Source of the DNA: a bacterium
GTDB taxonomy: Bacteria; Vulcanimicrobiota; Vulcanimicrobiia; Eremiobacterales; Eremiobacteraceae
Length of the DNA: 64,000 nt
NCBI GenBank assembly: GCA_902812405.1
Contig: CADDZI010000003.1
Location: forward strand, 1-64,000
Direction: 5' to 3'
The notes beneath the pieces are model-generated. The model saw only the letters and a list, made by a program, of their open reading frames with translations, was not told the DNA's origin and ran no database searches. Each line of letters starts with the position of its first letter. The first letter of the stretch is position 1. Position numbers and translations under genes: made by a program. This document shows positions 1 through 64,000 of this stretch, piece after piece.

Positions 1-158
1 CGTAGGCCCGACCGCCTGTGGGCGTGCGACAGCGGATACGCGGATCGGTGTCTGCCGGCAGTGGATTTCTCATCGAAGTTTCATGCAACTCTCACCGCGC
101 AAACCGCCACGTTGCGAACCGAACCGTTACAATACCTCGCAGGAGAAACACGTCGCTC

Positions 159-1682
159 ATGAGTGTCGACACCCGGCAACCGATCGAATACCGGCCCGCG
201 GGCCACCTTGACATAGACAATGCCCTCGACGAGTACCGTGGGCCGTGGAACGAGCGTCTTGCCGCACACCTGCTGCGGCGCGCCGGGTTTGGCGGCGCCC
301 CGCAGGAGATAGCCGCTGCGGCCCGGGACGGCATGGAGGACACGGTCCGCCGCCTCCTGCATTTCGGCCCCGACCCGCTTCCGCAGGCACCTCCGGGTGA
401 CATCAGTTTTACCGTCGCTGTGCGCCCGGATCCCATGCAGCGCCGGCAAGCCTACCTGCTGACCGCGCTATGGTGGCTGAACCGCTGCCTTGCGACGCCG
501 CACCCGCTTCAGGAGCGCATGACCTACTTCTGGAGCAATCACTTCACGAGCGCGCTGGGCGAGAAGGGCATAACGCCCGACATGATCGTCGGCCAGTACG
601 CGCTCTTCCGGCGCTACGCGTTGGGCAACTACGCGGCGTTGACGCACGCCGTCACGACCGACCCGGCCATGCTGCACTACCTGGACGGGATCGTCAACCA
701 CGTCCAGCATCCCAACGAGAATTACGCCCGCGAGCTCATGGAATTGTTCACCATGGGTGTCGGCAACTACAGCGAGGAGGACGTGCGGCAGGCGGCGCGC
801 GCCTTCACCGGGTTTCGGGTCGCCCCTTTCACCCGCCAACCGATCTTCACGCCGCGCCTGCACGACGACGGGATGAAGACCTTTCTTGGGCGGACGGGCA
901 ATTTCGACGGCGACGACATTATCGACATCATCATGCAACAGCCGGCGACAGCCCGCTTCATGGCACGCAAGTTCCTGCGTGCTTTCGTCTACGACGATCC
1001 CGAACCCGAGCTCATCGAGGCTGTCGCCGACCGATTTCGCAGCTTCGGCTACGACGTCGGCCGTCTCATGGGCGTGCTGTTGCGGTCCAACGTCTTCTAC
1101 TCAGCACGCGCCTACCGTGCGCTCGTCAAGAGCCCGCTCGAGCTCGTCATCGGGACGCTCAAGATGCTGGGTGCCTCCGGGGTGGGCGTGCGGACCATTG
1201 GCGCATTGGTGCAGATGGGACAAGTCCCGCTGCGCCCGCCCAACGTCGCGGGCTGGCCGGGCGGCCGCCTGTGGCTCAACACCGGAACCTACCTCGCCCG
1301 CCTGGCCTACCTGCGCGCGGTGGCCTACTTCAGGCCGACCCAGGCGGAGGCGGCAATGACGCAGATGCAGATGCAAGGTCCGGCCATGCAGCCGCCGCCT
1401 GGTATGGACCCTCAGGCTTTTGCGGCGCCCGCACTGGGACTTTCCCCGCCCGAACAGTGGTTGGGCGACGCAGACGGCGGGCGGCCGAGCTCGGTCGCCG
1501 ACGCGATTTTAGATCTCACGGTGCAGCGCGACGCAACCTCGGCTCAGCGCGCAGACATCCTCACGTACCTGGGACACGACGGCGTCGGGAACAGAGTCGT
1601 GCTCAACGGCGAGAACTTCGAAGAGAAAGTTCGCGGAGCCATGAGTTTGGCGATGGCCCTGCCGGCGTACCAATTAGCCTAA
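159..1682 (+). CDS. DUF1800 family protein
   Basis: The predicted protein has 507 residues and matches the DUF1800 family (PF08811). Typical family segments are visible: 'LLRRAGFGG' near residue 40, 'MTYFWSNHF' near 125, 'NENYARELMELFTMG' near 190 and 'RPPNVAGWPGG' near 360. The biochemical role of the family is unknown; its genes are almost always paired with a DUF1501 gene, as here, where the partner begins 15 bases downstream. I start at ATG 159 because AGGAG lies at 141-145; an open frame continues upstream to position 18, but that extension does not look like protein. No signal peptide is obvious, whereas its partner has a Tat signal. A Met/Gln/Pro-rich stretch sits near residues 400-425. 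Confidence 0.9.
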   Translation: MSVDTRQPIEYRPAGHLDIDNALDEYRGPWNERLAAHLLRRAGFGGAPQEIAAAARDGMEDTVRRLLHFGPDPLPQAPPGDISFTVAVRPDPMQRRQAYLLTALWWLNRCLATPHPLQERMTYFWSNHFTSALGEKGITPDMIVGQYALFRRYALGNYAALTHAVTTDPAMLHYLDGIVNHVQHPNENYARELMELFTMGVGNYSEEDVRQAARAFTGFRVAPFTRQPIFTPRLHDDGMKTFLGRTGNFDGDDIIDIIMQQPATARFMARKFLRAFVYDDPEPELIEAVADRFRSFGYDVGRLMGVLLRSNVFYSARAYRALVKSPLELVIGTLKMLGASGVGVRTIGALVQMGQVPLRPPNVAGWPGGRLWLNTGTYLARLAYLRAVAYFRPTQAEAAMTQMQMQGPAMQPPPGMDPQAFAAPALGLSPPEQWLGDADGGRPSSVADAILDLTVQRDATSAQRADILTYLGHDGVGNRVVLNGENFEEKVRGAMSLAMALPAYQLA

Positions 1683-1697
1683 GGAGGGCCCAAAAAC

Positions 1698-2918
1698 ATG
1701 AGTTCGCGGCGTCAGTTCATTCGGCAAAGCGTCGGAGCGTTTGCCGGATTTTTGGCCATCGACTCCATCTTCGCGCGCGCGGCGCGAGCGGCAGACGCCG
1801 TGACGACGCCCGGCTCGGCGGCAACGCGGGTCTTGCTCGTCGTCAACCTGCAGGGCGGCAATGACGGACTCAACACCGTCGTGCCCTACGGCGACCCGGC
1901 ATACTATGCGGCCCGGCCCACGATCAACGTTGCAACAGGCGAGGTGCTACGTCTGGACAGCCACATCGGCCTCAACCCGAAGCTGGCCGGCCTGAAAGCA
2001 CTCTTTGACCAGCAACGGGTGGCGATCTTGCAGGGCGTGCATTACCCCAATCCCAACCTGTCGCACTTCCGCTCCACCGAGATCTGGCAGACGGCGGCGC
2101 CGGAGACGATCCTCGAAACGGGCTGGGCCGGCCGCTACCTCGATGCGGCCAATCTGCCGGCCAATAATCTCTTCAAGGGGTTGGCCATCGGCCCCATTCT
2201 TCCCAAGATGCTCGTCGCCCAGAAGACGGACGTTCCCACGGTCGAGAACGTCCGCGGAGGCTTCCGCGGCTCTCGGGAAGAGCAGGCGTCGGCAGACCGC
2301 ATTCTCAATGGCGCGGCTGCCGCCTATCCTTTCCAGAGCCCGTACCTGCAGCTCGTGCAGGAAGTCGAGCGCGATGCCAACGCCAGCGCGGCCGAATTGC
2401 CGCACCTCGTCGCCGGCTATAAACCCGCAGTGGAGTATCCCAAGACGCCCTTCGCCCAGGGACTGAACCTGGCGGCCGCGGTTGTCGCGTCGGGCGTCGG
2501 CACCAAGGTCATCTACATCAGCCTGGGTTCGTTCGATACCCACGTCGCTCAGCGCGGCAGGCAGGACCAGCTTTTGGCGCAGTTCGGCGACGGCATCAAG
2601 GCCTTCTATGACGACCTTGCGGCCCACAAGCTTGACGATGCCATCCTGACCATGACCTTCTCGGAGTTTGGCCGGCGGGTGGATGAAAATGCCAACCGGG
2701 GCACGGATCACGGCACCGCGGCGCCGATGTTTCTGATCGGCGGCGGCGTCAAGGGCGGCGTCTACGGCGACCACCCCAGCCTGACCGACCTGGACTTCGG
2801 GAATCTGAAGTGGCATACGGATTTCCGCTCCGTGTATGCAACGGTCCTGGAGCGCTGGCTGGGTGCGCCCGCGCCGCGCGTCTTGGGCGGCTCGTTCCCG
2901 ATGCTATCGTTTGTCTGA
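1698..2918 (+). CDS. DUF1501 family Tat-exported protein
   Basis: This 406-residue protein has a twin-arginine type N-terminus (SSRRQFIRQS followed by a hydrophobic stretch and an alanine-rich cleavage region near residue 30). The body matches DUF1501 (PF07394), a sulfatase/alkaline-phosphatase-fold family: 'NLQGGNDGLNTVVPYGDPAYY', 'GSFDTH' and 'FSEFGRRVDENANRGTDHG' are characteristic. AAGGAGG at 1681-1687 gives a strong ribosome site, and the gene follows the DUF1800 gene so closely that the two are surely co-transcribed. Substrate is unknown. By family analogy the pair may act at the cell envelope; that is inference. Confidence 0.92.
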   Translation: MSSRRQFIRQSVGAFAGFLAIDSIFARAARAADAVTTPGSAATRVLLVVNLQGGNDGLNTVVPYGDPAYYAARPTINVATGEVLRLDSHIGLNPKLAGLKALFDQQRVAILQGVHYPNPNLSHFRSTEIWQTAAPETILETGWAGRYLDAANLPANNLFKGLAIGPILPKMLVAQKTDVPTVENVRGGFRGSREEQASADRILNGAAAAYPFQSPYLQLVQEVERDANASAAELPHLVAGYKPAVEYPKTPFAQGLNLAAAVVASGVGTKVIYISLGSFDTHVAQRGRQDQLLAQFGDGIKAFYDDLAAHKLDDAILTMTFSEFGRRVDENANRGTDHGTAAPMFLIGGGVKGGVYGDHPSLTDLDFGNLKWHTDFRSVYATVLERWLGAPAPRVLGGSFPMLSFV

Positions 2919-3246
2919 GTCCGGTCTCGCGCCGTCGTAACGCTGCCGCCGGAATGCGGCCGTCGCGATTCAGAGCTTGGATGCGTAGATGATCGAGACG
3001 ACCCCGGCAGGAAGGGCGGAACGATTCGGCAGGGAAAGCGCGACCTCGACGACCGCGACGATCAACAATCCCCTGGGTGGCTGCATCTCGTCTCTTGTCG
3101 CAGATGATCTCGCCCTTGTCTCAAAGCCAGACAGGAGGTTCGGAAATCGTAAGGGCGCGAGGTGAGTACCCGCGCCCTGGATAGTCGTCGTGGTTGCGTT
3201 CGGCCTTTGGCAGCTGTTGGGGTGCGAGGAGGCCGGCGCGTTTGTT
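2919..3246. other. Intergenic stretch, no gene recognised
   Basis: This 328-base gap lies between the DUF1501 gene and a minus-strand small gene. I see no protein-like frame, RNA gene or member of the palindrome family. The only structure is the hairpin at 3152-3178, annotated separately. Confidence 0.5.
3152..3178 (-). terminator. Terminator-like hairpin
   Basis: An 8-bp inverted repeat (AGGGCGCG / CGCGCCCT) encloses an 11-base loop. Read on the minus strand it is followed by a moderately T-rich run (TTACGATTTCC). It lies about 70 bases beyond the stop of the minus-strand gene ending at 3247 and could terminate it. No strong T tract, so the call is tentative. Confidence 0.35.
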
Positions 3247-3606
3247 TTACTCGCGCCCCTCCGCATCGCCCTCGCCGGCACGGACCTGCCGCAAGGGATT
3301 GTTGGGGCATCGCCGGCACGCGTACGAAGCGAGATGGCGAAAGACCGGCCGGCTGACTTCCCGCCGCGCGGTCAAGCGAAATCGCGTGTACGCGTCATCG
3401 AAAGCAGACTCAATCCGTGCGCCGTCGAAGAGATCGCGTGTGAAGTGCTCGCAGCAGGCCTGGCACATTTTGTCGGTTTTAAAGAGCGGGCAGCGAATGC
3501 CGTGCTCGGCATGTTCGCCGAACCTGTTCCAGGCGTCCGGATTGGGTTCGACCGGACCGGCGAGCAATGTTTCCAGCAGGTTGTCGATTGAGTCTGGCAT
3601 GCCCAT
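3247..3606 (-). CDS. Cysteine-containing hypothetical protein
   Basis: The 119-residue frame reads like real protein ('DSIDNLLETLLAGPVEPNPDAWNRFG') and carries several cysteines (C near residue 39, CQACC near 48-52, CRRC near 98-101) that could bind zinc or an Fe-S centre. I do not recognise a family. The start is not settled: there is no good Shine-Dalgarno before ATG 3606, and the frame stays open further upstream through the antisense of the zinc-ribbon gene, so a non-ATG start is possible. A terminator-like hairpin follows its 3' end. Confidence 0.5.
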   Translation of the reverse strand: MGMPDSIDNLLETLLAGPVEPNPDAWNRFGEHAEHGIRCPLFKTDKMCQACCEHFTRDLFDGARIESAFDDAYTRFRLTARREVSRPVFRHLASYACRRCPNNPLRQVRAGEGDAEGRE

Positions 3607-3654
3607 ACGACCGCGGAGGTGGGCGATTTGTGTCGGAGCAAGAAAGTAGACCGG

Positions 3655-3804
3655 ATGGATGAGTGCCAGTTCACGGCCGGACAGCTGGCCGGACCCGGTA
3701 CGTACCGCTGCGAAGAGTGCGGCAAAGAGATCGTCGAGTACGCCCTGTCGTTCGAAATTGAGGAATGTTCGTGCGGCAGTGTAACATTTCGGCGGGTTGA
3801 CTAA
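3655..3804 (+). CDS. Small zinc-ribbon protein
   Basis: This 49-residue protein carries a compact zinc ribbon: CEEC at about residues 17-20 and a CSC set near 38-40, within 'GTYRCEECGKEI...CSCGSVTFRR'. That arrangement resembles DUF1451-type zinc ribbons. The function of such proteins is not established. The frame also has a GTG at 3619, but the ATG at 3655 puts the ribbon in the usual position near the start. It lies just upstream of the alpha/beta hydrolase gene and overlaps no other convincing frame. Confidence 0.6.
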   Translation: MDECQFTAGQLAGPGTYRCEECGKEIVEYALSFEIEECSCGSVTFRRVD

Positions 3805-3849
3805 TCCAAAGACATTTTGGCGCCCTCAAGGAGGCACGCTGAGCCGGGT

Positions 3850-4641
3850 ATGACGCAGCTTACACTTTCCGAACGAGGAGCCCGCGGCGGCGTTCCGCTG
3901 CTGCTTCTGCACGCCTTTCCCCTCAATGCCGGGATGTGGGGCGCCCAGCTGGACGCTTTGGCGGCGCTCACGCGGGTCGTGGCTTTGGACCTGCCTGGGT
4001 TTGGGAGTTCGGCGCAAGCCCGGTTGCCCGATAACCTAGATGACATCGGCCGCCTTATCCTTGATGCCTGCGCCGCCCGCGGCATCTACCGGGCAATCGT
4101 GGTGGGCTGCTCGATGGGCGGCTACCTTGCGTTTTCCTTGATGCGGGTCAAACCCGCGTTCGTTGGTGGGCTGGCACTCGTGAACACGAAGGCGACACCC
4201 GACAGCGACGAGGGACGCGCTCGGCGCTTCGCGCTGGCCGAGCGTGTCGAGCGCGAAGGCTGCGGATTTTTGGTCTCTGAGTGGCCGGCCAGCGCCTTGT
4301 CTCCGGCGACGCTCTCTTCACGCCCGGACGTCGTGGGTCGCGTGCGTGAGCTCGTCGCCCAAGCAACGCCGCACGGCGTGGCCGCGGCCCAGCGGGCAAT
4401 GGCGGCACGCCCCGATTCGACACCCCTGCTGGCACGGATTCGGGTCCCAACACTGGTCGTGCACGGTCTGGATGATCGCCTTGTGACCCCGTCCGAGGCG
4501 CAGGCGATGGCCGCTCAGATCCCCGGCGCCCACTTTCTTGGGATCCCGACGGCCGGTCACGTACCACCCCTCGAGACACCCGAGGAGGTCACCCGTGAGC
4601 TGCGGACGCTTGTGACCGAGGTACGGGCGGCGGCTGGCTAA
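3850..4641 (+). CDS. Alpha/beta-fold hydrolase
   Basis: A 263-residue cytoplasmic-looking alpha/beta hydrolase. The nucleophile elbow is 'GCSMGG' with Ser88. The acid is in 'HGLDDRLVTP' and the catalytic His in 'TAGHVPPLE' near the C-terminus, so the triad is complete. The oxyanion motif 'LLHAFPLNAGMW' (residues 19-30) is also present. It resembles the 3-oxoadipate enol-lactonase/BioH-like group, but the substrate cannot be assigned from sequence. AAGGAGG at 3828-3834 precedes ATG 3850 with rather long spacing; the ATG gives a family-typical N-terminus. Confidence 0.88.
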   Translation: MTQLTLSERGARGGVPLLLLHAFPLNAGMWGAQLDALAALTRVVALDLPGFGSSAQARLPDNLDDIGRLILDACAARGIYRAIVVGCSMGGYLAFSLMRVKPAFVGGLALVNTKATPDSDEGRARRFALAERVEREGCGFLVSEWPASALSPATLSSRPDVVGRVRELVAQATPHGVAAAQRAMAARPDSTPLLARIRVPTLVVHGLDDRLVTPSEAQAMAAQIPGAHFLGIPTAGHVPPLETPEEVTRELRTLVTEVRAAAG

Positions 4642-4959
4642 ATAGGTCCGCGAGAAAAAGTTTGCTGCAACGTCTTGGCACCTGTTCTCTCGACGCATGC
4701 AGGCGACGGTGACGCGTGTACGCGGTCCGGTGAAGTGCGAGACCTTGGAAGTGCGAGACCTTGCACCCTGAAGAAAGATTCATAACGGCAGTACCCTCGC
4801 CGTGTGCGAGTTGGCGGGCCGTGCTCGCGCCGTGGATGCAACGTCGCCCCGTGGGAGTTGGAGGTTGCGAAGGCCTGTACGGCACGTTCGCGTTGCGTTA
4901 AGTCGCAATGGCTGACAGCGCGCCTAAGGACTTAACCTCTGCGGCTCCAACACCCGACC
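4642..4959. other. Intergenic stretch with a short tandem repeat
   Basis: This 318-base gap before the M61 peptidase gene contains two perfect tandem copies of a 16-base unit (GAAGTGCGAGACCTTG) at 4732-4747 and 4748-4763. Otherwise I see no gene, hairpin or palindrome-family copy. It presumably holds the promoter of the peptidase gene, which I cannot pinpoint. Confidence 0.5.
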
Positions 4960-6873
4960 ATGAACAAGAGAGCACAGATGCTTGCGACGCTGGTTATTGT
5001 CTGCGCCGCTGGTCTCATTGGTGCAGCCGCGCAGCCGGCTGCGGTTGACCAAGAACCCAACGCCAACGCAACGTCGTACGCGACGGCGGCGGATCCCATG
5101 ATTCTGGAGCTGGACGCTCGCCTGGCTCCCCAAGGCCTCATGGTGGCCCACCTGGTCATTCCCGCCCGTCCCGGTCCCTTCACGCTCGTCTACCCCAAGT
5201 GGATCCCCGGCGAGCATGGTCCGACCGGCCCGCTTGGCGACCTGGCCGATCTGCGCATTAGCGCGGACGGCAACGCTCTGACCTGGTCCCGCGACCCGGT
5301 GGACATGTATGCCTTCCACGTTGACGTACCGGTGGGCGTCTCGCACCTCAACGTCACCTTCAACGTCATCGAGAACGGACCCGAGGTGATGGCCACCCGC
5401 AACATCTCGGTCGTGAACTGGAACCGTACGCTCCTCTATCAAAACGACACCAACTCACACGACGTGTACGTCAAGCCCAGCATCATCCTGCCCGCCGGCT
5501 GGGACTACGGGACGGCTTTACCCGATGCGCGCCGCACGGCCGACCGGGTCGACTTTGGAACGGTGACGCTCGCCATGCTGGTCGACTCTCCGTTGGATTG
5601 CGGGCGCTACTACCGGCACGTTCCCCTCTGGGCAAGCGGGTCGTCGTACGCCCAACTGGACATGTTCGCCGACCGCCCGCAGGATCTGGACGCGCCGGCG
5701 GACATCCTGGCCGCTTACAAGCGTGTGGTGCCCCAAGCCCTTGCCATGTACGGCGCCCGGCATTGGTATAACTATCATTTTCTCCTCACGCTGAGCGATG
5801 CGATCGGCTTTGAAGGCATCGAGCACCACCAAAGCAGCGACAACCGCGGCCCGCACGACTTCATGACCAACCCGCAGTGGCAATTGGCCAGCGGCGACTT
5901 GCTGACGCATGAGTTTTCCCACTCCTGGAACGGCAAATATCGCCGGCCCTACGACCTGACGACGCCGAACTTCCAAATCCCCATGCAGACCGACCTCTTG
6001 TGGGTCTACGAGGGTCTCAACGAATACCTGGGGCAGCTGATTTCTTTTCGTGCCGGTATTCGCGATCCCAAACTCTTCCCGGAACAGGTTGCGGAAGCGT
6101 ATGCGTACCTCGACAACGAACCGGGGCGTGCGTACGAGCCGCTCATCGATACCGCCACCGGGGCGCCTTTTCTGTATCAGGCACGCAGCAATTATCCAAG
6201 CCTGCGACGCACGGCGGGAGATTTCTACACCGAGGGCGAGCTGATCTGGCTGGATGCCGACACGATCATCCGCGCCCAGACCGGCGGCCGCAAGTCGCTT
6301 GACGACTTCCTGCGCGCCTACGCCGGGCCGCCGAACACAGGTCCTGTGACCGTGACGTACACGCGACAGGACATCGAGCACGTGCTCGCGAGCGTCGTAC
6401 CGTACGACTGGCACGACTTCTTCCAACGCAGGGTCTACGAGATTGCCCTCCACCCCCCGACCGACGAACTCGCGCGGGCCGGGTGGCGGCTCGTGTACAC
6501 CTCAACGCCCAATAAATTTGAGGAGAACCCCGTCGAGAAGGAAATCAACGCATGGTACTCGCTGGGCCTGTCTCTGAGTATGAACGGGGAAATCCGTGAC
6601 GTCCGCTATGGCTCACCGGCGTGGAGGGCCGGTCTGTCGCCGGGCATGAAGGTTGTTGCCGTTAACGGCGAGGCCTTCGACAACGATGTTCTGACGTATG
6701 CCTTGACGCGGGCGCAACACACGACCGCTCCCATCGACTTGTTGACCAGTCAAAACGACCACTATCAGACGTTTGCGGTGAATTACCACGGCGGACCCCG
6801 CTACCCGCACCTCGTGCGGATCCCGGGGCGGGCGGACATGCTGGCCAAGATTGCGGCACCTCTCGCGCCCTAA
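4960..6873 (+). CDS. Secreted M61-family metallopeptidase with PDZ domain
   Basis: This 637-residue protein has a Sec-type signal peptide (hydrophobic residues about 7-24, cleavage near AQA/AQP). The zinc site is 'THEFSHSWN' with His317, Glu318 and His321; the third ligand is probably Glu351 in 'VYEGLNEYLG'. This is the glycyl aminopeptidase/M61 signature, and the HExxHxWN form is typical. The beta-rich N-terminal domain (about residues 45-210) and a C-terminal PDZ domain (about 540-625, 'SLSMNGEIRDVRYGSPAWRAGL') follow the usual family order. It likely acts on peptides outside the cytoplasm. Shine-Dalgarno is weak. Confidence 0.93.
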   Translation: MNKRAQMLATLVIVCAAGLIGAAAQPAAVDQEPNANATSYATAADPMILELDARLAPQGLMVAHLVIPARPGPFTLVYPKWIPGEHGPTGPLGDLADLRISADGNALTWSRDPVDMYAFHVDVPVGVSHLNVTFNVIENGPEVMATRNISVVNWNRTLLYQNDTNSHDVYVKPSIILPAGWDYGTALPDARRTADRVDFGTVTLAMLVDSPLDCGRYYRHVPLWASGSSYAQLDMFADRPQDLDAPADILAAYKRVVPQALAMYGARHWYNYHFLLTLSDAIGFEGIEHHQSSDNRGPHDFMTNPQWQLASGDLLTHEFSHSWNGKYRRPYDLTTPNFQIPMQTDLLWVYEGLNEYLGQLISFRAGIRDPKLFPEQVAEAYAYLDNEPGRAYEPLIDTATGAPFLYQARSNYPSLRRTAGDFYTEGELIWLDADTIIRAQTGGRKSLDDFLRAYAGPPNTGPVTVTYTRQDIEHVLASVVPYDWHDFFQRRVYEIALHPPTDELARAGWRLVYTSTPNKFEENPVEKEINAWYSLGLSLSMNGEIRDVRYGSPAWRAGLSPGMKVVAVNGEAFDNDVLTYALTRAQHTTAPIDLLTSQNDHYQTFAVNYHGGPRYPHLVRIPGRADMLAKIAAPLAP

Positions 6874-6950
6874 AGAGACGCCGCTCCCGGCTTGCGCGAT
6901 CAACGCAACGGCATTGCGCGCGGACGGCCTTACCAAAATGCGGAGTTCTG

Positions 6951-7067
6951 TCGGCCGCGCAAGCGCGGCCGCTACGAAGACTGCAGCAACTAACCTCCGG
7001 ACGCGCAAGCGCGGCCGCTACGGGAGTTTTTAAAGCGTAGCGGTCCCGCTTGCGCGACCGAGAGAAC
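6951..7067. repeat. Cluster of three interspersed palindromic repeats
   Basis: Three copies of the window-wide palindrome lie between the M61 gene and the HhH-GPD gene: an inverted complete copy at 6951-6976 (stem with GGCCGCGC), an inverted partial copy at about 7001-7022 and a forward copy at 7036-7067 ending in GAGAGAACC. The last has one mismatch in the left stem. It abuts the stop codon of the minus-strand HhH-GPD gene, so it would sit at that transcript's 3' end. Confidence 0.85.
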
Positions 7068-7577
7068 CTAGGCCTGCACGCGTTTGCCGTTGCGAAACTC
7101 CCACGGAAGGTGCTCGTCGTTCGCAAATCGGCGCCAGCCCTCTAAGCGCTGCTTTCCATACGTGACCAGGATATGAACCCCGGTTGACGCTTTACCATCT
7201 CCGAAGCCGGGCAGTGCGCGCAAGCGCCGGTAGACGTCGTCGGCGCTTGTGACACCGTGCCAGAGGCGCGCTCCGTCGTTAGCGTACTCCTCGGCAATAA
7301 CCGTGCACAGCGCGTGCACCCGTCGCGCCATCATAGCGGGATAACGATGCAGAGCCGGCGGGCGCCTGAAGATTGCCGTCAATCTGCCAAGCGGCATGGC
7401 GGCAATCCGCCGGGCGTCGAGAAAACCCAGTCGTTGCAAGAGTTCGTGCGGCCCCGCGAAGGCCTTCTCGGTGCGAACCTGCTGATCCAGGCATAACCCG
7501 ATGAGCAATGCAGTGCCGTTTTGCGCCAGCAGACGGTTGGCATCCTCATCCGGCGTGAAGGGATACGCGAGTTCCAT
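7068..7577 (-). CDS. HhH-GPD-type base-excision repair family protein (TIGR03252-like)
   Basis: The 169-residue protein matches the small uncharacterised HhH-GPD family found mainly in actinobacteria. Signature segments are 'ALLIGLCLDQQVRTEKAFAGP' (about residues 22-42), 'PPALHRYPAMMARRVHAL' and the helix-hairpin-helix 'LPGFGDGKA' near residue 126, followed by a G-rich sheet segment. The family fold is that of DNA glycosylases, but no Fe-S cysteine loop is present and activity has not been shown for the group to my knowledge. GAAGG lies about nine bases before the ATG. It is divergent from the cupredoxin gene. Confidence 0.85.
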   Translation of the reverse strand: MELAYPFTPDEDANRLLAQNGTALLIGLCLDQQVRTEKAFAGPHELLQRLGFLDARRIAAMPLGRLTAIFRRPPALHRYPAMMARRVHALCTVIAEEYANDGARLWHGVTSADDVYRRLRALPGFGDGKASTGVHILVTYGKQRLEGWRRFANDEHLPWEFRNGKRVQA

Positions 7578-7638
7578 GCCGGGTCGCCTTCGACGTGCTT
7601 TTCATTTGCCTTTCAGGCATGCTGCGTACAGTGTGGAC

Positions 7639-8247
7639 ATGCAGCCGATTTGCAGCCGCACGTACCCGTCATGCTTGCGCCGCGATGTGCCGCCTAGCGG
7701 GAAAGGTTGCGGACCGTCCTCTCTTTCTGCCCGTCGTCATACCGCATCCCCGCGCTCGCGCCAAGCCTTTCTCGGCGGCGCGGCTCTCACGCTCGGGGTC
7801 CTCGTCGCCACGGGCGCGGCCACGGCGGCCGGCTGCACGCCGGGGGCAAGTGCGCTGCCAAGCGCCAGCAACCAGATGGCCGCCGGGCTGACGGTCGGCG
7901 TCAGCCTCCTTTCCTACGGACAGTCCAACAGCCGCTTCGGCACCGTCGGGGGCTACAACCCGGCGCTGGTCGTCGTCGCGGTCGGCACGACAATCCAGTT
8001 CCACAACCAAGATTCCTTCGACCACACGGCGACGGATATTCCAGGCTCCGCCTTCCCTCAGGGCAATCCCATCCCAAGTTCCGCCCTCGTGCAAAGCGGC
8101 ACCGACGTTGCGCAAAGCGGCTGGTCGTCCGGCACTCTCACGGCAGGCGCCTATTCGCAGGTGCTGCATGCGTCGACCCCGGGCACCTATCTCTTCGGTT
8201 GCTTCTACCACTATCCGACCATGCGGGGAGCGATCATCGTTGAGTAG
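7639..8247 (+). CDS. Exported cupredoxin (plastocyanin-like)
   Basis: The C-terminal ~110 residues form a type-1 copper domain: one His in 'DSFDHTATD' and the C-terminal 'GCFYHYPTM', which supplies Cys, His and Met ligands. An alanine/leucine-rich export signal precedes it, with an Arg-rich n-region ('RSRQAFLGG') that looks Tat-like. The start is uncertain: ATG 7639 is given, but TTG 7675 and GTG 7687 would give a more usual n-region. It overlaps the next gene by eight bases, so the electron carrier and the CxxCH protein that follows are translationally coupled and likely work together in extracytoplasmic electron transfer. Confidence 0.82.
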   Translation: MQPICSRTYPSCLRRDVPPSGKGCGPSSLSARRHTASPRSRQAFLGGAALTLGVLVATGAATAAGCTPGASALPSASNQMAAGLTVGVSLLSYGQSNSRFGTVGGYNPALVVVAVGTTIQFHNQDSFDHTATDIPGSAFPQGNPIPSSALVQSGTDVAQSGWSSGTLTAGAYSQVLHASTPGTYLFGCFYHYPTMRGAIIVE

Positions 8248-9472
8248 ACAACGCCCCCGGCGCCACCCTCGCAGGCATACCCGGGCGGTATCCCGGCTCA
8301 CCTGGCTGCGCCGGCTTTCCCGGCCCGCCGCCGGGCCGGTCTGCCTGATCGCAACCGCTGTCATCCTCGCGGCGGCACGGCCAGCAGCGGCTGTTCCCAT
8401 TTTTGCCGAGCGCTACGGTTTCTCGTGCAGCGTCTGTCACACCGCCGTGCCCGACCTCAACGCCTTCGGCAACGCATTTCGGCGCAACGGTTTTGTCTTG
8501 CCCGGAGTGCCCCAAAAGAAAGTCGTACCGGTTGCCCTGCGGTTTCAGGAGTCGTACGTCAAGGAGCTTCCACAATCGCAGAGCCGCCACTTCAACGCGC
8601 TTGCCGTGCTCATTTCAACCGCCAACTTCGGCCACGAGCACTCGTACTCGTACTTCGCGCGGTACTTCTTCGGCAGCCAGGGTGCGCCGGGCAGTCTGTA
8701 CTATGCCTGGCTGCAGCACGTCAACATCGCGAGCGGCGTCTTCGAACGAGCCGGCCTGTTCAATCTCCCCCTGCTCGCAAGCGCCACCCAACGCCTAGAC
8801 ACCATCACGCCGCCGCCCGTCTATACCTACACGGTGGGGCACGCAAGCGCCAATTTCGCCACCCCGCGTTGGGGCCTCATGCTGGGTCAGCGCACGGATC
8901 GCCTGGAGACCGAGCTGGCCTTCTCGGACGACGAGTACCACGGCGCGGCGTACGGGGCACCCGTACCCCCCAGCATCCTGCAGCAGAGCTTTGCGTACCC
9001 CGAAACGTTTCTGTCGGTGACGAGCGCCGTGGGTGGCCTGTTTCACATCGGCGGTCTCGTGCTCAGCGGCGCGCGTCACTTCCAGGCCGTCAACGGCAGC
9101 CAGACGTTCACGGATGCCTATGTCCGGGATGGCGTGCAAGGTTCGCTCAGTGCCGGTCCGTTTGACCTGCTGGCCCAGCAGATCTGGGGCCGCGACAGCA
9201 ACGCGGACGGGAAAGGCACAGCCCAAGGTTCGAGCGGCGGCTTCGTCGTGCTCAGGTATCACACGACTGCTCACTCGTACCTCGGCCTGCGCTACGATGC
9301 GGCTGCCAACCCCTACGCGGTCCGTGACTGGGACATCTATGCGGTCGTGGCGCCGACCGCATTCTCGCGCTTTGTCGTCGAGACGACGAGGCCGATCAAC
9401 CAGCGCGGCGCCACGGCACAACTGAACCTGCAACTTCTTCTTGGGATACCCGTGCCGGGCCGGTTACCCTAA
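8240..9472 (+). CDS. Exported monoheme c-type, outer-membrane-barrel-like protein
   Basis: The 410-residue protein has an Arg-rich n-region and a hydrophobic signal, and then immediately the heme-binding 'FSCSVCHTAVPDLNAFG' (CxxCH about residue 68). The remaining ~330 residues are rich in aromatic, alternating segments, as expected for a beta-barrel. This architecture (N-terminal single heme plus barrel-like body) is a known but functionally undescribed family in environmental bacteria. I choose TTG 8240 because GGGGAG precedes it by about nine bases and it overlaps the cupredoxin stop. Reading back to 8108 would run deep into the previous gene. Confidence 0.8.
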   Translation: MSRQRPRRHPRRHTRAVSRLTWLRRLSRPAAGPVCLIATAVILAAARPAAAVPIFAERYGFSCSVCHTAVPDLNAFGNAFRRNGFVLPGVPQKKVVPVALRFQESYVKELPQSQSRHFNALAVLISTANFGHEHSYSYFARYFFGSQGAPGSLYYAWLQHVNIASGVFERAGLFNLPLLASATQRLDTITPPPVYTYTVGHASANFATPRWGLMLGQRTDRLETELAFSDDEYHGAAYGAPVPPSILQQSFAYPETFLSVTSAVGGLFHIGGLVLSGARHFQAVNGSQTFTDAYVRDGVQGSLSAGPFDLLAQQIWGRDSNADGKGTAQGSSGGFVVLRYHTTAHSYLGLRYDAAANPYAVRDWDIYAVVAPTAFSRFVVETTRPINQRGATAQLNLQLLLGIPVPGRLP

Positions 9473-9484
9473 GCGGCCCACATG

Positions 9485-11146
9485 TCAGACGCAGCCGTGA
9501 CGCTGCAACACGACGAGCGCCGCGCCGGCGACGCGAGCCAGGGCCGCGAGTTTTTTGATCTCGTCCTCGCCGTACCGGGCCTGCACGATGCTCGGCCCGC
9601 AGACCACAAACCCGACCATCGTCCCCGACACCGTCATGGGAAAGGCCAAGACGCCCGGAATCCGCGACGGCACATCGTCGAGCTGCACCCACTGGCCCGT
9701 GGTGGCCATCGTCTGCACCTCGGGTTCGCGTTCGGACACCGGTGCGCTGCCCACAACGCCTGCCAAGAGAGGCAGAAACTCGCCCCGCCCATCCCGCACG
9801 TAGATCTGGGCGTAGCGCGCTTTGGCGTACTCGTAGAGCGCGGTCCGCATGGTCGCCGTGAACCGTTCCAGGCTGTGCGAGACCACGACATCCGCCAGCG
9901 CGTCCTCCAGTTTTTCCAGCCTCTCCGCGCGGCCTGGGAAAATCCGGTTGCGCACGTGGTGCACGATGCGATCGTGGAAGTGATTGATCGCGACGATGAA
10001 GAGCGCGCCGGCTGTCAAACCGGTGAATGCGGCAACCAGGTTGGGATTGATGGAGGAGCCGCGAAAGATGAATCCGATGACCTGTGACAGGATGTCCACG
10101 GCCTTGTTGCCGCCGACGTCGAGCAGGTAGACGACAACCGCCACCGCGACGATGCTCAGGCCGAAGGCCACGGCCGGATCCACGAAGAGCTCAACGTCCA
10201 AAAAGAGGTTACTGCGCGCGGCGCTGACCAGCCCAACCGGCAGCATGAGGGTCAGCATGGCGTCCACGCCGTGCAGGAAGAGGGAATCTCCCAGCAGCGC
10301 GTAGCCGACGAAGTGAACCGCCGTGCCCAGCGCGTAGGCCGAGAACGCGACGACGACGAGGAGCATCCTGCGCCGCTCGGCGGGCTGCGCGCAGCGCCAG
10401 CCGATGACGGCCGCCGCGATCATGAGCAGCTTGGCGGCGGCATCCGCCAGCAGGTAGACGGCGTGCACGGCGCGTGTATCGCTGCGGCTGAGGTACGTGT
10501 CGTCCCAACCCGGGATGAGCGTGATGTCCGGGGAGAGCTTGAGAATCTGCGGCACGAGTCCGAAGGCCACAAGCGCCCAGAAAACCCAACCCGCATGACG
10601 CGCGACGGCCGCCCGGATGCCGCGCACGTCGCCGCTGCCGAAGGATGCGGCAAAGCGTAACAACTGCATCGTGCCGTAGGCGACGCCTGCGTAGTTTAGG
10701 ACGAGCGGGAAGAGGATCCAAAAACGGCTGTCGGGCTGACCGGGAAACCCCCAGTACCCGTACCACTGCCAGTAGATATTGGTGGACGCACCGATGAGGC
10801 CCCACGTCAACAGGCGCGCCGGCCGGTTGCCCCGCGAACGCCAGGCGGTCAGCAGGGCAAACGCCAGCATGCAGAGGCGGACCAATGCCCAGAGACGGTC
10901 GGGCATGCCGTAGGCGCCCGTCAGGAGCGGCTCAAAGTGCAGCCGGTAGGGAGGCGCTATCCAAAAAGCATCGTGCCAGGCAAAAATTGCCAGCAGCAGA
11001 GAGACGGCCGTAATCCAGCAGCGCCAGGCCAAGAGCGCCCGCGGCCGGGATGTGGGGCCGCGCATGCGTACGGCCGCTGACGGATCGTCCTGAAGAGGGC
11101 CCGGCCCTTGAGCGGCGTGCTCGATCGCAGCCGCGCCGGTTGTCAC
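9485..11146 (-). CDS. Polytopic membrane protein with C-terminal GAF-like domain
   Basis: The 553-residue protein has about ten hydrophobic segments between residues 40 and 410, grouped in two blocks separated by a charged region near 245. A soluble C-terminal domain of about 140 residues (from 'LEKLEDALADVVV') resembles GAF domains ('YAQIYVRDGRGEFLPLLAG', 'GVLAFPMTVSGTMVGFVVCG'). No kinase, HAMP, GGDEF or other output domain follows, so any signal must be passed by contact with another protein. The upstream gene ends 28 bases away on the same strand and may be a partner. It converges with the preceding gene with only 12 bases between stops. Confidence 0.75.
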   Translation of the reverse strand: MTTGAAAIEHAAQGPGPLQDDPSAAVRMRGPTSRPRALLAWRCWITAVSLLLAIFAWHDAFWIAPPYRLHFEPLLTGAYGMPDRLWALVRLCMLAFALLTAWRSRGNRPARLLTWGLIGASTNIYWQWYGYWGFPGQPDSRFWILFPLVLNYAGVAYGTMQLLRFAASFGSGDVRGIRAAVARHAGWVFWALVAFGLVPQILKLSPDITLIPGWDDTYLSRSDTRAVHAVYLLADAAAKLLMIAAAVIGWRCAQPAERRRMLLVVVAFSAYALGTAVHFVGYALLGDSLFLHGVDAMLTLMLPVGLVSAARSNLFLDVELFVDPAVAFGLSIVAVAVVVYLLDVGGNKAVDILSQVIGFIFRGSSINPNLVAAFTGLTAGALFIVAINHFHDRIVHHVRNRIFPGRAERLEKLEDALADVVVSHSLERFTATMRTALYEYAKARYAQIYVRDGRGEFLPLLAGVVGSAPVSEREPEVQTMATTGQWVQLDDVPSRIPGVLAFPMTVSGTMVGFVVCGPSIVQARYGEDEIKKLAALARVAGAALVVLQRHGCV

Positions 11147-11174
11147 CGCGGGTGCGCCAATCTTGGGGCCGCGA

Positions 11175-11834
11175 TCATGTCTTGACGGAGGCGGCGGAGC
11201 GGTAGATTTGCACGAGATCGTCCGGACTGATGCCGCAACCCGTGAGCGAGTACTTGGCGTTGCCGATTCCCCGTTCGCTCACCCCCAGCGCGCCGTTGGC
11301 ACACCGGTGCTGGTCGAGGCGAAAGTGGGCCGGACCCAGGAGCAACGACGGGGCGGCCAGGTCGTTTTCGTTGGGGTTGGCTTCCGCTTCCGGGGCCAGC
11401 CCGGCTTGACCGGATGCCGTTGGGGGCGCGGCGGCGGAGTGGTGGAAAAACCGGGTGACAGCGTTGCTGATGTTCGAGACGATCTTCGACCCACCGCCGT
11501 GCGAGGGACCGGCGAGTTTGTCTTCCACGGTACGTGGGCCGCCTTCCCAAACAAAGAACGCACCCTGAGGTCCACGATAGGTGATATCGTAAGCGTGTTC
11601 GGCCGGCTCCATGGCGACGGAGGCGCGGAAGCCGGCCGGCACATACGTCGGCGCGACGGGCGTCACGCCCCAGCTCTTTAATTCCTGCAGTTGATGACGC
11701 GTAAAGAGCCCGCCGGAAGCAGCACCGCCGGGGAGGCCATTGATGAGCTCAACCGTGAGCGCGAAAAAAAGCGAGCACCCCAGCGCCCACGGAAAAGCCA
11801 GGTGTCGGCGGTCGATCGGCGCCCCGCTGCCCAT
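11175..11834 (-). CDS. Membrane-anchored hypothetical protein
   Basis: A 219-residue protein with one N-terminal membrane segment (about residues 13-32) and an extracytoplasmic body. The segment 'GVTPVAPTYVPAGFRASVAME' resembles DUF4367-type domains ('P.YLPEGF'), but the match is weak. Pairs of cysteines (one near residue 174, one near 199) could form a disulfide outside the cytoplasm. GGAG lies about eleven bases before ATG 11834. A longer frame to 12032 overlaps the divergent M48 gene and has no protein character. Followed closely by the GAF membrane protein gene, so likely one operon. Confidence 0.65.
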   Translation of the reverse strand: MGSGAPIDRRHLAFPWALGCSLFFALTVELINGLPGGAASGGLFTRHQLQELKSWGVTPVAPTYVPAGFRASVAMEPAEHAYDITYRGPQGAFFVWEGGPRTVEDKLAGPSHGGGSKIVSNISNAVTRFFHHSAAAPPTASGQAGLAPEAEANPNENDLAAPSLLLGPAHFRLDQHRCANGALGVSERGIGNAKYSLTGCGISPDDLVQIYRSAASVKT

Positions 11835-12015
11835 GAACGTTGTTTCTCCGGCACGTGCTCTTGCTTCCTCGCGCGGGGCAGTCGAGGCCGACGGAGAGGT
11901 GTGCCCCCTGGGGTTGTGGCGCGAGCCCCCGCAGGCTGCGCCGGCCGGCACGCGCCAACCTCCGTACAGAGAGGGAGCAGGAAGTCGTCGCCGGAAGGCT
12001 GGGGAAGCGTACGGT

Positions 12016-12873
12016 ATGATGCCTCGTGACACCCTTGCGTCGCCGGATCTCGGGCGGTCCCGGTGGTCCCGCCTGGCGCCGGTTTGTGCGGTGGCTATGT
12101 GGGTCGCAGCCGTTGCAGCCGCTTCCGCACCTGCTCCTGCCGACCAGGCCCAAGAACGTCAGGACGGACAACAAATCTTCTCGGCGCTGCAGTCCCAAGG
12201 GGCCATCGTCACGCAATCTCCCTACTACGCCGTGCTGCGCGAGGTGGGTGAAAAGATCGAGCAGGCTGCCGGCCCGCACTGGTTCGTCATGAACTTCATC
12301 ATCATTCATGGTAACCAGCCCAACGCATTCTCCGCGCCCGGGGGGAACGTGTACGTCACAGAGGGGCTGCTGCGGACGGTCGACAACAAAGATGAGCTGG
12401 CCAATGTTCTGGGACACGAGACGGCCCACCTGATTTTGGGGCACATCACCGAGCGGCTTATGCAGTCCCAACGCGTCACCGTCCTCCAACGGCTGAATCG
12501 ACTGTTCGTGCATAATACCGGGTCACAGAACACGATCGTCGCCGCAAACGCGGCCATCAACTACTCGTTCCTGAACTTCACACGTCAGCAGGAGTACGCA
12601 GCCGACCAAGAAGGAGCATCCCTGGCCGCAAAGGCCGGGTTCAACCCGTGGGGCACGGTGTGGTTTTTCCGCAACCTCGCAAGCACGTACGGCGATGCCG
12701 GCTTCGAGCAGTACGTCCAGCAGCACCCTTCGACCAACGATCGTATCGCCCGCGTCTCGGCGGCCATCCGGGCGCAGCCGGCCCGCTACGGGCGCTGGCC
12801 ACAGGCGTTACGTGTGACCACCGGTTTACCGCGTACCTCGGCCGCGGATACCTTGACCCTGAACCATCCGTAG
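12016..12873 (+). CDS. Exported M48-family metallopeptidase
   Basis: The 285-residue protein has a signal peptide (hydrophobic about residues 20-38) and an M48 catalytic domain: 'LGHETAHLILGH' with His134, Glu135 and His138, and the third ligand in 'QQEYAADQEG' (Glu193). The family acts as zinc endopeptidases; periplasmic members such as BepA/LoiP act in outer-membrane protein quality control. The typical 'NAFSAPGGNVYVTEGLL' strand is present. It lacks TPR repeats. GGGGAAG precedes ATG 12016 (a second ATG follows at once at 12019). It is divergent from the membrane-anchored gene, with starts about 180 bases apart. Confidence 0.9.
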   Translation: MMPRDTLASPDLGRSRWSRLAPVCAVAMWVAAVAAASAPAPADQAQERQDGQQIFSALQSQGAIVTQSPYYAVLREVGEKIEQAAGPHWFVMNFIIIHGNQPNAFSAPGGNVYVTEGLLRTVDNKDELANVLGHETAHLILGHITERLMQSQRVTVLQRLNRLFVHNTGSQNTIVAANAAINYSFLNFTRQQEYAADQEGASLAAKAGFNPWGTVWFFRNLASTYGDAGFEQYVQQHPSTNDRIARVSAAIRAQPARYGRWPQALRVTTGLPRTSAADTLTLNHP

Positions 12874-13051
12874 TCCTCGAGCGCGTCGTCTGCCTCCTGC
12901 GACGCTGCGCCGCGGTCGCCCGGACGCCGTGCACAAGCCCTCGTGGGGAGGACGCTATCTTCCGCTGCCCTGCGGGGCATTGGTCTCGCACTGCGCCCGG
13001 TCACATGGGTCGTCCTGAGAATGCCGGGCTCGTCGCCGGCGTGACAACACG

Positions 13052-13084
13052 CGCGAGGGCCCTCGGCGGGAAAGGGCCCTCGCG
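13052..13084 (-). terminator. Strong hairpin downstream of lipoprotein gene
   Basis: A perfect 12-bp inverted repeat (CGCGAGGGCCCT / AGGGCCCTCGCG) with a nine-base loop lies 35 bases beyond the stop of the minus-strand lipoprotein gene. There is no T tract, so it may act as a transcript-end stabiliser or a factor-dependent terminator. It could serve both convergent genes here. Confidence 0.55.
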
Positions 13085-13118
13085 GGAGGCGACGTCTGCG
13101 GTTCCTAGGGCCGGGTGA

Positions 13119-14192
13119 CTAGCGGACGAGATGCCAGTCGATGATGAGGCCCTGCGAGCCGTTGGCGTAGGTGATGACGCCATCACCGTACTGATCGACG
13201 GTGAACGTCGCAACGGTGCTGCCAGACGAGCTTGTAATCGTCCCGTTGATGGCGACTGTCGGGGGCGTGCCGCTCGAGGTGATGACGATACCGTCACCGT
13301 TCCAGAGCGTGCCGCTGACGTTGACCGAGACGATGTCGCAGTTTGCGTCAAACTCCACGGACCCGGAGACAGTCGTCGTTCCCAGCTCGGTCCCTCCGCT
13401 GACCGTAAACGGCGGGCTTGAGGACAGCGTCAGCGAGCCCAGCGGTCCGCGGAAGAACGTCCCGGCGTGCGTCCCCGCAAAGGTCACGTCGCCTGAGTTG
13501 TCCAGGGTGATCGTGCCGTTAGAGAGCACGCCCATGTGGCCGTAGGAACGATTGGTATTCGCGTTGTTGACGACGCGGCCGGAGTTGGACGCCAGGGTGT
13601 AGATGCTGCCGCTCTGCGGTGCGACCGTGAACTGATGTCCGAATTCAATGAACGGGCTGCTCGAGGTGCCGATAAAGACGTCGCTCGTCACGATCGCCGA
13701 GAAGTTGCCCGGCGATCCCGTGATCGAGTAGTTCGTATCGCGCGTGGACAGGAGAGTTCCCGACAAGTTGTAGTTCTTGGCGGTACGCACGATGGTTTCA
13801 CTGGAGGAACTGTTCATGGTCACGAGCGCGACGACGTCGCGAGCCAGATACGTACACGCCTTATCGTAGAAGTATTTGGTCTCGTACTGCGTTTGCGTGG
13901 GGCTGATGACGGTGACGAAGCGTTCGACTCCGTTGGTGCACGTGCCGTTGCTCTGGGGAGCCCGCGTGACGGTCAGCGCGACCCCCATCGAGCCGTTGAA
14001 GACGCCGGCATCCAAAAGACCCGACTCAACCGGGGCAAAGATCGCTTCGGTCCCGGCTTGGGCGATATCTTGTTGCGCGACGGATTGCGGCGAGGCGGTC
14101 GCGCCCGGGGCGGGGCTGAGCCCGGCGCCGCTGCCACTGCATCCTGCAATGGTGATTGCCGCGACGAGCGCGAGGGGAAATCGAGTTCGCAT
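13119..14192 (-). CDS. Secreted lipoprotein, beta-rich, unknown function
   Basis: The 357-residue protein begins with a lipoprotein signal (ALVAAITIAGC, Cys near residue 18) followed by a Gly/Ser/Pro linker. The rest is Thr/Ser/Gly-rich with alternating hydrophobic residues, typical of an extracellular beta structure, and contains repeated 'S-G-T' strands such as 'GTITSSSGSTVATFTV'. I recognise no domain. ATG 14192 is preceded by AAGGATGGAAAG; a further ATG at 14213 is possible. The gene stands alone between convergent and same-strand neighbours. Confidence 0.8.
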   Translation of the reverse strand: MRTRFPLALVAAITIAGCSGSGAGLSPAPGATASPQSVAQQDIAQAGTEAIFAPVESGLLDAGVFNGSMGVALTVTRAPQSNGTCTNGVERFVTVISPTQTQYETKYFYDKACTYLARDVVALVTMNSSSSETIVRTAKNYNLSGTLLSTRDTNYSITGSPGNFSAIVTSDVFIGTSSSPFIEFGHQFTVAPQSGSIYTLASNSGRVVNNANTNRSYGHMGVLSNGTITLDNSGDVTFAGTHAGTFFRGPLGSLTLSSSPPFTVSGGTELGTTTVSGSVEFDANCDIVSVNVSGTLWNGDGIVITSSGTPPTVAINGTITSSSGSTVATFTVDQYGDGVITYANGSQGLIIDWHLVR

Positions 14193-14387
14193 GGACTTTC
14201 CATCCTTTCTCATGGACGTTTCATCTGTTACCGGAAGCCGGAGGTGCATGCCATCCTGGCGCGCTGGTCCCTGAGCGCTAGGATACACACGCCGGCCGGC
14301 CCATGCATGAGCCCTGCCTGAGGAGAGTATGAGAGTTTGCTGTGAGAGGGGCGGCTGCGGAGGGCGGCCGCTGGACCAGGGCGCGGT

Positions 14388-15392
14388 CTAGGTCAGGCAG
14401 CGCGCCAGCTCGGTGAAGGATCGGTCGTAGCGGTACGCGATGCCCAGGTGGGTGTCGTCGAACTCCTCATGAATGTAGCGCGCGCCGATTTCGTCCAGCC
14501 GTGAACAGAAAATGCGCGCTCCGAAATGCAGGTTCCACTCGTCGCGCAGACCGGCGTCCACGAAAATAGTCTTCATTGAGCGCAGCGCCTCGGCATACTC
14601 GCGAGCCATGTGCACCGGGTCATTGGCCTCCCAACGTTTCCAGACGTCGGCTCGTATCTCGCCGCTCGGGATCGCGACCGGGAGGTCGATACCCAGCGGC
14701 CGCGCGGGATTCGGCGAATAGCAGGCCGCCATCGCCAAAATATTGAGAACCTCCAAGGCCTCTTTGGTCTTCTTGGGCATGGCCTCAAACGAGTGCAGGA
14801 ACGCCTCTACGCCCCCCGCCTTCTCGACGCCGGCCGTAAACTTCGGGAAATCCGGCAGGTAGCAGTAGGCAAAGTAGGCGTCCCCGGCGTGCGTCCCGAA
14901 AGCGCCGAACACGTCGGGATGCCGCATGGCCAGGCGCATGGCTCCGTATCCGCCGCTGGACTTGCCTGTCACCCCGCGATGCTCGCGCCCGGCCTTTGTC
15001 CGCAGCCGCTCATCGACGAACGGCACGATCTCTTGGATGATGTAACTCTCGTAGCGTCCGGTTGCGCTCGAATCCAGGTACTGGCTGCCGCCCAGCCGGG
15101 TTAGGCAATCTGGCAGCACGCAGAGACACGGTGGCATGGAGCCGGCTGCGATGAGGCGGTCGAGGCGGCGGTCGAGGCTCTCCACCCATGGATCGAAGTT
15201 GAACATCATGCGTCCCGTCCCCGTGAATCCCGACAGCCAGTAGATGACGGGATACCGCTCCTGTGAAGCGTCGTATCCCGGCGGGAGGTAGCAGTAGAGA
15301 TCGCGCTCGCAGGGATCGCCCAGCGGATTATCCCGCAAGAGCGTCGAGGTGTGGCGTAGGATCCGCACCTCCCCGCGTCCACCTGCCGGCAT
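14388..15392 (-). CDS. Putative esterase (esterase D / PF00756 family)
   Basis: A 334-residue alpha/beta hydrolase of the EstD/S-formylglutathione hydrolase group. The nucleophile motif is 'VTGKSSGGYGA' (Ser145). The likely acid is in 'VDAGLRDEWNLH' and the His in 'FDDTHLGIAY'. The N-terminal strand 'ERDLYCYLPPGYD' is typical of the family. AAAGGAG about ten bases upstream fixes ATG 15392. It begins 31 bases after the stop of the sugar-dehydrogenase gene on the same strand, so they are probably co-transcribed. No signal peptide. Substrate not assignable. Confidence 0.87.
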   Translation of the reverse strand: MPAGGRGEVRILRHTSTLLRDNPLGDPCERDLYCYLPPGYDASQERYPVIYWLSGFTGTGRMMFNFDPWVESLDRRLDRLIAAGSMPPCLCVLPDCLTRLGGSQYLDSSATGRYESYIIQEIVPFVDERLRTKAGREHRGVTGKSSGGYGAMRLAMRHPDVFGAFGTHAGDAYFAYCYLPDFPKFTAGVEKAGGVEAFLHSFEAMPKKTKEALEVLNILAMAACYSPNPARPLGIDLPVAIPSGEIRADVWKRWEANDPVHMAREYAEALRSMKTIFVDAGLRDEWNLHFGARIFCSRLDEIGARYIHEEFDDTHLGIAYRYDRSFTELARCLT

Positions 15393-15423
15393 GCCGTATG
15401 CTCTCCTTTCCCGCCCCAAACGG

Positions 15424-16608
15424 CTAGCGGCGGGAGCCGGTGTACGCCACGCGGTACACAGCACCCACTTGATCGTCGCTGATGTACAGCGAACCGTCGG
15501 GTGCCACCGCCAGGCCCACCGGGCGGCCATGGTACGAACCGTTGCGCAGCCAGCCGGTCACAAAATCCGAGTAGCCCGTTGGCTGACCCCCGCTGAAATG
15601 CACGACGACGACTTTGTCGCCGGTCGGGACGCTGCGGTTCCAGGAGCCATGGAATGCGACGAAGGCATCGCCGCGGTACGACTTCGGAAACTGGCTGCCA
15701 TAGTAGAACACGATGCCCAGCGGCGCAGAGTGGGCTTGAAAATTTAAGGCGGCCGGCGTTTGACCGGCACAGTTGGCATTGGGATACTCCGGATTCGGCA
15801 GGCGGTCCGCCGCGTTGGGATCCGGATAGCACTGCGGCCAGCCGAAATCGTCGCCCTGCCCGACGAGGTCGAGTTCGTCGGGAGGCAAGTTGTCCGTTAC
15901 CGCTTGTGTCGGGCCGATGTTGTCGCGCTGGTTGACGACGGCCCACAGCCGCCCGGCGGCATCAAACGCCAGCCCGGACGCATTGCGCAATCCCTTGGCG
16001 AAGATCGTTCCGGTGGTGTCGCCCGGAGCATAGCGCAGCACGGTGGCAAACCGCGGATCGCTTTCATCGCAGATGTTGCAATCCGACCCCGAGGAGACAT
16101 AGATCGTCCCGTCACCCGCTACGGCCAGCGCGCGCCGGTTGTGGTCCCCACCCTGCGGCAGGTTGGAAAACAGCGTGGCCGGCGTGGAGTCCGGATAGGG
16201 GTAGCGGATGACCCCGCTCCACGTCGCGACGTACAATTGGCCGCGATAGAAAGCCAGACCGTGCGGCAGCGAAAGGCCGCTGGCGAAAAGAACAGGTTGG
16301 GCGGTCGGCGCTCCATGAGGAATGACAACCAGATTGCCCTGCATGGTCTCGGCCACAACCAGGTCACCGTTGGGAGCAAAGGCCATAAACCTCGCCCCGG
16401 GCACGTTTTGGGAAACGTACGTGATACTAAAGCCCGGGGGCACGCTGAGGCCTGCAACGGCGCCGCCGGGCATGCTCTTCCCGGGGCTCGCGGCCTGTGC
16501 CGCCGGCTGGCCCGTTCCTCCGGCACACCCCGGGCCCGCCAGCGCAATCGCAAACACGGCCGCGAGCGCGATTCGCGCTGCAATCGAATGTCGAAGAGAG
16601 CAAAGCAT
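15424..16608 (-). CDS. PQQ-dependent sugar (sorbosone-type) dehydrogenase
   Basis: The 394-residue exported protein is a six-bladed beta-propeller of the soluble glucose/sorbosone dehydrogenase group. It starts with a signal sequence. Diagnostic segments include 'LPHGLAFYRGQLYVAT', 'RNASGLAFDAAGRLWAVVNQRDNIG', 'DDFGWPQCYPDP' and 'GDAFVAFHGSWNRS'. These enzymes oxidise sugars or aldehydes with pyrroloquinoline quinone in the periplasm; whether this one binds PQQ is inference. GGGAG about nine bases upstream supports ATG 16608. The esterase gene follows 31 bases downstream. Confidence 0.87.
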   Translation of the reverse strand: MLCSLRHSIAARIALAAVFAIALAGPGCAGGTGQPAAQAASPGKSMPGGAVAGLSVPPGFSITYVSQNVPGARFMAFAPNGDLVVAETMQGNLVVIPHGAPTAQPVLFASGLSLPHGLAFYRGQLYVATWSGVIRYPYPDSTPATLFSNLPQGGDHNRRALAVAGDGTIYVSSGSDCNICDESDPRFATVLRYAPGDTTGTIFAKGLRNASGLAFDAAGRLWAVVNQRDNIGPTQAVTDNLPPDELDLVGQGDDFGWPQCYPDPNAADRLPNPEYPNANCAGQTPAALNFQAHSAPLGIVFYYGSQFPKSYRGDAFVAFHGSWNRSVPTGDKVVVVHFSGGQPTGYSDFVTGWLRNGSYHGRPVGLAVAPDGSLYISDDQVGAVYRVAYTGSRR

Positions 16609-16778
16609 GAACGCAACTCCCACCCGCAGGGCCGGCGCACCTCCCATGCAGGAGCACAGCCGCGCCCCGCACCCGCCGAAGCGGCCCGGATTGACGTTTT
16701 CCATAACACGTTCATGCGCCGCCGCTTTCCGGCACCTGCCGAAGCCCGCCGCTGGGGAAGACGGCGCAGAGAATGAAA

Positions 16779-16803
16779 CAGCCGGCCCGCAAGAGGCCGG
16801 CTG
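16779..16803 (-). terminator. Intrinsic terminator
   Basis: A perfect 9-bp stem (CAGCCGGCC / GGCCGGCTG) with a seven-base loop lies about 30 bases after the stop of the minus-strand membrane-protein gene. On the minus strand it is followed by TTTCATTC. This is the best factor-independent terminator in the window. Confidence 0.7.
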
Positions 16804-16832
16804 CGTGCAACAGTGCCCTCTGCCCTGTACCT

Positions 16833-17276
16833 TTAGCCCACCTTGCCGGCAAGCAGGGATCGCAGGAACTCCTCTCCTTCGTTCGAGCCGCCGATCGTAC
16901 GCTGCCCGACGCTTGTGTCACCGCCCGTGCCGGGCTTGGCGCGGTACCGTGACAAGAGCGCCATGCCCGCCGCGCGCGATGCTTCGACCAGCTTTTCCTG
17001 AGCCTCGACGCGGCGGGCCGCCAGGTAACCCAAGGCCAGGCCGGCTGCGATGCCGAGGACTTGAATGACGATGTACGCAGCGTCGTGTTCGTGCGGGTTG
17101 CGTGAGTTCACGTAGGCGAAGAGGCCGCACACGCCGCCCAACACACATCCCACAAACAGTCCGATCGCGACAATCACCGAGGTGCGGATGAACCGAACGT
17201 GCCTCTCGAACCGCCCTTCGGCGTCCGGCTCGAAGGCGCCGGCTCCAAAGGACGTCTCGGCCTGACTGCTCAGCAT
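16833..17276 (-). CDS. Small membrane protein, unknown function
   Basis: The 147-residue protein has two membrane segments, about residues 31-54 ('TSVIVAIGLFVGCVLGGV...') and 66-85, with a short charged loop between. Its C-terminal tail is Gly-rich and charged ('GGSNEGEEFLRSLL'). I recognise no family. AGGGGGAAG about eight bases before ATG 17276 sets the start; an open frame runs further upstream but is antisense to the M20 peptidase gene. It is divergent from that gene and ends in a good terminator. Confidence 0.75.
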   Translation of the reverse strand: MLSSQAETSFGAGAFEPDAEGRFERHVRFIRTSVIVAIGLFVGCVLGGVCGLFAYVNSRNPHEHDAAYIVIQVLGIAAGLALGYLAARRVEAQEKLVEASRAAGMALLSRYRAKPGTGGDTSVGQRTIGGSNEGEEFLRSLLAGKVG

Positions 17277-17400
17277 GGTTGTCTTCCCCCTCGTACCCCA
17301 TAATCGGCGTCCCAGGGGAAAGTACCCCTCCACCCGCCGCAGTGTGACTAACCTCACGCCGCACGGCTCGTCCTCCAGGGAGCCCGCTCGTACGCGCGGT

Positions 17401-18561
17401 ATGCCTGCCGGCATGATCAACTTCGAGCGGATGGTTGGCACGGTCTTGGACCTCGTGCAACTGGACAGCCACTCAAGGGAGGAGGGACGTGTCGCCGAGT
17501 ACCTCGTGCGGGCTCTTCGCGAGGCGGGATGCGAGGTCACGACGGACGACGCCGGTAAGGCCGTTTCGGGCGTCACCGGGAACGTCATTGCACGCCTGCC
17601 CGGCAGGCGCCCGGGTATCGCGCCTCTCTTGCTGTCCTCCCACATGGACACGGTCACACCCGGGCGTGGGGTGCACCCCGTCCGCGAGACCGACCGGATC
17701 CGTTCTGACGGCACGACGATCTTGGGCGGGGATGACAAGTCGGGTGTGGCGATCATTCTGGAGATCGTACGCTGTCTACACGAACGCGACGACATCGTTC
17801 ACGGCCCGCTCGAGATCGCATTCACGATTTGCGAAGAGATTGGCTTGCTGGGAGCCAAGCACCTCGACGTTTCGCGCTTGGCTTCCCGCGAAGCGCTGGT
17901 CCTCGACTCATCACACGCGACACGGCTTGTCACCCGCGCCCCCTACGCCGACCGGTACACCTTCCGCGTGCACGGCCGCGAGGCTCACGCCGGCATCTGC
18001 CCTGAACGCGGCATTTCGGCGGTTCGGGTCGCCGCGCAGGCCATCGCCGCCATGCCGCTCGGTCGCATCGACCCCGAAACAACCGCCAACCTCGTCATCG
18101 AAGACGGCCCTCGCCCCACGAACATCGTTCCCAACCTGTGCACGATCCGCGGCGAAGCCCGTTCCCTCTCCGAGGAGCGGCTGGCCCGCACGATGGAGAG
18201 CATCCGGAGCTGCCTGGCCGACGCAGCTGCACGAGCTGTCGTCACCCTCGAGGGACGGCAACACCGTGCGTGGGTCGAAGAAACCTGCGAACGGGAGTAC
18301 GACGGGTACCACATTCCGGACGACGCACCGCTCGTGCGGCTGGTCATGAGCGCGGCGCGCGCTCGCGGCATTCCCCTGGAGACGGTCGCCATCGGCGGCG
18401 GGTCCGATGCCAACGTCTTCAACCGCAAGGGACTGACGGCGGTCAACTTGGGCACCGGCCAGCGCGACGTCCACACATTGTGGGAGTGGCTTGACCTGGC
18501 CGACTTTCGACGCGCTGGGGAGATCGTCGCGACCTGCGTCCAGGAGCGCGCCGCGGCGTAG
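17401..18561 (+). CDS. M20-family metallopeptidase (peptidase T-like)
   Basis: The 386-residue cytoplasmic protein has the complete di-zinc set: 'LSSHMDTV' (His81, Asp83), 'GGDDKSG' (Asp111, bridging), 'CEEIGLLG' (Glu145/146), 'VLDSS' (Asp169) and a C-terminal His in 'DVHTLWEW'. A dimerisation domain inserts around residues 180-300 ('GREAHAG...'). It resembles the PepT-like tripeptidase group rather than ArgE or DapE. Start ATG 17401 or 17413; both follow AGGGAG loosely. The rhomboid-like gene begins 15 bases downstream. Confidence 0.9.
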   Translation: MPAGMINFERMVGTVLDLVQLDSHSREEGRVAEYLVRALREAGCEVTTDDAGKAVSGVTGNVIARLPGRRPGIAPLLLSSHMDTVTPGRGVHPVRETDRIRSDGTTILGGDDKSGVAIILEIVRCLHERDDIVHGPLEIAFTICEEIGLLGAKHLDVSRLASREALVLDSSHATRLVTRAPYADRYTFRVHGREAHAGICPERGISAVRVAAQAIAAMPLGRIDPETTANLVIEDGPRPTNIVPNLCTIRGEARSLSEERLARTMESIRSCLADAAARAVVTLEGRQHRAWVEETCEREYDGYHIPDDAPLVRLVMSAARARGIPLETVAIGGGSDANVFNRKGLTAVNLGTGQRDVHTLWEWLDLADFRRAGEIVATCVQERAAA

Positions 18562-18576
18562 GCCAAGCCTACGCAC

Positions 18577-19317
18577 ATGCGGCCGACGTGGTCCTCGTCC
18601 TACCCGCGCAGCGGAGAAACACCGGTCGTCTATGCACTGCTCATCGCCATGGGCGTTGCCTTCTTCATCGACTTCTTCACGCACGACGCACTCACCGCAC
18701 TGGCCGCCTGGCCCATTTCCGGCGCATGGCTGCACTCCCTCGAACTGTGGCGTCCTTTCACCTTCCCGTTCGTCCATGGCAACGGTTTCTGGTACATCCT
18801 CACCGACGGGCTCGTCGTGTACTTCTTCGGCGGTTCGCTGGAGCGGGCGTGGGGCAGCGCCAAGTTCCTCGTCTTCTTCTTCGCAGTGGGAATCGTCGCC
18901 GGTCTGTGCGAGCTGGCGCTCGCGCCGTGGACCGGCGGTGCGCTCTTCATGGGCATGGTGGGAGGATTTGCGGGCATGGTTGTTGCCTTTGCCGCCCTCA
19001 ACCCCTACCAGACGGTGCTCTTCTACTTCTTCCCCATCCAGGCGCGCTGGCTTGCGGTCATCGCCGTCGCGTTCGAACTCTTCGGGCGCACCGGCGTCTA
19101 CGGAGGGCCGTTCAGCGCGGTTGTCGCCGTCGGCGCAACGACCATCTTTGCCTACCTGTTCAGCGCGACGCGCCTGAGGTGGCCGCGGCGTGGTCTGCGC
19201 GGTCCGTCCCTCAAAGATCGCTGGGAGCGCTGGCAGCAGCGCCGGCGGATGCGGGCCTGGCAAAAGCGCGTCGCGCGGGCTTCGAAGCCCGAAGATTTGT
19301 TCAAGGAGAAAAAGTAG
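18577..19317 (+). CDS. Rhomboid-like membrane protein lacking the catalytic serine
   Basis: The 246-residue protein has about six membrane segments and a basic, coil-like C-terminal tail (from about residue 200, ending 'SKPEDLFKEKK'), as seen in bacterial rhomboid relatives. The order fits the rhomboid/derlin fold, with 'WRPFTFPFVHGNGFWYILTDGLVVYFFGGSLE' around residues 58-90. At the position of the usual GxSG motif the sequence reads 'GMVGGFAG', so the catalytic Ser is absent, and no catalytic His is evident near the end. It is best read as an inactive, derlin-like relative. Linked to the M20 gene. Confidence 0.72.
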   Translation: MRPTWSSSYPRSGETPVVYALLIAMGVAFFIDFFTHDALTALAAWPISGAWLHSLELWRPFTFPFVHGNGFWYILTDGLVVYFFGGSLERAWGSAKFLVFFFAVGIVAGLCELALAPWTGGALFMGMVGGFAGMVVAFAALNPYQTVLFYFFPIQARWLAVIAVAFELFGRTGVYGGPFSAVVAVGATTIFAYLFSATRLRWPRRGLRGPSLKDRWERWQQRRRMRAWQKRVARASKPEDLFKEKK

Positions 19318-19327
19318 CGCCGGCTGC

Positions 19328-20281
19328 CTAACGCCCGGTGCGGACGATTTCCTCCAGTTTGGCGCGGTTCAACTTAACGACTCGCCCGCGGCGCAATTCG
19401 AGGGCGCCCATGTCTTCGAGGTGCGATAGTGCACGGCTGCCCATGTCGCGCACGGTGCCCACGCGCGCGGCGAGATCGGACTGCGTGATGCGCTCCACCC
19501 CGCCTTCGCCGGGCGCCATACCCTCTTGGGGCGATGCGTAGTCGAGCAAGACGCGCGCGATACGGGTCAACACGCGTCCGAAGGCCAGATTGCCCGCCGC
19601 ACCGCTCAGGCGCCGCTGGCGTTGGGCAAAAAAGCGGGCCACCCCGAGCGCGATATCAGGACTGCGTTGGACCAAGCCACGAACAAACGCAGCCGGCAAC
19701 TCGATGATCTCCACCTCGCCCCGTGCGATGACCGTCGCCTCGGCCATGCCTTCATCGAACACCGCCGCCTCGTTGAACATGCTGTACGGCGTGACGTCGT
19801 AGAGAACGATCTCCCGGCCCTCGTCGGCGGCACGGGTCACCTCGACGACCCCGCGGCGCACGATGCCCAGCGTCGGCCAATTGGTGCCCTCCGCGACGAT
19901 CACCATGCGATCGTGGTAGGAGCGCTCCTTCGCGGTCCGATCTACCTCGCGCAGCAAGTCGATGGGGGCGCTGCGGAACATGCGCACTTGCCGCAGGAAA
20001 GCGATCCGCGGCGTGTCGCCCAGCATCGTGGGATCCGGCAGCCGGGTGAGCCGAATGCTCCAACGATTGTCGCCTAGGTTGCGGATGTCCCACAGGCAAA
20101 TTCCCTCGCGCTCCGCTTCGAGGTGGGTGCGCAGCGACTTGGGTTCGTAATCGTTGATGAACTCGGCGGTCTGGCCTGGACTCAGGCGGTCAAAGACGGC
20201 AAGGACCCGGTCTTGGCGCTGCCAAGAGGGAAGCTCGCGCAGGTCAACCCGTTCAACCGGTTGAGGTGAAGCGTCGGACAT
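19328..20281 (-). CDS. DUF2249 - Crp/Fnr fusion transcription regulator
   Basis: The 317-residue protein has three parts. Residues about 12-80 match DUF2249 ('VDLRELPSWQRQDRVLAVFDRL...', ending in 'WSIRLTR'). Residues about 95-220 form a cyclic-nucleotide-binding-type beta barrel ('MVIVAEGTNWPTLGIVRRGVVEVTR'). The C-terminus holds a Crp-type winged helix ('ITQSDLAARVGTVRDMGSRALSHLEDMGAL'). The key Arg of a cAMP pocket is not evident, so another signal is likely. DUF2249 domains often occur with nitric-oxide or haem-related proteins, which hints at redox sensing; that is inference. Confidence 0.87.
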   Translation of the reverse strand: MSDASPQPVERVDLRELPSWQRQDRVLAVFDRLSPGQTAEFINDYEPKSLRTHLEAEREGICLWDIRNLGDNRWSIRLTRLPDPTMLGDTPRIAFLRQVRMFRSAPIDLLREVDRTAKERSYHDRMVIVAEGTNWPTLGIVRRGVVEVTRAADEGREIVLYDVTPYSMFNEAAVFDEGMAEATVIARGEVEIIELPAAFVRGLVQRSPDIALGVARFFAQRQRRLSGAAGNLAFGRVLTRIARVLLDYASPQEGMAPGEGGVERITQSDLAARVGTVRDMGSRALSHLEDMGALELRRGRVVKLNRAKLEEIVRTGR

Positions 20282-20302
20282 CGTTCGTGGGCGATTCGAC
20301 GC

Positions 20303-22609
20303 CTACCAGTCAAAGGCCTGGATGGCAGCCCATTCGTCGGGCCGGGTTCCCACCCAGTCAAAGAACACCTCGCCGATGGCGCCGGCACCTCGGGCGCCGG
20401 CAAGTGACCATGCGATCTCGCGGCCGGACGGACTGCCTGTCCCGACCAGATCGGCGCTTTGTCCGGCAAGGTCAACCGCAACATCTCTCCCAGCCAAGGC
20501 GCGCAGGCGCGAGACCGCCCGGGCGGCGGCTCCAGCGACCTCGGCTCGTCCGTACTCATGGTGCACCGACTGGTCGAAGTAATGCCAGTATTCCATCGGT
20601 TGCAGGACGCTGGCGTAGCGGGCGATGGCAGCATACGGGTAGTCGGCAGGGGCGTACTCCATGGCCGGGGACTGGACAATTGCCACGAGGAGGTACGCCG
20701 GGCCGAGGGCGGCTCGTACCGCGGCGGCGTAAGCGACCATGGCCTGGCTTGCCTCCCAGCCATCACCCATATAGTTGCTTCCTGTTTCGAGATCAAGCGC
20801 CAGTCCGGCAAAGCCGTGGCCCTGGGGGGTGCGATAGGCAGCCGCGGCCACCGACTGGGCGATGTCCTCCGCGTTGTCGCGGCGCGGCACGGTCCACGCG
20901 AGCAGCGTGATGCCGGACTCCGCCGCAGTATCGATCAGCCGATTGAGCCAGGCGCGGGAGGCGGGCGTCTCGGCCATCGCACACGCCCCCCGCGCCATGC
21001 GCAGTTCGATGACGCGAATACCGACAGCCCGGGCCTGTGCGACGACGGCCTGCGGGTCGTAGCGCCGGAAGCTGTGGGCATCGCCGGGCAAAGTGGAGAA
21101 ATAGAGGAACATTCCCTTGCCCCGCAGGCTCGAGATAGGCTGCGCCACAAGATCCGGTGGCGTGTTGATGATGCCGGTGGAAGCTTGCAGCGGGTCGTTG
21201 CCGGCTTGCGCTACGATCGTATAGCGGTAGGTGGCATCAGGGGCGACGGTGCGATCCTGCCAGGCGTGACGCCCGGCGCCCACGATGGCGACGAGTTCAG
21301 GCGGGCCGCCCTCATTGTCGAAACGCAAGATGCGGTACGAGCTGACGCCGGCGGCTGCCGCAAGCGGGGTCCAACCGACCTGGACGAGGTGCGGTCCCAG
21401 AGCACGTGCGGCAACGCTGAACGCCTCGGGATGATCGTCCGGCGCCGGCAACAGTTTGGCCGTCAGGTGGCCCGGCCAGGTCATGACGATGCGGACGGGG
21501 CGCGCCGATCCGATATCCAGGGTCGCGGCGTCGGGGCGCAGCCTACTGGGTTCGAGCTTAACTAGTTCTCCTGCGGTTGCCCAAAACGAGACGTCGCGAG
21601 CCCCGGGCGGTGCCTCGACTTCCGTCCGCCATGTGCCGTCCGGGCTGAGCGTCCAGGGACCGGCATGTCGAGGCGGGGGTCCAGTCTCGGGAGGCGGAGC
21701 AAGCGCGAGACGTACACGAGAGCTCTCAGGCATCGCGTGAGACGGGGGATGCCCGCCTTCGCTGAAACCGTTTGCACGTGTGATGTGTCGAGATCCGGAT
21801 CTTGGCAAGCGTTGTACGGGGAGGACCGGTGCGACTCGCGCGGCTGTCTGCGCTCCGGCGACGACCGGCGGCGCCCCAGGCAACGCCGGCATGAAGATCA
21901 AGCGCAAGATGAGGGCGACGCGTCGTTCAAGGGAGCGGGCCGGGGACGTGCGCACTGTGTTGCCAACTGCGGCCGCCGCGACAGCGGGTTCACGGCGCAT
22001 TGCGGCAGGTATCCGTGAGCTGCGCCCGGTGACGTTCCCTTGTGCCTTGTGGCGAACAGCTTGGGGCGGCCTCGCGCTGGGCACCGATGAGGTGGGCGTG
22101 GTGACGAGCATGTGGGCTGACTGCCGCAAGGCAGCTGTGGCAGCATGAGGGATCGCGCTCCCTGCGCTGCCGCGTTCTGTCTGTCGTTCTCTGATCACAG
22201 ATGCCGGCCGGCCTGCAGGTGCCGCGAAGGCCAATTGTCGGACGCGATGTGAACCGGCATGAGCGAGGCTCTGCGGGAGCATCATCTTGCCGCCCACAAA
22301 CGCGAAGAACAGGGGCAGCACAAAGGCGATGCTGACGGCTGCGATGACCGCAGGGGAAACGGGATCCAGATGCGGCTGAACCGCCACGGGGGGGCCATCT
22401 AGGTTGACGCGTTTGATAGGCGAACCCGACCGGTATCCCGCCTGTACCAGCTTGTGGCGCGCCGCCTGGATGACTGCCGCATCCCGGCTTTCGCGTCGGC
22501 GTAACGCCGCGTAGCGGCCTGGCGCCGCCAAACGGCGCTGCGCCAGCGCTGTGAAGCGTCGACGATGCCCGGGCGGACCCGGTGATATGCGGCGTTTGCG
22601 CTTGCTCAC
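20303..22609 (-). CDS. Exported or membrane-anchored protein with TIM-barrel-like domain
   Basis: The 768-residue protein is in three parts. A basic N-terminus carries one membrane segment near residues 85-105. A long Ala/Arg/Pro-rich region (about 110-300) looks unstructured. From about 310 come a beta domain, a fibronectin-III-like unit (about 405-475, 'VQVGWTPLAAAAGVSSYRILRF') and a C-terminal domain with alternating strands and helices like a glycoside-hydrolase TIM barrel ('GFAGLALDLETGSNYMGDG', 'VLQPMEYWHYFD'). The barrel's catalytic pair is not identified. The start is ATG 22609 with poor Shine-Dalgarno. It ends 21 bases before the regulator gene. Confidence 0.7.
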   Translation of the reverse strand: MSKRKRRISPGPPGHRRRFTALAQRRLAAPGRYAALRRRESRDAAVIQAARHKLVQAGYRSGSPIKRVNLDGPPVAVQPHLDPVSPAVIAAVSIAFVLPLFFAFVGGKMMLPQSLAHAGSHRVRQLAFAAPAGRPASVIRERQTERGSAGSAIPHAATAALRQSAHMLVTTPTSSVPSARPPQAVRHKAQGNVTGRSSRIPAAMRREPAVAAAAVGNTVRTSPARSLERRVALILRLIFMPALPGAPPVVAGAQTAARVAPVLPVQRLPRSGSRHITRANGFSEGGHPPSHAMPESSRVRLALAPPPETGPPPRHAGPWTLSPDGTWRTEVEAPPGARDVSFWATAGELVKLEPSRLRPDAATLDIGSARPVRIVMTWPGHLTAKLLPAPDDHPEAFSVAARALGPHLVQVGWTPLAAAAGVSSYRILRFDNEGGPPELVAIVGAGRHAWQDRTVAPDATYRYTIVAQAGNDPLQASTGIINTPPDLVAQPISSLRGKGMFLYFSTLPGDAHSFRRYDPQAVVAQARAVGIRVIELRMARGACAMAETPASRAWLNRLIDTAAESGITLLAWTVPRRDNAEDIAQSVAAAAYRTPQGHGFAGLALDLETGSNYMGDGWEASQAMVAYAAAVRAALGPAYLLVAIVQSPAMEYAPADYPYAAIARYASVLQPMEYWHYFDQSVHHEYGRAEVAGAAARAVSRLRALAGRDVAVDLAGQSADLVGTGSPSGREIAWSLAGARGAGAIGEVFFDWVGTRPDEWAAIQAFDW

Positions 22610-22926
22610 GGTACTCGTTCTGTCATCGGATGCCCACGCACGGGTCGTCCTGCCCCCCTATTGAACTTGGCCCGGGCAAGTTCCCGGCACACGATCCTTG
22701 CGTGAGAAGCCTCACGACCGAACGCTCCTCGCGAACTCCAGACACGACCGTGGCCAAGCGGCGCCCGAGCGCAATTCTCAGGATCGCGGACTCCTCGTTG
22801 TGCCGAGAAGGCCCATACATAGCATGGTGCCCGGGGACCCGGCTGTGGGGCCAAGGCGAGACCGGGTGGACACGACCGGGCGTCACCCCGGAATGATAGC
22901 GTCCGTTCCGACGTATATTAAGCGTC
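22610..22926. promoter_or_regulatory. Divergent promoter region
   Basis: This 317-base gap separates two divergent genes and holds no convincing gene. A possible -10 element (TATATT, 22914-22919) lies just upstream of the ATG at 22927, but no matching -35 box is evident. Nothing else recognisable. Confidence 0.35.
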
Positions 22927-23652
22927 ATGTTTGCCCGCTTGCATGCGCGAACCCCGCTTTTTGGGGGGGCCTTGGCTGCCGGACTGCTGGCCGTCGCCCT
23001 TACTGCCGGCATTGTCTCCGCTCCCGGCTTCAGCGCCCGGGCGGCAGCGTCGGCCACGGCCGCTCCCGACGTGGACCACATCATCGACCTGATTTTGCAC
23101 CACGACCCGACTTTGCGGTCGTACGAGGCCCACGTCGTTCTCGACATCCGCCAGCTCGACTTCCCCTACTTGCACCCGGTCCTCAATGGCCGCGTGTACT
23201 ACACGGCTCCAGGATACACCGTGTACGATTTCTCCCGCGTGCCCTCGTACTTACGCGGCATCACGCGCGTTGAAGGCGCCATGGGGATGGCCAGTCGTTG
23301 GCGCGAGTGCTATGCGATTACGGCGGAGCAAGAGCCGGATGCCTACGTGCTGCACATGGTGCCCAAGATTCCAGGCGAGATCCAGCGTCTCGACGTCGTC
23401 GTCAACCGCCGGACGGGTGCGCTCCAACACTTCAGCTGGACCTACGTCGATTCGCCAATCGACAACATTTCGCTGACCCAGTACTACAGTATCGTGAACG
23501 GATATGACGTCGTCACCTTGCAGCAGTCGGACATCACCCGGCATCACATCCGTGCAAAGGCGACTGGGACATTCGACTCATTCGTCTATAACGTTCCGGT
23601 ACCCACGCCAACTCCCACCCCGTCCGATCCGCTCCACCACTGCGACAATTAA
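22927..23652 (+). CDS. Secreted LolA-like hypothetical protein
   Basis: The 241-residue protein has a signal peptide (hydrophobic about residues 12-32). The body suggests a LolA/RseB-like half-barrel: '[32 protein letters not shown]' and '[21 protein letters not shown]'. No cysteine lipobox is seen. The C-terminus ends in a Thr-Pro repeat (PTPTPTPS). Role unknown, possibly binding a hydrophobic ligand outside the cytoplasm. The cysC gene starts 22 bases downstream on the same strand, but they may not be functionally related. Confidence 0.7.
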
Positions 23653-23674
23653 CAGCCCTGACAAGGGGCCGGCG

Positions 23675-24259
23675 GTGCGCATCCTTAAGCGGCTGCGCAT
23701 GAACGAACGCGATCGCGGATTTGTCCTGTGGTTTACTGGACTTTCGGGAGCCGGGAAGACCACCCTGGCCCGCTTGCTCGAACCGCGCTTGCGCGCGGCG
23801 GGCTTGAAGGTTGAGGTCCTCGACGGCGACGTCGTCCGCACCAACCTCTCGAAGGGTTTGGGCTTCTCGCGGGAGGACCGCGACACGAACATCCGGCGCA
23901 TCGGATTCGTCGCGCATCTCCTGGCACGCAACGGCGTGGCGGTCATTTGTTCGGCGATCTCGCCCTACCGCGCGACGCGCGACGAGGTCCGTGCGCTCAT
24001 CGGTTCGGAGGCTTTCATCGAGGTCTTCGCCGACTGCCCGCTCGACGTCTGCGCGACCCGCGAGGGCAAAGTCGAGATGTACGCCAAGGCCCGGCGCGGC
24101 GAGCTCAAGGAGTTTACGGGTGTGTCGGATCCGTACGAACCGCCGCTCACGCCCGAGGTGTGGATCCGCACCGACCGCGAGACACCCGTTGAGAGCGCCG
24201 AACGCATCATGGCCTACCTCGCAGAGCGGGGTTTCGTACCGCTGGATGTCGCACGCTGA
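23675..24259 (+). CDS. cysC: Adenylyl-sulfate kinase
   Basis: The 194-residue enzyme phosphorylates adenylyl sulfate (APS) to PAPS. The P-loop 'GLSGAGKTT' is at residues 22-30, followed by '[33 protein letters not shown]' and '[11 protein letters not shown]', all diagnostic for CysC; the C-terminal '[12 protein letters not shown]' is also typical. GTG 23675 is chosen since AAGGGG lies about seven bases upstream; ATG 23699 is a possible alternative. The sat gene begins inside its last codons, so both are translated together and form a sulfate-activation unit. Confidence 0.95.
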
Positions 24260-25427
24260 CCTGACGCCGCCTTACGGAGGCCGCCTGACGGGGAGGCAAC
24301 CTGCGGGCACCGAGCGAGCCGCGGCTTTGGAACGCGCGGCGCGTTTGCCACGTCTGCGTTTGAGCGAGCGATCATTGTGCGACGCGGTCTGCCTGGGAAG
24401 CGGCGCGTATTCGCCTCTCGCCGGTTTCATGGGCCGTGCGGATTACGCCGCCGTCCTCGACGATATGCGGCTGACAAGCGGCCTCATCTGGCCAATACCC
24501 ATCACCTTGCCCGTGACTGTGGATGAATGGGCATCCTTGCGCGGCACAGATGCCGTTGCGCTGGAGGCGCCCGGAGGGTCACTGCTTGGGATTTTGGACG
24601 TCGATGACGTCTTTGAGACCCAGCCGCAGCGCGAGGCGGAGATCGTGTACCGCACAACCGACCCGGCGCATCCGGGAGTGGCGGCTGTCTTGTCGGCCCC
24701 GCCCCTCGCCCTGGCGGGACCCATGACCCTCCTTGACGTGCCGGACTTCGGTTTTCCGGATGAGTACCGCACCCCGGCGCAAACCCGCGCCGTGTTCCAA
24801 GATCTGGGCTGGAAGACCGTCGTCGGCTTCCAGACGCGCAATCCGGTCCACCGCGCGCACGAGTACTTGCAGAAGGTCGCGCTGGAGACGGTGGACGGCT
24901 TACTCTTGCACCCGCTCGTCGGATTGACCAAAGACGATGACATCCCGGCCGACGTCCGGATGACCTGCTACCGAACCCTGCTCGCCAAGTACTATCCGCC
25001 GCGGCGGGTCGTCTTGTCCATCTTCCCGGCTGCGATGCGCTACGCCGGTCCCCGCGAGGCGGTCCTTCACGCCATTGCCCGTAAGAACTACGGTTGCAGC
25101 CACTTCATCGTGGGACGCGATCATGCGGGCGTCGGTTCCTACTACGGCACCTTCGACGCCCAACGCATGTTCGACGACATCGAAGACGAGCTGGGGATCA
25201 GCATCTTGCGCTTCGACAACGCATCCTGGTGCAACGTCTGCGAATCGATGGTCACCGACAAGACCTGCCCGCACGGTGCGGGCGACCGGGTGACGCTCTC
25301 GGGGACAAAGGTCCGGGAGATGTTGCGCAGCGGCCGGCGACCGCCGCCGGAGTTCTCACGGCCTGAGGTTGCCGACATCCTCATTGCCGCCATGGCGCGC
25401 AAGGGCGAGACAGCCTCCGCGGGTTGA
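24246..25427 (+). CDS. sat: Sulfate adenylyltransferase
   Basis: The 393-residue ATP sulfurylase makes APS from sulfate and ATP. The active-site motifs are intact: '[12 protein letters not shown]' (about residues 198-209) and 'GRDHAGVG' (about 290). It also has a cysteine set, '[15 protein letters not shown]', like the zinc site of thermophilic homologues, although the final His is closer to the third Cys than in Thermus. It is the single-subunit type, not CysDN, and lacks a fused kinase domain. It overlaps cysC by 14 bases. No APS/PAPS reductase or sulfotransferase lies nearby. Confidence 0.95.
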
Positions 25428-25488
25428 GGGCGGTCCCCCGCAGCGGCCGCAATGGCAGCCCGGCTTAGGCGACGAACGTTCTCCCACG

Positions 25489-26424
25489 ATGAGCATCGGC
25501 GCCCACGAACGCATTGACGGCGAGTTTGTCCGGCAGGCGGACGTCTTTCGGGAGTGGATTTCCGCGCAGCCCGGTTCCGCATACCCCGTGGCGGCGCGGC
25601 GCTACCACCTCTACGTGTCGTACGCCTGCCCCTGGGCGCACCGTACGATCATCGTGCGGGCGCTGCTTGGCCTGGAGCATGCGATCGGAATGACGGTTGT
25701 CGATCCCATACGTGACGAGCGCGGTTGGGCGTTTCGCGACGGCGACGGCCATACGCGTGACCCAATCAACGGTTTCGCGTTTCTGCGTGAGGCCTACCTG
25801 GCCACTGATCCGTCGTACCGGGGCCGCGTCACGGTGCCGGTCTTATGGGATACGCAGACCAAGCGCATCGTCAACAACTCCGACGACGATATCATGCGTA
25901 TGTTCGAGACGGAGTTCCGTCCGCTTGCAACCCATGATCTGGATCTCTATCCCGCCGAGCAGCGTGAGGCCATTGACCGGCTGAACGAGCTGTTGTACGA
26001 GACGCTCAACGACGGCGTGTACCGTGCCGGCTTCGCGACAGCCCAGGCCGCGTACGAGCGTGCGGCGTGGCGCGTGTTCGAGACCTTGGACATGCTCGAG
26101 GAACGCCTGGCAACCCGCCGCTACCTCTTCGGCGGCCAAGCCCTGGAGACCGACTGGCGCTTGTTCGTAACCTTGGTCCGCTTCGATGCGGTCTACGTGG
26201 GACATTTCAAGTGCAACCTGCGGCGCATTGCAGATTATCCCAACCTCTTTGGGTATCTGCGCGACCTCTATCAGATTCCAAAGATTGCTCCGACGGTGAA
26301 CTTCGATCACATCAAGCGTCACTACTACATGACGCACCCGGACATCAACCCAACCCGGATCGTTCCCATCGGACCGGCCCAAGACCTGACTGCCCCCCAC
26401 GGCCGCGAACACCTCGGCGCGTAG
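25489..26424 (+). CDS. Glutathionyl-hydroquinone reductase (ECM4/YqjG-type GST)
   Basis: The 311-residue protein is a glutathione S-transferase of the Xi class. The catalytic Cys is in 'YVSYACPWAHRT' (about residue 46), the hallmark of the group, which reduces glutathionyl-hydroquinones; the C-terminal helical domain includes 'LYETLNDGVYRAGFATAQ' and 'THPDINPTRIVPIGP'. Its TAG stop codon is part of the first repeat of the downstream array. Upstream Shine-Dalgarno is weak. It follows sat by 61 bases but need not be in one operon. Presence of glutathione in this organism is not shown. Confidence 0.92.
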   Translation: MSIGAHERIDGEFVRQADVFREWISAQPGSAYPVAARRYHLYVSYACPWAHRTIIVRALLGLEHAIGMTVVDPIRDERGWAFRDGDGHTRDPINGFAFLREAYLATDPSYRGRVTVPVLWDTQTKRIVNNSDDDIMRMFETEFRPLATHDLDLYPAEQREAIDRLNELLYETLNDGVYRAGFATAQAAYERAAWRVFETLDMLEERLATRRYLFGGQALETDWRLFVTLVRFDAVYVGHFKCNLRRIADYPNLFGYLRDLYQIPKIAPTVNFDHIKRHYYMTHPDINPTRIVPIGPAQDLTAPHGREHLGA

Positions 26425-26705
26425 CGGCCGCGCTTACGCGGCTGACACGAACGACCTCTACACGCGCTACGCCGCGCACAAGTGCCTCCCGTAGCGGCCG
26501 CGCTTACGCGGCTGACACGAACGACCCCTACACGCGCTATGCCGCGCACAAGTACCTCCCGCAGCGGTCGCGCTTGCGCGACCGACAGCAGGTGACCCTC
26601 TCCGTATGCGTTGTCCAAGCCGAAAGCTTCCATCGGCCGCGCAAGCGCAGCCGCTACGTGTATGGTCCGCGCAGCCGCTACGTGTATGGTCCGCGCGGCC
26701 GCCGC
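26421..26705. repeat. 70-bp tandem array with embedded palindromes
   Basis: Two copies of a 70-base unit lie at 26421-26490 and 26491-26560 and differ at only a few bases. Each begins with a forward palindrome core (GTAGCGGCCGCGCTTACGCG). A third core with the T/A stem lies at 26561-26587, without the rest of the unit. An inverted core follows at about 26634-26659, then two copies of a 24-base unit containing CCGCTACGTGTATGGTCCGC at about 26650-26697. The array starts within the stop codon of the GST gene and runs to the minus-strand gene ending at 26718. Confidence 0.85.
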
Positions 26706-26717
26706 GCGCTGTGAGTC

Positions 26718-27701
26718 TTACGGCTGTTGGACTTGCGTAAACCCCGCAGGAATCTCAAACAACCCGCGATCCTTATCTCCCAACTCCCGCACGTGTCCGC
26801 GCTCGACGATGACACCCGCCTGCCCGCCTTGCGGTGCACCCGACCCAAAAGAGATTGCCTCCCACAGAGCAAGGCGTCCGCTGGGAGGCGTTGGCCCGTG
26901 GTTGGAGCGGGCCGTAATCGTCGGTCTGCAGCCCGGACTCAGCGCCGCCATCTCGGGATGGCTCAATGCTTCGGCGGCGCCGTGCGGCACGCCCGCGGGC
27001 TGGCCGGGGTACGTGAGCCTGGGTTGCAGATAGCGCGAGACGAATTCGGTCAGGGTCGAGCTGAAGGAGCCGTTCTTGCACGATCCGGTGGCTTGCGTAA
27101 CCTCCAGCTTGAAGGTCACTTGGTACCCATCCGCCTGCTCGCCCGCCAAGTTCATCGTTCCGAGCGAGGTATTCGTCACGCTGATCACCATCTTCGCGGT
27201 CCCCGGTTGCGGCGGCTTCTGCGGCGGCTGAGGACCGGGGGCAGGCGCCTGCTCCGCGGGCATGGCGGGCGCACCCGCCTGCGGCGTTGCGATCCAGTAT
27301 GTCTTGTTGGCGAGACTCAGGTGGATGACCTGATTCTTATCCGGCATCACAATGGTCGCAGTCTTGTTGGCGAGATCCTCGTCCCGTTCCATGTTGTCGA
27401 GGTACGCATACGAGGCCGCCGTGCCGCTGCGCATCACTTGCATGGCGCTGCGGATGGTCTTGACAAACCCAAAAACACCATGGCCTTGTTGCAACGAACT
27501 GCCGGCGGCGGCTTGAAAATCGGCATCGAAGGATCCGTTTGCGTACGTGCCCGGCGCCGCCGCCGAGGTTGCAAAACGCGTCACCTCATCGTACGCCAGA
27601 CCGCTTGAGGCTGCGCCGGCGTTCTGTGCGGTGTGCAGTGCAAGGAAGGCAGCCGCGGCGACACCACACCCCACGGCACCCAGACTGCGTTGGAAAAACA
27701 T
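26718..27701 (-). CDS. Secreted hypothetical protein
   Basis: The 327-residue protein has a signal peptide (residues about 8-30, AAAFLALHTAQNAGA). The central part has a Pro/Gln/Ala-rich linker (about 150-168, 'APAPGPQPPQKPPQPG'). The two flanking regions have alternating strands, including 'NKTATIVMPDKNQVIHLSLANKTYW' and 'MVISVTNTSLGTMNLAGEQADGY', suggestive of a DUF4412-like beta domain, and end in 'FEIPAGFTQV'. Not a recognised enzyme. GGGGAGG about six bases before the ATG is a good ribosome site. It ends just beyond the repeat array. Confidence 0.75.
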   Translation of the reverse strand: MFFQRSLGAVGCGVAAAAFLALHTAQNAGAASSGLAYDEVTRFATSAAAPGTYANGSFDADFQAAAGSSLQQGHGVFGFVKTIRSAMQVMRSGTAASYAYLDNMERDEDLANKTATIVMPDKNQVIHLSLANKTYWIATPQAGAPAMPAEQAPAPGPQPPQKPPQPGTAKMVISVTNTSLGTMNLAGEQADGYQVTFKLEVTQATGSCKNGSFSSTLTEFVSRYLQPRLTYPGQPAGVPHGAAEALSHPEMAALSPGCRPTITARSNHGPTPPSGRLALWEAISFGSGAPQGGQAGVIVERGHVRELGDKDRGLFEIPAGFTQVQQP

Positions 27702-27781
27702 ATTAACCTCCCCTCGTCAAACACTGATGGAGCGGGAGACTCTTTGTCTCGAGAACGAGCTTGCCCTGCGCGAGGGAGCGC

Positions 27782-27922
27782 TTACACCGACGCGGTTTCG
27801 TGGAGAACGGCTAAGGACGGCATGTCCCGGCCGTCCCGTTCAACCGATGTCGTCGAGCGAAGCACGACCGGTAGGAGCAGCGAAGCGGCGGCGGCCACAG
27901 CCAGGGCGACGAACCATCTCAT
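27782..27922 (-). CDS. Possible small membrane peptide
   Basis: A 46-residue frame, 'MRWFVALAVAAAASLLLPVV...', has one hydrophobic segment (residues about 4-21) followed by a polar tail and TAA stop at 27782. GAGG occurs about 13 bases before the ATG, a long spacing. It lies in the 366-base gap between a minus-strand secreted-protein gene and a plus-strand small gene, where nothing else is evident. A chance frame in GC-rich DNA is quite possible. Confidence 0.35.
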   Translation of the reverse strand: MRWFVALAVAAAASLLLPVVLRSTTSVERDGRDMPSLAVLHETASV

Positions 27923-28073
27923 GACACGAAGGATACCTCACCCCGTAGGACAGCCGCGTGAGCCTTTTGTGACATCCGGCTGGGCAGTGCAGACCTGGCT
28001 GCGGGTCTTTTTTTCCGCCCAACGGACGCCGGCAGCCGGAGGACGGCGGCCATCCGACGAACCATGGGTGACG

Positions 28074-28265
28074 ATGCAGGTAGGCAGGAAAGTGCGCACC
28101 TTGCGTTCCCTCGATCTCGGCGACGCCGGCAAGGTCGATAAGGGAGCAGTCGGCGTGCTCGAGAGCATGAACAACGGCCCGTACATGCCGTACCTCGTCC
28201 GCTTCGAGAATGGGACCTTTGCTTTCGAAGAAGGGGAAATCGAAGAAGCCGAGCCGGATTCCTGA
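28074..28265 (+). CDS. Small SH3-like hypothetical protein
   Basis: The 63-residue frame reads 'MQVGRKVRTLRSLDLGDAGKV...' and has a beta-rich composition with acidic C-terminus ('FEEGEIEEAEPDS'). The spacing of 'RKVRTL', 'GAVGVLESM', 'YLVRFENGTF' suggests a small SH3/KOW-like barrel. A GTG six bases upstream (28068) is an alternative start. The ORF extends further upstream but that part is not protein-like. It lies 66 bases before the response-regulator gene on the same strand. Confidence 0.6.
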   Translation: MQVGRKVRTLRSLDLGDAGKVDKGAVGVLESMNNGPYMPYLVRFENGTFAFEEGEIEEAEPDS

Positions 28266-28331
28266 AAAGGTGCTGAAAGCAATTCCGGCTGCCAGCAGCC
28301 CGCGCGGCCGTTCTCGGCGAACCACTCGCGC

Positions 28332-29006
28332 ATGCGCGTGCTCCTCGTTGAAGACGATCCCAGTCTCGCCGCCTCCCTCCAGCGGGCTCTGGAGTCGCAG
28401 AAGTTCGCCGTGACCGCGGTCACCGACGGTGAACGCGGTCTTCAAGAGCTGTGCGGCAACGGTTACCAGGTTGCCATCTTGGACGTCCTCTTGCCCAAAC
28501 GCGACGGGATGTCGGTCTGCGCCGAGGCGCGGCGGCAAGGCATCGCAACGCCCATCCTCATGTTGACGGCCCGCAATGCGGTGTCGGATCGCGTCAGCGG
28601 TCTCAACGCCGGCGCCGACGACTACCTGCCCAAGCCATTTGCCTTCCCCGAACTCTTGGCGCGCATTCACGCCCTGCTGCGACGCCCGAAGAGCGAGGTG
28701 ACGCCGCGCGTGGTCTCAGCGGGTCCGATTGCCATCGACATCCTGCGCCACCAGGCCACCTGCCAGGGCCAGGTCCTGCACCTCACGCGCACCGAATACC
28801 GCCTCCTGTTGTACCTGCTGGAGAACGCCGGGATCGTGCTCGGCAAAGACGTCATCCTGGACCGCCTGTGGGGCTCGGAACACGGTGGAAATTCCAACAT
28901 CCTCGAAGTCTACGTCAAGATGCTGCGCCGCAAGTTGACCGCCGCCTGCAACAACCCGGTCATCCGCACCGTGCGCGGCGTCGGCTATACGATCGACAAG
29001 ACATGA
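28332..29006 (+). CDS. OmpR/PhoB-family response regulator
   Basis: The 224-residue protein has an N-terminal receiver domain with acidic residues Glu7/Asp8/Asp9, phospho-acceptor Asp51 in 'AILDVLLPKRDG' and a conserved Lys in 'YLPKPF'. The C-terminal winged-helix DNA-binding domain (about 128-222) includes 'LTRTEYRLLLYLLENAG' and 'TVRGVGYTID'. The kinase gene overlaps it by four bases (ATGA), so the pair is co-translated and likely partners. Upstream Shine-Dalgarno is poor. The target genes are unknown; the small secreted protein and TPR genes just downstream are candidates. Confidence 0.93.
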   Translation: MRVLLVEDDPSLAASLQRALESQKFAVTAVTDGERGLQELCGNGYQVAILDVLLPKRDGMSVCAEARRQGIATPILMLTARNAVSDRVSGLNAGADDYLPKPFAFPELLARIHALLRRPKSEVTPRVVSAGPIAIDILRHQATCQGQVLHLTRTEYRLLLYLLENAGIVLGKDVILDRLWGSEHGGNSNILEVYVKMLRRKLTAACNNPVIRTVRGVGYTIDKT

Positions 29007-29983
29007 CCCCGCGGCAGGGCGCAGTCAGCAATATCCGAGCCCCGCGCGTGCGCCTGACCATGCTGTATGCCGGACTGCTGTTGCTCCTCCAGGCGGCCTT
29101 TTCGGGCATCGTGTACGCCCTTCTCTCGCTCGTCGTGTACCAAGACGTCGAACCATTTCGGGACGACCCGGGAATCCTCGCCGCCGCCCATCATATGTTG
29201 CACGTCTATGCCCTGCGCCTGTTGGCCGCCAACGGTCTGGCGCTCATCCTTGTCGTCGCCATTGCAGCCCAACTCGCCAAGACTACCCTGCGACCGCTCG
29301 AACGCGCCATCGCCCTCCAGCGTCAGTTCACGAGCGAGGCCTCCCACGATCTGCGCACCCCGCTCGCGGTAATCCGGACGGAAACCTCGGCGGCCTTGGC
29401 CGGCACGCCGCCGGAGCCCGAACAGTACGCCGAGAGCTTGCGCATCATCGACGAACAGGCGCAGCGCATGGAGCGCCTCATCGATCAACTGCTGACCCTG
29501 TCGCACTTGGACGCGGACAGCGCCCTCGAGCGCGAACCGACCGACCTTTCGGTCGTCGTCAACGGCGTCGTGCGCCAATTGACGCCCCTGGCTGAGGCGC
29601 GCACCGTCAGCCTTCAGATCGAACGTAGCGAGAGTGCAGTCGTACTCGGCGACGAATTGAAGCTGTCCCAGCTAGTGGGCAATCTCGTGGACAATGCGAT
29701 CAAGCACGTGCCGGAACGATGCGCCGTCGCCGTCTCGGTGTGGCGCGAACGGGATAGCGCCTTCGTCCGTGTTCGCGACAACGGTCTGGGCATCAAAGCC
29801 GCTGACCTGCAGACGATCTTCGAGCGCAAACCGCAAACCAACGGGACACCTGCACGTCCACACGGCTTGGGGCTCCCCTTGTGCCGGTGGATCGCCCGCG
29901 CGCACGGCGGAGATGTCGTCGCGCAGAGCGCACCCGGGCACGGCACCATCTTCACGGTTCGCCTGCCGGCGCTGAGCGCCTAA
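29003..29983 (+). CDS. Sensor histidine kinase
   Basis: The 326-residue kinase has two membrane segments (about residues 22-46 and 71-92) enclosing only a ~25-residue external loop, so it has no real sensor domain outside. There is no obvious full HAMP domain. The H-box is 'EASHDLRTPLAV' with His115; the ATP-binding domain has 'NLVDNAIKHV' (N-box), 'VRDNGLGI' (G1) and 'HGLGLPLCRWIARAHGG' (G2). It overlaps the regulator gene by ATGA. The signal may be envelope state or a partner protein. Confidence 0.93.
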   Translation: MTPRQGAVSNIRAPRVRLTMLYAGLLLLLQAAFSGIVYALLSLVVYQDVEPFRDDPGILAAAHHMLHVYALRLLAANGLALILVVAIAAQLAKTTLRPLERAIALQRQFTSEASHDLRTPLAVIRTETSAALAGTPPEPEQYAESLRIIDEQAQRMERLIDQLLTLSHLDADSALEREPTDLSVVVNGVVRQLTPLAEARTVSLQIERSESAVVLGDELKLSQLVGNLVDNAIKHVPERCAVAVSVWRERDSAFVRVRDNGLGIKAADLQTIFERKPQTNGTPARPHGLGLPLCRWIARAHGGDVVAQSAPGHGTIFTVRLPALSA

Positions 29984-30064
29984 GCCGCGTGCTATCGGCC
30001 CGCGGCTCCGTGCCGCGGAGACGTGCGAGACTGAATAGCAGGCTGTGAGAAAGGGAGGAAATCT

Positions 30065-30376
30065 ATGAAGAACCTGAGGCCGCAAACAGTGCGGCCAGTC
30101 CTCGTGCTCGGCCTTGCTGCACTGGCGGGTCTGGGCTGCGTCGTGAGTCTCGTGGCCGACGGCACGCAGCCCGCTACCGCCAACGACGCGACCGCCCTGG
30201 CACTGGCCGACAAGCTGCTCGAGAGTCCGTCGCTCGTCGCGGATGAGAGCCCCTACAACGTCATCGATGCGATCGGTCCGGGCGGTATCACACCCGAGGA
30301 GGCCATCGTCGAGGTGACATCACGGACGATGCTGGGCGGACTGCCGGCACCGGCCGGCACCACCCCAGGGTATTAA
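30065..30376 (+). CDS. Small exported hypothetical protein
   Basis: The 103-residue protein has a hydrophobic N-terminal segment (about residues 12-31), then a mostly acidic mature part. The 'LAGLGC' around residue 25 looks a little like a lipobox, but spacing is not ideal. The C-terminus is Gly/Pro/Thr-rich. GGGAGG about eight bases upstream supports ATG 30065. It lies 81 bases after the kinase gene and four bases before the TPR gene, suggesting one transcript. No family recognised. Confidence 0.7.
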   Translation: MKNLRPQTVRPVLVLGLAALAGLGCVVSLVADGTQPATANDATALALADKLLESPSLVADESPYNVIDAIGPGGITPEEAIVEVTSRTMLGGLPAPAGTTPGY

Positions 30377-30380
30377 AGCC

Positions 30381-31211
30381 ATGCATAGATCGATGCCTCA
30401 CGCACCTGCGGCAGGTACCGCTATCGGGTCTCTCACCCCGGCCCTCCCCCGTCGTCTGCGGCGGTGGCTGCAGCACCTGACCCTCGTGATGCTTCTCGTG
30501 ACGGTGTGCGGTGCCGGAGCCTTTGCCGACAGCTTCTTTCACCGTCTGCGGGTCGACGGTCTCATGAGCGACGGCGTCTCGCTGTACCACAGCGGCGACT
30601 ACGAGAAATCCATTCAGAAGTTCAACGACGCTCTCGACCTCAGCCCCAACAACGTCGAAGCCATCTTCGACCGTGGCCTCGACGAGTACGCCCTGGGTCA
30701 ATTCCAAGCTGCCGCCGACGACTTTCAGGCCTGCCTGAGAATCCAGGCCGACTTCATCCCAGCTCTCTTTAACCTGGGTGTGGTGGACATCAGCCTCAAC
30801 CGGTTGGACGACGCCAAGAGGATCTTCCAGCAGCTGATCGCGGCCCATCCGTCGTCCGTGCGGGCTCACTTCGATATGGGCTTGTCGGCGTATTTGTCAG
30901 GCCAGCCCAGCCTTGCCGCGCAGGAGTTCGCGGTGGCCGCCCTGCTCCACCCGCAGTACGTCCAAGCTCACTACGACAAGGCCCTGGCCGAGTACCGCAC
31001 CGGCAACCTCGTGGCCGCCGATCAGGAAGTCGACGCGGCTCTCAAGCTCAATGCAACCTTTGCCCGCGCGTACTTTCTCCGCGGCGCCATTCGCCTGCGC
31101 CAGGGCAAGGATGCCGATGCCCGCGCGCAGTTTGAGACGGCCATGCGCTTGTCGGGCGACCCGGTGCTCAAATCTCTATGCTCGCAAATCATCGCCCAAA
31201 TCGGCGCCTAA
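30381..31211 (+). CDS. Membrane-anchored TPR-repeat protein
   Basis: The 276-residue protein has one hydrophobic segment at about residues 31-48 and then about six TPR units ('GVSLYHSGDYEKSIQKFNDALDLSPNN', '...YALGQFQAAADDFQACLRIQAD', etc.). The repeats mediate protein-protein contacts; it probably sits in the periplasm facing outward. The gene starts four bases after the preceding stop, with ATG 30381 (a second ATG at 30393). It is likely part of the operon starting with the two-component system. Confidence 0.85.
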   Translation: MHRSMPHAPAAGTAIGSLTPALPRRLRRWLQHLTLVMLLVTVCGAGAFADSFFHRLRVDGLMSDGVSLYHSGDYEKSIQKFNDALDLSPNNVEAIFDRGLDEYALGQFQAAADDFQACLRIQADFIPALFNLGVVDISLNRLDDAKRIFQQLIAAHPSSVRAHFDMGLSAYLSGQPSLAAQEFAVAALLHPQYVQAHYDKALAEYRTGNLVAADQEVDAALKLNATFARAYFLRGAIRLRQGKDADARAQFETAMRLSGDPVLKSLCSQIIAQIGA

Positions 31212-31223
31212 TGAACGTTCTGC

Positions 31224-31412
31224 TGCAGCGGCCGCGCTTGCGCGAATCGAGACAGCGGCTGGCCTTGGGAGACCATAAGGCGTTATGTCCTCCCCGGCCG
31301 CGTAAACGCGGCCGCTAGAATGCGGTTTGTGTAGCGGCCGCGCTTGCGCGACGAAAGAAGGCGTTCCCGCTTTACGCAGCTTGTGTAGCGGCCGCGCTTG
31401 CGCGGCCGAGAC
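31224..31412. repeat. Cluster of four interspersed palindromes
   Basis: Four copies lie between the TPR gene and a small minus-strand frame: forward at about 31224-31252 (right arm degenerate), inverted at 31293-31318 (CGGCCGCGTAAACGCGGCCG, a loop variant), and forward at 31331-31356 and 31385-31412. All have the GGCCGCGC stem version on the left. Spacing is irregular (40-70 bases), so this is a cluster and not a tandem array. Confidence 0.85.
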
Positions 31413-31444
31413 GACGTCTCGCCTTGTCCAGGAATGGGATCGCG

Positions 31445-31639
31445 CTAATTGCGCGACGAACCCAGCTTCAGAACCTTTCGCGACAGGACGAGTGTCGGCG
31501 ACGTGATGAGCGCGATGTAATACGCGTGGAGCTCCCGGGCATTGAGCGCCCTCCGCACGAAGTCAGGCTTGGGCCAGCCTTTGGCGGCCGGCGCATCGTT
31601 GCGCAGTTCCCGTTTTTCGAAGGGGCCTATTTCTCTCAT
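31445..31639 (-). CDS. Small hypothetical protein
   Basis: The 64-residue frame begins 'MREIGPFEKRELRNDAPAAKG' and has a moderately hydrophobic stretch ('AYYIALITSPTLVL') near residue 42. GGAGGG about eight bases before ATG 31639 is a good ribosome site and the main reason to accept it. No family known to me. It lies between the repeat cluster and a minus-strand gene on the same strand. Confidence 0.5.
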   Translation of the reverse strand: MREIGPFEKRELRNDAPAAKGWPKPDFVRRALNARELHAYYIALITSPTLVLSRKVLKLGSSRN

Positions 31640-31745
31640 GCCCGTACCCTCCACCGGGTCTTCACGCTCTTTGCGACCCAGTCAATAGTGTAACGCAGAA
31701 ACAGGAACCCCGGTTGCCCTCGGACGTATGGCTTTCATCCCATCC

Positions 31746-32717
31746 TCATGGTCGATGCCGAGCAAACGCCGTAGGGTCGAAGTACCAGTCTGGTAGGGTA
31801 TTCGGAAAAGCGAAGTCCGAAAAATAGTACTCGTAGTGCCCGCTGTCGGAAAATATGACCACGTGTCCTTGCGCATCGGCTGACGCACGCTGGACCAGCC
31901 AGTAGTTTCCGACAGGCGCAAATTCGACGTCGGCGACGACGCGCCCGGTCAGGGGACCAGCCCGTCCCGTAGCGTCGGCGTGAGCTTTCCAGACCTCGAA
32001 AGAATGTCCGTCCACCCACAAAGCTGTCCAGGGATGGTGCTGTTCATCCCGCAGCGCGCGGAGCAGGAGGTGGTACACTTCGTGCCCGTGGTACCACTCG
32101 GTCCCCGCCAAGCGCACGCTGTAGTACCGGTCTGCTTTCACCGTTTGGGACGCCAGGACCGGCGCGTTGGACACGCCCGGCAGCGGGGAGCCAACGGGCG
32201 GGGGAGGGGGAGAGACCGGCGGCGGCGTCGCGTACAGGAGGATGTTGTTGTCGGGGGCCGAGGGGAACGGATATCCGAACAAGGTCTCGTGCGTGCCGTC
32301 TCGATTAGGGATGAGATTTTGCATGAGTCCCTTGCCGTCGCTGCGATACCACACCTGGTAGTCGAACTCGAAGCGCCGCCCATGGTGGACGAAGATTTCG
32401 TGCATGCGGTAGTAGATGAACGGAGGATCGGGGTTGGCACGCAAGGCAGCCTCCGTTCGCTCCAAGATCTCGTCCGCACTGAGAGAGGGTAAGTCCGGCG
32501 GCGAAGGGGTGGGGGATCTTGACTCGGGCTCCCCTGTCAGCTGACTTGTTCCTTCAGCCGGGCTCATTGGTTGGACAAACAGAGCCTCTCCGGCATTGGA
32601 GACCACCGCCTTGATGTGCGCCGCCTGACCCGCCGCCGAAAAAACGCCCCCTCCGACTGCCAGCAGGGCGCTGCTCACCGTCCATGCCAGAACCCATTTT
32701 CCGGTTGCGGTTATCAC
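31746..32717 (-). CDS. Exported hypothetical protein
   Basis: The protein of about 323 residues (from GTG 32717) starts with a hydrophobic export segment. A Pro/Ser-rich linker follows, then a domain with 'SLSADEILERTEAALRANPDPPFIYYRMHEIFVHHGRRFEFDYQVWYR', and a Pro-rich loop ('PPPVSPPPPPVG') before a second beta domain. The 'LLAVGGGVFSAAGQAA' signal and the overall pattern suggest a LolA/RseB-like secreted protein. An ATG at 32828 also opens this frame, but the extra N-terminus is not protein-like; GGGGGAG precedes the GTG. It is divergent from the lipoprotein gene. Confidence 0.65.
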   Translation of the reverse strand: MITATGKWVLAWTVSSALLAVGGGVFSAAGQAAHIKAVVSNAGEALFVQPMSPAEGTSQLTGEPESRSPTPSPPDLPSLSADEILERTEAALRANPDPPFIYYRMHEIFVHHGRRFEFDYQVWYRSDGKGLMQNLIPNRDGTHETLFGYPFPSAPDNNILLYATPPPVSPPPPPVGSPLPGVSNAPVLASQTVKADRYYSVRLAGTEWYHGHEVYHLLLRALRDEQHHPWTALWVDGHSFEVWKAHADATGRAGPLTGRVVADVEFAPVGNYWLVQRASADAQGHVVIFSDSGHYEYYFSDFAFPNTLPDWYFDPTAFARHRP

Positions 32718-32892
32718 AATTTTCAGCCGACTCTCCCCCGAAGGTTTGCCCCCCTGTGGTTCGTTTTTCCCAACCTTCTCGCCCCGTGCGGGAGTGAGGA
32801 CCAAATGTGCCAAACCGAGGGGCGTCAAGGGCGCCGGTTGCGGCTGGCGAGAGGCCTCCGGTCCGGTACGGCATCATCTCGAGGGGACAACC

Positions 32893-34200
32893 GTGAGGCT
32901 TGCAACGAGACTAGCAACTCTGTGCAGCGCGGCCGCGGCGGCAGGCATCGCCGCCGCGTGCGGGGGCGGGGGTGGAGGAGGAACCATGGGCCCGCCAGCT
33001 ACGGCACCGCCCAGCGTCTGTCCCTCTCCCAACGGTTCCTACCCTCCGGCTGACTGCACGCAGTACACCGTGCAAGGGCAGAGCACCCAGACGATCGTTC
33101 GCTCGTTCCCAACGCCGACACCACCACCCTTTACGGTTCAGGACGCGATCACGGCAAGCATCGTCGTCCACAGCAACCAGCAATTTCACGGGCAGAGCGC
33201 AACCGATTTCCTGACGAACGAGACAGATGCCGGACCACAGCAAACGATCACGACGACCGACAATGTCTACTTCCAATTCCCACAAGCCGGCAACATCCTG
33301 AATATCGGGTACCACTCCCAGGATAGCAACGGGGTCACGCTGGACGTGCAAAACGGTTCCGGCAACGGCATCGTCGGTCAGGTGCCGACTCCCGCTCCCA
33401 TGTGGACCAACAATGCCTCACAGACCATTGTTGAAAACGACCCCGACGGCACGACGACGACACAGACCATCAACCCGGACGGCACCTACAGTCTGACGCG
33501 CCAGGAAACTGCGGGCACGACCAACGCCGCCGACAATCCGGACGGCTCGGGGAGCGCCAGCATCCCCAGTACATCCTTCTTCAACTTCGTCGGCACGGGC
33601 ACGGTCGTCTCGGTCACCGCACCCAGCGGCGGCTCCATCACCTTCACGTTGACCTCGTCCGGAGCTCCGACGCCGACTCCGACCCCCATTGCCCTGACCG
33701 TGCCGGCCTGGTTTGCGCCCCCGCTTGCCGCCGATGCGACGACCAATGAAGGCGTGACCTCCATCCCGGTCGCTTGCAACACCGCCCCCACGTACGGCAC
33801 GACGGGCATCCAGTTGCACGAGGTCAAGACCAACATCGATCCGGTATTCGGCATTCAGGAGACGCAGACGACGGACACCTGGGTAGGCACGGTTGGAACG
33901 ATCTGTCAGATTCTCAACGATGTCACGAAGGTTTACTACGATTTTACGGGTCAGAGCGTCCCGGTCGTCAGCGGCAGCGGCCAGCCGATCCAGACGACCA
34001 CGTTCAACGAAGCGCTGGGCCTGCAGAGCATTTCAACCGCAGCCGCCGGCCGCCACGCGCTCAGTCTGAGCCAGGCCCGGGCGGCTTTCACCTTGCGGCT
34101 CGACATGGCCCGCATCCGCGCGCAGCGCATGCGCATGCGGATCCTCACGCGCCAAGTACAGTCCCTCGAATCCTTCCTCCGACGGAGACCTGTGCGATGA
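32893..34200 (+). CDS. Lipoprotein coupled to S53 peptidase
   Basis: The 435-residue protein has a lipoprotein signal (AGIAAACGG, Cys near residue 23) and a Gly-rich linker. The mature part is rich in Thr, Asn and Gln, with two Pro-Thr repeats (near 64-71 and 257-263), and looks extracellular and beta-rich. It ends in an Arg-rich helix ('RIRAQRMRMRILTRQVQ'). No family recognised. GAGGGG precedes GTG 32893. Its TGA overlaps the ATG of the S53 peptidase gene (ATGA), so the two are translated together and probably work together outside the cell. Confidence 0.78.
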   Translation: MRLATRLATLCSAAAAAGIAAACGGGGGGGTMGPPATAPPSVCPSPNGSYPPADCTQYTVQGQSTQTIVRSFPTPTPPPFTVQDAITASIVVHSNQQFHGQSATDFLTNETDAGPQQTITTTDNVYFQFPQAGNILNIGYHSQDSNGVTLDVQNGSGNGIVGQVPTPAPMWTNNASQTIVENDPDGTTTTQTINPDGTYSLTRQETAGTTNAADNPDGSGSASIPSTSFFNFVGTGTVVSVTAPSGGSITFTLTSSGAPTPTPTPIALTVPAWFAPPLAADATTNEGVTSIPVACNTAPTYGTTGIQLHEVKTNIDPVFGIQETQTTDTWVGTVGTICQILNDVTKVYYDFTGQSVPVVSGSGQPIQTTTFNEALGLQSISTAAAGRHALSLSQARAAFTLRLDMARIRAQRMRMRILTRQVQSLESFLRRRPVR

Positions 34201-36215
34201 TGCGTTGGTTTCTCACGTGTTTCGTGCTCGCGGTTGCGGTGCCGGCTGCGGCCGCACCCTTTGGCTTTCCACCTACAGACGCGGGCCGGCTACCGAGTCA
34301 CGGCCCTATCAGCTTTCCCTGGCTGGCCCGCGGGTCGGCTCGCGGCACGGTGTACCCGTCGTACGACGCAGAGGCGATGCGCGGCGCACAGTATCTGGGG
34401 CGCGCCCGCCTGGGCTGGGCAAGCGTCGACGTCGTACTCCAGATGCGCGACGAAGCAGGGTTGGAGCGCTACGCCCAACTTGTCAGCGATCCGCGTTCAC
34501 TCTACTACCGTCACTTCTTGACACCCGATCAAATCGGCAACGATTTCGGTGCCGCATCCACAGACTACATGCGTGCCGTCGGGTACTTCGCCTCGTACGG
34601 ACTTGGTGTCACCGGCTGGCGACAACGCGAAATGTTGCACGTCGAGGGTCCGCAAGGGAACCTGGAGCGTGCCCTCTCCACGCACCTTGTTTGGTACCGC
34701 AAAAACGGGGAGGTGTTCTTGGGACCGGACGCCCCGCCACGTTTTGCAGTACCGCTGGCGGTGCGCGGTATCGCCAATCTTGTCACCTTCCACCGCATGC
34801 GGACTCACGTGGCGGTCGCAAAACCCTTCCAACCGCTGATCGGATGGGGGGCCGGTTTTTTGGCCGGTGAGTCTCCGTTCCGCCTTGCGGCGGCCTATGA
34901 CTATACCGGTGCGTACAACATCAGTCCATCCTGTTGCAAGGGTGACGGGATCACGATCGGTATTGTCGGGACCGGCCCCATCTCGAGCGCAGATGTCCCC
35001 TTCTTCCACCAACTGTTTCACGTGACCGGCACCAGCAGCGTGCAGCAGGTAAACGTCACGGCCGTCATGCCTTGCTGCTACAGTACGGGATTGCAGACCC
35101 CGCCGCCGGTGACCGCCCCTTGTACGGGCAGTCTGCCGACCTGCAATCCAGAAGACTTCGAGGCTCAACTGGATACCGAGCAGACAAGTTCGCTGGCTTT
35201 GGATGCCACGATCTTGTTCTATTTGGCGTACAATCCCAACGAGTGCTATGCACCCGGAACCTGTCCCCCAGGACAAGGCCTGCCGGAACTCGGCATCGGC
35301 GAAACCGACGACGAGCTACAACAAATCGCCAATGACGACGCGGTGGACATTGTCACCGCCAGTTACGGCATCGGCGAGACGGACTTCGCGGGCCAAAGCG
35401 GGGGACTGTTGAATTCCGACGGCAGCGGCGCGGAGCCCGCGATCTTTGCAACCTTAGTGAGCGAAGGTATCGCCGTCTTCTACTCCTCGGGTGACTCGGG
35501 GGCCGAGGGCTGCCAGCCGGATGGGGTGCCGGCAACGGCGGACCAGATTTGCGCCACCTACCCGTCTTCGGACATCAATGTCGTGTCTGTCGGCGGCACG
35601 AATACACCTATTGACCAGAGCGGACGTCTTGAGGGCCTTATCACGGCGTGGGGTATCGCCACGCAGACCGGAGGCGCCGGCGGCGGTGCCCCGTCGGGTG
35701 TTTTCAAGCGGCCAAGCTACCAACCCCCAGGCTCGTTTTGTGCCACGAACAACCAGTGCGATTCCACACATCGGTTGACGCCTGACCTTGCCTTAAACGC
35801 CGATCCCTCGACCGGTCCGGCCGAGACGGCGAACTGCGGCACCGCTCCGAACTGCGGGGGATTGGGCGGCCCGCTGCTCGGCGCAGCGGGCGGCACGAGC
35901 GCATCCTCACAGGACATGGGAGCGATGTGGGCCTTGGTATTGGAAGCGTGCAAACAGCTGCCCGCGTGCAGCACCGCGACCGGCCCTCATCCGTGGCGAC
36001 TCGGAAACCCGGCACCGCTTTTGTACGCGCTCTCCCAGAGCGCGCGCAACGCGGTGTTCTATGACATCGTGTACGGCAATAACGCGGTGCCGCTGAAGGG
36101 ATCCGGATATTCGCAGCTCGACCCCGGCTTTCTCGCCGCTCCGGGCTACGACCTGACGACCGGCTTGGGCGCCCCGTTTGCGCGCAATCTCATTCACGCC
36201 GTCACCGGGATGTAG
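34197..36215 (+). CDS. Secreted S53-family serine-carboxyl peptidase (sedolisin/kumamolisin-like)
   Basis: The 672-residue proenzyme has a signal peptide (about residues 3-20), a pro-kumamolisin activation domain (about 60-215) and an S53 catalytic domain. The catalytic residues are present: Glu322 and Asp326 in 'EAQLD', Asp433 in 'SSGDSGAEGC', and Ser568 in 'GGTSASSQD'. 'YDLTTGLGAP' near the C-terminus is the calcium-site region. S53 enzymes generally work at acid pH, which would fit an acidic habitat. Several extra cysteines (CC near 245, C-rich insert near 290-320 and 360) suggest disulfides. Coupled to the lipoprotein gene upstream. Confidence 0.93.
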   Translation: MMRWFLTCFVLAVAVPAAAAPFGFPPTDAGRLPSHGPISFPWLARGSARGTVYPSYDAEAMRGAQYLGRARLGWASVDVVLQMRDEAGLERYAQLVSDPRSLYYRHFLTPDQIGNDFGAASTDYMRAVGYFASYGLGVTGWRQREMLHVEGPQGNLERALSTHLVWYRKNGEVFLGPDAPPRFAVPLAVRGIANLVTFHRMRTHVAVAKPFQPLIGWGAGFLAGESPFRLAAAYDYTGAYNISPSCCKGDGITIGIVGTGPISSADVPFFHQLFHVTGTSSVQQVNVTAVMPCCYSTGLQTPPPVTAPCTGSLPTCNPEDFEAQLDTEQTSSLALDATILFYLAYNPNECYAPGTCPPGQGLPELGIGETDDELQQIANDDAVDIVTASYGIGETDFAGQSGGLLNSDGSGAEPAIFATLVSEGIAVFYSSGDSGAEGCQPDGVPATADQICATYPSSDINVVSVGGTNTPIDQSGRLEGLITAWGIATQTGGAGGGAPSGVFKRPSYQPPGSFCATNNQCDSTHRLTPDLALNADPSTGPAETANCGTAPNCGGLGGPLLGAAGGTSASSQDMGAMWALVLEACKQLPACSTATGPHPWRLGNPAPLLYALSQSARNAVFYDIVYGNNAVPLKGSGYSQLDPGFLAAPGYDLTTGLGAPFARNLIHAVTGM

Positions 36216-36240
36216 CCGCGGAGAGTTTCGTACCCGCCCG

Positions 36241-36337
36241 GTAGCGGTCGCGCTTACGCACACCGCGTGACCATCGATGGCGGTGACCGGATTCACCGCC
36301 GCCCGGTAGCGGTCGCGCTTGCGCGACCGAGAGAACC
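36241..36337. repeat. Two interspersed palindromes
   Basis: Forward copies lie at 36241-36264 (right arm degenerate) and 36306-36337 (complete, GGTCGCGC TT GCGCGACC, followed by GAGAGAACC). Both have the T/A stem version. They sit downstream of the S53 peptidase gene and upstream of a small secreted-protein gene. Confidence 0.85.
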
Positions 36338-36448
36338 CACCCAATTTTGGGAACCTAACGGTAAGAAAGGCCCCGGCGCAACATCTCGCCAACGTGCCCC
36401 TGCGTGTCCTGGCGGCACACATCACGGAGCCACACAGGGAGATATCGC

Positions 36449-36820
36449 ATGCGTTACCCATTTCAGGCCCGCAGATGCGGCACGTTTCTCGCCAGTCTGG
36501 CTGGCGTCATTGTCTTTTCGCTGGCAACCGTCGCCGCGGCGGATCAATGTGACATGCAGTGGAGTTCCGGTATCTACAAAGGAACGGTCGAGGAGTGCGC
36601 GACCAATGCGGCAATCGGCATCGCCAATGCGGGTTTCGCGAACGTTGGGACGTCGCGACATACCAGCTACATCTCGGTGCACGGCTACCAAGGTGCGTAT
36701 TACGCCCTCGTCTTGTGCACCGCGGTAGACCAGAAAGCGACGTATTCGCAGCTCGTTGAAGGCCCCACCGGAACCACGCTCGACAACCTCTATACGGCAC
36801 TCGATAAAAACTTCAAGTGA
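36449..36820 (+). CDS. Small secreted cysteine-containing protein
   Basis: The 123-residue protein has a signal peptide (hydrophobic about residues 13-29, cleavage near VAAA-DQ). The mature part of about 92 residues has Cys residues near 34, 50 and 90 and a pattern ('GFANVGTSRHTSYISVHGYQGAYYALVLCTAV') of alternating strands. No family recognised. AGGGAG about eight bases upstream of ATG 36449 fixes the start. It lies between two repeat regions and is not obviously in an operon. Confidence 0.75.
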   Translation: MRYPFQARRCGTFLASLAGVIVFSLATVAAADQCDMQWSSGIYKGTVEECATNAAIGIANAGFANVGTSRHTSYISVHGYQGAYYALVLCTAVDQKATYSQLVEGPTGTTLDNLYTALDKNFK

Positions 36821-37150
36821 GGTCTAGCGCGTAACCCTCTCTCGGTCGCGCACGCCCGACCGCGACGCCACGTGACGTGAGATCGATCTCATAACGTCGT
36901 GTCGGTCGCGCACGCCCCGACCGCGACGCCACGTGACGTGAGATCGATCTCATAACGTCGTGTCGGTCGCGCACGCCCCGACCGCGACGCCATAGCCGTC
37001 CTTCCGTAGCGGCTGCGCTTGCGCGGCCGAAACGCCACAACCTGACTCCCGGCCGCTCGCCCCTGAGCCCGGGGTAGCCGGAGCCATCCGTCATCCGGGT
37101 CAGGGCCGCCGCCAAGGGCGCCGGCGCCAAGTCCGGCGTATGTATCCCGG
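36821..37150. other. Intergenic stretch holding tandem repeats
   Basis: This 330-base gap between the small secreted-protein gene and the first helicase gene is mostly the 60-61-bp array and one palindrome. The last ~115 bases before GTG 37151 show no clear promoter or gene. Confidence 0.6.
36841..37032. repeat. 60-61-bp tandem array with palindromes
   Basis: A unit starting CGGTCGCGCACGCC and containing GAGATCGATCTC occurs at 36841-36900 (60 bases), 36901-36961 (61 bases) and in part at 36962-36992. Each unit holds a 14-base perfect palindrome (TGAGATCGATCTCA) and a separate hairpin (CGGTCG...CGACCG). A normal interspersed palindrome (37006-37032) follows. This array differs from the 70-bp array, but shares a CGGTCGCGC core with the palindrome family. 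Confidence 0.85.
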
Positions 37151-40100
37151 GTGAAGGACCCCTTTCCGCCCACTCCCGAACAGCTGGCCGTCATCGAGCA
37201 TGAGGGGCCAAACCTGCTCGTGCTCGCGGGTCCGGGCACGGGCAAGACCGAGACGCTGGCCCGCCGGTTTGCGTGGCTTGTCAGCCGCGGCACGCCGCCA
37301 CATCGTATCCTGCTCTTGACGTTCTCCCGCCGAGCGGCGGAAGAGATGCGCAACCGCGTTCTCTTGCGCCTGCGCCAGCAACATGGCCGGGGCCTGGCCG
37401 TCACGGAACTCTTCGTGAAAACCTTCCACGGTTTTTGCTCGCGGCTCCTCGACGCGGACGACGTGCGCCGGGTGCGCGCAGCTCTCCTGACCCCGGTACG
37501 CGAGCGTCTTCTGTGGCGCAGCCTCATGCGCAGCGCCTCGTTGTCTCTGCCGTCCTTCGATCCGTCGGTGAGAGACAGCACCCAATTTGCCGCCGATGCC
37601 CTCAACCTGTTTGCTCAGCTCAAAGGCCAAGGTGTGTCAGCGCACGAGTTTGCGCGCCTGGCACGCAAAGACCGGCGCTTGGAAGACCTCGCCCTACTCT
37701 TCGCGCGGATGGAGGACGAGCGCAGGGCGCGCGACCTGCACGACTATCGCGACCTGATCAATGAAGCCAACGAGCAGCTGCGCGACCCCGACAGCCGGGC
37801 CGCGCGCTGGTTGCGCAGCGCCGGCTTCGAGCACATCTTGGTTGATGAATTCCAGGACAGCGACCGCATGCAGCTGCGCCTCCTGGAGGCGATGCGGGAT
37901 AGTCTCACTCCCTCGCCCGCCTTCTGTTTTGTGGGCGATATGAATCAGTCCATTTACCGCTTCCGCGGTGCGACGCCGGATAACGTCTCTCTCGCCGAGA
38001 CCACCTTCGGTTGTATCAAACGTGAACTGCGCCTCAACCGGCGCTCCGTGCCGGTCATCCTCGAGCTTGCCAACGCCGACGCAAGCCTGGACCGGGCGTC
38101 TTTGACGCAGGCCGTCCCCGGTGCAGGCGGCGGATCTGTCCGCCTGCTTCGGCCGCGCACGCTGGACGACGAGGTGCGCTGCGTGCGCGACGAAATCGCG
38201 CGTGCCGTCGCCGCAGGCACTCCCCCCAGCGCCATCGCAGTCCTCTTGCGCCAAACCCATCCGTGCCAGGAGCTCATCATCCAAGCGCTGCGCGAGGTCA
38301 CGATTCCCGTCGCCCCGCAGCCCACGGCCGGCTTTCGCGACGATCCGCTCATCGATGCGGTCCTGACTGCACTTCGGCTGCTCGCGCAGCCGCACGACCA
38401 GCGCCTGTGGCGCCGGCTTCTGGAAAATCCGATTCTGGGCTATCGCCCGCTTGACGTGCGCCTGGCCTTCGACGAGGCGCGCCGTCGCGGTCAGACCGAT
38501 CCGCAGTCTGCGCTGGCCACCATGCCGCCACCCGGCCCTCGCCCGATGCGCAAGCTGCTTGCCGCCTGGCGGCGGTGCCAAAACCTGTTTGCCACGGGAG
38601 CCGGTGCGTTAGATCTCGTGCGCGCCCTCGTCGCCGAGCTCGACCTTTTGCGTCCTTTGCGCGAGCCGATCGCGCCATGTACGTTCGACCCACATGCCTC
38701 GCCCGCACGCTTGGCCGACCTCTTCTCGGCCGCCGCCGACTACAGTACGCAGGACGGCGACGCACTGTCGTTCGTCCACGACCTCGACGAAGTCATCGGG
38801 CTGCTCGCCGATGCGCACCAGCCGCCGCCTGCCGGCCTGGAAGGTGTGCGCGTCATCTCCATCCACGCCGCCAAAGGGCTGGAGTTCGATTTCGTCGTCA
38901 TCCCTCAGGCTCTCGAAGGCGTACTGCCGGCCGAACAACGCCCTCATCGGCTGCTGAGCGCACACGCCGCACGCACGCTTGCCGACGGCGGCATCCGCAT
39001 CTTTGCCGACGACGACCCGGACCGGCGCGAGGAGCATTCGCTGTGGTACGTGGCCGTCACGCGGGCTCGGCGCGACGTCCTCGTCACCGCGCCGCAGGTG
39101 GATGACGACGGCGTACCGTTGACGCTCTCCTCCTTTGCACAGCCACTCGAGCAGGCACTCCCGCCAGCAGCGGATACGCCCGTGGGCGCCGCGCTCCCAG
39201 AACCGGCGCTCGAGGGCGCCGCGTCAGGCGATGCCCAGGCACAGCGGAAGACGCCCGGCGTCCTCCTCCCCATCCACATTGACCTCACCCACCTCTCGCC
39301 AACCGCCGTCGGCACCTACCTCCAGTGTCCGCGCCGCTTCTTCTATCAGTCGATCCTGCGCCTGCCGGATGGCGAAGACGATGCGATGCGGACCGGCAAA
39401 CTGCTTCACACCGTTTTGGCGGCATTTCACAACGCGTACCGCGACTTTACCGCCATCACAACGCCGAAAGAGGAAGCCGAGGCTGCCGCCCGCTTCGAGC
39501 GCGATCTGCACGCTGAGCTCGATCATGCATTGCGGGAGGCGGACGGGGACCGCACGCCAGGCAGCCCGATCACCCACTTCGAGGTCGAGACTCTGACACG
39601 CAATCTCTCGCAGTACGCGGCGTGGCTGGCCAGGGATGCGCGCACGTCACCTTTCCGGGTCTTGGCCTGCGAACGCAACATTGAATGGCCCTATGCAGGC
39701 GTCACGTTGCGGGGCGTGGTCGACCGCGTGGACGAATTGGTTGACGGCGGACTTGTCATTCGCGATTACAAGGCGGGGTCGGGTGAGAGTCTGCTGGCAC
39801 ATGCACTCCGGAAGGTGCTCAGGAAGTTGGATGAAGGGCGGCCGGTCTTCGGAGACGTGCCTTCGAAATTTAATCCGCAGACGCTGCTCTACGTGACGGG
39901 TGTCGAGAGCGCGTGGCGCGCGCCCGTCGTCCGGGTGGAGTACATCTACTTCCGAGGAATGAAGGGCAGCTCCAAAGATGCAGAGCCCCTACCCGAGGAT
40001 GACGAACGCACGAACATCAACGGCGCGCGAGGCCTCGTTGCTGACGTCACGCACATCACAGATGCGGATGGACCGGCTGCCGCAGGCTGCGTGACCCGAG

Positions 40101-40267
40101 GCCAACTGCAGCGGGTCGAACGTGAACTCGTCGCTCCCATTGTCCAGGCCTGCCGGGACGGCCAGGCCATCGCCTTTGCCACAACCGCCGACGAGACAGT
40201 CTGTCGCTTCTGCGCCTACCAACGCATCTGCCCGGGGGCCGGAACGATCGGCGCCTGCAGCGCATGA
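37151..40267 (+). CDS. AdnA/AdnB-like UvrD-family helicase-nuclease, subunit 1
   Basis: The 1038-residue protein combines a superfamily-1 motor with a RecB-type nuclease. Motor motifs in order: Walker A 'GPGTGKTET' (about residue 26), 'LLLTFSRRAAEEM', DEFQD in 'ILVDEFQDSDRMQ', 'FVGDMNQSIYRFRG', 'VISIHAAKGLEFDFVVIP' and 'YVAVTRARRD'. The C-terminal nuclease has 'GKLLHTVL', 'GVVDRVDEL' and 'VIRDYKAG' (D-x-K). One Cys in 'LQCPRRFFYQ' plus three in 'CRFCAYQRIC' form a Fe-S set as in AddB. It likely acts in double-strand-break end processing with the next gene's product, though no Chi-type regulation is visible. GTG start, weak Shine-Dalgarno. Confidence 0.88.
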   Translation: MKDPFPPTPEQLAVIEHEGPNLLVLAGPGTGKTETLARRFAWLVSRGTPPHRILLLTFSRRAAEEMRNRVLLRLRQQHGRGLAVTELFVKTFHGFCSRLLDADDVRRVRAALLTPVRERLLWRSLMRSASLSLPSFDPSVRDSTQFAADALNLFAQLKGQGVSAHEFARLARKDRRLEDLALLFARMEDERRARDLHDYRDLINEANEQLRDPDSRAARWLRSAGFEHILVDEFQDSDRMQLRLLEAMRDSLTPSPAFCFVGDMNQSIYRFRGATPDNVSLAETTFGCIKRELRLNRRSVPVILELANADASLDRASLTQAVPGAGGGSVRLLRPRTLDDEVRCVRDEIARAVAAGTPPSAIAVLLRQTHPCQELIIQALREVTIPVAPQPTAGFRDDPLIDAVLTALRLLAQPHDQRLWRRLLENPILGYRPLDVRLAFDEARRRGQTDPQSALATMPPPGPRPMRKLLAAWRRCQNLFATGAGALDLVRALVAELDLLRPLREPIAPCTFDPHASPARLADLFSAAADYSTQDGDALSFVHDLDEVIGLLADAHQPPPAGLEGVRVISIHAAKGLEFDFVVIPQALEGVLPAEQRPHRLLSAHAARTLADGGIRIFADDDPDRREEHSLWYVAVTRARRDVLVTAPQVDDDGVPLTLSSFAQPLEQALPPAADTPVGAALPEPALEGAASGDAQAQRKTPGVLLPIHIDLTHLSPTAVGTYLQCPRRFFYQSILRLPDGEDDAMRTGKLLHTVLAAFHNAYRDFTAITTPKEEAEAAARFERDLHAELDHALREADGDRTPGSPITHFEVETLTRNLSQYAAWLARDARTSPFRVLACERNIEWPYAGVTLRGVVDRVDELVDGGLVIRDYKAGSGESLLAHALRKVLRKLDEGRPVFGDVPSKFNPQTLLYVTGVESAWRAPVVRVEYIYFRGMKGSSKDAEPLPEDDERTNINGARGLVADVTHITDADGPAAAGCVTRGQLQRVERELVAPIVQACRDGQAIAFATTADETVCRFCAYQRICPGAGTIGACSA

Positions 40268-40277
40268 TTGCGGGCAG

Positions 40278-40367
40278 GCCGGGCACCCTGCATGTCGGGG
40301 TGACGGGGACGCACATTGGCCGTGTCGGGTAGGCGCGGACCGGGCACCCTGCACATCGGGGCGACGG
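40278..40367. repeat. Duplicated ~29-base segment between the helicase genes
   Basis: Two near-identical segments, 40278-40306 and 40339-40367, both contain CCGGGCACCCTGCA followed by T/C-variant CGGGG.GACGG. They are 61 bases apart, start to start, and fill most of the 134-base gap between the two helicase genes. They are not members of the palindrome family. Function unknown; a duplicated regulatory site or chance duplication are both possible. Confidence 0.6.
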
Positions 40368-40401
40368 TGTGCGACCCGGTGTACCGTCGAGGATTATCAG
40401 G

Positions 40402-43400
40402 ATGAAGCCGCACGCCGAACCGCCAGCCGGCCCCCCGCGCCTATCGGAAGAGCAAGAGCTCATTCTGGCCCACCCGACGGACCGGCCTGCCGTCGTGGAC
40501 GCGGGTGCCGGCACGGGCAAAACCCACACCATCGTCGAGCGCGTATGGCACCTTCACCACAACAACCGCTGCCCCGCCTCCCACGTCCTCCTTCTGACGT
40601 TCGCGCGCAAAGCGGCGGCCGAATTGCGCTCGCGCCTCGTGCAGCGCCTGGGCGGTCAGGCACCGGTGTGTTCCACGTTCCATGCCTTTGCCTGGAGCGT
40701 GCTCTCCGCGCACCCGTACGACGCCGGACTGGCGCCCGAGACGACGGTGCTCGAAGACCCGGAAGCACGGGTTGAGTTCCGGAGGGCGTTCGAAGAATTC
40801 TTGGCGGATCCACACGCGGGGCCGACGGGCTTTCCCCTGCGGCCGTACAACCGCGACGAGCTGGCTCGCGATCTCTTCAACCTTCTCGAGAATCTCAAGC
40901 AGGAAGGGATTGCGATATCCGACGTTGCGCGACGAGCTGAAGCCGCGGCGGACGCCTTTGCCCGTATTCCGTATCGCGAACTGCGCAAGCCGTATCGCCG
41001 GAAAGTGAGAGGCCGCGATCACAAGGTTGAGCTGGCGATCACAGATCAGGCTCTACGCCAAGAAGTCGCGTGGGAGAAGCAGCGCATCGCAACCTGCCTC
41101 GCCGTGTGGGAACGCTTCGCGCAGCGTCTGGCAGCCCGTCACGGCCTCACCTACGCGGACCTTCTCCTCCTGGCAGAGCGCGCGCTGCGCGAGGATGAGA
41201 CCTTACGCCGGACGCTGCGCCAACGCTACCGGCTGTGCATCGTCGATGAGTACCAGGATACCGACCGGGCGCAACACCGCTTCCTCCAGGCCCTCTTCGG
41301 CGATGACGTGCCCTGCGTCATGGTCGTGGGCGACGTCCTGCAAAGCATCTTTAGCTTCCGGGGCGCTCACCCCGCCAACGTCGACCGCATCCGGCGGGCG
41401 CCTGAGGCGGCCTGTTACAGCTTGCACCACAACCGCCGTTCGCGCCAGGAAATCTTGGATCTCGCACACACCATCGTCCGGCAGGCGCATCCCCAGGCAG
41501 CCGTTTTGCAGGCCGCGCACGGAGCGGCCCAGACGCAGATTGTTGAGGCCGCAAGCATCTGGGGCCCGTCCGGCGTCTTCGTGCCCGCCGAGCTAGCTCG
41601 CGAACACGAAGCCGAGTGGGTTGCGCGCCACATTCGTGCGGCGTTGGATGCCGGCCTCACGATTGAACGCGACGACCGAGTCGAACCCCTGCAGCCGCGG
41701 CACATTGCCATTTTGTCGCGCACCAAGCGCAACATGCGCCCGGTGACGGACGCGCTGGTACGCTACGGGGTTCCCTTCGTACTCGTCGGCGGCGCCGGTT
41801 TCTACGACGCGCCGGAAATCCGAGATGCCGTGGCCTGGATTCGCTTGCTGGCCGATCCGCTTGATTCATTGGCTGCGGCGCGTGCGCTGCAGTCACCCAC
41901 GGTGGGCGCCTCCGATGCCGTTGCCGCCCGCCTGGCAGCCGGCATCGATGCCGACGACACCGCGTTTGCACGTCGCATCCTGGTCGAGGAGCTGCCGACG
42001 ACACGTGATTGTCCGGAAAACCTCGACCGCGCCGCCGCCGAGGCCTGCCGGTGCATGCGCACCATCATCGAGCGGCTGGCGCCCTATGCATCGGCACCTC
42101 TGCCCTTCGCAGTGCGCGCAGTTCTGGACGCAACGCAGGCCGAATCTCACTGCCGAGCCGGTGGCGATCCACGCGGCGCACAGGCATTGGCCAACCTGGC
42201 ACGTTTGGAAGCTCTGGCCCGCTCGTTCGCACAGAACATGCCCGCCGCCCAGCCCGCCGACTTCGTCACCTTCATGCGGGAGTTGGAAGACGTCGACTTC
42301 GACGAGCGCGAAGCCGACGTCAGTTCTGCCGACGCCGTGACGATTGCGACCATTCACGCCGCAAAAGGTCTGGAGTGGCCGTATGTCTTTGTCATCGGCG
42401 TCTGGCCTCAGCTGTCCCATCGCACGCGTCTTCGCATCGACCCCGTCAGCGGGGCCCTGCTGTTCGCCGAAAACCCGGATGGCTCACGATCTTTCCACGA
42501 CGAGAGCGTCCGGCGTCACGCCGACAGTCAAGGCTACATCCCCTCCGAAGCCCCTTCGCCCGACATGAGCGAGGAAACCCGGCTCTTCTACGTGGCGCTG
42601 ACGCGGGCGCGCGATCGGCTCTTCGTCAGCGGGCCGCGCGGCAAACCTTCCAAAGGTAAGCCGTACGGCAGCGCACACCGTTACCTGGAGGCGGTGTATC
42701 ACTGGCTTCAGCAGCGCGACTGGCCGGCCGATCAGCCCGCCCCGGATGTCCTGCCGTCGCGACGTGCAGTTGCAGTACCGCCCCTGGCCTCAGCGTCCGT
42801 GCCCGCGGCTTTTGCACGCCCGGCGGATGAGCGATCGGCCATGACCGGAGGAGTACTCTCGTACTCGCTCATCGCCGCCTACGAACAATGCCCGCGCCAG
42901 GCCCGCTACAAGTCCGTTCTGGGGCTGCCCGGCGTTCGCATCGCTGCGGGCACGACGGCCCAACGCGTTGCCACAACGCTCGCCGCAATCGGCCTGCCAC
43001 AGGCAGACGATCCCGACGCGACCCCCGATGCGGCGGAGCTTGCCGCACCCGATTCCTTGCTTGGCTCGAGCGACTATGGACTCGTCCTTCACAAAGCGTG
43101 CGAGCGATGGGCACGGGACCGCAAAACCGGACAGCCCGAACTGTCGAAATCCCATTACGTGCGCGAGGCCGCCGGGCAGTTGGGTCTTACTATTGAAGAC
43201 GCTCAGGCCGCACAAGCCGCCCAAGCACTGGCCGGCATTGCCCGTGCACTGGATGGCTGGAGGCCCCTACATGTGGAAGCGCCCTTTCTGCTCGATCTTG
43301 GCGAAGGCGACCAGCCGCTGCTTGTCCGCGGTTATCTGGACCTGCTGGCACAGGATCCACAAGGGCGGCCATGTCTTGTCGACTACAAGACCGGCAAGCC

Positions 43401-43695
43401 GAGGGCCCACTATGCTTTGCAACTCGCCCTCTACGCCGAGGCGGCTCGTCGCGTCTATGGGCTGGACGACGTCCGCTGTTATGTCGGCCACGTGGACCGC
43501 GCCAGGTTTCGGCTCGAAGAGGTCGAGACCGTCCCTGCGGCCGAGATGCGCCGGCGCGTGCTCGACGTGCGGGCCGGGCTGACTGGCAACGACGATACGG
43601 CCCGCCCCGGCGAATGGTGCTGGACCTGTCCCTACCGGAAGGCTCCCTGCCTTGCGTACACGTCGGCTCGGCGCCATGTCGCGGCAAAAAAATAA
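40402..43695 (+). CDS. AdnA/AdnB-like UvrD-family helicase-nuclease, subunit 2
   Basis: The 1097-residue protein has the same order as its neighbour: Walker A 'GAGTGKTHT' (about residue 38), 'LLLTFARKAAAEL', DEYQD in 'CIVDEYQDTDRAQ', 'VVGDVLQSIFSFRG', 'TIHAAKGLEWPYVFVIG' and 'YVALTRARDR'. The nuclease domain shows 'GLVLHKACERW', 'GYLDLLAQD' and 'CLVDYKTGK', and QxxxY in 'QLALYAEA'. Fe-S cysteines: 'YEQCPRQARYK' and 'WCWTCPYRKAPC'. GAGGA about nine bases before ATG 40402 sets the start (GTG 40369 also opens the frame). Both subunits retaining motor and nuclease domains distinguishes this pair from RecBCD and AddAB. Confidence 0.88.
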   Translation: MKPHAEPPAGPPRLSEEQELILAHPTDRPAVVDAGAGTGKTHTIVERVWHLHHNNRCPASHVLLLTFARKAAAELRSRLVQRLGGQAPVCSTFHAFAWSVLSAHPYDAGLAPETTVLEDPEARVEFRRAFEEFLADPHAGPTGFPLRPYNRDELARDLFNLLENLKQEGIAISDVARRAEAAADAFARIPYRELRKPYRRKVRGRDHKVELAITDQALRQEVAWEKQRIATCLAVWERFAQRLAARHGLTYADLLLLAERALREDETLRRTLRQRYRLCIVDEYQDTDRAQHRFLQALFGDDVPCVMVVGDVLQSIFSFRGAHPANVDRIRRAPEAACYSLHHNRRSRQEILDLAHTIVRQAHPQAAVLQAAHGAAQTQIVEAASIWGPSGVFVPAELAREHEAEWVARHIRAALDAGLTIERDDRVEPLQPRHIAILSRTKRNMRPVTDALVRYGVPFVLVGGAGFYDAPEIRDAVAWIRLLADPLDSLAAARALQSPTVGASDAVAARLAAGIDADDTAFARRILVEELPTTRDCPENLDRAAAEACRCMRTIIERLAPYASAPLPFAVRAVLDATQAESHCRAGGDPRGAQALANLARLEALARSFAQNMPAAQPADFVTFMRELEDVDFDEREADVSSADAVTIATIHAAKGLEWPYVFVIGVWPQLSHRTRLRIDPVSGALLFAENPDGSRSFHDESVRRHADSQGYIPSEAPSPDMSEETRLFYVALTRARDRLFVSGPRGKPSKGKPYGSAHRYLEAVYHWLQQRDWPADQPAPDVLPSRRAVAVPPLASASVPAAFARPADERSAMTGGVLSYSLIAAYEQCPRQARYKSVLGLPGVRIAAGTTAQRVATTLAAIGLPQADDPDATPDAAELAAPDSLLGSSDYGLVLHKACERWARDRKTGQPELSKSHYVREAAGQLGLTIEDAQAAQAAQALAGIARALDGWRPLHVEAPFLLDLGEGDQPLLVRGYLDLLAQDPQGRPCLVDYKTGKPRAHYALQLALYAEAARRVYGLDDVRCYVGHVDRARFRLEEVETVPAAEMRRRVLDVRAGLTGNDDTARPGEWCWTCPYRKAPCLAYTSARRHVAAKK

Positions 43696-43740
43696 GACGC
43701 GGCGGCTGCTTCTCATCGAAGCTGCATTATCCGCACCGGC

Positions 43741-44196
43741 TTACAGCCGCAGCCTGGGACCGGTCACCGGATGGGCTTGCAAGCGCCTGAGCTCTTCTTG
43801 AGTCAGTGCCCGCGGACGGTCGCGGTCGCTGTCCACGATGCACAGGAAGCCGAACGGCTGTGAACCGGCATTGACGAATTGGTGGGGCGTTTCGGGAGCC
43901 ACATAGACGTGATCGAACGGCTTGACGTCGAGCACGTCCTCACCGACCACCGCATACCCCTCGCCCCGCAGGCAGATCACGGAATGAATGTGACGGTGAC
44001 ACTCCAGCGCCGTGAAGCCGCCGGGGGCAACTTCAAAGTAACGCACGTCGAAGGCTCCGCCTTCCTCACGGCCCTTGATGATGTGCCGGGTGGTGTCGCG
44101 CCACGAACGGCCGGCGCCGTCTGTGTTGCCGGCGGCGTACTGGGCGGGTTCGACTCCCTGCCAGCGGTAGGAGTGCGGGTCAAATCTTCTCTTCAT
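43741..44196 (-). CDS. Cupin-domain protein
   Basis: The 151-residue protein is a single cupin. Motif 1 'GFTALECHRHIHSVICLRGEG' supplies two or three His ligands and motif 2 'PFDHVYVAPETPHQFVNAG' the fourth, so a metal site is likely. Such proteins are dioxygenases, isomerases or sugar-binding regulators; the specific role is not assignable. AGAGGA about six bases before ATG 44196 fixes the start (an ATG at 44250 is less likely). It is last in a minus-strand cluster with two alcohol dehydrogenases and a beta-hydroxyacid dehydrogenase, 126 bases after its neighbour. Confidence 0.83.
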   Translation of the reverse strand: MKRRFDPHSYRWQGVEPAQYAAGNTDGAGRSWRDTTRHIIKGREEGGAFDVRYFEVAPGGFTALECHRHIHSVICLRGEGYAVVGEDVLDVKPFDHVYVAPETPHQFVNAGSQPFGFLCIVDSDRDRPRALTQEELRRLQAHPVTGPRLRL

Positions 44197-44322
44197 CGTC
44201 CTCTGGTCGACACAGTATTGGTTGCGGCCGCGCGGGCGACAGGCCGGCAAGCCGTTTGGCCGTACGCAGACGGCGCTGGGGGTTTTGCCGTCCCGGCAGA
44301 CGCGGGTCCTGCTGGGCGCGAC

Positions 44323-45414
44323 TCACGCCGGCCGCGCATGCGGGTACACCAGCACTTTGAGCGCGTGGTCCGCATCTTTGAGAGCCGCGTATGCCTCGGC
44401 GGCTTCCTCAAGGCCGAAGCGGTGTGTGAAGAGCCCGGCCACCGGAAGGCCTTTGGCCAGCAAGGTCAACGCTTCGCGCGTGTCCATCGGCCCCGCCGAG
44501 TAGCTCATGACGATACTGACATCTTTGAAGAAAAGGTCGCCGACGTCGACGGCCCACCGTTCGCCGGGGCCGGCCGGCGTAAAGGCTACGAGCGTGCCCC
44601 CGCGGGCAACGCACTCCACACCCGTTTGCAGCGCCTCGCACGAGCCGGGCGTGACGAAGATAACTTCTGCTCCCTCGCCGCCGGTAGCCGAGCGTACCTG
44701 TGGGGGGATAGGATCGTGTGTGCCGTTGACGACAACGTCCGCTCCCAGAAGTCGGGCTCGCTCCAAGCGCCAGGCCACCATGTCGGCACCGACAATCGTC
44801 TCCGCGCCCGCGGCGCGGGCCGCCACCAGGTGCAGTAATCCCATGACACCCAGGCCGATGATCGCCACGCGGTCGCCGCGTCGCAGTCCGCTGCGCCTGA
44901 CGGATTTGAGCACGGTGGCTAGCGGCTCGATGAGCGTTGCTTCTTCGTCGGTCAGCCCCTCGGGAACACGCAGTACGTCGTGCCGCGTGTTGGCGGCGGG
45001 TACCACAGCGTATTGGCTGAGCGCTCCGGGCACAAGGCGCGTGGCGCGCCACGTCGCGCATTGTACGTGGTCACCCCGCAGGCAGCGCCGGCACTGCATG
45101 CACGGCGCGTGGTGGTGCACGAAGACGCGTTCGCCCGGGCGAAAGGGGCCACCACCATCGGTGGGCGCCGCATCCGGACCGCAGGCGACAATCTCGGCCA
45201 CCGGCTCGTGTCCCAAGACGAAGGGTGCTTTGGCATCTGCGTACCAGCGCAGCGTCTCGCTGGCACATAAGCCGCAGGCACGAATTTTCACCAATAGTTC
45301 GCCCGGGCCAAGCGAAGGAAGGGGCATCTCGCGCACATCCACGCGCCCGTTCCCCTCGTACACCGCCGCCCGGGTGACCGTCGGCAGGACGGTACGCGCC
45401 ACGCCTACACCCAC
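44323..45414 (-). CDS. Zinc-dependent alcohol dehydrogenase (MDR family), copy A
   Basis: The 363-residue enzyme is a medium-chain dehydrogenase. The catalytic zinc region is 'ACGLCASE' (Cys48 region) and 'GHEPVAE'; the structural zinc set is 'CMQCRRCLRGDHVQC' (C-x2-C-x2-C-x7-C). The nucleotide fold is 'IIGLGVMGLLHLVAARAAGAETIVGAD'. It resembles sorbitol/threonine dehydrogenase relatives. GTG 45414 overlaps the end of copy B by ten bases, so they are translationally coupled. Substrate likely a polyol or sugar acid; this is inference from context. Confidence 0.9.
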   Translation of the reverse strand: MGVGVARTVLPTVTRAAVYEGNGRVDVREMPLPSLGPGELLVKIRACGLCASETLRWYADAKAPFVLGHEPVAEIVACGPDAAPTDGGGPFRPGERVFVHHHAPCMQCRRCLRGDHVQCATWRATRLVPGALSQYAVVPAANTRHDVLRVPEGLTDEEATLIEPLATVLKSVRRSGLRRGDRVAIIGLGVMGLLHLVAARAAGAETIVGADMVAWRLERARLLGADVVVNGTHDPIPPQVRSATGGEGAEVIFVTPGSCEALQTGVECVARGGTLVAFTPAGPGERWAVDVGDLFFKDVSIVMSYSAGPMDTREALTLLAKGLPVAGLFTHRFGLEEAAEAYAALKDADHALKVLVYPHARPA

Positions 45415-46532
45415 TCTGCGGGTGCGCCGTCCGGAACGAGCGCGTACTTGTACCCACGGCGTGCCTCCAAATTGGCGAAGGCGTCTTCCAGAGCACTCAG
45501 CGGTAAGACGCCGGAGATGAGCTCTCGCGCCGGCACGGCGCCGGCGACGAGCCAGGTCCGGGCCTCACGCACGTCGTCGGGCGTGAAGTGAAAACTTCCG
45601 ACGCACGCAATCTCCTCGTAGTGGATGCGCCCGGCATCGAGCGGCACCCGCGTATCCTCGGGCAGTCCGCTGAAGAATACGACACAACCTCCGGGAGCCG
45701 CCAACGACAGCGCGGTTTGCCATGCTTCAACCGTTCCCGCACACTCGAACACCGCCGTACACGACGCCCGCAGAGGCTCGGGAACCTCCGCTCCCCCCAG
45801 CTCCACGGCGGCATTCGCCCCCAAACGTTCGGCGAGTGCGAGCCGCTCGGAGCCCCGTCCAAAGACTGTCGCTGCGACCCCTGCCCGGCGTGCGTACGTA
45901 AGATGCAGCAGACCGATCGTTCCGGCTCCGACGATCGCCACATGCGCGGGCAGGTCTGCGCGACGCGCCTCTTCCCGCACGGTGTGCTCTTCCCAGGGTG
46001 ACGGCGCCTCCGAGGCGGCCGGCGTCGTGCGGCGGCCTTGCGTGCCGGCACGCGTACGGGAAAGAATCCGCCAACCGTGCACGACGCACGAGAACGGTTC
46101 CAGAAAGGCAGCCTCGATGTACGAAAGTTCCACGGGTTTTGGAAAGAGGTTGCGCCGCACGACGTGGCGGGGCAAGCGGATCGCGTCCGCGTAGGCACCC
46201 AGAGCCATGTCGTCCGTCAGGTGGCGGCACAGGTTTTCGTAGCCGGCCCGGCAGCACTCGCAGCGTTCGCAAGGCGCGGTTTGGACCCACATCACCGGAT
46301 CGCCCGGCGCATACGCCGTCACACCCTCGCCGACGGCGATGACATCGCCGGATGCCTCGTGCCCAAACGGGCCGAAGGCGAGCTTCGGATGTCCGCGCCT
46401 GTAGGTCTTCAGATCCGTGCCGCATGTCAGTGCGACGCGCACCGCGACGATAACCTCGCCGGGCTGGGGCTGCGCCGGCGCAAGTTCCCGCCAACCCAGA
46501 CGCCGAGGCGCTTCCAGAATCGCCTGTCTCAT
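45405..46532 (-). CDS. Zinc-dependent alcohol dehydrogenase (MDR family), copy B
   Basis: A 375-residue medium-chain dehydrogenase. Catalytic zinc region 'ALTCGTDLKTYRRG' and 'GHEASGDV'; structural zinc set 'CERCECCRAGYENLC'; nucleotide motif 'IVGAGTIGLLHLTYARRAG'. An unusual Arg/Thr/Pro-rich insertion of about 30 residues ('SRTRAGTQGRRTTPAASEAPSP') precedes the nucleotide fold. ATG 46532 has a weak GGGTGGG upstream; ATG 46565 is an alternative. It differs clearly from copy A, so these are paralogues, possibly with two steps of one pathway. Adjacent to copy A with overlapping ends. Confidence 0.88.
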   Translation of the reverse strand: MRQAILEAPRRLGWRELAPAQPQPGEVIVAVRVALTCGTDLKTYRRGHPKLAFGPFGHEASGDVIAVGEGVTAYAPGDPVMWVQTAPCERCECCRAGYENLCRHLTDDMALGAYADAIRLPRHVVRRNLFPKPVELSYIEAAFLEPFSCVVHGWRILSRTRAGTQGRRTTPAASEAPSPWEEHTVREEARRADLPAHVAIVGAGTIGLLHLTYARRAGVAATVFGRGSERLALAERLGANAAVELGGAEVPEPLRASCTAVFECAGTVEAWQTALSLAAPGGCVVFFSGLPEDTRVPLDAGRIHYEEIACVGSFHFTPDDVREARTWLVAGAVPARELISGVLPLSALEDAFANLEARRGYKYALVPDGAPAEWV

Positions 46533-46741
46533 GCTGCGTGGATGTCCCACCCCCATCGGTTGCACAACGTGCCGAGCGCGGGACGGGCGCCGTCATTCTT
46601 CGGGGCGGCGTGGTTCGCGCCCGTCCGGCGCACGCCAAAAGTGACGGGTGCCGGAACCAGGACGCTGCGCCAACGAGCGTCGCGCGCGGGCAACCAGAAC
46701 AAGAGGATCATAGTCCGAGCCTTCGCCGCGGCCAGCCCGGC

Positions 46742-47611
46742 CTACTCTGTTTCGTAAAGGCGTGCCACGGCGCTGTAATCGAGATCGCCTGCTGCTCGTT
46801 GCGAGGCCTGCGTATAGCGCTCGTATGCGAATGCCGTACACGGAAACTGCTCCGGGCCGTCCGGGAGCGTGCTTAGAGCGGCCCGCAGGTCCTTGCGAAG
46901 GAGGTCGAGGGCAAAGCCCCCGCGGTGGTGGTCTTCAAACCACGCCTTGGGAAGCCACTTTTCCAGCAGGTAATTGGATGCGGTGGCTGTGGACAGGACG
47001 CGGAGCAGTAATCTGATGTCCGCGCCGCAGCGCCGGCCAAAGACGAGACCCTCGACGTTCGCCAGCATGATGCCGGCGATGATGACCTGATTGACGAGCT
47101 TGAAGGTTTCGCCCATGCCGGGCGGGCCGACGTGCGTCGGCGTCCCCATAGCGCTCAAGACCGGCAGACAGCGTTCGACGAGGGCGGGATCGCCGCCGAC
47201 CATGATCGTGAGCTGCCCGGTGCGGGCCCGGGCCGGACCGCCCGAGACCGGCGCGTCGAGCATGCCGATACCCCGCGCGCCGAGACGTGCGTGAAACTCT
47301 GTGGAGGCAACGGGTGAAATCGTGGACATGTCGATCACAACTGCGCCCGAGCGCAGCCCGCTGGCCGCTCCCTGCAGGCCAAACAAAGCCTCCTTCACCT
47401 GAGGCGCATCCGGCAGCATGGTAATCACCGCGTCGGCGGCCGCCGCCGCGTCGTGAGGCGTTGCATGCTCGCGCGCTCCCAGAGATACGAGGCGATCGAT
47501 CGGCTCTCGCCGCCTGTGCGGGCAAACGTGAAGTGCAAAACCGGCTCGCAAGAGACAAGCGCCCATGGGTTCGCCCATGGTGCCGGCGCCGATGAGTGCG
47601 ATGTCGTGCAT
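46742..47611 (-). CDS. Beta-hydroxyacid dehydrogenase (3-hydroxyisobutyrate/tartronate-semialdehyde type)
   Basis: The 289-residue enzyme has an N-terminal Rossmann fold ('IALIGAGTMGEPMG'), a substrate-binding 'DAPVSGGPARARTGQLTIMVGG' and the catalytic Lys in 'GETFKLVNQ'. The helical C-terminal domain ends in 'DYSAVARLYE'. This group oxidises beta-hydroxyacids or reduces semialdehydes. The exact substrate is not determined. It is first in the minus-strand cluster that continues with two zinc dehydrogenases and a cupin; a 209-base gap separates it from copy B. Shine-Dalgarno is weak. Confidence 0.9.
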   Translation of the reverse strand: MHDIALIGAGTMGEPMGACLLRAGFALHVCPHRRREPIDRLVSLGAREHATPHDAAAAADAVITMLPDAPQVKEALFGLQGAASGLRSGAVVIDMSTISPVASTEFHARLGARGIGMLDAPVSGGPARARTGQLTIMVGGDPALVERCLPVLSAMGTPTHVGPPGMGETFKLVNQVIIAGIMLANVEGLVFGRRCGADIRLLLRVLSTATASNYLLEKWLPKAWFEDHHRGGFALDLLRKDLRAALSTLPDGPEQFPCTAFAYERYTQASQRAAGDLDYSAVARLYETE

Positions 47612-47677
47612 GGCTCACACTTTGGGCACCCCTCCGTCTTGCCCTGCGGCCGTCCAGCAGTACCTCCCCCAGCATCC

Positions 47678-47796
47678 GTAGTGGTCGCGCTTGCGCGACG
47701 CACGTAGCGGCCGGCCTTAGCCGCCCGTCGCGATTGCGCGACCAGACGATTCTGGGATCGGCTCGCGTAGCGGTCGCGCTTGCGTGACCGAGAGAG
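47678..47796. repeat. Palindrome cluster with a bipartite copy
   Basis: Three elements lie between two minus-strand genes. A forward copy (47678-47702, right arm short), a bipartite element (47704-47742: hairpin CGGCCGGCCTTAGCCG followed by GTCGCGATTGCGCGAC) and a forward copy (47767-47796) with one mismatch (GCGTGACC), ending in GAGAGAG. The bipartite form resembles that at 61883. Confidence 0.85.
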
Positions 47797-47811
47797 CCTG
47801 ACGCCTGGCCT

Positions 47812-49422
47812 TCAGAGATTCCGGTGCGCCGTCTGCAGGGCAAACGGCAAAGGCAAATAGACTGTCTGGCGGAGCACGACTCCATTGTGTGTTCTCCCCG
47901 AAGCTGTCACGCGCACATTTGCACTCAAAGGCCCCCGGATCGGAACCTGGGCTGATGGCTGACTCAAGGGCCGGTCGCAGAGCACGAGAAGCCCCGATGC
48001 GACGATGAGATGAAGATCCGAAAGATCCTTTTCGTTGAAGGAGATGGCCAGCCTATGCGGGGTGACGTAGTGTGCCTTGAGGTTCCACAGCGCCGGTGCA
48101 TCCGGGCTGGGCCCAACGGCCAGGCGCACCGCCTTCTTGCCGGCGGCCGTCAGCGTCGAGAGCAGGTGCGAGTTCACATTGAAGGCGCTCATGAACGGCG
48201 CAACCGGCCCGCGCAGGGCGGGCGAGGCGTAAAAGTCTCGCTGCGCCTGCGTATAGCCTATCCAAAAACCTTCGATTGCAATAACAGCCATCAGGATCGG
48301 CAGCGGTTTCACACGCCACCTCCCGGCAAGTTTTTGCGCAACCGGCCACCATGGATTCACCGGGACGCGCCGTCCGCGCCGGCGCCATTTCCATGCCATG
48401 GGTGTCGGCTGGCCAGGGCCGCCATCGGTACGTGCCGCGGCCGGCGCCGCTGCGGTCGTGCCGGTCTGCCCGTCGACGGACGGCACTGCCGTCATGGAAC
48501 TCCCCGCTCTCTTTTCGGCCCGGTTCCCCTCGTCGGCATCGCCGCCATCCGCAGGCTCCTGGCTCTCGGGAAACAGCGATGGTTGAACGCACGCCACCGC
48601 CGGATCCGAGGGGGAGGACCCACCATCCTGCGCTGCGGGGTGCAGGCGATGCTCCAGCGGATCCTGCCCGGGCGCGGGTAACCACGACAGCGAGAGCAGC
48701 TCGTCTTCTTCGTCGTGCATCGAGTACACCGGCATGAAAGGCTCGAGTGCCTCTTCGATGCGTTCCCACGGGACGGACGCACTCGCTTCACCGCCTTGGT
48801 ATCGAGCCCGCAGCGTCACCGCCTCCGGATGATCGTCGCGCCGGGCGGGTTTCCAGCGCACTTCAACATCGAAACCCACTTCGCCCTGGAAGGGGACGAG
48901 CACGGTCCGCTTGCTGAACGATAACGTGGGATGGTTGTCGCCGGCCGGCGTAACCGTGACGTCGACGTTGCCGCGATTGACGAGATGACAGTGAACGACA
49001 AAACCTTCGGCCATACCGAAACTCAGGAGCGGTCCGCGCAGGCCAGCGGTCATGGACAGCTCTTGGCGCTCCGTCACGGTGTACGGGCGTGCGTACTCCG
49101 CAAAAATCACGCCTTCGAAATCCCGAACACGGATGATCGCCGTGTGGGTGCCGGCAGCCAGGCGGCTATCGCTTTGCGGCGCAAAGACAACCCGCAGATC
49201 CTGCTCTTCGCCCGGCCCCAGGCTCAGGCGCCGCGGTTCAACCCACGCCCAGTTTGACGGCTCTTCCACCACGACCGCCACCTCGTGGCCTTCCTCCGTC
49301 TCGTTGCGCACCCGAAGCGCAAACACTGTCTGAGCGCCCGGCGAGATGGTCCAGGGCGCGTCGTCGGCCGGCTCCCCGAATGCGAAGAGCGAGCCCGCAT
49401 CGTCGGTGTGTACCTCTCGCAT
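47812..49422 (-). CDS. Ig-like-domain membrane protein, unknown function
   Basis: The 536-residue protein begins with two immunoglobulin-like beta domains (about residues 15-120 and 125-230), with 'LSLGPGEEQDLRVVFAPQ' and 'VDVTVTPAGDNHPTLSFS' like the COG1470-type fold. Then comes a long Ser/Pro/Ala/Asp-rich linker and one membrane segment near residues 385-400 ('PLPILMAVIAIEGFWIGYT'), and a final beta region. It seems that the Ig domains face the cytoplasm if the protein has no signal peptide, which is odd. ATG 49422 gives a plausible N-terminus; a longer frame to 49494 overlaps the fumarase upstream region. Confidence 0.7.
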   Translation of the reverse strand: MREVHTDDAGSLFAFGEPADDAPWTISPGAQTVFALRVRNETEEGHEVAVVVEEPSNWAWVEPRRLSLGPGEEQDLRVVFAPQSDSRLAAGTHTAIIRVRDFEGVIFAEYARPYTVTERQELSMTAGLRGPLLSFGMAEGFVVHCHLVNRGNVDVTVTPAGDNHPTLSFSKRTVLVPFQGEVGFDVEVRWKPARRDDHPEAVTLRARYQGGEASASVPWERIEEALEPFMPVYSMHDEEDELLSLSWLPAPGQDPLEHRLHPAAQDGGSSPSDPAVACVQPSLFPESQEPADGGDADEGNRAEKRAGSSMTAVPSVDGQTGTTAAAPAAARTDGGPGQPTPMAWKWRRRGRRVPVNPWWPVAQKLAGRWRVKPLPILMAVIAIEGFWIGYTQAQRDFYASPALRGPVAPFMSAFNVNSHLLSTLTAAGKKAVRLAVGPSPDAPALWNLKAHYVTPHRLAISFNEKDLSDLHLIVASGLLVLCDRPLSQPSAQVPIRGPLSANVRVTASGRTHNGVVLRQTVYLPLPFALQTAHRNL

Positions 49423-49514
49423 CGCGACGTCTGTCGCCTCGTTTCCAGGGGCATGCCGCGCGGGGCAACGAACGCCGTTTCCCCCTACCATCATCGGTTT
49501 TTTTCGGAGAGGGA

Positions 49515-50939
49515 ATGAGAATGGAAAGCCACACCGCCGCCACCCGGACCGAGCGCGATTCCATGGGCGAGATGCAGGTCCCGGCCCACGCCCTCTACGG
49601 CGCCAGTACCCAACGCGCGGTCCTGAATTTCCCGATCAGCAGCCGGCGCATGCCGCGCCGTTTCATCCGTGCCTTGGGCTTCATTAAAGTCGCCGCCGCC
49701 CGCACCAATGCCGCGTTGGGCTTGCTCGACGCGCGCATGGCCGAGGCGATTGAAGCCGCCGCCCTCGAGGTTGCCGACGGTCTGCACGACGAGCACTTCG
49801 TCGTGGACGTCTTCCAAACCGGTTCGGGAACGTCCACAAATATGAACGCCAACGAGGTCATCGCTCATCGCGCCGCCCAGCTGGCAGGGGACGGTGTGGG
49901 CAAGATCCATCCCAACGATCACGTCAATTTCGGACAATCCAGCAACGACGTCATCCCGACGGCCCTGCACATCGCGGCCGGCTTGGCCATCTACGAGGCG
50001 CTCGTTCCCGCTCTCAACGTCCTCAAGGCGTCACTGGAACGCAAGAGCCGGGAATTCTGGCCTATCATCAAGACCGGGCGGACTCACCTGCAGGATGCCA
50101 CGCCCATCCGGTTGGGGCAGGAGTTCCTCGGATATGCCGGTCAGGTGGAGCGCAGCATAGCGCGCGCGCAGTACGCACTCAGTGAGTTGAGCGAGGTGGC
50201 CCTTGGGGGGACCGCAGTCGGGACGGGCATCAACACCCACCCGGAGTTTGCCAAGCGCGCCTGCGAGCAGCTGTCCGCGCTCACGGGTTTGACGATTCGC
50301 GAAACCGACAATCACTTCCAGGCCCAAGCCAGTCTCGACAATGCGGTGGCGGCCAGCGGCGCCATGCGAACGATCTCCGTCTCGCTGACCAAGATCGCCA
50401 ATGACATCCGCTGGCTGGGCTCCGGGCCGCGGGCCGGTATCGGTGAGATCGAACTCCCCGCGGTTCAACCCGGGTCTTCGATCATGCCCGGCAAGGTCAA
50501 TCCCGTCATTTGCGAATCGGTGCTCATGGTGTGCGAACAGGTTATCGGGAACGACGCAGCCATCGCCACGGGAGGACAAAACGGCAACTTCGAGATTAAC
50601 CTGTCGATGCCGCTGGTTGCATACGACCTGGTGGAGTCGATCGAATTGTTGGCTGCCGCCTCGCGCAATCTTGCCCGTCAGTGCGTGGACGGCATTCGGG
50701 CGACGACGCGAGGGCCTGAACTGGTTGAACGCGGCTTGGCGATCTGCACGTCGCTCGCTCCAATCATCGGCTACGATGCGGCTGCCGCCATCGCCAAGGA
50801 GGCTGCCGCCACGGGGAAAACGATCCGCGAGGTGGCGCGCGAACGAACCACGCTCAGCGAGGACCAGCTGAAGGAGATTTTGGATCCATCACTGATGGTC
50901 GAGCCGAGCGCCCAGCGCGTGGGCGCGGGGGGCGGCTAA
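49515..50939 (+). CDS. fumC: Fumarate hydratase class II
   Basis: The 474-residue enzyme reversibly hydrates fumarate to malate in the TCA cycle. Diagnostic segments include 'TGSGTSTNMNANEVIAHRA', 'HPNDHVNFGQSSNDVIPTALH', 'GRTHLQDATPIRLGQEF' and the superfamily signature 'GSSIMPGKVN'. The N-terminus 'ERDSMGEMQVPAHALYGASTQRA' is typical of class II fumarase and excludes aspartase-type relatives only partly. GGAGAGGG lies right before two in-frame ATGs (49515 and 49521); the second has better spacing. Confidence 0.93.
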   Translation: MRMESHTAATRTERDSMGEMQVPAHALYGASTQRAVLNFPISSRRMPRRFIRALGFIKVAAARTNAALGLLDARMAEAIEAAALEVADGLHDEHFVVDVFQTGSGTSTNMNANEVIAHRAAQLAGDGVGKIHPNDHVNFGQSSNDVIPTALHIAAGLAIYEALVPALNVLKASLERKSREFWPIIKTGRTHLQDATPIRLGQEFLGYAGQVERSIARAQYALSELSEVALGGTAVGTGINTHPEFAKRACEQLSALTGLTIRETDNHFQAQASLDNAVAASGAMRTISVSLTKIANDIRWLGSGPRAGIGEIELPAVQPGSSIMPGKVNPVICESVLMVCEQVIGNDAAIATGGQNGNFEINLSMPLVAYDLVESIELLAAASRNLARQCVDGIRATTRGPELVERGLAICTSLAPIIGYDAAAAIAKEAAATGKTIREVARERTTLSEDQLKEILDPSLMVEPSAQRVGAGGG

Positions 50940-50949
50940 GCGCGTTACC

Positions 50950-51528
50950 TCAGCGGCGGAAGGTGAGCACCTCCGTGCCCAGCGGAATGCGCGGCACGAT
51001 ATCGCCGGCCAGCTCGAGCGCGCCCGCCAAGGCGGGGGCGTTGCCGCCCAGCGCGGCCGCCACTTCCTCGTAACAGACGCCAAAGTACGGCAGTCGCTGA
51101 GCCTCGACGAAGTTCATGGCCAGCACGTCGTAATCCTCATTCTCGGAACCGCCGGCTTCCAGCGGCTGACCCTCCCAGTACTTTGTGAACGACCAGGTCC
51201 CATCGCGGTCGCTGTAGCTGAGAACGATAACCTCCGCCTGCAAGATGTCGGACAGTCCTTCGCCCAAGCCGCCGTCGTCGAGCGGATGTCCATCCTCGAG
51301 AATGGTCACCCAGCCGTCCTGCTCGGGCATCACGACGAAGCTGCGCACCGGCTTGAAAGCCGCGTGTTCGTCGGGCGTCGGCTCCAAGCCGCGCTCGTAG
51401 GTCAGCCGATGCTCGGTCTCCTCCATGAGACCGACGAGGGCAGCCCGCACGCGTTCCGCGGGTACGTCGCGGACGTAGACGGTGCTACAGTGAAGTCCCA
51501 AAGATACGGTTTCGCTCTTGTCGCTCAT
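50950..51528 (-). CDS. Hypothetical protein
   Basis: The 192-residue acidic protein reads well ('TVYVRDVPAERVRAALVGLMEETEHRL') with alternating strand and helix segments, and a C-terminal 'FGVCYEEVAAALGGNAPALAGAL'. It has no signal peptide or membrane segment. No family recognised. AAAGG about eight bases before ATG 51528 sets the start. It converges with fumC (10 bases between stops) and is about 80 bases downstream of the proline dehydrogenase gene on the same strand. Confidence 0.72.
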   Translation of the reverse strand: MSDKSETVSLGLHCSTVYVRDVPAERVRAALVGLMEETEHRLTYERGLEPTPDEHAAFKPVRSFVVMPEQDGWVTILEDGHPLDDGGLGEGLSDILQAEVIVLSYSDRDGTWSFTKYWEGQPLEAGGSENEDYDVLAMNFVEAQRLPYFGVCYEEVAAALGGNAPALAGALELAGDIVPRIPLGTEVLTFRR

Positions 51529-51607
51529 GGGCCGGCCTTTCGGGATGACAGTTGCGCGCGTCGTCCTCCCCACAGCACGGCTGTGTCTCGTTTGCAACGG
51601 CACAGGG

Positions 51608-52501
51608 TCAGCCGCCGAAGAGGTTGCGCAAGACGAACAGGACGTTCTCCCGGCGCTCGGTCAGGCGGCGGTAAAAGTAGCCCGCCCAGTGGGTACCAAA
51701 CGGAACGTAGACGCGCATGCGGTAGCCTTCGGCAACCAGAGCCAGTTGTGCTTTCGGCCGCAGCCCGTAGAGCATCTGGAATTCAAACCGGTCCGGACCG
51801 ATCCGTTCCCGCTCAGTGAAAGCCCGTACGGCGGCAATCAGGGCCTCGTCGTGGGTGGCGATGCCGTGGTAGGCACCCGACGTCAGCAGCTTCTGGGCCA
51901 GCAACATGAAGTTGCGGCGGATCAGGGGTAGGCTCTGGATGGCCACGTCGGGCGGCTCTTTGTAGGCGCCCTTGCACAGGCGCGTTCGGATTTTCGCCGC
52001 CGCCAGGCGCTCGACGTCTTGGGCGGCGCGGTGAAGGTACGCCTGGACGACGGGACCGATGTGTTCATACTCAGCCCGCGCACGGTCCAGTATCCGATAC
52101 GTGGAATCCACCGTGGCCGAGCCTTCCATGTCGAGACGGACGAACATCTCGTGCGGCCGGGCTCGTTCGATGACGCGCCGCAGGTTTGCAAAAGCCAGCT
52201 CCTCGTCGATTGCCTGCCCGATAGCCGACAGTTTGATCGAGAGGTTGGCATTGAGACCTTCGGCTGCGATGCGGTCGACGAGCTCGCAGTAGACGCCGGC
52301 GGTTGCAGCAGCTTCCTCTTCGCGGCGCACGTCCTCGCCGAGAAAATCGAGCGAGGCTGAGAGGCCTGCCTCGTTGAGCCGGCGCACGACCCGTACCGCG
52401 TCGTCAATGGTCTCTCCGGCGACGAAACGACGGGCAAGAAAAAACAGCCGGTGCTGGAGGGCCGGACTGTTGTTGAGGACCGAGCCGAGCGTGGCTTTCA
52501 C
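51608..52501 (-). CDS. Proline dehydrogenase
   Basis: The 297-residue flavoenzyme oxidises proline to pyrroline-5-carboxylate. The family TIM barrel is clear: 'GLSASLDFLGEDV' (about residues 45-57), 'NLSIKLSAIGQAIDEELA', 'FVRLDMEGSATVDST', 'KGAYKEP', 'GIATHDEALI' and the C-terminal 'FEFQMLYGL', 'VYVPFGTHWAGYFYRRL'. It is the short monofunctional type. GTG 52501 lies four bases after the upstream gene's stop, giving translational coupling; no strong Shine-Dalgarno. The partner P5C dehydrogenase is not in the window. Confidence 0.93.
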   Translation of the reverse strand: MKATLGSVLNNSPALQHRLFFLARRFVAGETIDDAVRVVRRLNEAGLSASLDFLGEDVRREEEAAATAGVYCELVDRIAAEGLNANLSIKLSAIGQAIDEELAFANLRRVIERARPHEMFVRLDMEGSATVDSTYRILDRARAEYEHIGPVVQAYLHRAAQDVERLAAAKIRTRLCKGAYKEPPDVAIQSLPLIRRNFMLLAQKLLTSGAYHGIATHDEALIAAVRAFTERERIGPDRFEFQMLYGLRPKAQLALVAEGYRMRVYVPFGTHWAGYFYRRLTERRENVLFVLRNLFGG

Positions 52502-52505
52502 GCGG

Positions 52506-53042
52506 TCAGCGCAGGTAGCGGTGTCCGCCGCCGTCGACGAGCTCGGTGGGTGTCGTCCAGACGAGGGCCCGCGCCAGCGGACCTGATGTGATACGTACTT
52601 GCACCTCCGTATCGCTGTGGCCCCTATAGGCGAAAGCCAGGATCCGCTGCACGACACCCTGGGTGCCGCCATCAATCTCCAGGGATGTGTTCAGAATACC
52701 GGCCGCGCTCTTTGCGTACTGCTCGTAGCTCGCTCCTTGCAAAGACGCGTCAATGGTGCTGCGCAAAAAGGCTTCGAGACTGGCTTGATTGGGATATGCC
52801 CAGGCGTTGCGTTCGCCGCCCACAGAGCCGTCGAAGCGCACACTGTCGCCGGCCCGCGGCAGAACTGCATACGGACTGGGAGAGGCAGCTCGAGCTGCGG
52901 CAGTCAGCCCTCCCGCGAGGATCAACCCGGCAATCAGCGCGCACCGAAGCAGCCGGAGAGAGGCGGTATCCGCGCTGGCGCGGGCGGTGTGGGATTTCTC
53001 GGTTCGCCTCGCGCATCGGGCAACGCACGAAGACACAGCCAT
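52506..53042 (-). CDS. Exported hypothetical protein upstream of proline dehydrogenase
   Basis: The 178-residue protein (from ATG 53042) has a hydrophobic segment at about residues 31-50 and a mature part that looks secreted ('RAGDSVRFDGSVGGERNAWAYPNQ', 'TSLEIDGGTQGVVQRILAFAYRGHSDTEVQVRIT'). The frame extends to 53303 but the extra part is Arg-rich and not convincing. No family recognised. Its stop lies four bases before the proline dehydrogenase start, so it is probably co-translated, although a functional link is not obvious. Confidence 0.6.
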   Translation of the reverse strand: MAVSSCVARCARRTEKSHTARASADTASLRLLRCALIAGLILAGGLTAAARAASPSPYAVLPRAGDSVRFDGSVGGERNAWAYPNQASLEAFLRSTIDASLQGASYEQYAKSAAGILNTSLEIDGGTQGVVQRILAFAYRGHSDTEVQVRITSGPLARALVWTTPTELVDGGGHRYLR

Positions 53043-53083
53043 GGCGCGATGCGATCGCACCGCGTATGATGAGCTAGCCGGCG

Positions 53084-53797
53084 TCACGGTAAGGGAACCC
53101 ATTCGTCTCCGCATGCAACAGCTCCCGACTGGGTGACGCGGCAGTAGACGCCAAAACACTGACGATGCCGCTCCACCAGCAACGTCAAGAGCGACGGGTC
53201 GGGCTGCAGCGTCTGGGGATCCAGTGTGGGAATGCCGCAGCGCACGTTTGCCTCGACGACAGTGAGGCACGCGCCGCCCACGCCAAACGACCGGCCGATC
53301 CATCCTTCTTCTTCATAGGCTGTGACTTCCGGTCCGTCCAGCACGATGTTGGGTCGAAAGCGCACCACATCCAACGGCTTGCCCCACTCCTCCTGTAAAG
53401 CCCGCAACGATGCCGCATTGAGGACGAGAACGTCGTGCGCATCGTGCAGCGATTCACCGTCCCGGCGGGTGACCATACTCACGGGCCGGCCCAGGGTGGC
53501 TGCCACGAACTCCGTCAGATCGTGCCCCACCCGGAAAGCGGCACCGTCTGCGCGGATGACGGATACCTCTCCGTCGCGTGTGCTTGCCCGCAAGCCGAGC
53601 ATCCGGGGTACTTGGCGCGCGGTGAGCTTTTTGCCGTCGCGGTGGGGTGTATGGTCAATGAAGGCGTAGAGACGGTCAAACGCCAGGCCGCCATACTCAA
53701 CCTTGGTCGATTCGAGAGCCTCACCGGCCATCGATTTGACGGGGTAGCGGTAAAGATGAGTCACGCGCACTGCGAAGGAACCTGCAGGATTGCGCAT
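53084..53797 (-). CDS. MOSC-domain molybdenum-cofactor-binding protein
   Basis: The 237-residue protein has an N-terminal MOSC_N barrel ('LYRYPVKSMAGEALESTKVEYGGLAFDRLYAFID') and a MOSC domain with 'FRPNIVLDG' and 'RCGIPTLDPQT', where the Cys is the expected molybdenum ligand, as in mARC/YcbX-type proteins. It may reduce N-hydroxylated compounds or bind Moco for sulfur transfer. Its ATG (53797) shares bases with the ATG of the divergent gene. GTG 53770 is an alternative start closer to the usual family N-terminus. No Fe-S ferredoxin domain follows. Confidence 0.87.
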   Translation of the reverse strand: MRNPAGSFAVRVTHLYRYPVKSMAGEALESTKVEYGGLAFDRLYAFIDHTPHRDGKKLTARQVPRMLGLRASTRDGEVSVIRADGAAFRVGHDLTEFVAATLGRPVSMVTRRDGESLHDAHDVLVLNAASLRALQEEWGKPLDVVRFRPNIVLDGPEVTAYEEEGWIGRSFGVGGACLTVVEANVRCGIPTLDPQTLQPDPSLLTLLVERHRQCFGVYCRVTQSGAVACGDEWVPLP

Positions 53798-55877
53798 GGG
53801 ATTTCCTGTCCGGCTCGGGGCGTCGTTTGGCGCGGCATTTGCGTTCTCTCTCCTCGCGTTGGCGCCGGCCGTCCCGCCCAGCCCCAGTTACCAGGCCGAG
53901 CTGTCAGCCGGCGTGCACCTGCACATGGCCGCGCTGCCCCTGGGTCCGCTGGACGGCACAATCGTCGGAACGGCTGCGTTCGACGCAAGCGGCACTCGGG
54001 CTGTCTTCCGGGCGCGTTTTGAGGGTGCCACTTTGGCCGGCGATTGGCGTACGCTCAATTTCGTCCAGGCGTTTGTGGTGGACGCGCAGCGCCGCACCCT
54101 CACACAGCTCACCCTGGACGGGCAGGCGCGCGCCGTTCGCTGGCTGGGGAACGACAGCGTTGAGGTGGTCGACGGCGATCGCCATAACCGCTTTGCCGTC
54201 GCACCGCCGGCCGGCCAGCCCCTCCCCCCCGTGCGTGTGGCGCCCGAGCGCGAGGCGCGGGCGGCAGGATCGGTCATCGTCGGCGAGGGCGGCGAAGGCC
54301 GCTTTGAAGTGGTCAGGACCGCAAGCGGGCGCTATGCGATCCTGCAAATCGGAGCCCGGACTCTGCGCGAGCACGGCGTCGCCGGCAACGGCGCCTACGG
54401 GATCATAGGAGACTTTTTGGTTTGGTGTGACCGGTCGAGGCGACCGGCTGCCGAGATCGCACGGTTGGGTCCGCAAGCTGCCGTGCCCGCGACGTTCGCT
54501 GGGTCTTCCTACGGTGATGCGCTGCAGCCGATCCTGCCCTTGGGGCGCTTCGTGTACCAAGGCGCCTACCGCAACGGAGCGGTCTATTTTCCGCTCACGT
54601 ACGGCATGCGCCGCATTGTGGCGCGCTCGACCAATTTTGTCACCTTTACCTTTCCGGCCGTGCCGCCCGACCTTGCCTACTCCACCGGCGACGGGTTCGG
54701 CGCCGGAGCGGGTAATCAATTGTACTTCGCCTGGCCGGAAGGGCGTCAGGCTGTCTTTTGGCGTGGCGGGCGCTGGGTCCGCCAGAGGTGGACGTTTCCG
54801 GACCAGACCGGCAACGTCGCGGAACTGACCTGGCAAATGGAGCGTATCGCGCCGGGCGATCCCCTCTGGCCGCCCATGCGCCCCGACGAGGATGCGCTGG
54901 ACGCCGCCTTGCTGCAATGGCGCGTCTACCCGGTCGGCGATTCGGTCGGTGACGCGTGGGTTGCCTCGTACCTAGGGCGCCTCATGATAGGAGACGGTCA
55001 CGGGCATTTCCGCTACGCCGGCGTCCCACAGTACCCGTTTGCTCTGCTCGGTCGTACAGACGATGGCCGCATCTGGGGCGCCGCACCACAGCTGCGGCTC
55101 TTTGCGCAATCGATCTTCACGGATGCAACGTCGACTCTGTGGTGGAGCCGCGACGGGGTTGGGTGGCTGGAAGCACAAGCGCTGCCCGGCGATGCGGGTG
55201 CCGTGGGCTTGGACCACCGCACGGTATGGGTTGCGCTGACCCATCCGTGGTATGGACGGGCCGAAATCTGGCTTTTGCGCGAAGGCGACACATCGGCAGC
55301 CGTCACCGGCGGCACGTACGCCGGCGAACAGCTCTTCTTTGCCTCTTTGCCGTCGGGCTTCTATCTCGTGTGGGGCGCAACGCCGGGCTGGCGGCTGGCC
55401 GGCGATCAGGGCCCGTTGTCCGCCTACCAGGTTGACGAAGCGGCGCTCTTGACACCTCTTGGTCCGGCTGGTCTTGGCGGTAACATCTTCGCACAGCAGG
55501 TGCTCGATCCGCAAAGTGACCCTTCTCTGCCCGCGGCGGATTTCAGCGTCCAGGATGCAACGGCGTTGGCGCAACCGACGCTGGCTCAGGTGAAGACGCT
55601 GCCCGCCGCCGCGCACGTCACCGTGGCGACGAACGTGGCCGGCATCCGCGTGGACCCGCAGCACGTGACTCTCATGGGCTTGACGCAAGAACGAGCATAT
55701 GAAGTGAAGTATGCCATGCGACCCTATCCGCTCGCCATTGTTGATGTCCACGTGACGGGAGAAACGGCAACCGTCATGCGCAGCTTCGCGCGGGGACCGT
55801 TGCGCACGCAGGTCTCGCGGGAGGTGTGGCGCCTGACAGCATCGGGCTGGCATCGCATCGTTCCCAGCCGACCGTAG
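53796..55877 (+). CDS. Large secreted hypothetical protein
   Basis: The 693-residue protein has a signal peptide (about residues 10-28, ending near PAVPPSPS). The mature part is mainly beta-strand with several 'W-x-R-D-G' and 'LLRTDDGRIWG' segments, suggestive of a beta-propeller or WD40-like fold. The last ~100 residues are separate ('TNVAGIRVDPQHVTLMGLTQERAYEVKY'). I recognise no family or active site. ATG 53796 follows AGGA with about seven bases spacing. It is divergent from the MOSC gene with overlapping start codons. Confidence 0.75.
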   Translation: MGFPVRLGASFGAAFAFSLLALAPAVPPSPSYQAELSAGVHLHMAALPLGPLDGTIVGTAAFDASGTRAVFRARFEGATLAGDWRTLNFVQAFVVDAQRRTLTQLTLDGQARAVRWLGNDSVEVVDGDRHNRFAVAPPAGQPLPPVRVAPEREARAAGSVIVGEGGEGRFEVVRTASGRYAILQIGARTLREHGVAGNGAYGIIGDFLVWCDRSRRPAAEIARLGPQAAVPATFAGSSYGDALQPILPLGRFVYQGAYRNGAVYFPLTYGMRRIVARSTNFVTFTFPAVPPDLAYSTGDGFGAGAGNQLYFAWPEGRQAVFWRGGRWVRQRWTFPDQTGNVAELTWQMERIAPGDPLWPPMRPDEDALDAALLQWRVYPVGDSVGDAWVASYLGRLMIGDGHGHFRYAGVPQYPFALLGRTDDGRIWGAAPQLRLFAQSIFTDATSTLWWSRDGVGWLEAQALPGDAGAVGLDHRTVWVALTHPWYGRAEIWLLREGDTSAAVTGGTYAGEQLFFASLPSGFYLVWGATPGWRLAGDQGPLSAYQVDEAALLTPLGPAGLGGNIFAQQVLDPQSDPSLPAADFSVQDATALAQPTLAQVKTLPAAAHVTVATNVAGIRVDPQHVTLMGLTQERAYEVKYAMRPYPLAIVDVHVTGETATVMRSFARGPLRTQVSREVWRLTASGWHRIVPSRP

Positions 55878-55984
55878 CGCTCGCACCCGGCGAACCGGCA
55901 CAACGAACACCAGGCAACCTGCTGGCAGTCGTACAAGAGGGAGGACCTTACCGTCGCAGCACCTCACACGACAAGGAGCCAGCC

Positions 55985-56641
55985 ATGAAGTTCGGCGTTC
56001 TCGGAACCGGTATGGTGGGAAAAACGCTTGCCGACAAACTTATTTCGCTCGGCCACGAGGTGGCCATGGGTTCGCGCTCGGCCGCAAATCCCGCCGCCAT
56101 GCAATGGGCGGCCCACGCCGGTGCGCGCGCCCACGCCGGCACGTTTGCGGATGCGGCCCGCTTTGGGGAGATCCTCATCAACGCCACCGCCGGCGAGGCA
56201 TCTCTGACGGCTCTGCAGGCGGCCGGTGCCGACAATCTGGACGGCAAAATTCTGATTGACGTCGCCAACCCCATTGACATTGCCGCCGGCATCCCGCCGA
56301 TCCGGCTGAGCGTGTGTAATACGGACAGCCTGGCCGAACAGGTCCAGCGGGCCTTTCCCCACGCCCGCGTCGTCAAGACCCTCAACACCATGAACTGCCG
56401 TATTATGGTGGAACCGAGCCTCGTTGAGGGGCACCACACGGTATTTGTGAGCGGCAATGATAATCAGGCAAAAGCCGCGGTTGCGGGGTTGTTGCGCAGC
56501 TTCGGATGGCCGCCCGAAGACGTTATGGATCTCGGCGGGCTCGAATCGGCTCGGGGAACGGAAATGTTCCTCGTCCTGTGGAGTTACCTGTGGGGCGCGA
56601 TCGGCAACAAACCTTTCAACATCCTCGTCGTCACCAACTAG
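55985..56641 (+). CDS. NADPH-dependent F420 reductase-like dinucleotide-binding protein
   Basis: The 218-residue protein has an N-terminal Rossmann motif ('GVLGTGMVGKTLADKL') and the typical 'GSRSA' NADP-phosphate-binding turn near residue 31. 'INATAGEASL', 'ILIDVANPI' and 'VVKTLNTMNC' match the Fno-like/YqeC-like NADP oxidoreductase family (PF03807). In archaea and actinobacteria members use F420; nothing in this window shows F420 synthesis, so the true substrate is open. AAGGAG about eight bases before ATG 55985. Followed by the DUF167 gene. Confidence 0.87.
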   Translation: MKFGVLGTGMVGKTLADKLISLGHEVAMGSRSAANPAAMQWAAHAGARAHAGTFADAARFGEILINATAGEASLTALQAAGADNLDGKILIDVANPIDIAAGIPPIRLSVCNTDSLAEQVQRAFPHARVVKTLNTMNCRIMVEPSLVEGHHTVFVSGNDNQAKAAVAGLLRSFGWPPEDVMDLGGLESARGTEMFLVLWSYLWGAIGNKPFNILVVTN

Positions 56642-56661
56642 CCGTCCCCGCGACACTTCCC

Positions 56662-56940
56662 ATGCTGCGTCTTCAGGTTTGGGTCAAACCCGGCTCTCGC
56701 AAGCCCGGCTTCACCTACGATGGGACCACGCTCACGCTGAAGGTCACCCCACCCCCGGTTGACGGGCAAGCCAACGAGGCGGCGCGACGGATGCTGGCAC
56801 GCATCCTTGGCGTCCCCCTGGGCAACGTGCGGATCGAACGTGGTGCGCGCGCCCGGTACAAGGTCTTCACCGTACGGGGCGTGCGCAGTGCGGGTGAGGT
56901 GCGGTCGCGTCTTGCCAATCGCTTTCCGGACTCTGTCTGA
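56662..56940 (+). CDS. DUF167 (YggU-type) family protein
   Basis: The 92-residue protein matches DUF167: 'LQVWVKPGSRKPGFTYDGTTLTLKVTPPPVDGQANEAARRMLARILGVPLGNVRIERGARARYKVF' has the classic order of 'KPGS', 'P..G.AN' and 'G...R.K'. Function of this widespread family is unknown. It starts 20 bases after the preceding stop on the same strand, so it is probably co-transcribed with the reductase-like gene. The ATG has no strong Shine-Dalgarno. Confidence 0.88.
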   Translation: MLRLQVWVKPGSRKPGFTYDGTTLTLKVTPPPVDGQANEAARRMLARILGVPLGNVRIERGARARYKVFTVRGVRSAGEVRSRLANRFPDSV

Positions 56941-57048
56941 CCGCTACGAACGCGACGGCAGGCCGCAAGCAGCGCCCGCTTGGATGGCGGCGCTCCTGCG
57001 AAATGGCCGCGAAGGTTCGACGCCCGCGCACGCGTAACCCGGTGCCGC

Positions 57049-57939
57049 ATGAACGTGCGCGCCCTCTTACTCGTCGGTCTGGGGCTGGTTGGCCTTTTCA
57101 TCATCATTGTCTGGGCGGTCGCCATCCGCAGGCGCGGCGGTGCGGTCTTCCCAACCATTGTGGAGCTGCTCATCGGGTTTGTCACCGATTTCCTGGACAC
57201 GCTGGGAATCGGTTCCTTTGCCACTACGACCTCGCTCTTTCGCTTCTTTAATCTGGTCCCGGATGAGAAGATTCCGGGCACGCTCAACGTCGGACACACC
57301 CTCCCGACCATCCTCGAGGCATTCGCCTTCATCGCCATCGTCGGCGTCGAGCCGCGCACGCTCGTCTCCTTGATCGCGGCTTCGGTCATCGGCGCATGGC
57401 TTGGGGCGGGCATCGTGGCCCGCTGGCCGCGACGCAACGTTCAGATCGGTATGGGCGGCGCGCTCCTCATTGCAGCAGCGATCTTTCTCTTGAGCAACCT
57501 GGGACGTTTCCCCACCGGGGGCGATGCCCTGGGGCTCACCGGCGGAAAGTTTGCTTTCGCGGTTGTCGCGCTGTTTTGCCTCGGCGCTCTAATGACCATC
57601 GGTCTCGGCCTGTACGCGCCGGCCATGATTTTGGTCGCCTTGCTGGGCATGAATCCCAAGGCGGCCTTTCCCATCATGATGGGTTCATGCGCGTTCCTCA
57701 TGCCCTTTGCGAGCGCACGTTTCATTCGTTTCGACGCTTACTCAGTACGCGCGGCTCTGGGCCTGACGATCGGGGGGCTACCGGGCGTTGCGATCGCAGC
57801 TTTCATCGTGAAGTCACTGCCGATCACGGACGTCCGCTGGCTCGTCCTCATCGTCGTGACGTACACGGCAATCAGCATGCTGCGATCGGCAGCCCGCGAG
57901 CGCACGGCGGCCCGTCCGCCGCTGGCCGAGCGAGCCTAG
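57049..57939 (+). CDS. TauE/SafE (DUF81)-type permease
   Basis: The 296-residue protein has about eight membrane segments, beginning 'ALLLVGLGLVGLFIIIVWAVAI', with the 'GFVTDFLDTLGIGSFATTTSLFRFF' repeat near residue 45 typical for TauE/SafE-type permeases. These export sulfite, sulfoacetate or other small acids; the substrate here is unknown. A second half repeats the fold ('GKFAFAVVALFCLGALMTIGLGLYAPAMILVALLGMNPKAAFPIMMGS'). ATG 57049 has a weak ribosome site. It is 109 bases after the DUF167 gene. Confidence 0.85.
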   Translation: MNVRALLLVGLGLVGLFIIIVWAVAIRRRGGAVFPTIVELLIGFVTDFLDTLGIGSFATTTSLFRFFNLVPDEKIPGTLNVGHTLPTILEAFAFIAIVGVEPRTLVSLIAASVIGAWLGAGIVARWPRRNVQIGMGGALLIAAAIFLLSNLGRFPTGGDALGLTGGKFAFAVVALFCLGALMTIGLGLYAPAMILVALLGMNPKAAFPIMMGSCAFLMPFASARFIRFDAYSVRAALGLTIGGLPGVAIAAFIVKSLPITDVRWLVLIVVTYTAISMLRSAARERTAARPPLAERA

Positions 57940-58011
57940 ACCCGCGGCGGGCACCCGCAACGTAGCACCCACGGCATCACACGCCGTGGTTGGCGGCCGG
58001 AGGTTTTGCGG

Positions 58012-58323
58012 TTAGGCCCGCCGGCGGAAACCGCGAAAGACGACGGCTCGGGGCACGGGCTCTTCCCCGCTGCTACGCAAGAGTGCATCCACGAAGTAAT
58101 TGGCAGCTTCTTCGGATGAGCGTGCGTTATACGGGTCGTACTGCCGGCGGATGGGTTCGCCCTCCTGGGGTGTCAGTTGGATGTCCCACCACTGTTCGCA
58201 CCAGCGCGCCGTCACGACATGCTCTTTGTAGTGCGCGCTGCGCCCGCTGCGGTCGAGTTTGGCGCCGGCCAGCTGCCCTGTGACCGCTTTGAAGAAACTC
58301 TCGATGTACTCGTCACGCTCCAC
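58012..58323 (-). CDS. Small hypothetical protein
   Basis: The 103-residue protein is polar, with aromatic residues in 'RWCEQWWDIQLTPQEGEP' near residues 40-57, and ends in a basic tail 'FRGFRRRA'. I recognise no family. GTG 58323 is the likely start because GGGAGG sits eight bases upstream. An in-frame ATG at 58383 has no ribosome site. It converges with the TauE/SafE gene and lies about 120 bases after the MFS gene's stop on the same strand. Confidence 0.68.
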   Translation of the reverse strand: MERDEYIESFFKAVTGQLAGAKLDRSGRSAHYKEHVVTARWCEQWWDIQLTPQEGEPIRRQYDPYNARSSEEAANYFVDALLRSSGEEPVPRAVVFRGFRRRA

Positions 58324-58442
58324 GAATGTTGCCTCCCGTGCCGGTCTGCGAAGATGTAATGTCTTCGCCACACGCGAGGACATTCCCGGCCGGGACGGCA
58401 CGTCGCCACGAGGGACAACCCAACCCGGCCCCGGCCCCGTTC

Positions 58443-59648
58443 CTAACGGCGACGTCCCCACACGAGCGGCATCAAAAGTGCGGCGCCTGCAAAGCACAAC
58501 GCTGCCGAAGCCCCAAAGGCCACCTGCGGCCCGAACGCCTGCCACAGCGCACCAACCCCCAGACTGGAGAGCAGATCCCCGACTCCGTTGACGGCTGCCA
58601 GCGCCCCGTACCCCGTGCCGCGACGTTCGGCAGGCAATAACTCGGTTGCAAAAGTTCCTTCGAGAGGATCCAAAATGGCAATCGCGCACGCCGCGACAAA
58701 AAACGCCGCCACGACTGCCGCCGGTTGGCTGGAGCCCACGGCAACGATGATCCCCACGCCGCTGAAGGCCAGGAATGAGACGAGCAGGAGACGGCCGCTG
58801 CCCATCCGCTCGCTCAGCAGGCTCGCCGGATACGCGAGGCTCGCGTACAACACGTTGTGCACTAGGTAGAGTGCGGTTGCAGCCGCCGTCGCCTTGACGC
58901 TGCCTAGAGCCGGCGTGAAGGCCCGCAGGGCGACGAGGACGAGCAGGGTCGCCGAGAAGTTGCCCACGCCGAACAAACCGGCGCTCGCGACATAGCGGCG
59001 AAACGCAGCCGGCAAGCCGGCCAAGGCGAGGTGCACCGGTTCGCGCGGCGGCACTGAGCGCGGCCGTTCACGCACCCACAGGTACATCGCGCCGGCCGCG
59101 ATTCCCGGGATGAATCCGAACAAGATCGCTTTGTGCACCGGTACGCGGGCGGCCACGAGACCAATCGCCATGAGCGGGCCGATGACCGCCCCCACGGTAT
59201 CCAGCGCGCGCTGGAAACCAAAGGCCCGGTTCACGTACACCGGGTCGGTGCCATCAACAAGGAGCGTATCACGGATGGGGCTGCGAAAACCGCGGCACAC
59301 CCACGACAGGGTGCGCAAGACGAAGACGCCGACGACCGAGTTCACCAAGCCGATGGCGGGCATGAACAGGCCCACCCCAAGGTAGCCGCCGGCGGCGAGC
59401 AGGCGCCGCCGCGTGGAGTAGTCGGCAATGGCTCCGCCCCACAATTTGAACACGGCAGCCAGGCCGTCCGCCACCCCTTCCACCGCACCCACGGCCAATG
59501 CACCCCCGCCCAGGGACGTGATGAACGCCGGCAAAAGCGGGATGATGCTCTCGTAGCACGCATCCGAGAAGAGGCTGGCAAGGCCGATCGCAACCACCGT
59601 GGGCGTCAGCCAGGAAGCGCGTGCGGTGCGTGCGGTTATCCCTCCTAT
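58443..59648 (-). CDS. MFS-family transporter with unresolved start
   Basis: The protein has about 12 membrane segments over about 400 residues, with 'YSTRRRLLAAGGYLGVG' and 'RGFRSPIRDTLLVDGTDP' as loop signatures. The start is unusual: GGAGGAG (59655-59661) lies six bases before an in-frame ATA (59646-59648), and AGGAGGG (59640-59646) overlaps it. The next in-frame ATG upstream (59759) is deep in the PilZ gene and would give an untypical N-terminus. I give the ATA position; a non-canonical start or a base error is likely. Substrate unknown. Confidence 0.75.
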   Translation of the reverse strand: MGGITARTARASWLTPTVVAIGLASLFSDACYESIIPLLPAFITSLGGGALAVGAVEGVADGLAAVFKLWGGAIADYSTRRRLLAAGGYLGVGLFMPAIGLVNSVVGVFVLRTLSWVCRGFRSPIRDTLLVDGTDPVYVNRAFGFQRALDTVGAVIGPLMAIGLVAARVPVHKAILFGFIPGIAAGAMYLWVRERPRSVPPREPVHLALAGLPAAFRRYVASAGLFGVGNFSATLLVLVALRAFTPALGSVKATAAATALYLVHNVLYASLAYPASLLSERMGSGRLLLVSFLAFSGVGIIVAVGSSQPAAVVAAFFVAACAIAILDPLEGTFATELLPAERRGTGYGALAAVNGVGDLLSSLGVGALWQAFGPQVAFGASAALCFAGAALLMPLVWGRRR

Positions 59649-59670
59649 GACGCGCTCCTCCGTGTGTCTT

Positions 59671-60090
59671 TCATCGGGAAGATGGACCGGGCCCCACGAC
59701 CCCCGACCGTCGGCGTTTCGTTTCTTCTTCCACGAAGCGGGCGATGGCCGCGATCCCATCCTGCTCGGAACCCGCAAAGCGCAGGCCGCTCTCGTAGTGC
59801 AGAGTCGGGCGGTGGCGATGACAGTACACGACACGTGCGGGCAGTGTCTGGCGCAAGGAGGTGCCCAGGGTCAGGTGCAGCAGGACCCGAGCACGGGGCG
59901 TCAGGGAACATGCTGCCCGGATGCGCGCACCGCCGGCCGAGAGATTGATCAGCTTGACGGGCTCGCGCCGCTGTGGGGGCAGCGTCAAAAGCGAGGCTTC
60001 GGTCATGACGAGCCTCGGAAAACGGCGCGGCATCCGTCCTGCAGGCGGCCGCAACAACAACGTGCGCAGAGCGTCAAAGAAGGGTATCAC
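59671..60090 (-). CDS. PilZ-domain protein
   Basis: The 139-residue protein carries a PilZ-type c-di-GMP-binding barrel. The 'NLSAGGARI' (N-x-S-x-x-G) motif is clear, and Arg-rich 'RMPRRFPR' or 'QRREPV' upstream could supply the RxxxR. The C-terminus ends in a basic tail. GTG 60090 gives a reasonable N-terminus ('IPFFDALRTLL'); the frame extends to 60264, overlapping the divergent transporter-binding gene. It is followed by the MFS gene, 22 bases downstream. Actual c-di-GMP binding is inferred from the motif. Confidence 0.78.
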   Translation of the reverse strand: MIPFFDALRTLLLRPPAGRMPRRFPRLVMTEASLLTLPPQRREPVKLINLSAGGARIRAACSLTPRARVLLHLTLGTSLRQTLPARVVYCHRHRPTLHYESGLRFAGSEQDGIAAIARFVEEETKRRRSGVVGPGPSSR

Positions 60091-60185
60091 CCGTGCATGG
60101 AAACCTGAAGCCAAAAGCCAAGCGCCACGACCGAGTGCGGTTCGCTGGTTCGAGAGCGAGAACCTACGGGTGCAGCCGGGTCCAG

Positions 60186-61850
60186 ATGTGCGCGACCAGT
60201 GCCTGGTTGCGGCTGCACATTGCGCGGGGACTGCGTACCGGCCTTTTTGCGCTCCTTGCCGCATCCGCGGTTTTCGTCATGAGCGCCTGTGCCTACGCCC
60301 CCGGCTCGCACACGCTTGCCGGCCGTGCCCGTGGAACCGCGATTACCTTCAACCTTTCCCAAGATCCGCACAACCTCAACCCCATCCTCGCCCAAAGCGA
60401 CGATGAGCGCCAGATAGCGCACCTCATGTTCGATATGCTGCTCGATGTGGACCCTCAGGGGCGGCTGGTTCCGGCCTTGGCTGTGCGCGTGCCGACTCGT
60501 GCCAACGGCGACATTAGCCCGGATGGGCGCGTCATCATCTACCATCTGCGCAACGACGTTCGCTGGCAAGACGGCCGTTCGTTGACCGCCAGCGACGTCA
60601 TTTTTACCTGGCGCGCGATCACCGATCGGGACAACGACGTCGCCAGCACGCGGGGCTACGACCTAGTTGACCTTATCGTCGCACCCGACCCGTACACAGT
60701 CGTCGTCCGCCTGCGCCGCTCCTGGGCGCCCGCCGTCGCTACGCTCTTCACCTACGGGGACAACCCCATGCCGATTTTGCCCGCCCACGTTTTTGCAAAC
60801 AATCCCGATCTCATGCATTCCTCGTTCAACGACCATCCGATCGGCACCGGGCCCTACGAACTCGTGCGCTGGGAACGCGGCACAAGGCTCATTTTCAGGG
60901 CCAATAAGCTGTACTTTCGGGGCCCGCCGAAGGCCAGGACGATCGTTGCCGCCATCCTTCCCGACACGAACACGACGATGACCATGTTGCAGACCGGTCA
61001 GCTGGATTGGTCGCTGCAATCCCCGGCCCAACGCCTGGCGCTGACTCGCGCCCCCAACCTGCGCTTTATCTATGCACCCTTTGCGGGTTTTGGTGGCATT
61101 GCTTTTGACTGCCGGCGGCCGCCCTTCAACGACGTCCGCCTGCGCCGGGCCATCACCATGGCCATTGACCGCCGCCGTTTAAGCGCCGCCATCACGGGCG
61201 CGCAATACCCGGTCACCGACAGCGATCTGCCGCGCTTTTCGTGGGCATTCGACCCCAACGTGCGCTTGCCGGCCTTCGACCCCGCCGCGGCCGACCGAGC
61301 TCTGGATGCCCTGGGTTGGCGGCGCGGGCCGGATGGCTGGCGCGCACGCGCGGGCAGGCGGCTCGCGCTGACCTTCGTCACCTTCCCTGAGGGCGACACC
61401 GCCGTTCGGACAGCCGAGTACGTCGCCGAGATGCTGCGCGCCCGGGGTATCGACGTGACGATCAAAAAGGTGACGGTCGCCCAATTCTACTTGCCGGCAT
61501 CCGAAGGCGGGCTTCTGCTGAGCGGCCGCTATGACATGGCGTATGTCGTCTGGCGCAGCGGCGTGGACCCCGACGATTCCGACCTCGTGACCTGCCGTGG
61601 TGCGCAAAACTACGCCGGCTACTGCAACAGCCAGGTGGATGCCCTGGAGTCCCGCGCGCTGACCGCTTGGGATCTCACGACGCGTCGGCTGCTGTACCGG
61701 CGCATCCAAGAGATCCTGGCGCACGATGTGCCGTACGCGTATCTCTATGCCCCGCTCTACAGCTTTGCTGTGCAGCGGGGCTTACGCGGCTTTGACCCGA
61801 CGCCGTTTTCGCCTACTTGGAATGCCTACACCTGGCACAAGGGCTCCTGA
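60186..61850 (+). CDS. Peptide/nickel-type ABC substrate-binding lipoprotein (SBP_bac_5)
   Basis: The 554-residue protein is a lipoprotein (signal with 'VFVMSAC', Cys near residue 35) and carries the family-5 substrate-binding fold: 'PHNLNPILAQSDDERQIAHLMFDML' and 'YHLRNDVRWQDGRSLTASDVIFTWRAI' are diagnostic, along with 'GTGPYELVRW' and 'DVRLRRAITMAIDRRRL'. It likely captures peptides in the periplasm. No permease or ATPase genes are next to it, so it is an orphan receptor. ATG 60186 is chosen; the frame extends back to 60093. Confidence 0.9.
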   Translation: MCATSAWLRLHIARGLRTGLFALLAASAVFVMSACAYAPGSHTLAGRARGTAITFNLSQDPHNLNPILAQSDDERQIAHLMFDMLLDVDPQGRLVPALAVRVPTRANGDISPDGRVIIYHLRNDVRWQDGRSLTASDVIFTWRAITDRDNDVASTRGYDLVDLIVAPDPYTVVVRLRRSWAPAVATLFTYGDNPMPILPAHVFANNPDLMHSSFNDHPIGTGPYELVRWERGTRLIFRANKLYFRGPPKARTIVAAILPDTNTTMTMLQTGQLDWSLQSPAQRLALTRAPNLRFIYAPFAGFGGIAFDCRRPPFNDVRLRRAITMAIDRRRLSAAITGAQYPVTDSDLPRFSWAFDPNVRLPAFDPAAADRALDALGWRRGPDGWRARAGRRLALTFVTFPEGDTAVRTAEYVAEMLRARGIDVTIKKVTVAQFYLPASEGGLLLSGRYDMAYVVWRSGVDPDDSDLVTCRGAQNYAGYCNSQVDALESRALTAWDLTTRRLLYRRIQEILAHDVPYAYLYAPLYSFAVQRGLRGFDPTPFSPTWNAYTWHKGS

Positions 61851-61855
61851 TGTCC

Positions 61856-61930
61856 GTAGAAGTCGCGCTTGCGCGACCGCGCGTAGCAGTCGGCCTGGGC
61901 CGACCGTCGCGCTTGCGCGACCGAGAGAAC
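61856..61930. repeat. Palindrome and bipartite palindrome
   Basis: A forward copy at 61856-61880 (right arm short) is followed by a bipartite element at 61883-61930 (hairpin GTCGGCCTGGGCCGAC then GTCGCGCTTGCGCGAC, ending GAGAGAAC). It lies between convergent genes and could act as a shared terminator. The bipartite form resembles that at 47704. Confidence 0.85.
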
Positions 61931-61950
61931 AGATCTCCCTACTAGGCTCC

Positions 61951-62409
61951 TCAGCGGACCCCGGGCGCCGGGCGGCGAGGACCTCGCGTGCGGTACCACA
62001 GGATCGCGCCGACGATGATGATGCCGGCAACTTGAAGCACACCGGAAAGGACTAAGAGAACTGCCCACAAACGTCCGGGTGGCGTACCGCCGGCAAACCA
62101 AGGCTCGAGAAACACGCGCATCAGAAGTCCTGCGTTCAGCAGGCAGTACGACCACAGCGGCGCGGCTTTCGGATATCGTCCCCCAAGGTCCGGAAAGCGT
62201 TCGCGATCGAGAGGGAACATCCACAACGCGACGCCGATAACCAGATTGACTAGCCAGCCGACGAATCCCAGGTGCCCATGTTCGATGCCCAGAACATAGG
62301 GAGCTGGGTGCCCGGCCGCCGTCATCCCTAGGAGAACGGCGCCCAACGCAAAGGTTAAGACAAGATAGACGAGAGCGGTTTTAACGAACAGCCGTGATTC
62401 GTACGGCAC
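61951..62409 (-). CDS. Small membrane protein, possible haem-copper-oxidase-subunit-I-like
   Basis: The roughly 152-residue protein has four membrane segments (about residues 10-30, 45-65, 83-100 and 115-135). 'IEHGHLGFVGWLVNLVIGVALWMFP' resembles the haem-ligand helix of CcoN/NorB-type proteins, but the protein is only about a third of their length, so any haem role is conjecture. The start is uncertain: GTG 62409 is given, with weak ribosome site; ATG 62520 is also in frame but overlaps the divergent GNAT gene. It converges with the binding-protein gene. Confidence 0.62.
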   Translation of the reverse strand: MPYESRLFVKTALVYLVLTFALGAVLLGMTAAGHPAPYVLGIEHGHLGFVGWLVNLVIGVALWMFPLDRERFPDLGGRYPKAAPLWSYCLLNAGLLMRVFLEPWFAGGTPPGRLWAVLLVLSGVLQVAGIIIVGAILWYRTRGPRRPAPGVR

Positions 62410-62543
62410 GAGGGCGCTGTTCGCCGCTGATACGCTTGGGCCTCTGGTGACGATCTTCGGGCAGCACACGCGATATGCCGTCTGCCAACGGCCCACGCAG
62501 ACTGGTTCATCTCCACGCACCGGTTTTTGCGGAGGACAGACAC

Positions 62544-63497
62544 GTGGCGGGCAGCGACATCACCATTCGCCTCATGCGGGCAGCGGATCTGGACGCGGCG
62601 GAACGTGTTTTCCGCCTAGCGTTTGCAACGTTCGTCGGAGCTCCCGATCCCGACAGCTTCATGGCCGGCCGCGATATGCTGCGCGGACGGTTTGCGATGT
62701 ATCCGGACGGCGCCCACGTCGCCTACGACGGTGACCGCTTCATCGGGTCGTGCTTGGCGACTCGATGGGGCAGCCTGGGGTGGTTCGGGCCCCTCACCGT
62801 CGACCCGGCCTACTGGAGCATGGGCATCGCCAAGCGTCTGATGGAGGCAACCGTTGGCGTCTTCGAGCGTTGGGACATCCGCCATGCCGCCTTGTTCACC
62901 TTCGCCGACAGTCCCAAGCACCACGGCTTGTATCAGAAGTTTGACTTCTGGCCGCGGTTTCTCACAACCCTCACGACTAAGGAGGTCGGTAGGGGGGCGT
63001 CTTTGCCAACGGGTTGGGTGCGCTTTTCCGGACTTTCCACGCCCCAGCGATGGCACTTCTTGCAACAGTCCCTGGCTCTGGGCGACAGTCTCCTTTCGGG
63101 TCTTGATCTGAGCCTGGAAATACGTCACGTCGCTGATGCACAAGTCGGGGAGGCCGTCGGCTACGCCGTGGATGGCTCGCTTGCAGCCTTGGCGGTGTGT
63201 CACTTCGGGCCGCGATCGGAAGCCGAACCCGGATCGTGTTACGTGAAATTCGCCATGGCGGCACCCGGCCCGCGCGCACGCCAGTCCTTCCTCTCGCTGT
63301 TGGCCGCTTGCGAAGGCTTGGCCGCACAAGAATCATTGCACCGCCTGGAAGCAGGGGTGAACCTGGAACGGTCTGCGGCCTATCGCGCCATGCTGGGAAA
63401 CGGCTTCCGGGCTCAGTTCTGCGGGGTCAGTATGGTTCGCGCCAACGACCCGGGCTATAACTTCGCGAACGCGTACATCATCGACGACCTGCGATGA
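62544..63497 (+). CDS. GNAT-family N-acetyltransferase
   Basis: The 317-residue protein has an N-terminal GNAT domain ('ITIRLMRAADLDAAERVFRLAF', 'FIGSCLATRWGSLGWFGPLTVDPAYWSMGIAKRLMEATV' with the acetyl-CoA loop V-x-P-x-x-W-x-x-G-I-A). A second, weaker GNAT-like half covers about residues 170-310 ('RLEAGVNLERSAAYRAMLGNGFRAQFCGVSM'). GGAGGA about eight bases before GTG 62544 fixes the start. The substrate (small molecule or protein) is unknown. Divergent from the small membrane-protein gene. Confidence 0.85.
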   Translation: MAGSDITIRLMRAADLDAAERVFRLAFATFVGAPDPDSFMAGRDMLRGRFAMYPDGAHVAYDGDRFIGSCLATRWGSLGWFGPLTVDPAYWSMGIAKRLMEATVGVFERWDIRHAALFTFADSPKHHGLYQKFDFWPRFLTTLTTKEVGRGASLPTGWVRFSGLSTPQRWHFLQQSLALGDSLLSGLDLSLEIRHVADAQVGEAVGYAVDGSLAALAVCHFGPRSEAEPGSCYVKFAMAAPGPRARQSFLSLLAACEGLAAQESLHRLEAGVNLERSAAYRAMLGNGFRAQFCGVSMVRANDPGYNFANAYIIDDLR

Positions 63498-63840
63498 TTG
63501 TGTTTTAGGATCCGCTGGCTGTCTGTACCCGCCAGCCTGGTAGAATCGCTGGGGTCGTCCGTCGAAGGCGGCAGATCGTCCGGCGCAAGCCCGTTCGAAT
63601 TCCGGGCCATGCGACGTCTCCCTATGAAAGGACACAGCAGGCCAATCAGGTGCTGGCTGCGAGCAATGGATGGTAATCTCGTCTCAAGACTCCAGACCGT
63701 CAACGCCACAAGTCTCGCCGTCGACCGCCCTACTCGGTGCTCAATCCGGGTTGCAGCCGCACAACGTTGTGCCATACGGATCGACCGGCCGACGAGGTCC
63801 TGACGCCTGACCAGGGCGAACGTCAGCACGCCTTAGGACC
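63498..63840. other. Intergenic stretch, no gene recognised
   Basis: This 343-base gap before the last gene shows no convincing frame on either strand. A TAGAAT at about 63541 could be a promoter -10 element, without a clear -35. A T-arm-like sequence near 63590 is not part of a tRNA. Confidence 0.45.
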
Positions 63841-64000
63841 ATGCAACAAAGGACCGACGCGGCGGGTACCCACGGCATGTCCACGTCCCGCGGTTCCGGG
63901 CCTGCGTCTCCGGCTCGCTTCGCACTAACGGCTGCCGCTGTGACGTTCTTCGCTCACCTGGCCGGCAATCCGCATTACGGCTTTTTCCGCGATGAGCTCT
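63841..64000 (+). CDS. GT39-type glycosyltransferase, N-terminal fragment
   Basis: The gene runs off the window edge after 53 codons. The frame starts at ATG 63841 with AGGACC just upstream; ATG 63877 is an alternative. A Ser/Gly-rich N-terminus is followed by a hydrophobic start and 'HLAGNPHYGFFRDEL', which matches the first loop of dolichyl-phosphate-mannose or lipid-linked glycosyltransferases (GT39/ArnT-like; 'GYFRDELYY'). If complete it would be a polytopic membrane protein that moves sugars from a lipid carrier. Identity rests on this short segment only. Confidence 0.65.
   Translation, partial: MQQRTDAAGTHGMSTSRGSGPASPARFALTAAAVTFFAHLAGNPHYGFFRDEL

Follow-up and report, generated by a model that had tools for sequence, protein, structure and literature searches.

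A tandem pair of helicase-nuclease genes

The window (the whole stretch of DNA analysed, 64,000 nucleotides) carries two adjacent genes, here called A and B, on its forward strand, each of which encodes a UvrD-type motor fused to a RecB-type nuclease of the PDDEXK_1 family. Their main features are as follows:

37151..40267, forward strand: gene A, predicted AdnA/AddB-side helicase-nuclease subunit, 1038 aa, GTG start (ORF, Pfam, trees, 18-member alignment)
37172..38008, forward strand: UvrD/Rep N-terminal motor domain of A (PF00580, residues 8-286), with Walker A at 37229-37249 and the motif II DEFQD within 37838-37864
39290..40234, forward strand: PDDEXK_1 nuclease of A (residues 714-1028), with D872-Y-K874 at 39764-39772
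39326, 40202, 40211, 40229, forward strand: Cys 726, 1018, 1021 and 1027 of A (alignment)
40369..43695, forward strand: gene B, predicted AddA/AdnB-side helicase-nuclease subunit, 1108 aa from the GTG (ORF, Pfam, trees, 16-member alignment)
40402, forward strand: alternative start of B, an in-frame ATG at residue 12
40444..41394, forward strand: UvrD/Rep N-terminal motor domain of B (PF00580, residues 26-342)
42856..43641, forward strand: PDDEXK_1 nuclease of B (residues 830-1091), with D1005-Y-K1007 at 43381-43389
42889, 43618, 43627, 43648, forward strand: Cys 841, 1084, 1087 and 1094 of B, the last just beyond the domain match

All Pfam matches of A and B lie above the curated cut-offs (UvrD-helicase 3e-51 and 2.9e-49, UvrD_C 1.7e-24 and 3.3e-37, PDDEXK_1 9.1e-31 and 2.5e-18, respectively), and both proteins also match PcrA/UvrD profiles. 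In the alignments, the motor motifs of A read GPGTGKT, LVDEFQDSD, VGDMNQSIYRFRGA, SIHAAKGLEFD and YVAVTRA, and those of B GAGTGKT, IVDEYQDTD, VGDVLQSIFSFRGA, TIHAAKGLEWP and YVALTRA; the nuclease motifs are GKLLH, D861 and D872-Y-K874 in A, and GLVLH, D991 and D1005-Y-K1007 in B. An earlier note on this DNA had proposed two adjacent genes, each with a complete motor, a D-x-K nuclease and four Fe-S-type cysteines (one before and three C-terminal); the ORF check agrees with its coordinates and frames, and Pfam and the alignments bear out the rest of that description.

Conservation and distribution of the pair

Neither the catalytic residues nor any of the cysteines vary among 18 relatives of A and 16 of B from the same class, whose identity with the window proteins is 29-54%; these motifs are therefore not a product of chance. 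Wherever both genes are readable in the class relatives, they are adjacent and co-directional with A ahead of B, and this adjacency, the order and the nuclease fusion are kept across three families of the class. A comparable two-gene arrangement is also found in Actinomycetota and Chloroflexota. The flanks of the locus are conserved within the window family, in which 11 of 14 genomes carry the pair, and at least 7 of the 68 genomes of a large sister family have it. Since it is absent from most sister-family genomes and from three of its own family, the pair is dispensable or replaceable. The host phylum is not Actinomycetota, as the earlier note had left conditional: in the RpoB tree, the own-phylum clade (99, starred) stands apart from that of Actinomycetota (100, starred). 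For AdnAB, membership of Actinomycetota is a matter of taxonomic habit and sets no structural condition.

Searches of the whole 96.65%-complete assembly recovered only three UvrD_N domains, those of PcrA/UvrD, A and B, and no RecC, RecD2, AddB or further RecB/AddA, which makes the pair the sole enzyme of the RecBCD/AddAB/AdnAB type in this genome. The earlier observation that no recD-like or addAB gene lies nearby thus holds genome-wide, and the full-genome search that it had called for yielded no separate complete recBCD or addAB. RecO is present. A 739-aa PDDEXK ORF elsewhere in the genome, weighed as a potential hidden AddB, was set aside, as it has the nuclease domain only and scores 62.7 bits against TIGR03623 (cut-off 299.6).

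Relationships to AddAB, AdnAB and other helicase-nucleases

The simplest alternative, that two unrelated UvrD paralogues happen to lie side by side, draws on the PcrA/UvrD profile matches and can be dismissed, given the arrangement conserved in three class families, Actinomycetota and Chloroflexota and the trees that separate both A and B from UvrD (100, starred); PcrA/UvrD itself is a stand-alone SF1A helicase, whereas A and B carry a fused nuclease and form a separate clade. A and B arose by a duplication that predates the class; duplication within the class is rejected (p-AU 0.016 and 0.0026).

A and B are likely the two subunits of an ATP-dependent, heterodimeric helicase-nuclease that belongs to the AddAB/AdnAB superfamily and represents a dual-motor lineage outside Actinomycetota. 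A close parallel in architecture is the mycobacterial AdnAB (PDB 6ppj, 6ppr, 6ppu, 7sjr, 9np6), which likewise pairs a subunit of about 1040 aa with one of about 1100 aa, each combining an SF1A motor with a RecB-type nuclease, and has the A gene ahead of the B gene; the likeness in architecture and subunit size that the earlier note had pointed out is real. AdnA also shares the four cysteines of window A. However, in mycobacterial-type AdnA motif II reads VDDAQH and motifs Ia, V and VI are eroded, whereas the motor of window A is canonical, and mycobacterial-type AdnB is devoid of any Fe-S cysteine, whereas window B has four. Of the 13 actinobacterial AdnAs in the sample, 9 show such erosion of the A motor, the mycobacterial ones included, and no ATPase activity was detected for the mycobacterial AdnA motor domain (PMC13309787). 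The picture of mycobacterial AdnAB as an enzyme with two equal motors, from which the earlier note had started, consequently does not hold.

AddAB/RexAB (PDB 3u44, 4cej) is likewise a two-subunit, nuclease-nuclease enzyme, in which AddB resembles A on the nuclease side and AddA resembles B in fold and in the full-length quick trees. It differs in that the complete motor motif set is missing from 19 of 19 examined AddBs but kept in every A of the window class, and in that most AddAs in our sample lack the Fe-S cysteines, of which B has four. The AddAB pattern is one of Fe-S cysteines in AddB and none in AddA; some actinobacterial AddAs keep these cysteines, and their loss is thus no strict AddA feature. 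Chi recognition in AddAB falls to the helicase-like domain of AddB, with its latch.

For A, the tree computed without AddB joins A, AdnA and the Chloroflexota A in a starred clade (99/98), with the Chloroflexota A as the sister of the window-class A (99/95). Once AddB is included, A, AdnA and AddB share one clade (98, starred) as a three-way group with no settled order inside; the best tree places A, the Chloroflexota A and AddB on one side (support 43), and a topology that unites A and AdnA and leaves AddB out is not rejected (p-AU 0.326). The nuclease-only tree, a weak one with 38 of 104 inner branches open, sets the A nuclease beside AddB (90). For B, the full-length quick trees place it with AddA and the Chloroflexota B, with AdnB apart (99 and 97, both starred). 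In the topology tests, neither B with AddA (p-AU 0.465) nor B with the Chloroflexota B and AdnB to the exclusion of AddA (p-AU 0.13 and 0.148) is rejected, and AdnA and AdnB as a single clade gives an indecisive p-AU of 0.061.

The bona fide AdnAB used for comparison is anchored by its matches to PDB chains 7sjr_A and 6ppu_B (1373 and 1668 bits). The best PDB sequence match of the B profile is AdnB (6ppu_B, 377.8 bits), and the top Foldseek match of the B model is AddA (4cej_A, 7.6e-38). The AlphaFold single-chain models have pLDDT values of 83.0 (A) and 80.4 (B); most of the A model can be aligned with chains of AddAB and AdnA, and its top Foldseek matches are plain UvrD/PcrA motors.

Two more specific identities can be weighed against these results. 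That the pair is an ordinary AddAB, with an AddB that retained its helicase motor and an AddA that retained its Fe-S cysteines, is plausible, if somewhat short of probable: the affinity of B to AddA, the best tree for A and the carriage of AddAB by other classes of the window phylum favor it, but the motor set distinguishes A from all examined AddBs, and the addB_Gpos profile (cut-off 903.7) scores just 20.5 bits, at the motor end of A, and has no other match in the window. True AdnAB orthology, with A as AdnA and B as AdnB by common ancestry with Actinomycetota or lateral transfer, is possible but doubtful; the shared architecture, sizes and gene order, the AddB-free clade of A, the topologies with AdnA and AdnB that the tests leave standing and the AdnB match of the B profile speak for it, and the quick trees and Foldseek result for B and the nuclease tree of A against it. 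The proposal of the earlier note that this is an AdnAB is accordingly sustained in part: architecture, order and size agree, and A falls firmly in an AdnA/AddB clade, but B approaches AddA at least as well as AdnB, and a strict identity is not supported. A clustering with AddA/AddB, which the note had held to count against its proposal, is half borne out for B: it joins AddA in the quick trees, and its grouping with AdnB is not rejected.

The Chloroflexota dual-motor pairs have both motors and both nucleases intact like the window pair, but are only distantly related in sequence, and the C-terminal cysteine spacing of their A proteins (CLSWFGCPHASVC type) is unlike that of window A. The single-gene UvrD-nuclease fusions (HN1) also combine a motor with an Fe-S PDDEXK nuclease in one chain, but lack a partner and form a separate basal clade (96/94). 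Their hosts are Patescibacteria, Omnitrophota, Acidobacteriota and other classes of the window phylum. RecBCD shares the RecB-type motor-nuclease, but the window genome is without RecC and RecD2. The description that fits the pair best is that of a third lineage within the AddAB/AdnAB superfamily, one with dual motors, with A predicted to belong on the AdnA/AddB side and B on the AddA/AdnB side.

Predicted function

We predict that A and B form a heterodimer that would bind double-strand DNA ends, which one or both SF1A motors would unwind by ATP hydrolysis, and the PD-(D/E)XK nucleases, one in each subunit and each with four cysteines that would hold an Fe-S cluster, would cut both strands, leaving resected single-stranded DNA to be handed over to RecA. 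The pair probably resects double-strand breaks for RecA. RecBCD-type enzymes also degrade foreign linear DNA, and a role of the pair in defense or plasmid processing rather than housekeeping break repair could be read from its patchy occurrence in the sister family and from its motif-level similarity to GajB helicases. We consider this very unlikely, as the chromosomal neighborhood is conserved, most genomes of its own family carry the pair, no defense genes were found among the Pfam-tested neighbors and the genome has no other enzyme of its type.

Evolutionary implications

AdnAB has been reported exclusively in Actinobacteria in a survey of 5563 complete genomes (PMC6452273), and we found no record of an AdnAB-type pair from the window phylum in the literature searched. 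An AdnAB-like dual-motor pair is now seen to be conserved in a second phylum, with a similar one in a third (Chloroflexota). We tentatively entertain the idea that the window pair is close to the ancestral enzyme, with both motors and both Fe-S nucleases working, and that AddAB and the mycobacterial AdnAB were derived from it by separate decay. If so, AddAB would have lost the A motor and the B cysteines, and the mycobacterial AdnAB would have eroded the A motor and lost the B cysteines; two motors of the same polarity would in that case serve the two strands, or work in relay. As the window-class A keeps all the motor motifs that are gone from mycobacterial AdnA, the role of the second motor could be tested on it directly, and it serves as an intermediate for tracing the origins of AddAB and AdnAB.

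Architecture and conservation of the gene pair

The pair consists of two adjacent open reading frames on the forward strand:

37151-40267 (+): gene A, 1038 aa, AdnA/AddB-side subunit
40369-43695 (+): gene B, 1108 aa, AddA/AdnB-side subunit

Both products display UvrD-helicase, UvrD_C and PDDEXK_1 domains above the Pfam cut-offs; neither reaches an NCBIfam equivalog, and the pcrA, addA and recB models score far below their cut-offs. Across aligned relatives of the same class (18 for A, 16 for B), which are 29-54% identical to the window proteins, Lys and Thr of Walker A, the DE-QD core, the nuclease D, D-x-K and QxxxY, and four cysteines per subunit are invariant in A and B alike, in agreement with column-by-column tables of the motor and nuclease motifs. 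These features bear out the earlier note, which had credited each gene with a complete UvrD-type motor, a RecB-type nuclease and four Fe-S-type cysteines; the latter are predicted to mediate Fe-S binding in both subunits. The GTG start of gene B (window 40369-40401) may lie too far 5′, an ATG at 40402 being nearer the conserved part.

AlphaFold single-chain models reached pLDDT 83.0 and pTM 0.62 for A, and pLDDT 80.4 and pTM 0.68 for B. For A, Foldseek places UvrD/PcrA motors on top, and its matches include AddA, AddB and AdnA chains at near full length; for B, the four best matches are AddA chains. The low TM-scores stem from uncertain relative domain placement in the models.

Genomic and phyletic distribution

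The assembly (2.32 Mb, 96.65% complete) encodes three UvrD_N domains, those of the pair and of a PcrA/UvrD protein on contig C12, and four PDDEXK_1 domains, those of the pair and of two motorless proteins, one of 326 aa (C8) and one of 739 aa (C25):

1462-3681 of contig C25: 739-aa protein (L004), C-terminal PDDEXK_1, N-terminal half without a Pfam match

RecO is present, and searches of this 96.65% complete genome returned no RecC, RecD2 or AddB, the sole weak AddB match being gene A itself. This leaves the pair as the sole candidate for an enzyme of the RecBCD/AddAB/AdnAB type in the genome, about 3% of which may be missing; the lack of recD-like or addAB genes first noticed nearby thus extends genome-wide.

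An RpoB tree clusters the window genome with four others of its phylum (support 99) and separates this phylum from ten Actinomycetota rows (100), as well as from Chloroflexota, Patescibacteria, Clostridia and the Pseudomonadota-Acidobacteriota side, making this the case outside actinobacteria that the earlier note had called evolutionarily useful. Genome size, composition and the small, Terrabacteria-like phylum suggest Vulcanimicrobiota (Eremiobacterota). From the phylum, 107 genomes of at least 85% completeness were covered, apparently without subsampling, whereas Actinomycetota and Chloroflexota were represented by subsets. Gene A occurs in 11 of 14 genomes of its own family, in all three of a third family and in at least 7 of 68 in a large sister family, and the A-then-B order is kept wherever both genes are readable. 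Since the flanking genes on both sides are common to relatives across the own family, the pair has been passed on vertically there. A large frame just upstream (33774-36215), with a pro-kumamolisin activation domain, is common only to a near relative (L039).

Most sister-family genomes have one lone PDDEXK_1 protein, with PcrA as the sole UvrD-type protein at the thresholds used, and a RecB, AddA or AdnAB-type enzyme is apparently absent from most of the 68. Shorter frames with an L004-type nuclease are common there and often constitute the sole PDDEXK_1 protein of a genome. Elsewhere in the phylum, other families have AddB-AddA pairs and/or single-gene helicase-nucleases.

Such single-gene UvrD-PDDEXK fusions (L055, L057, L059, L061, L064, L083, L087, L104, L111, L130, L197, L199, L203, L207, L209) occur in Patescibacteria, Omnitrophota, Acidobacteriota and other classes of the phylum, without a partner gene and mostly with four cysteines. 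In Chloroflexota (L261-L265; genomes G214, G254, G246, G262, G206), gene pairs encode two nucleases and two motors, both of the latter intact; their A subunits show an unusual C-terminal cysteine spacing, e.g., CLSWFGCPHASVC.

When 5563 complete bacterial genomes were surveyed, AdnAB was reported in Actinobacteria only (PMC6452273); the profiles used were built from matches above 40% identity and could miss pairs as divergent as this one. In the open-access literature searched, we came across no account of a comparable pair from this phylum or from Chloroflexota.

Phylogenetic affinities

AdnA and AdnB were anchored by an actinobacterial pair (L173) matching mycobacterial AdnA (7sjr_A, 1373 bits) and AdnB (6ppu_B, 1668 bits) over nearly full length. 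Further references were RecB, UvrD, single-gene fusions, twelve more actinobacterial pairs, and AddAB pairs from Actinomycetota, Clostridia, Chloroflexota and the own phylum. The careful motor-domain tree (62 rows) unites actinobacterial AdnA, window-class A and Chloroflexota A (99/98), with the latter two as sisters (99/95), and gives B no supported order relative to AddA, AdnB and Chloroflexota B. Quick full-length trees, whose supports are SH-aLRT alone and deserve less trust, join A with AdnA (98) and B with AddA and Chloroflexota B (99) in 66 rows; with 19 AddB included (56 rows), a single clade (98) of open inner branching takes in AdnA, AddB and the A proteins of the window class and Chloroflexota, and the B grouping recurs (97). 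The nuclease-only tree is weak. The proposed AdnAB affinity is partly supported. A falls in a clade with AdnA and AddB, and its grouping with AdnA without AddB is not rejected (p-AU 0.326); for B, neither a grouping with AddA (0.465) nor one with Chloroflexota B plus AdnB (0.13 and 0.148) is rejected. AdnA has itself been equated with AddB (PMC4824097). A single clade of window-class A and B is rejected (p-AU 0.016; second test 0.0026), and hence the A/B duplication predates the class.

Proposed separate losses in related enzymes and predicted function

Window-class A and B retain every motor and nuclease motif plus the cysteines, whereas known relatives have lost parts. In mycobacterial-type AdnA, LTGSGRLA, VDDAQH, SPHAALDRDWD and IAAMGRARH replace motifs Ia, II, V and VI, and ATP hydrolysis by the mycobacterial AdnA motor was not detected (PMC13309787); the earlier note's analogy with a two-motor, two-nuclease mycobacterial AdnAB is therefore inexact as regards the second motor. 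Motif II departs from DE-Q in 9 of 13 actinobacterial AdnA sampled; it is preserved in L174, L191 and L192 and takes the form DELQE in L190. All AddB examined lack the complete motor-motif set that window-class A possesses, and the C-terminal cysteines kept by window-class B are missing from most AddA and from AdnB of L173-L178 and L180. Across the actinobacterial lineages (L173-L192), the AdnA motor and the AdnB Fe-S cysteines have decayed to different degrees: the AdnA motor survives in L174 and L192, and both features do in L191, placing some actinobacterial pairs near the window-class condition.

By homology, A and B would form a complex that loads onto a double-strand DNA end and is driven by 3′-5′ SF1A motors, possibly including that of A; the two nucleases would cut both strands until a RecA-loadable tail results, which would then be handed over to RecA. 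The simplest reading starts from an ancestral heterodimer equipped with two motors and a pair of Fe-S nucleases, parts of which would have been lost separately.
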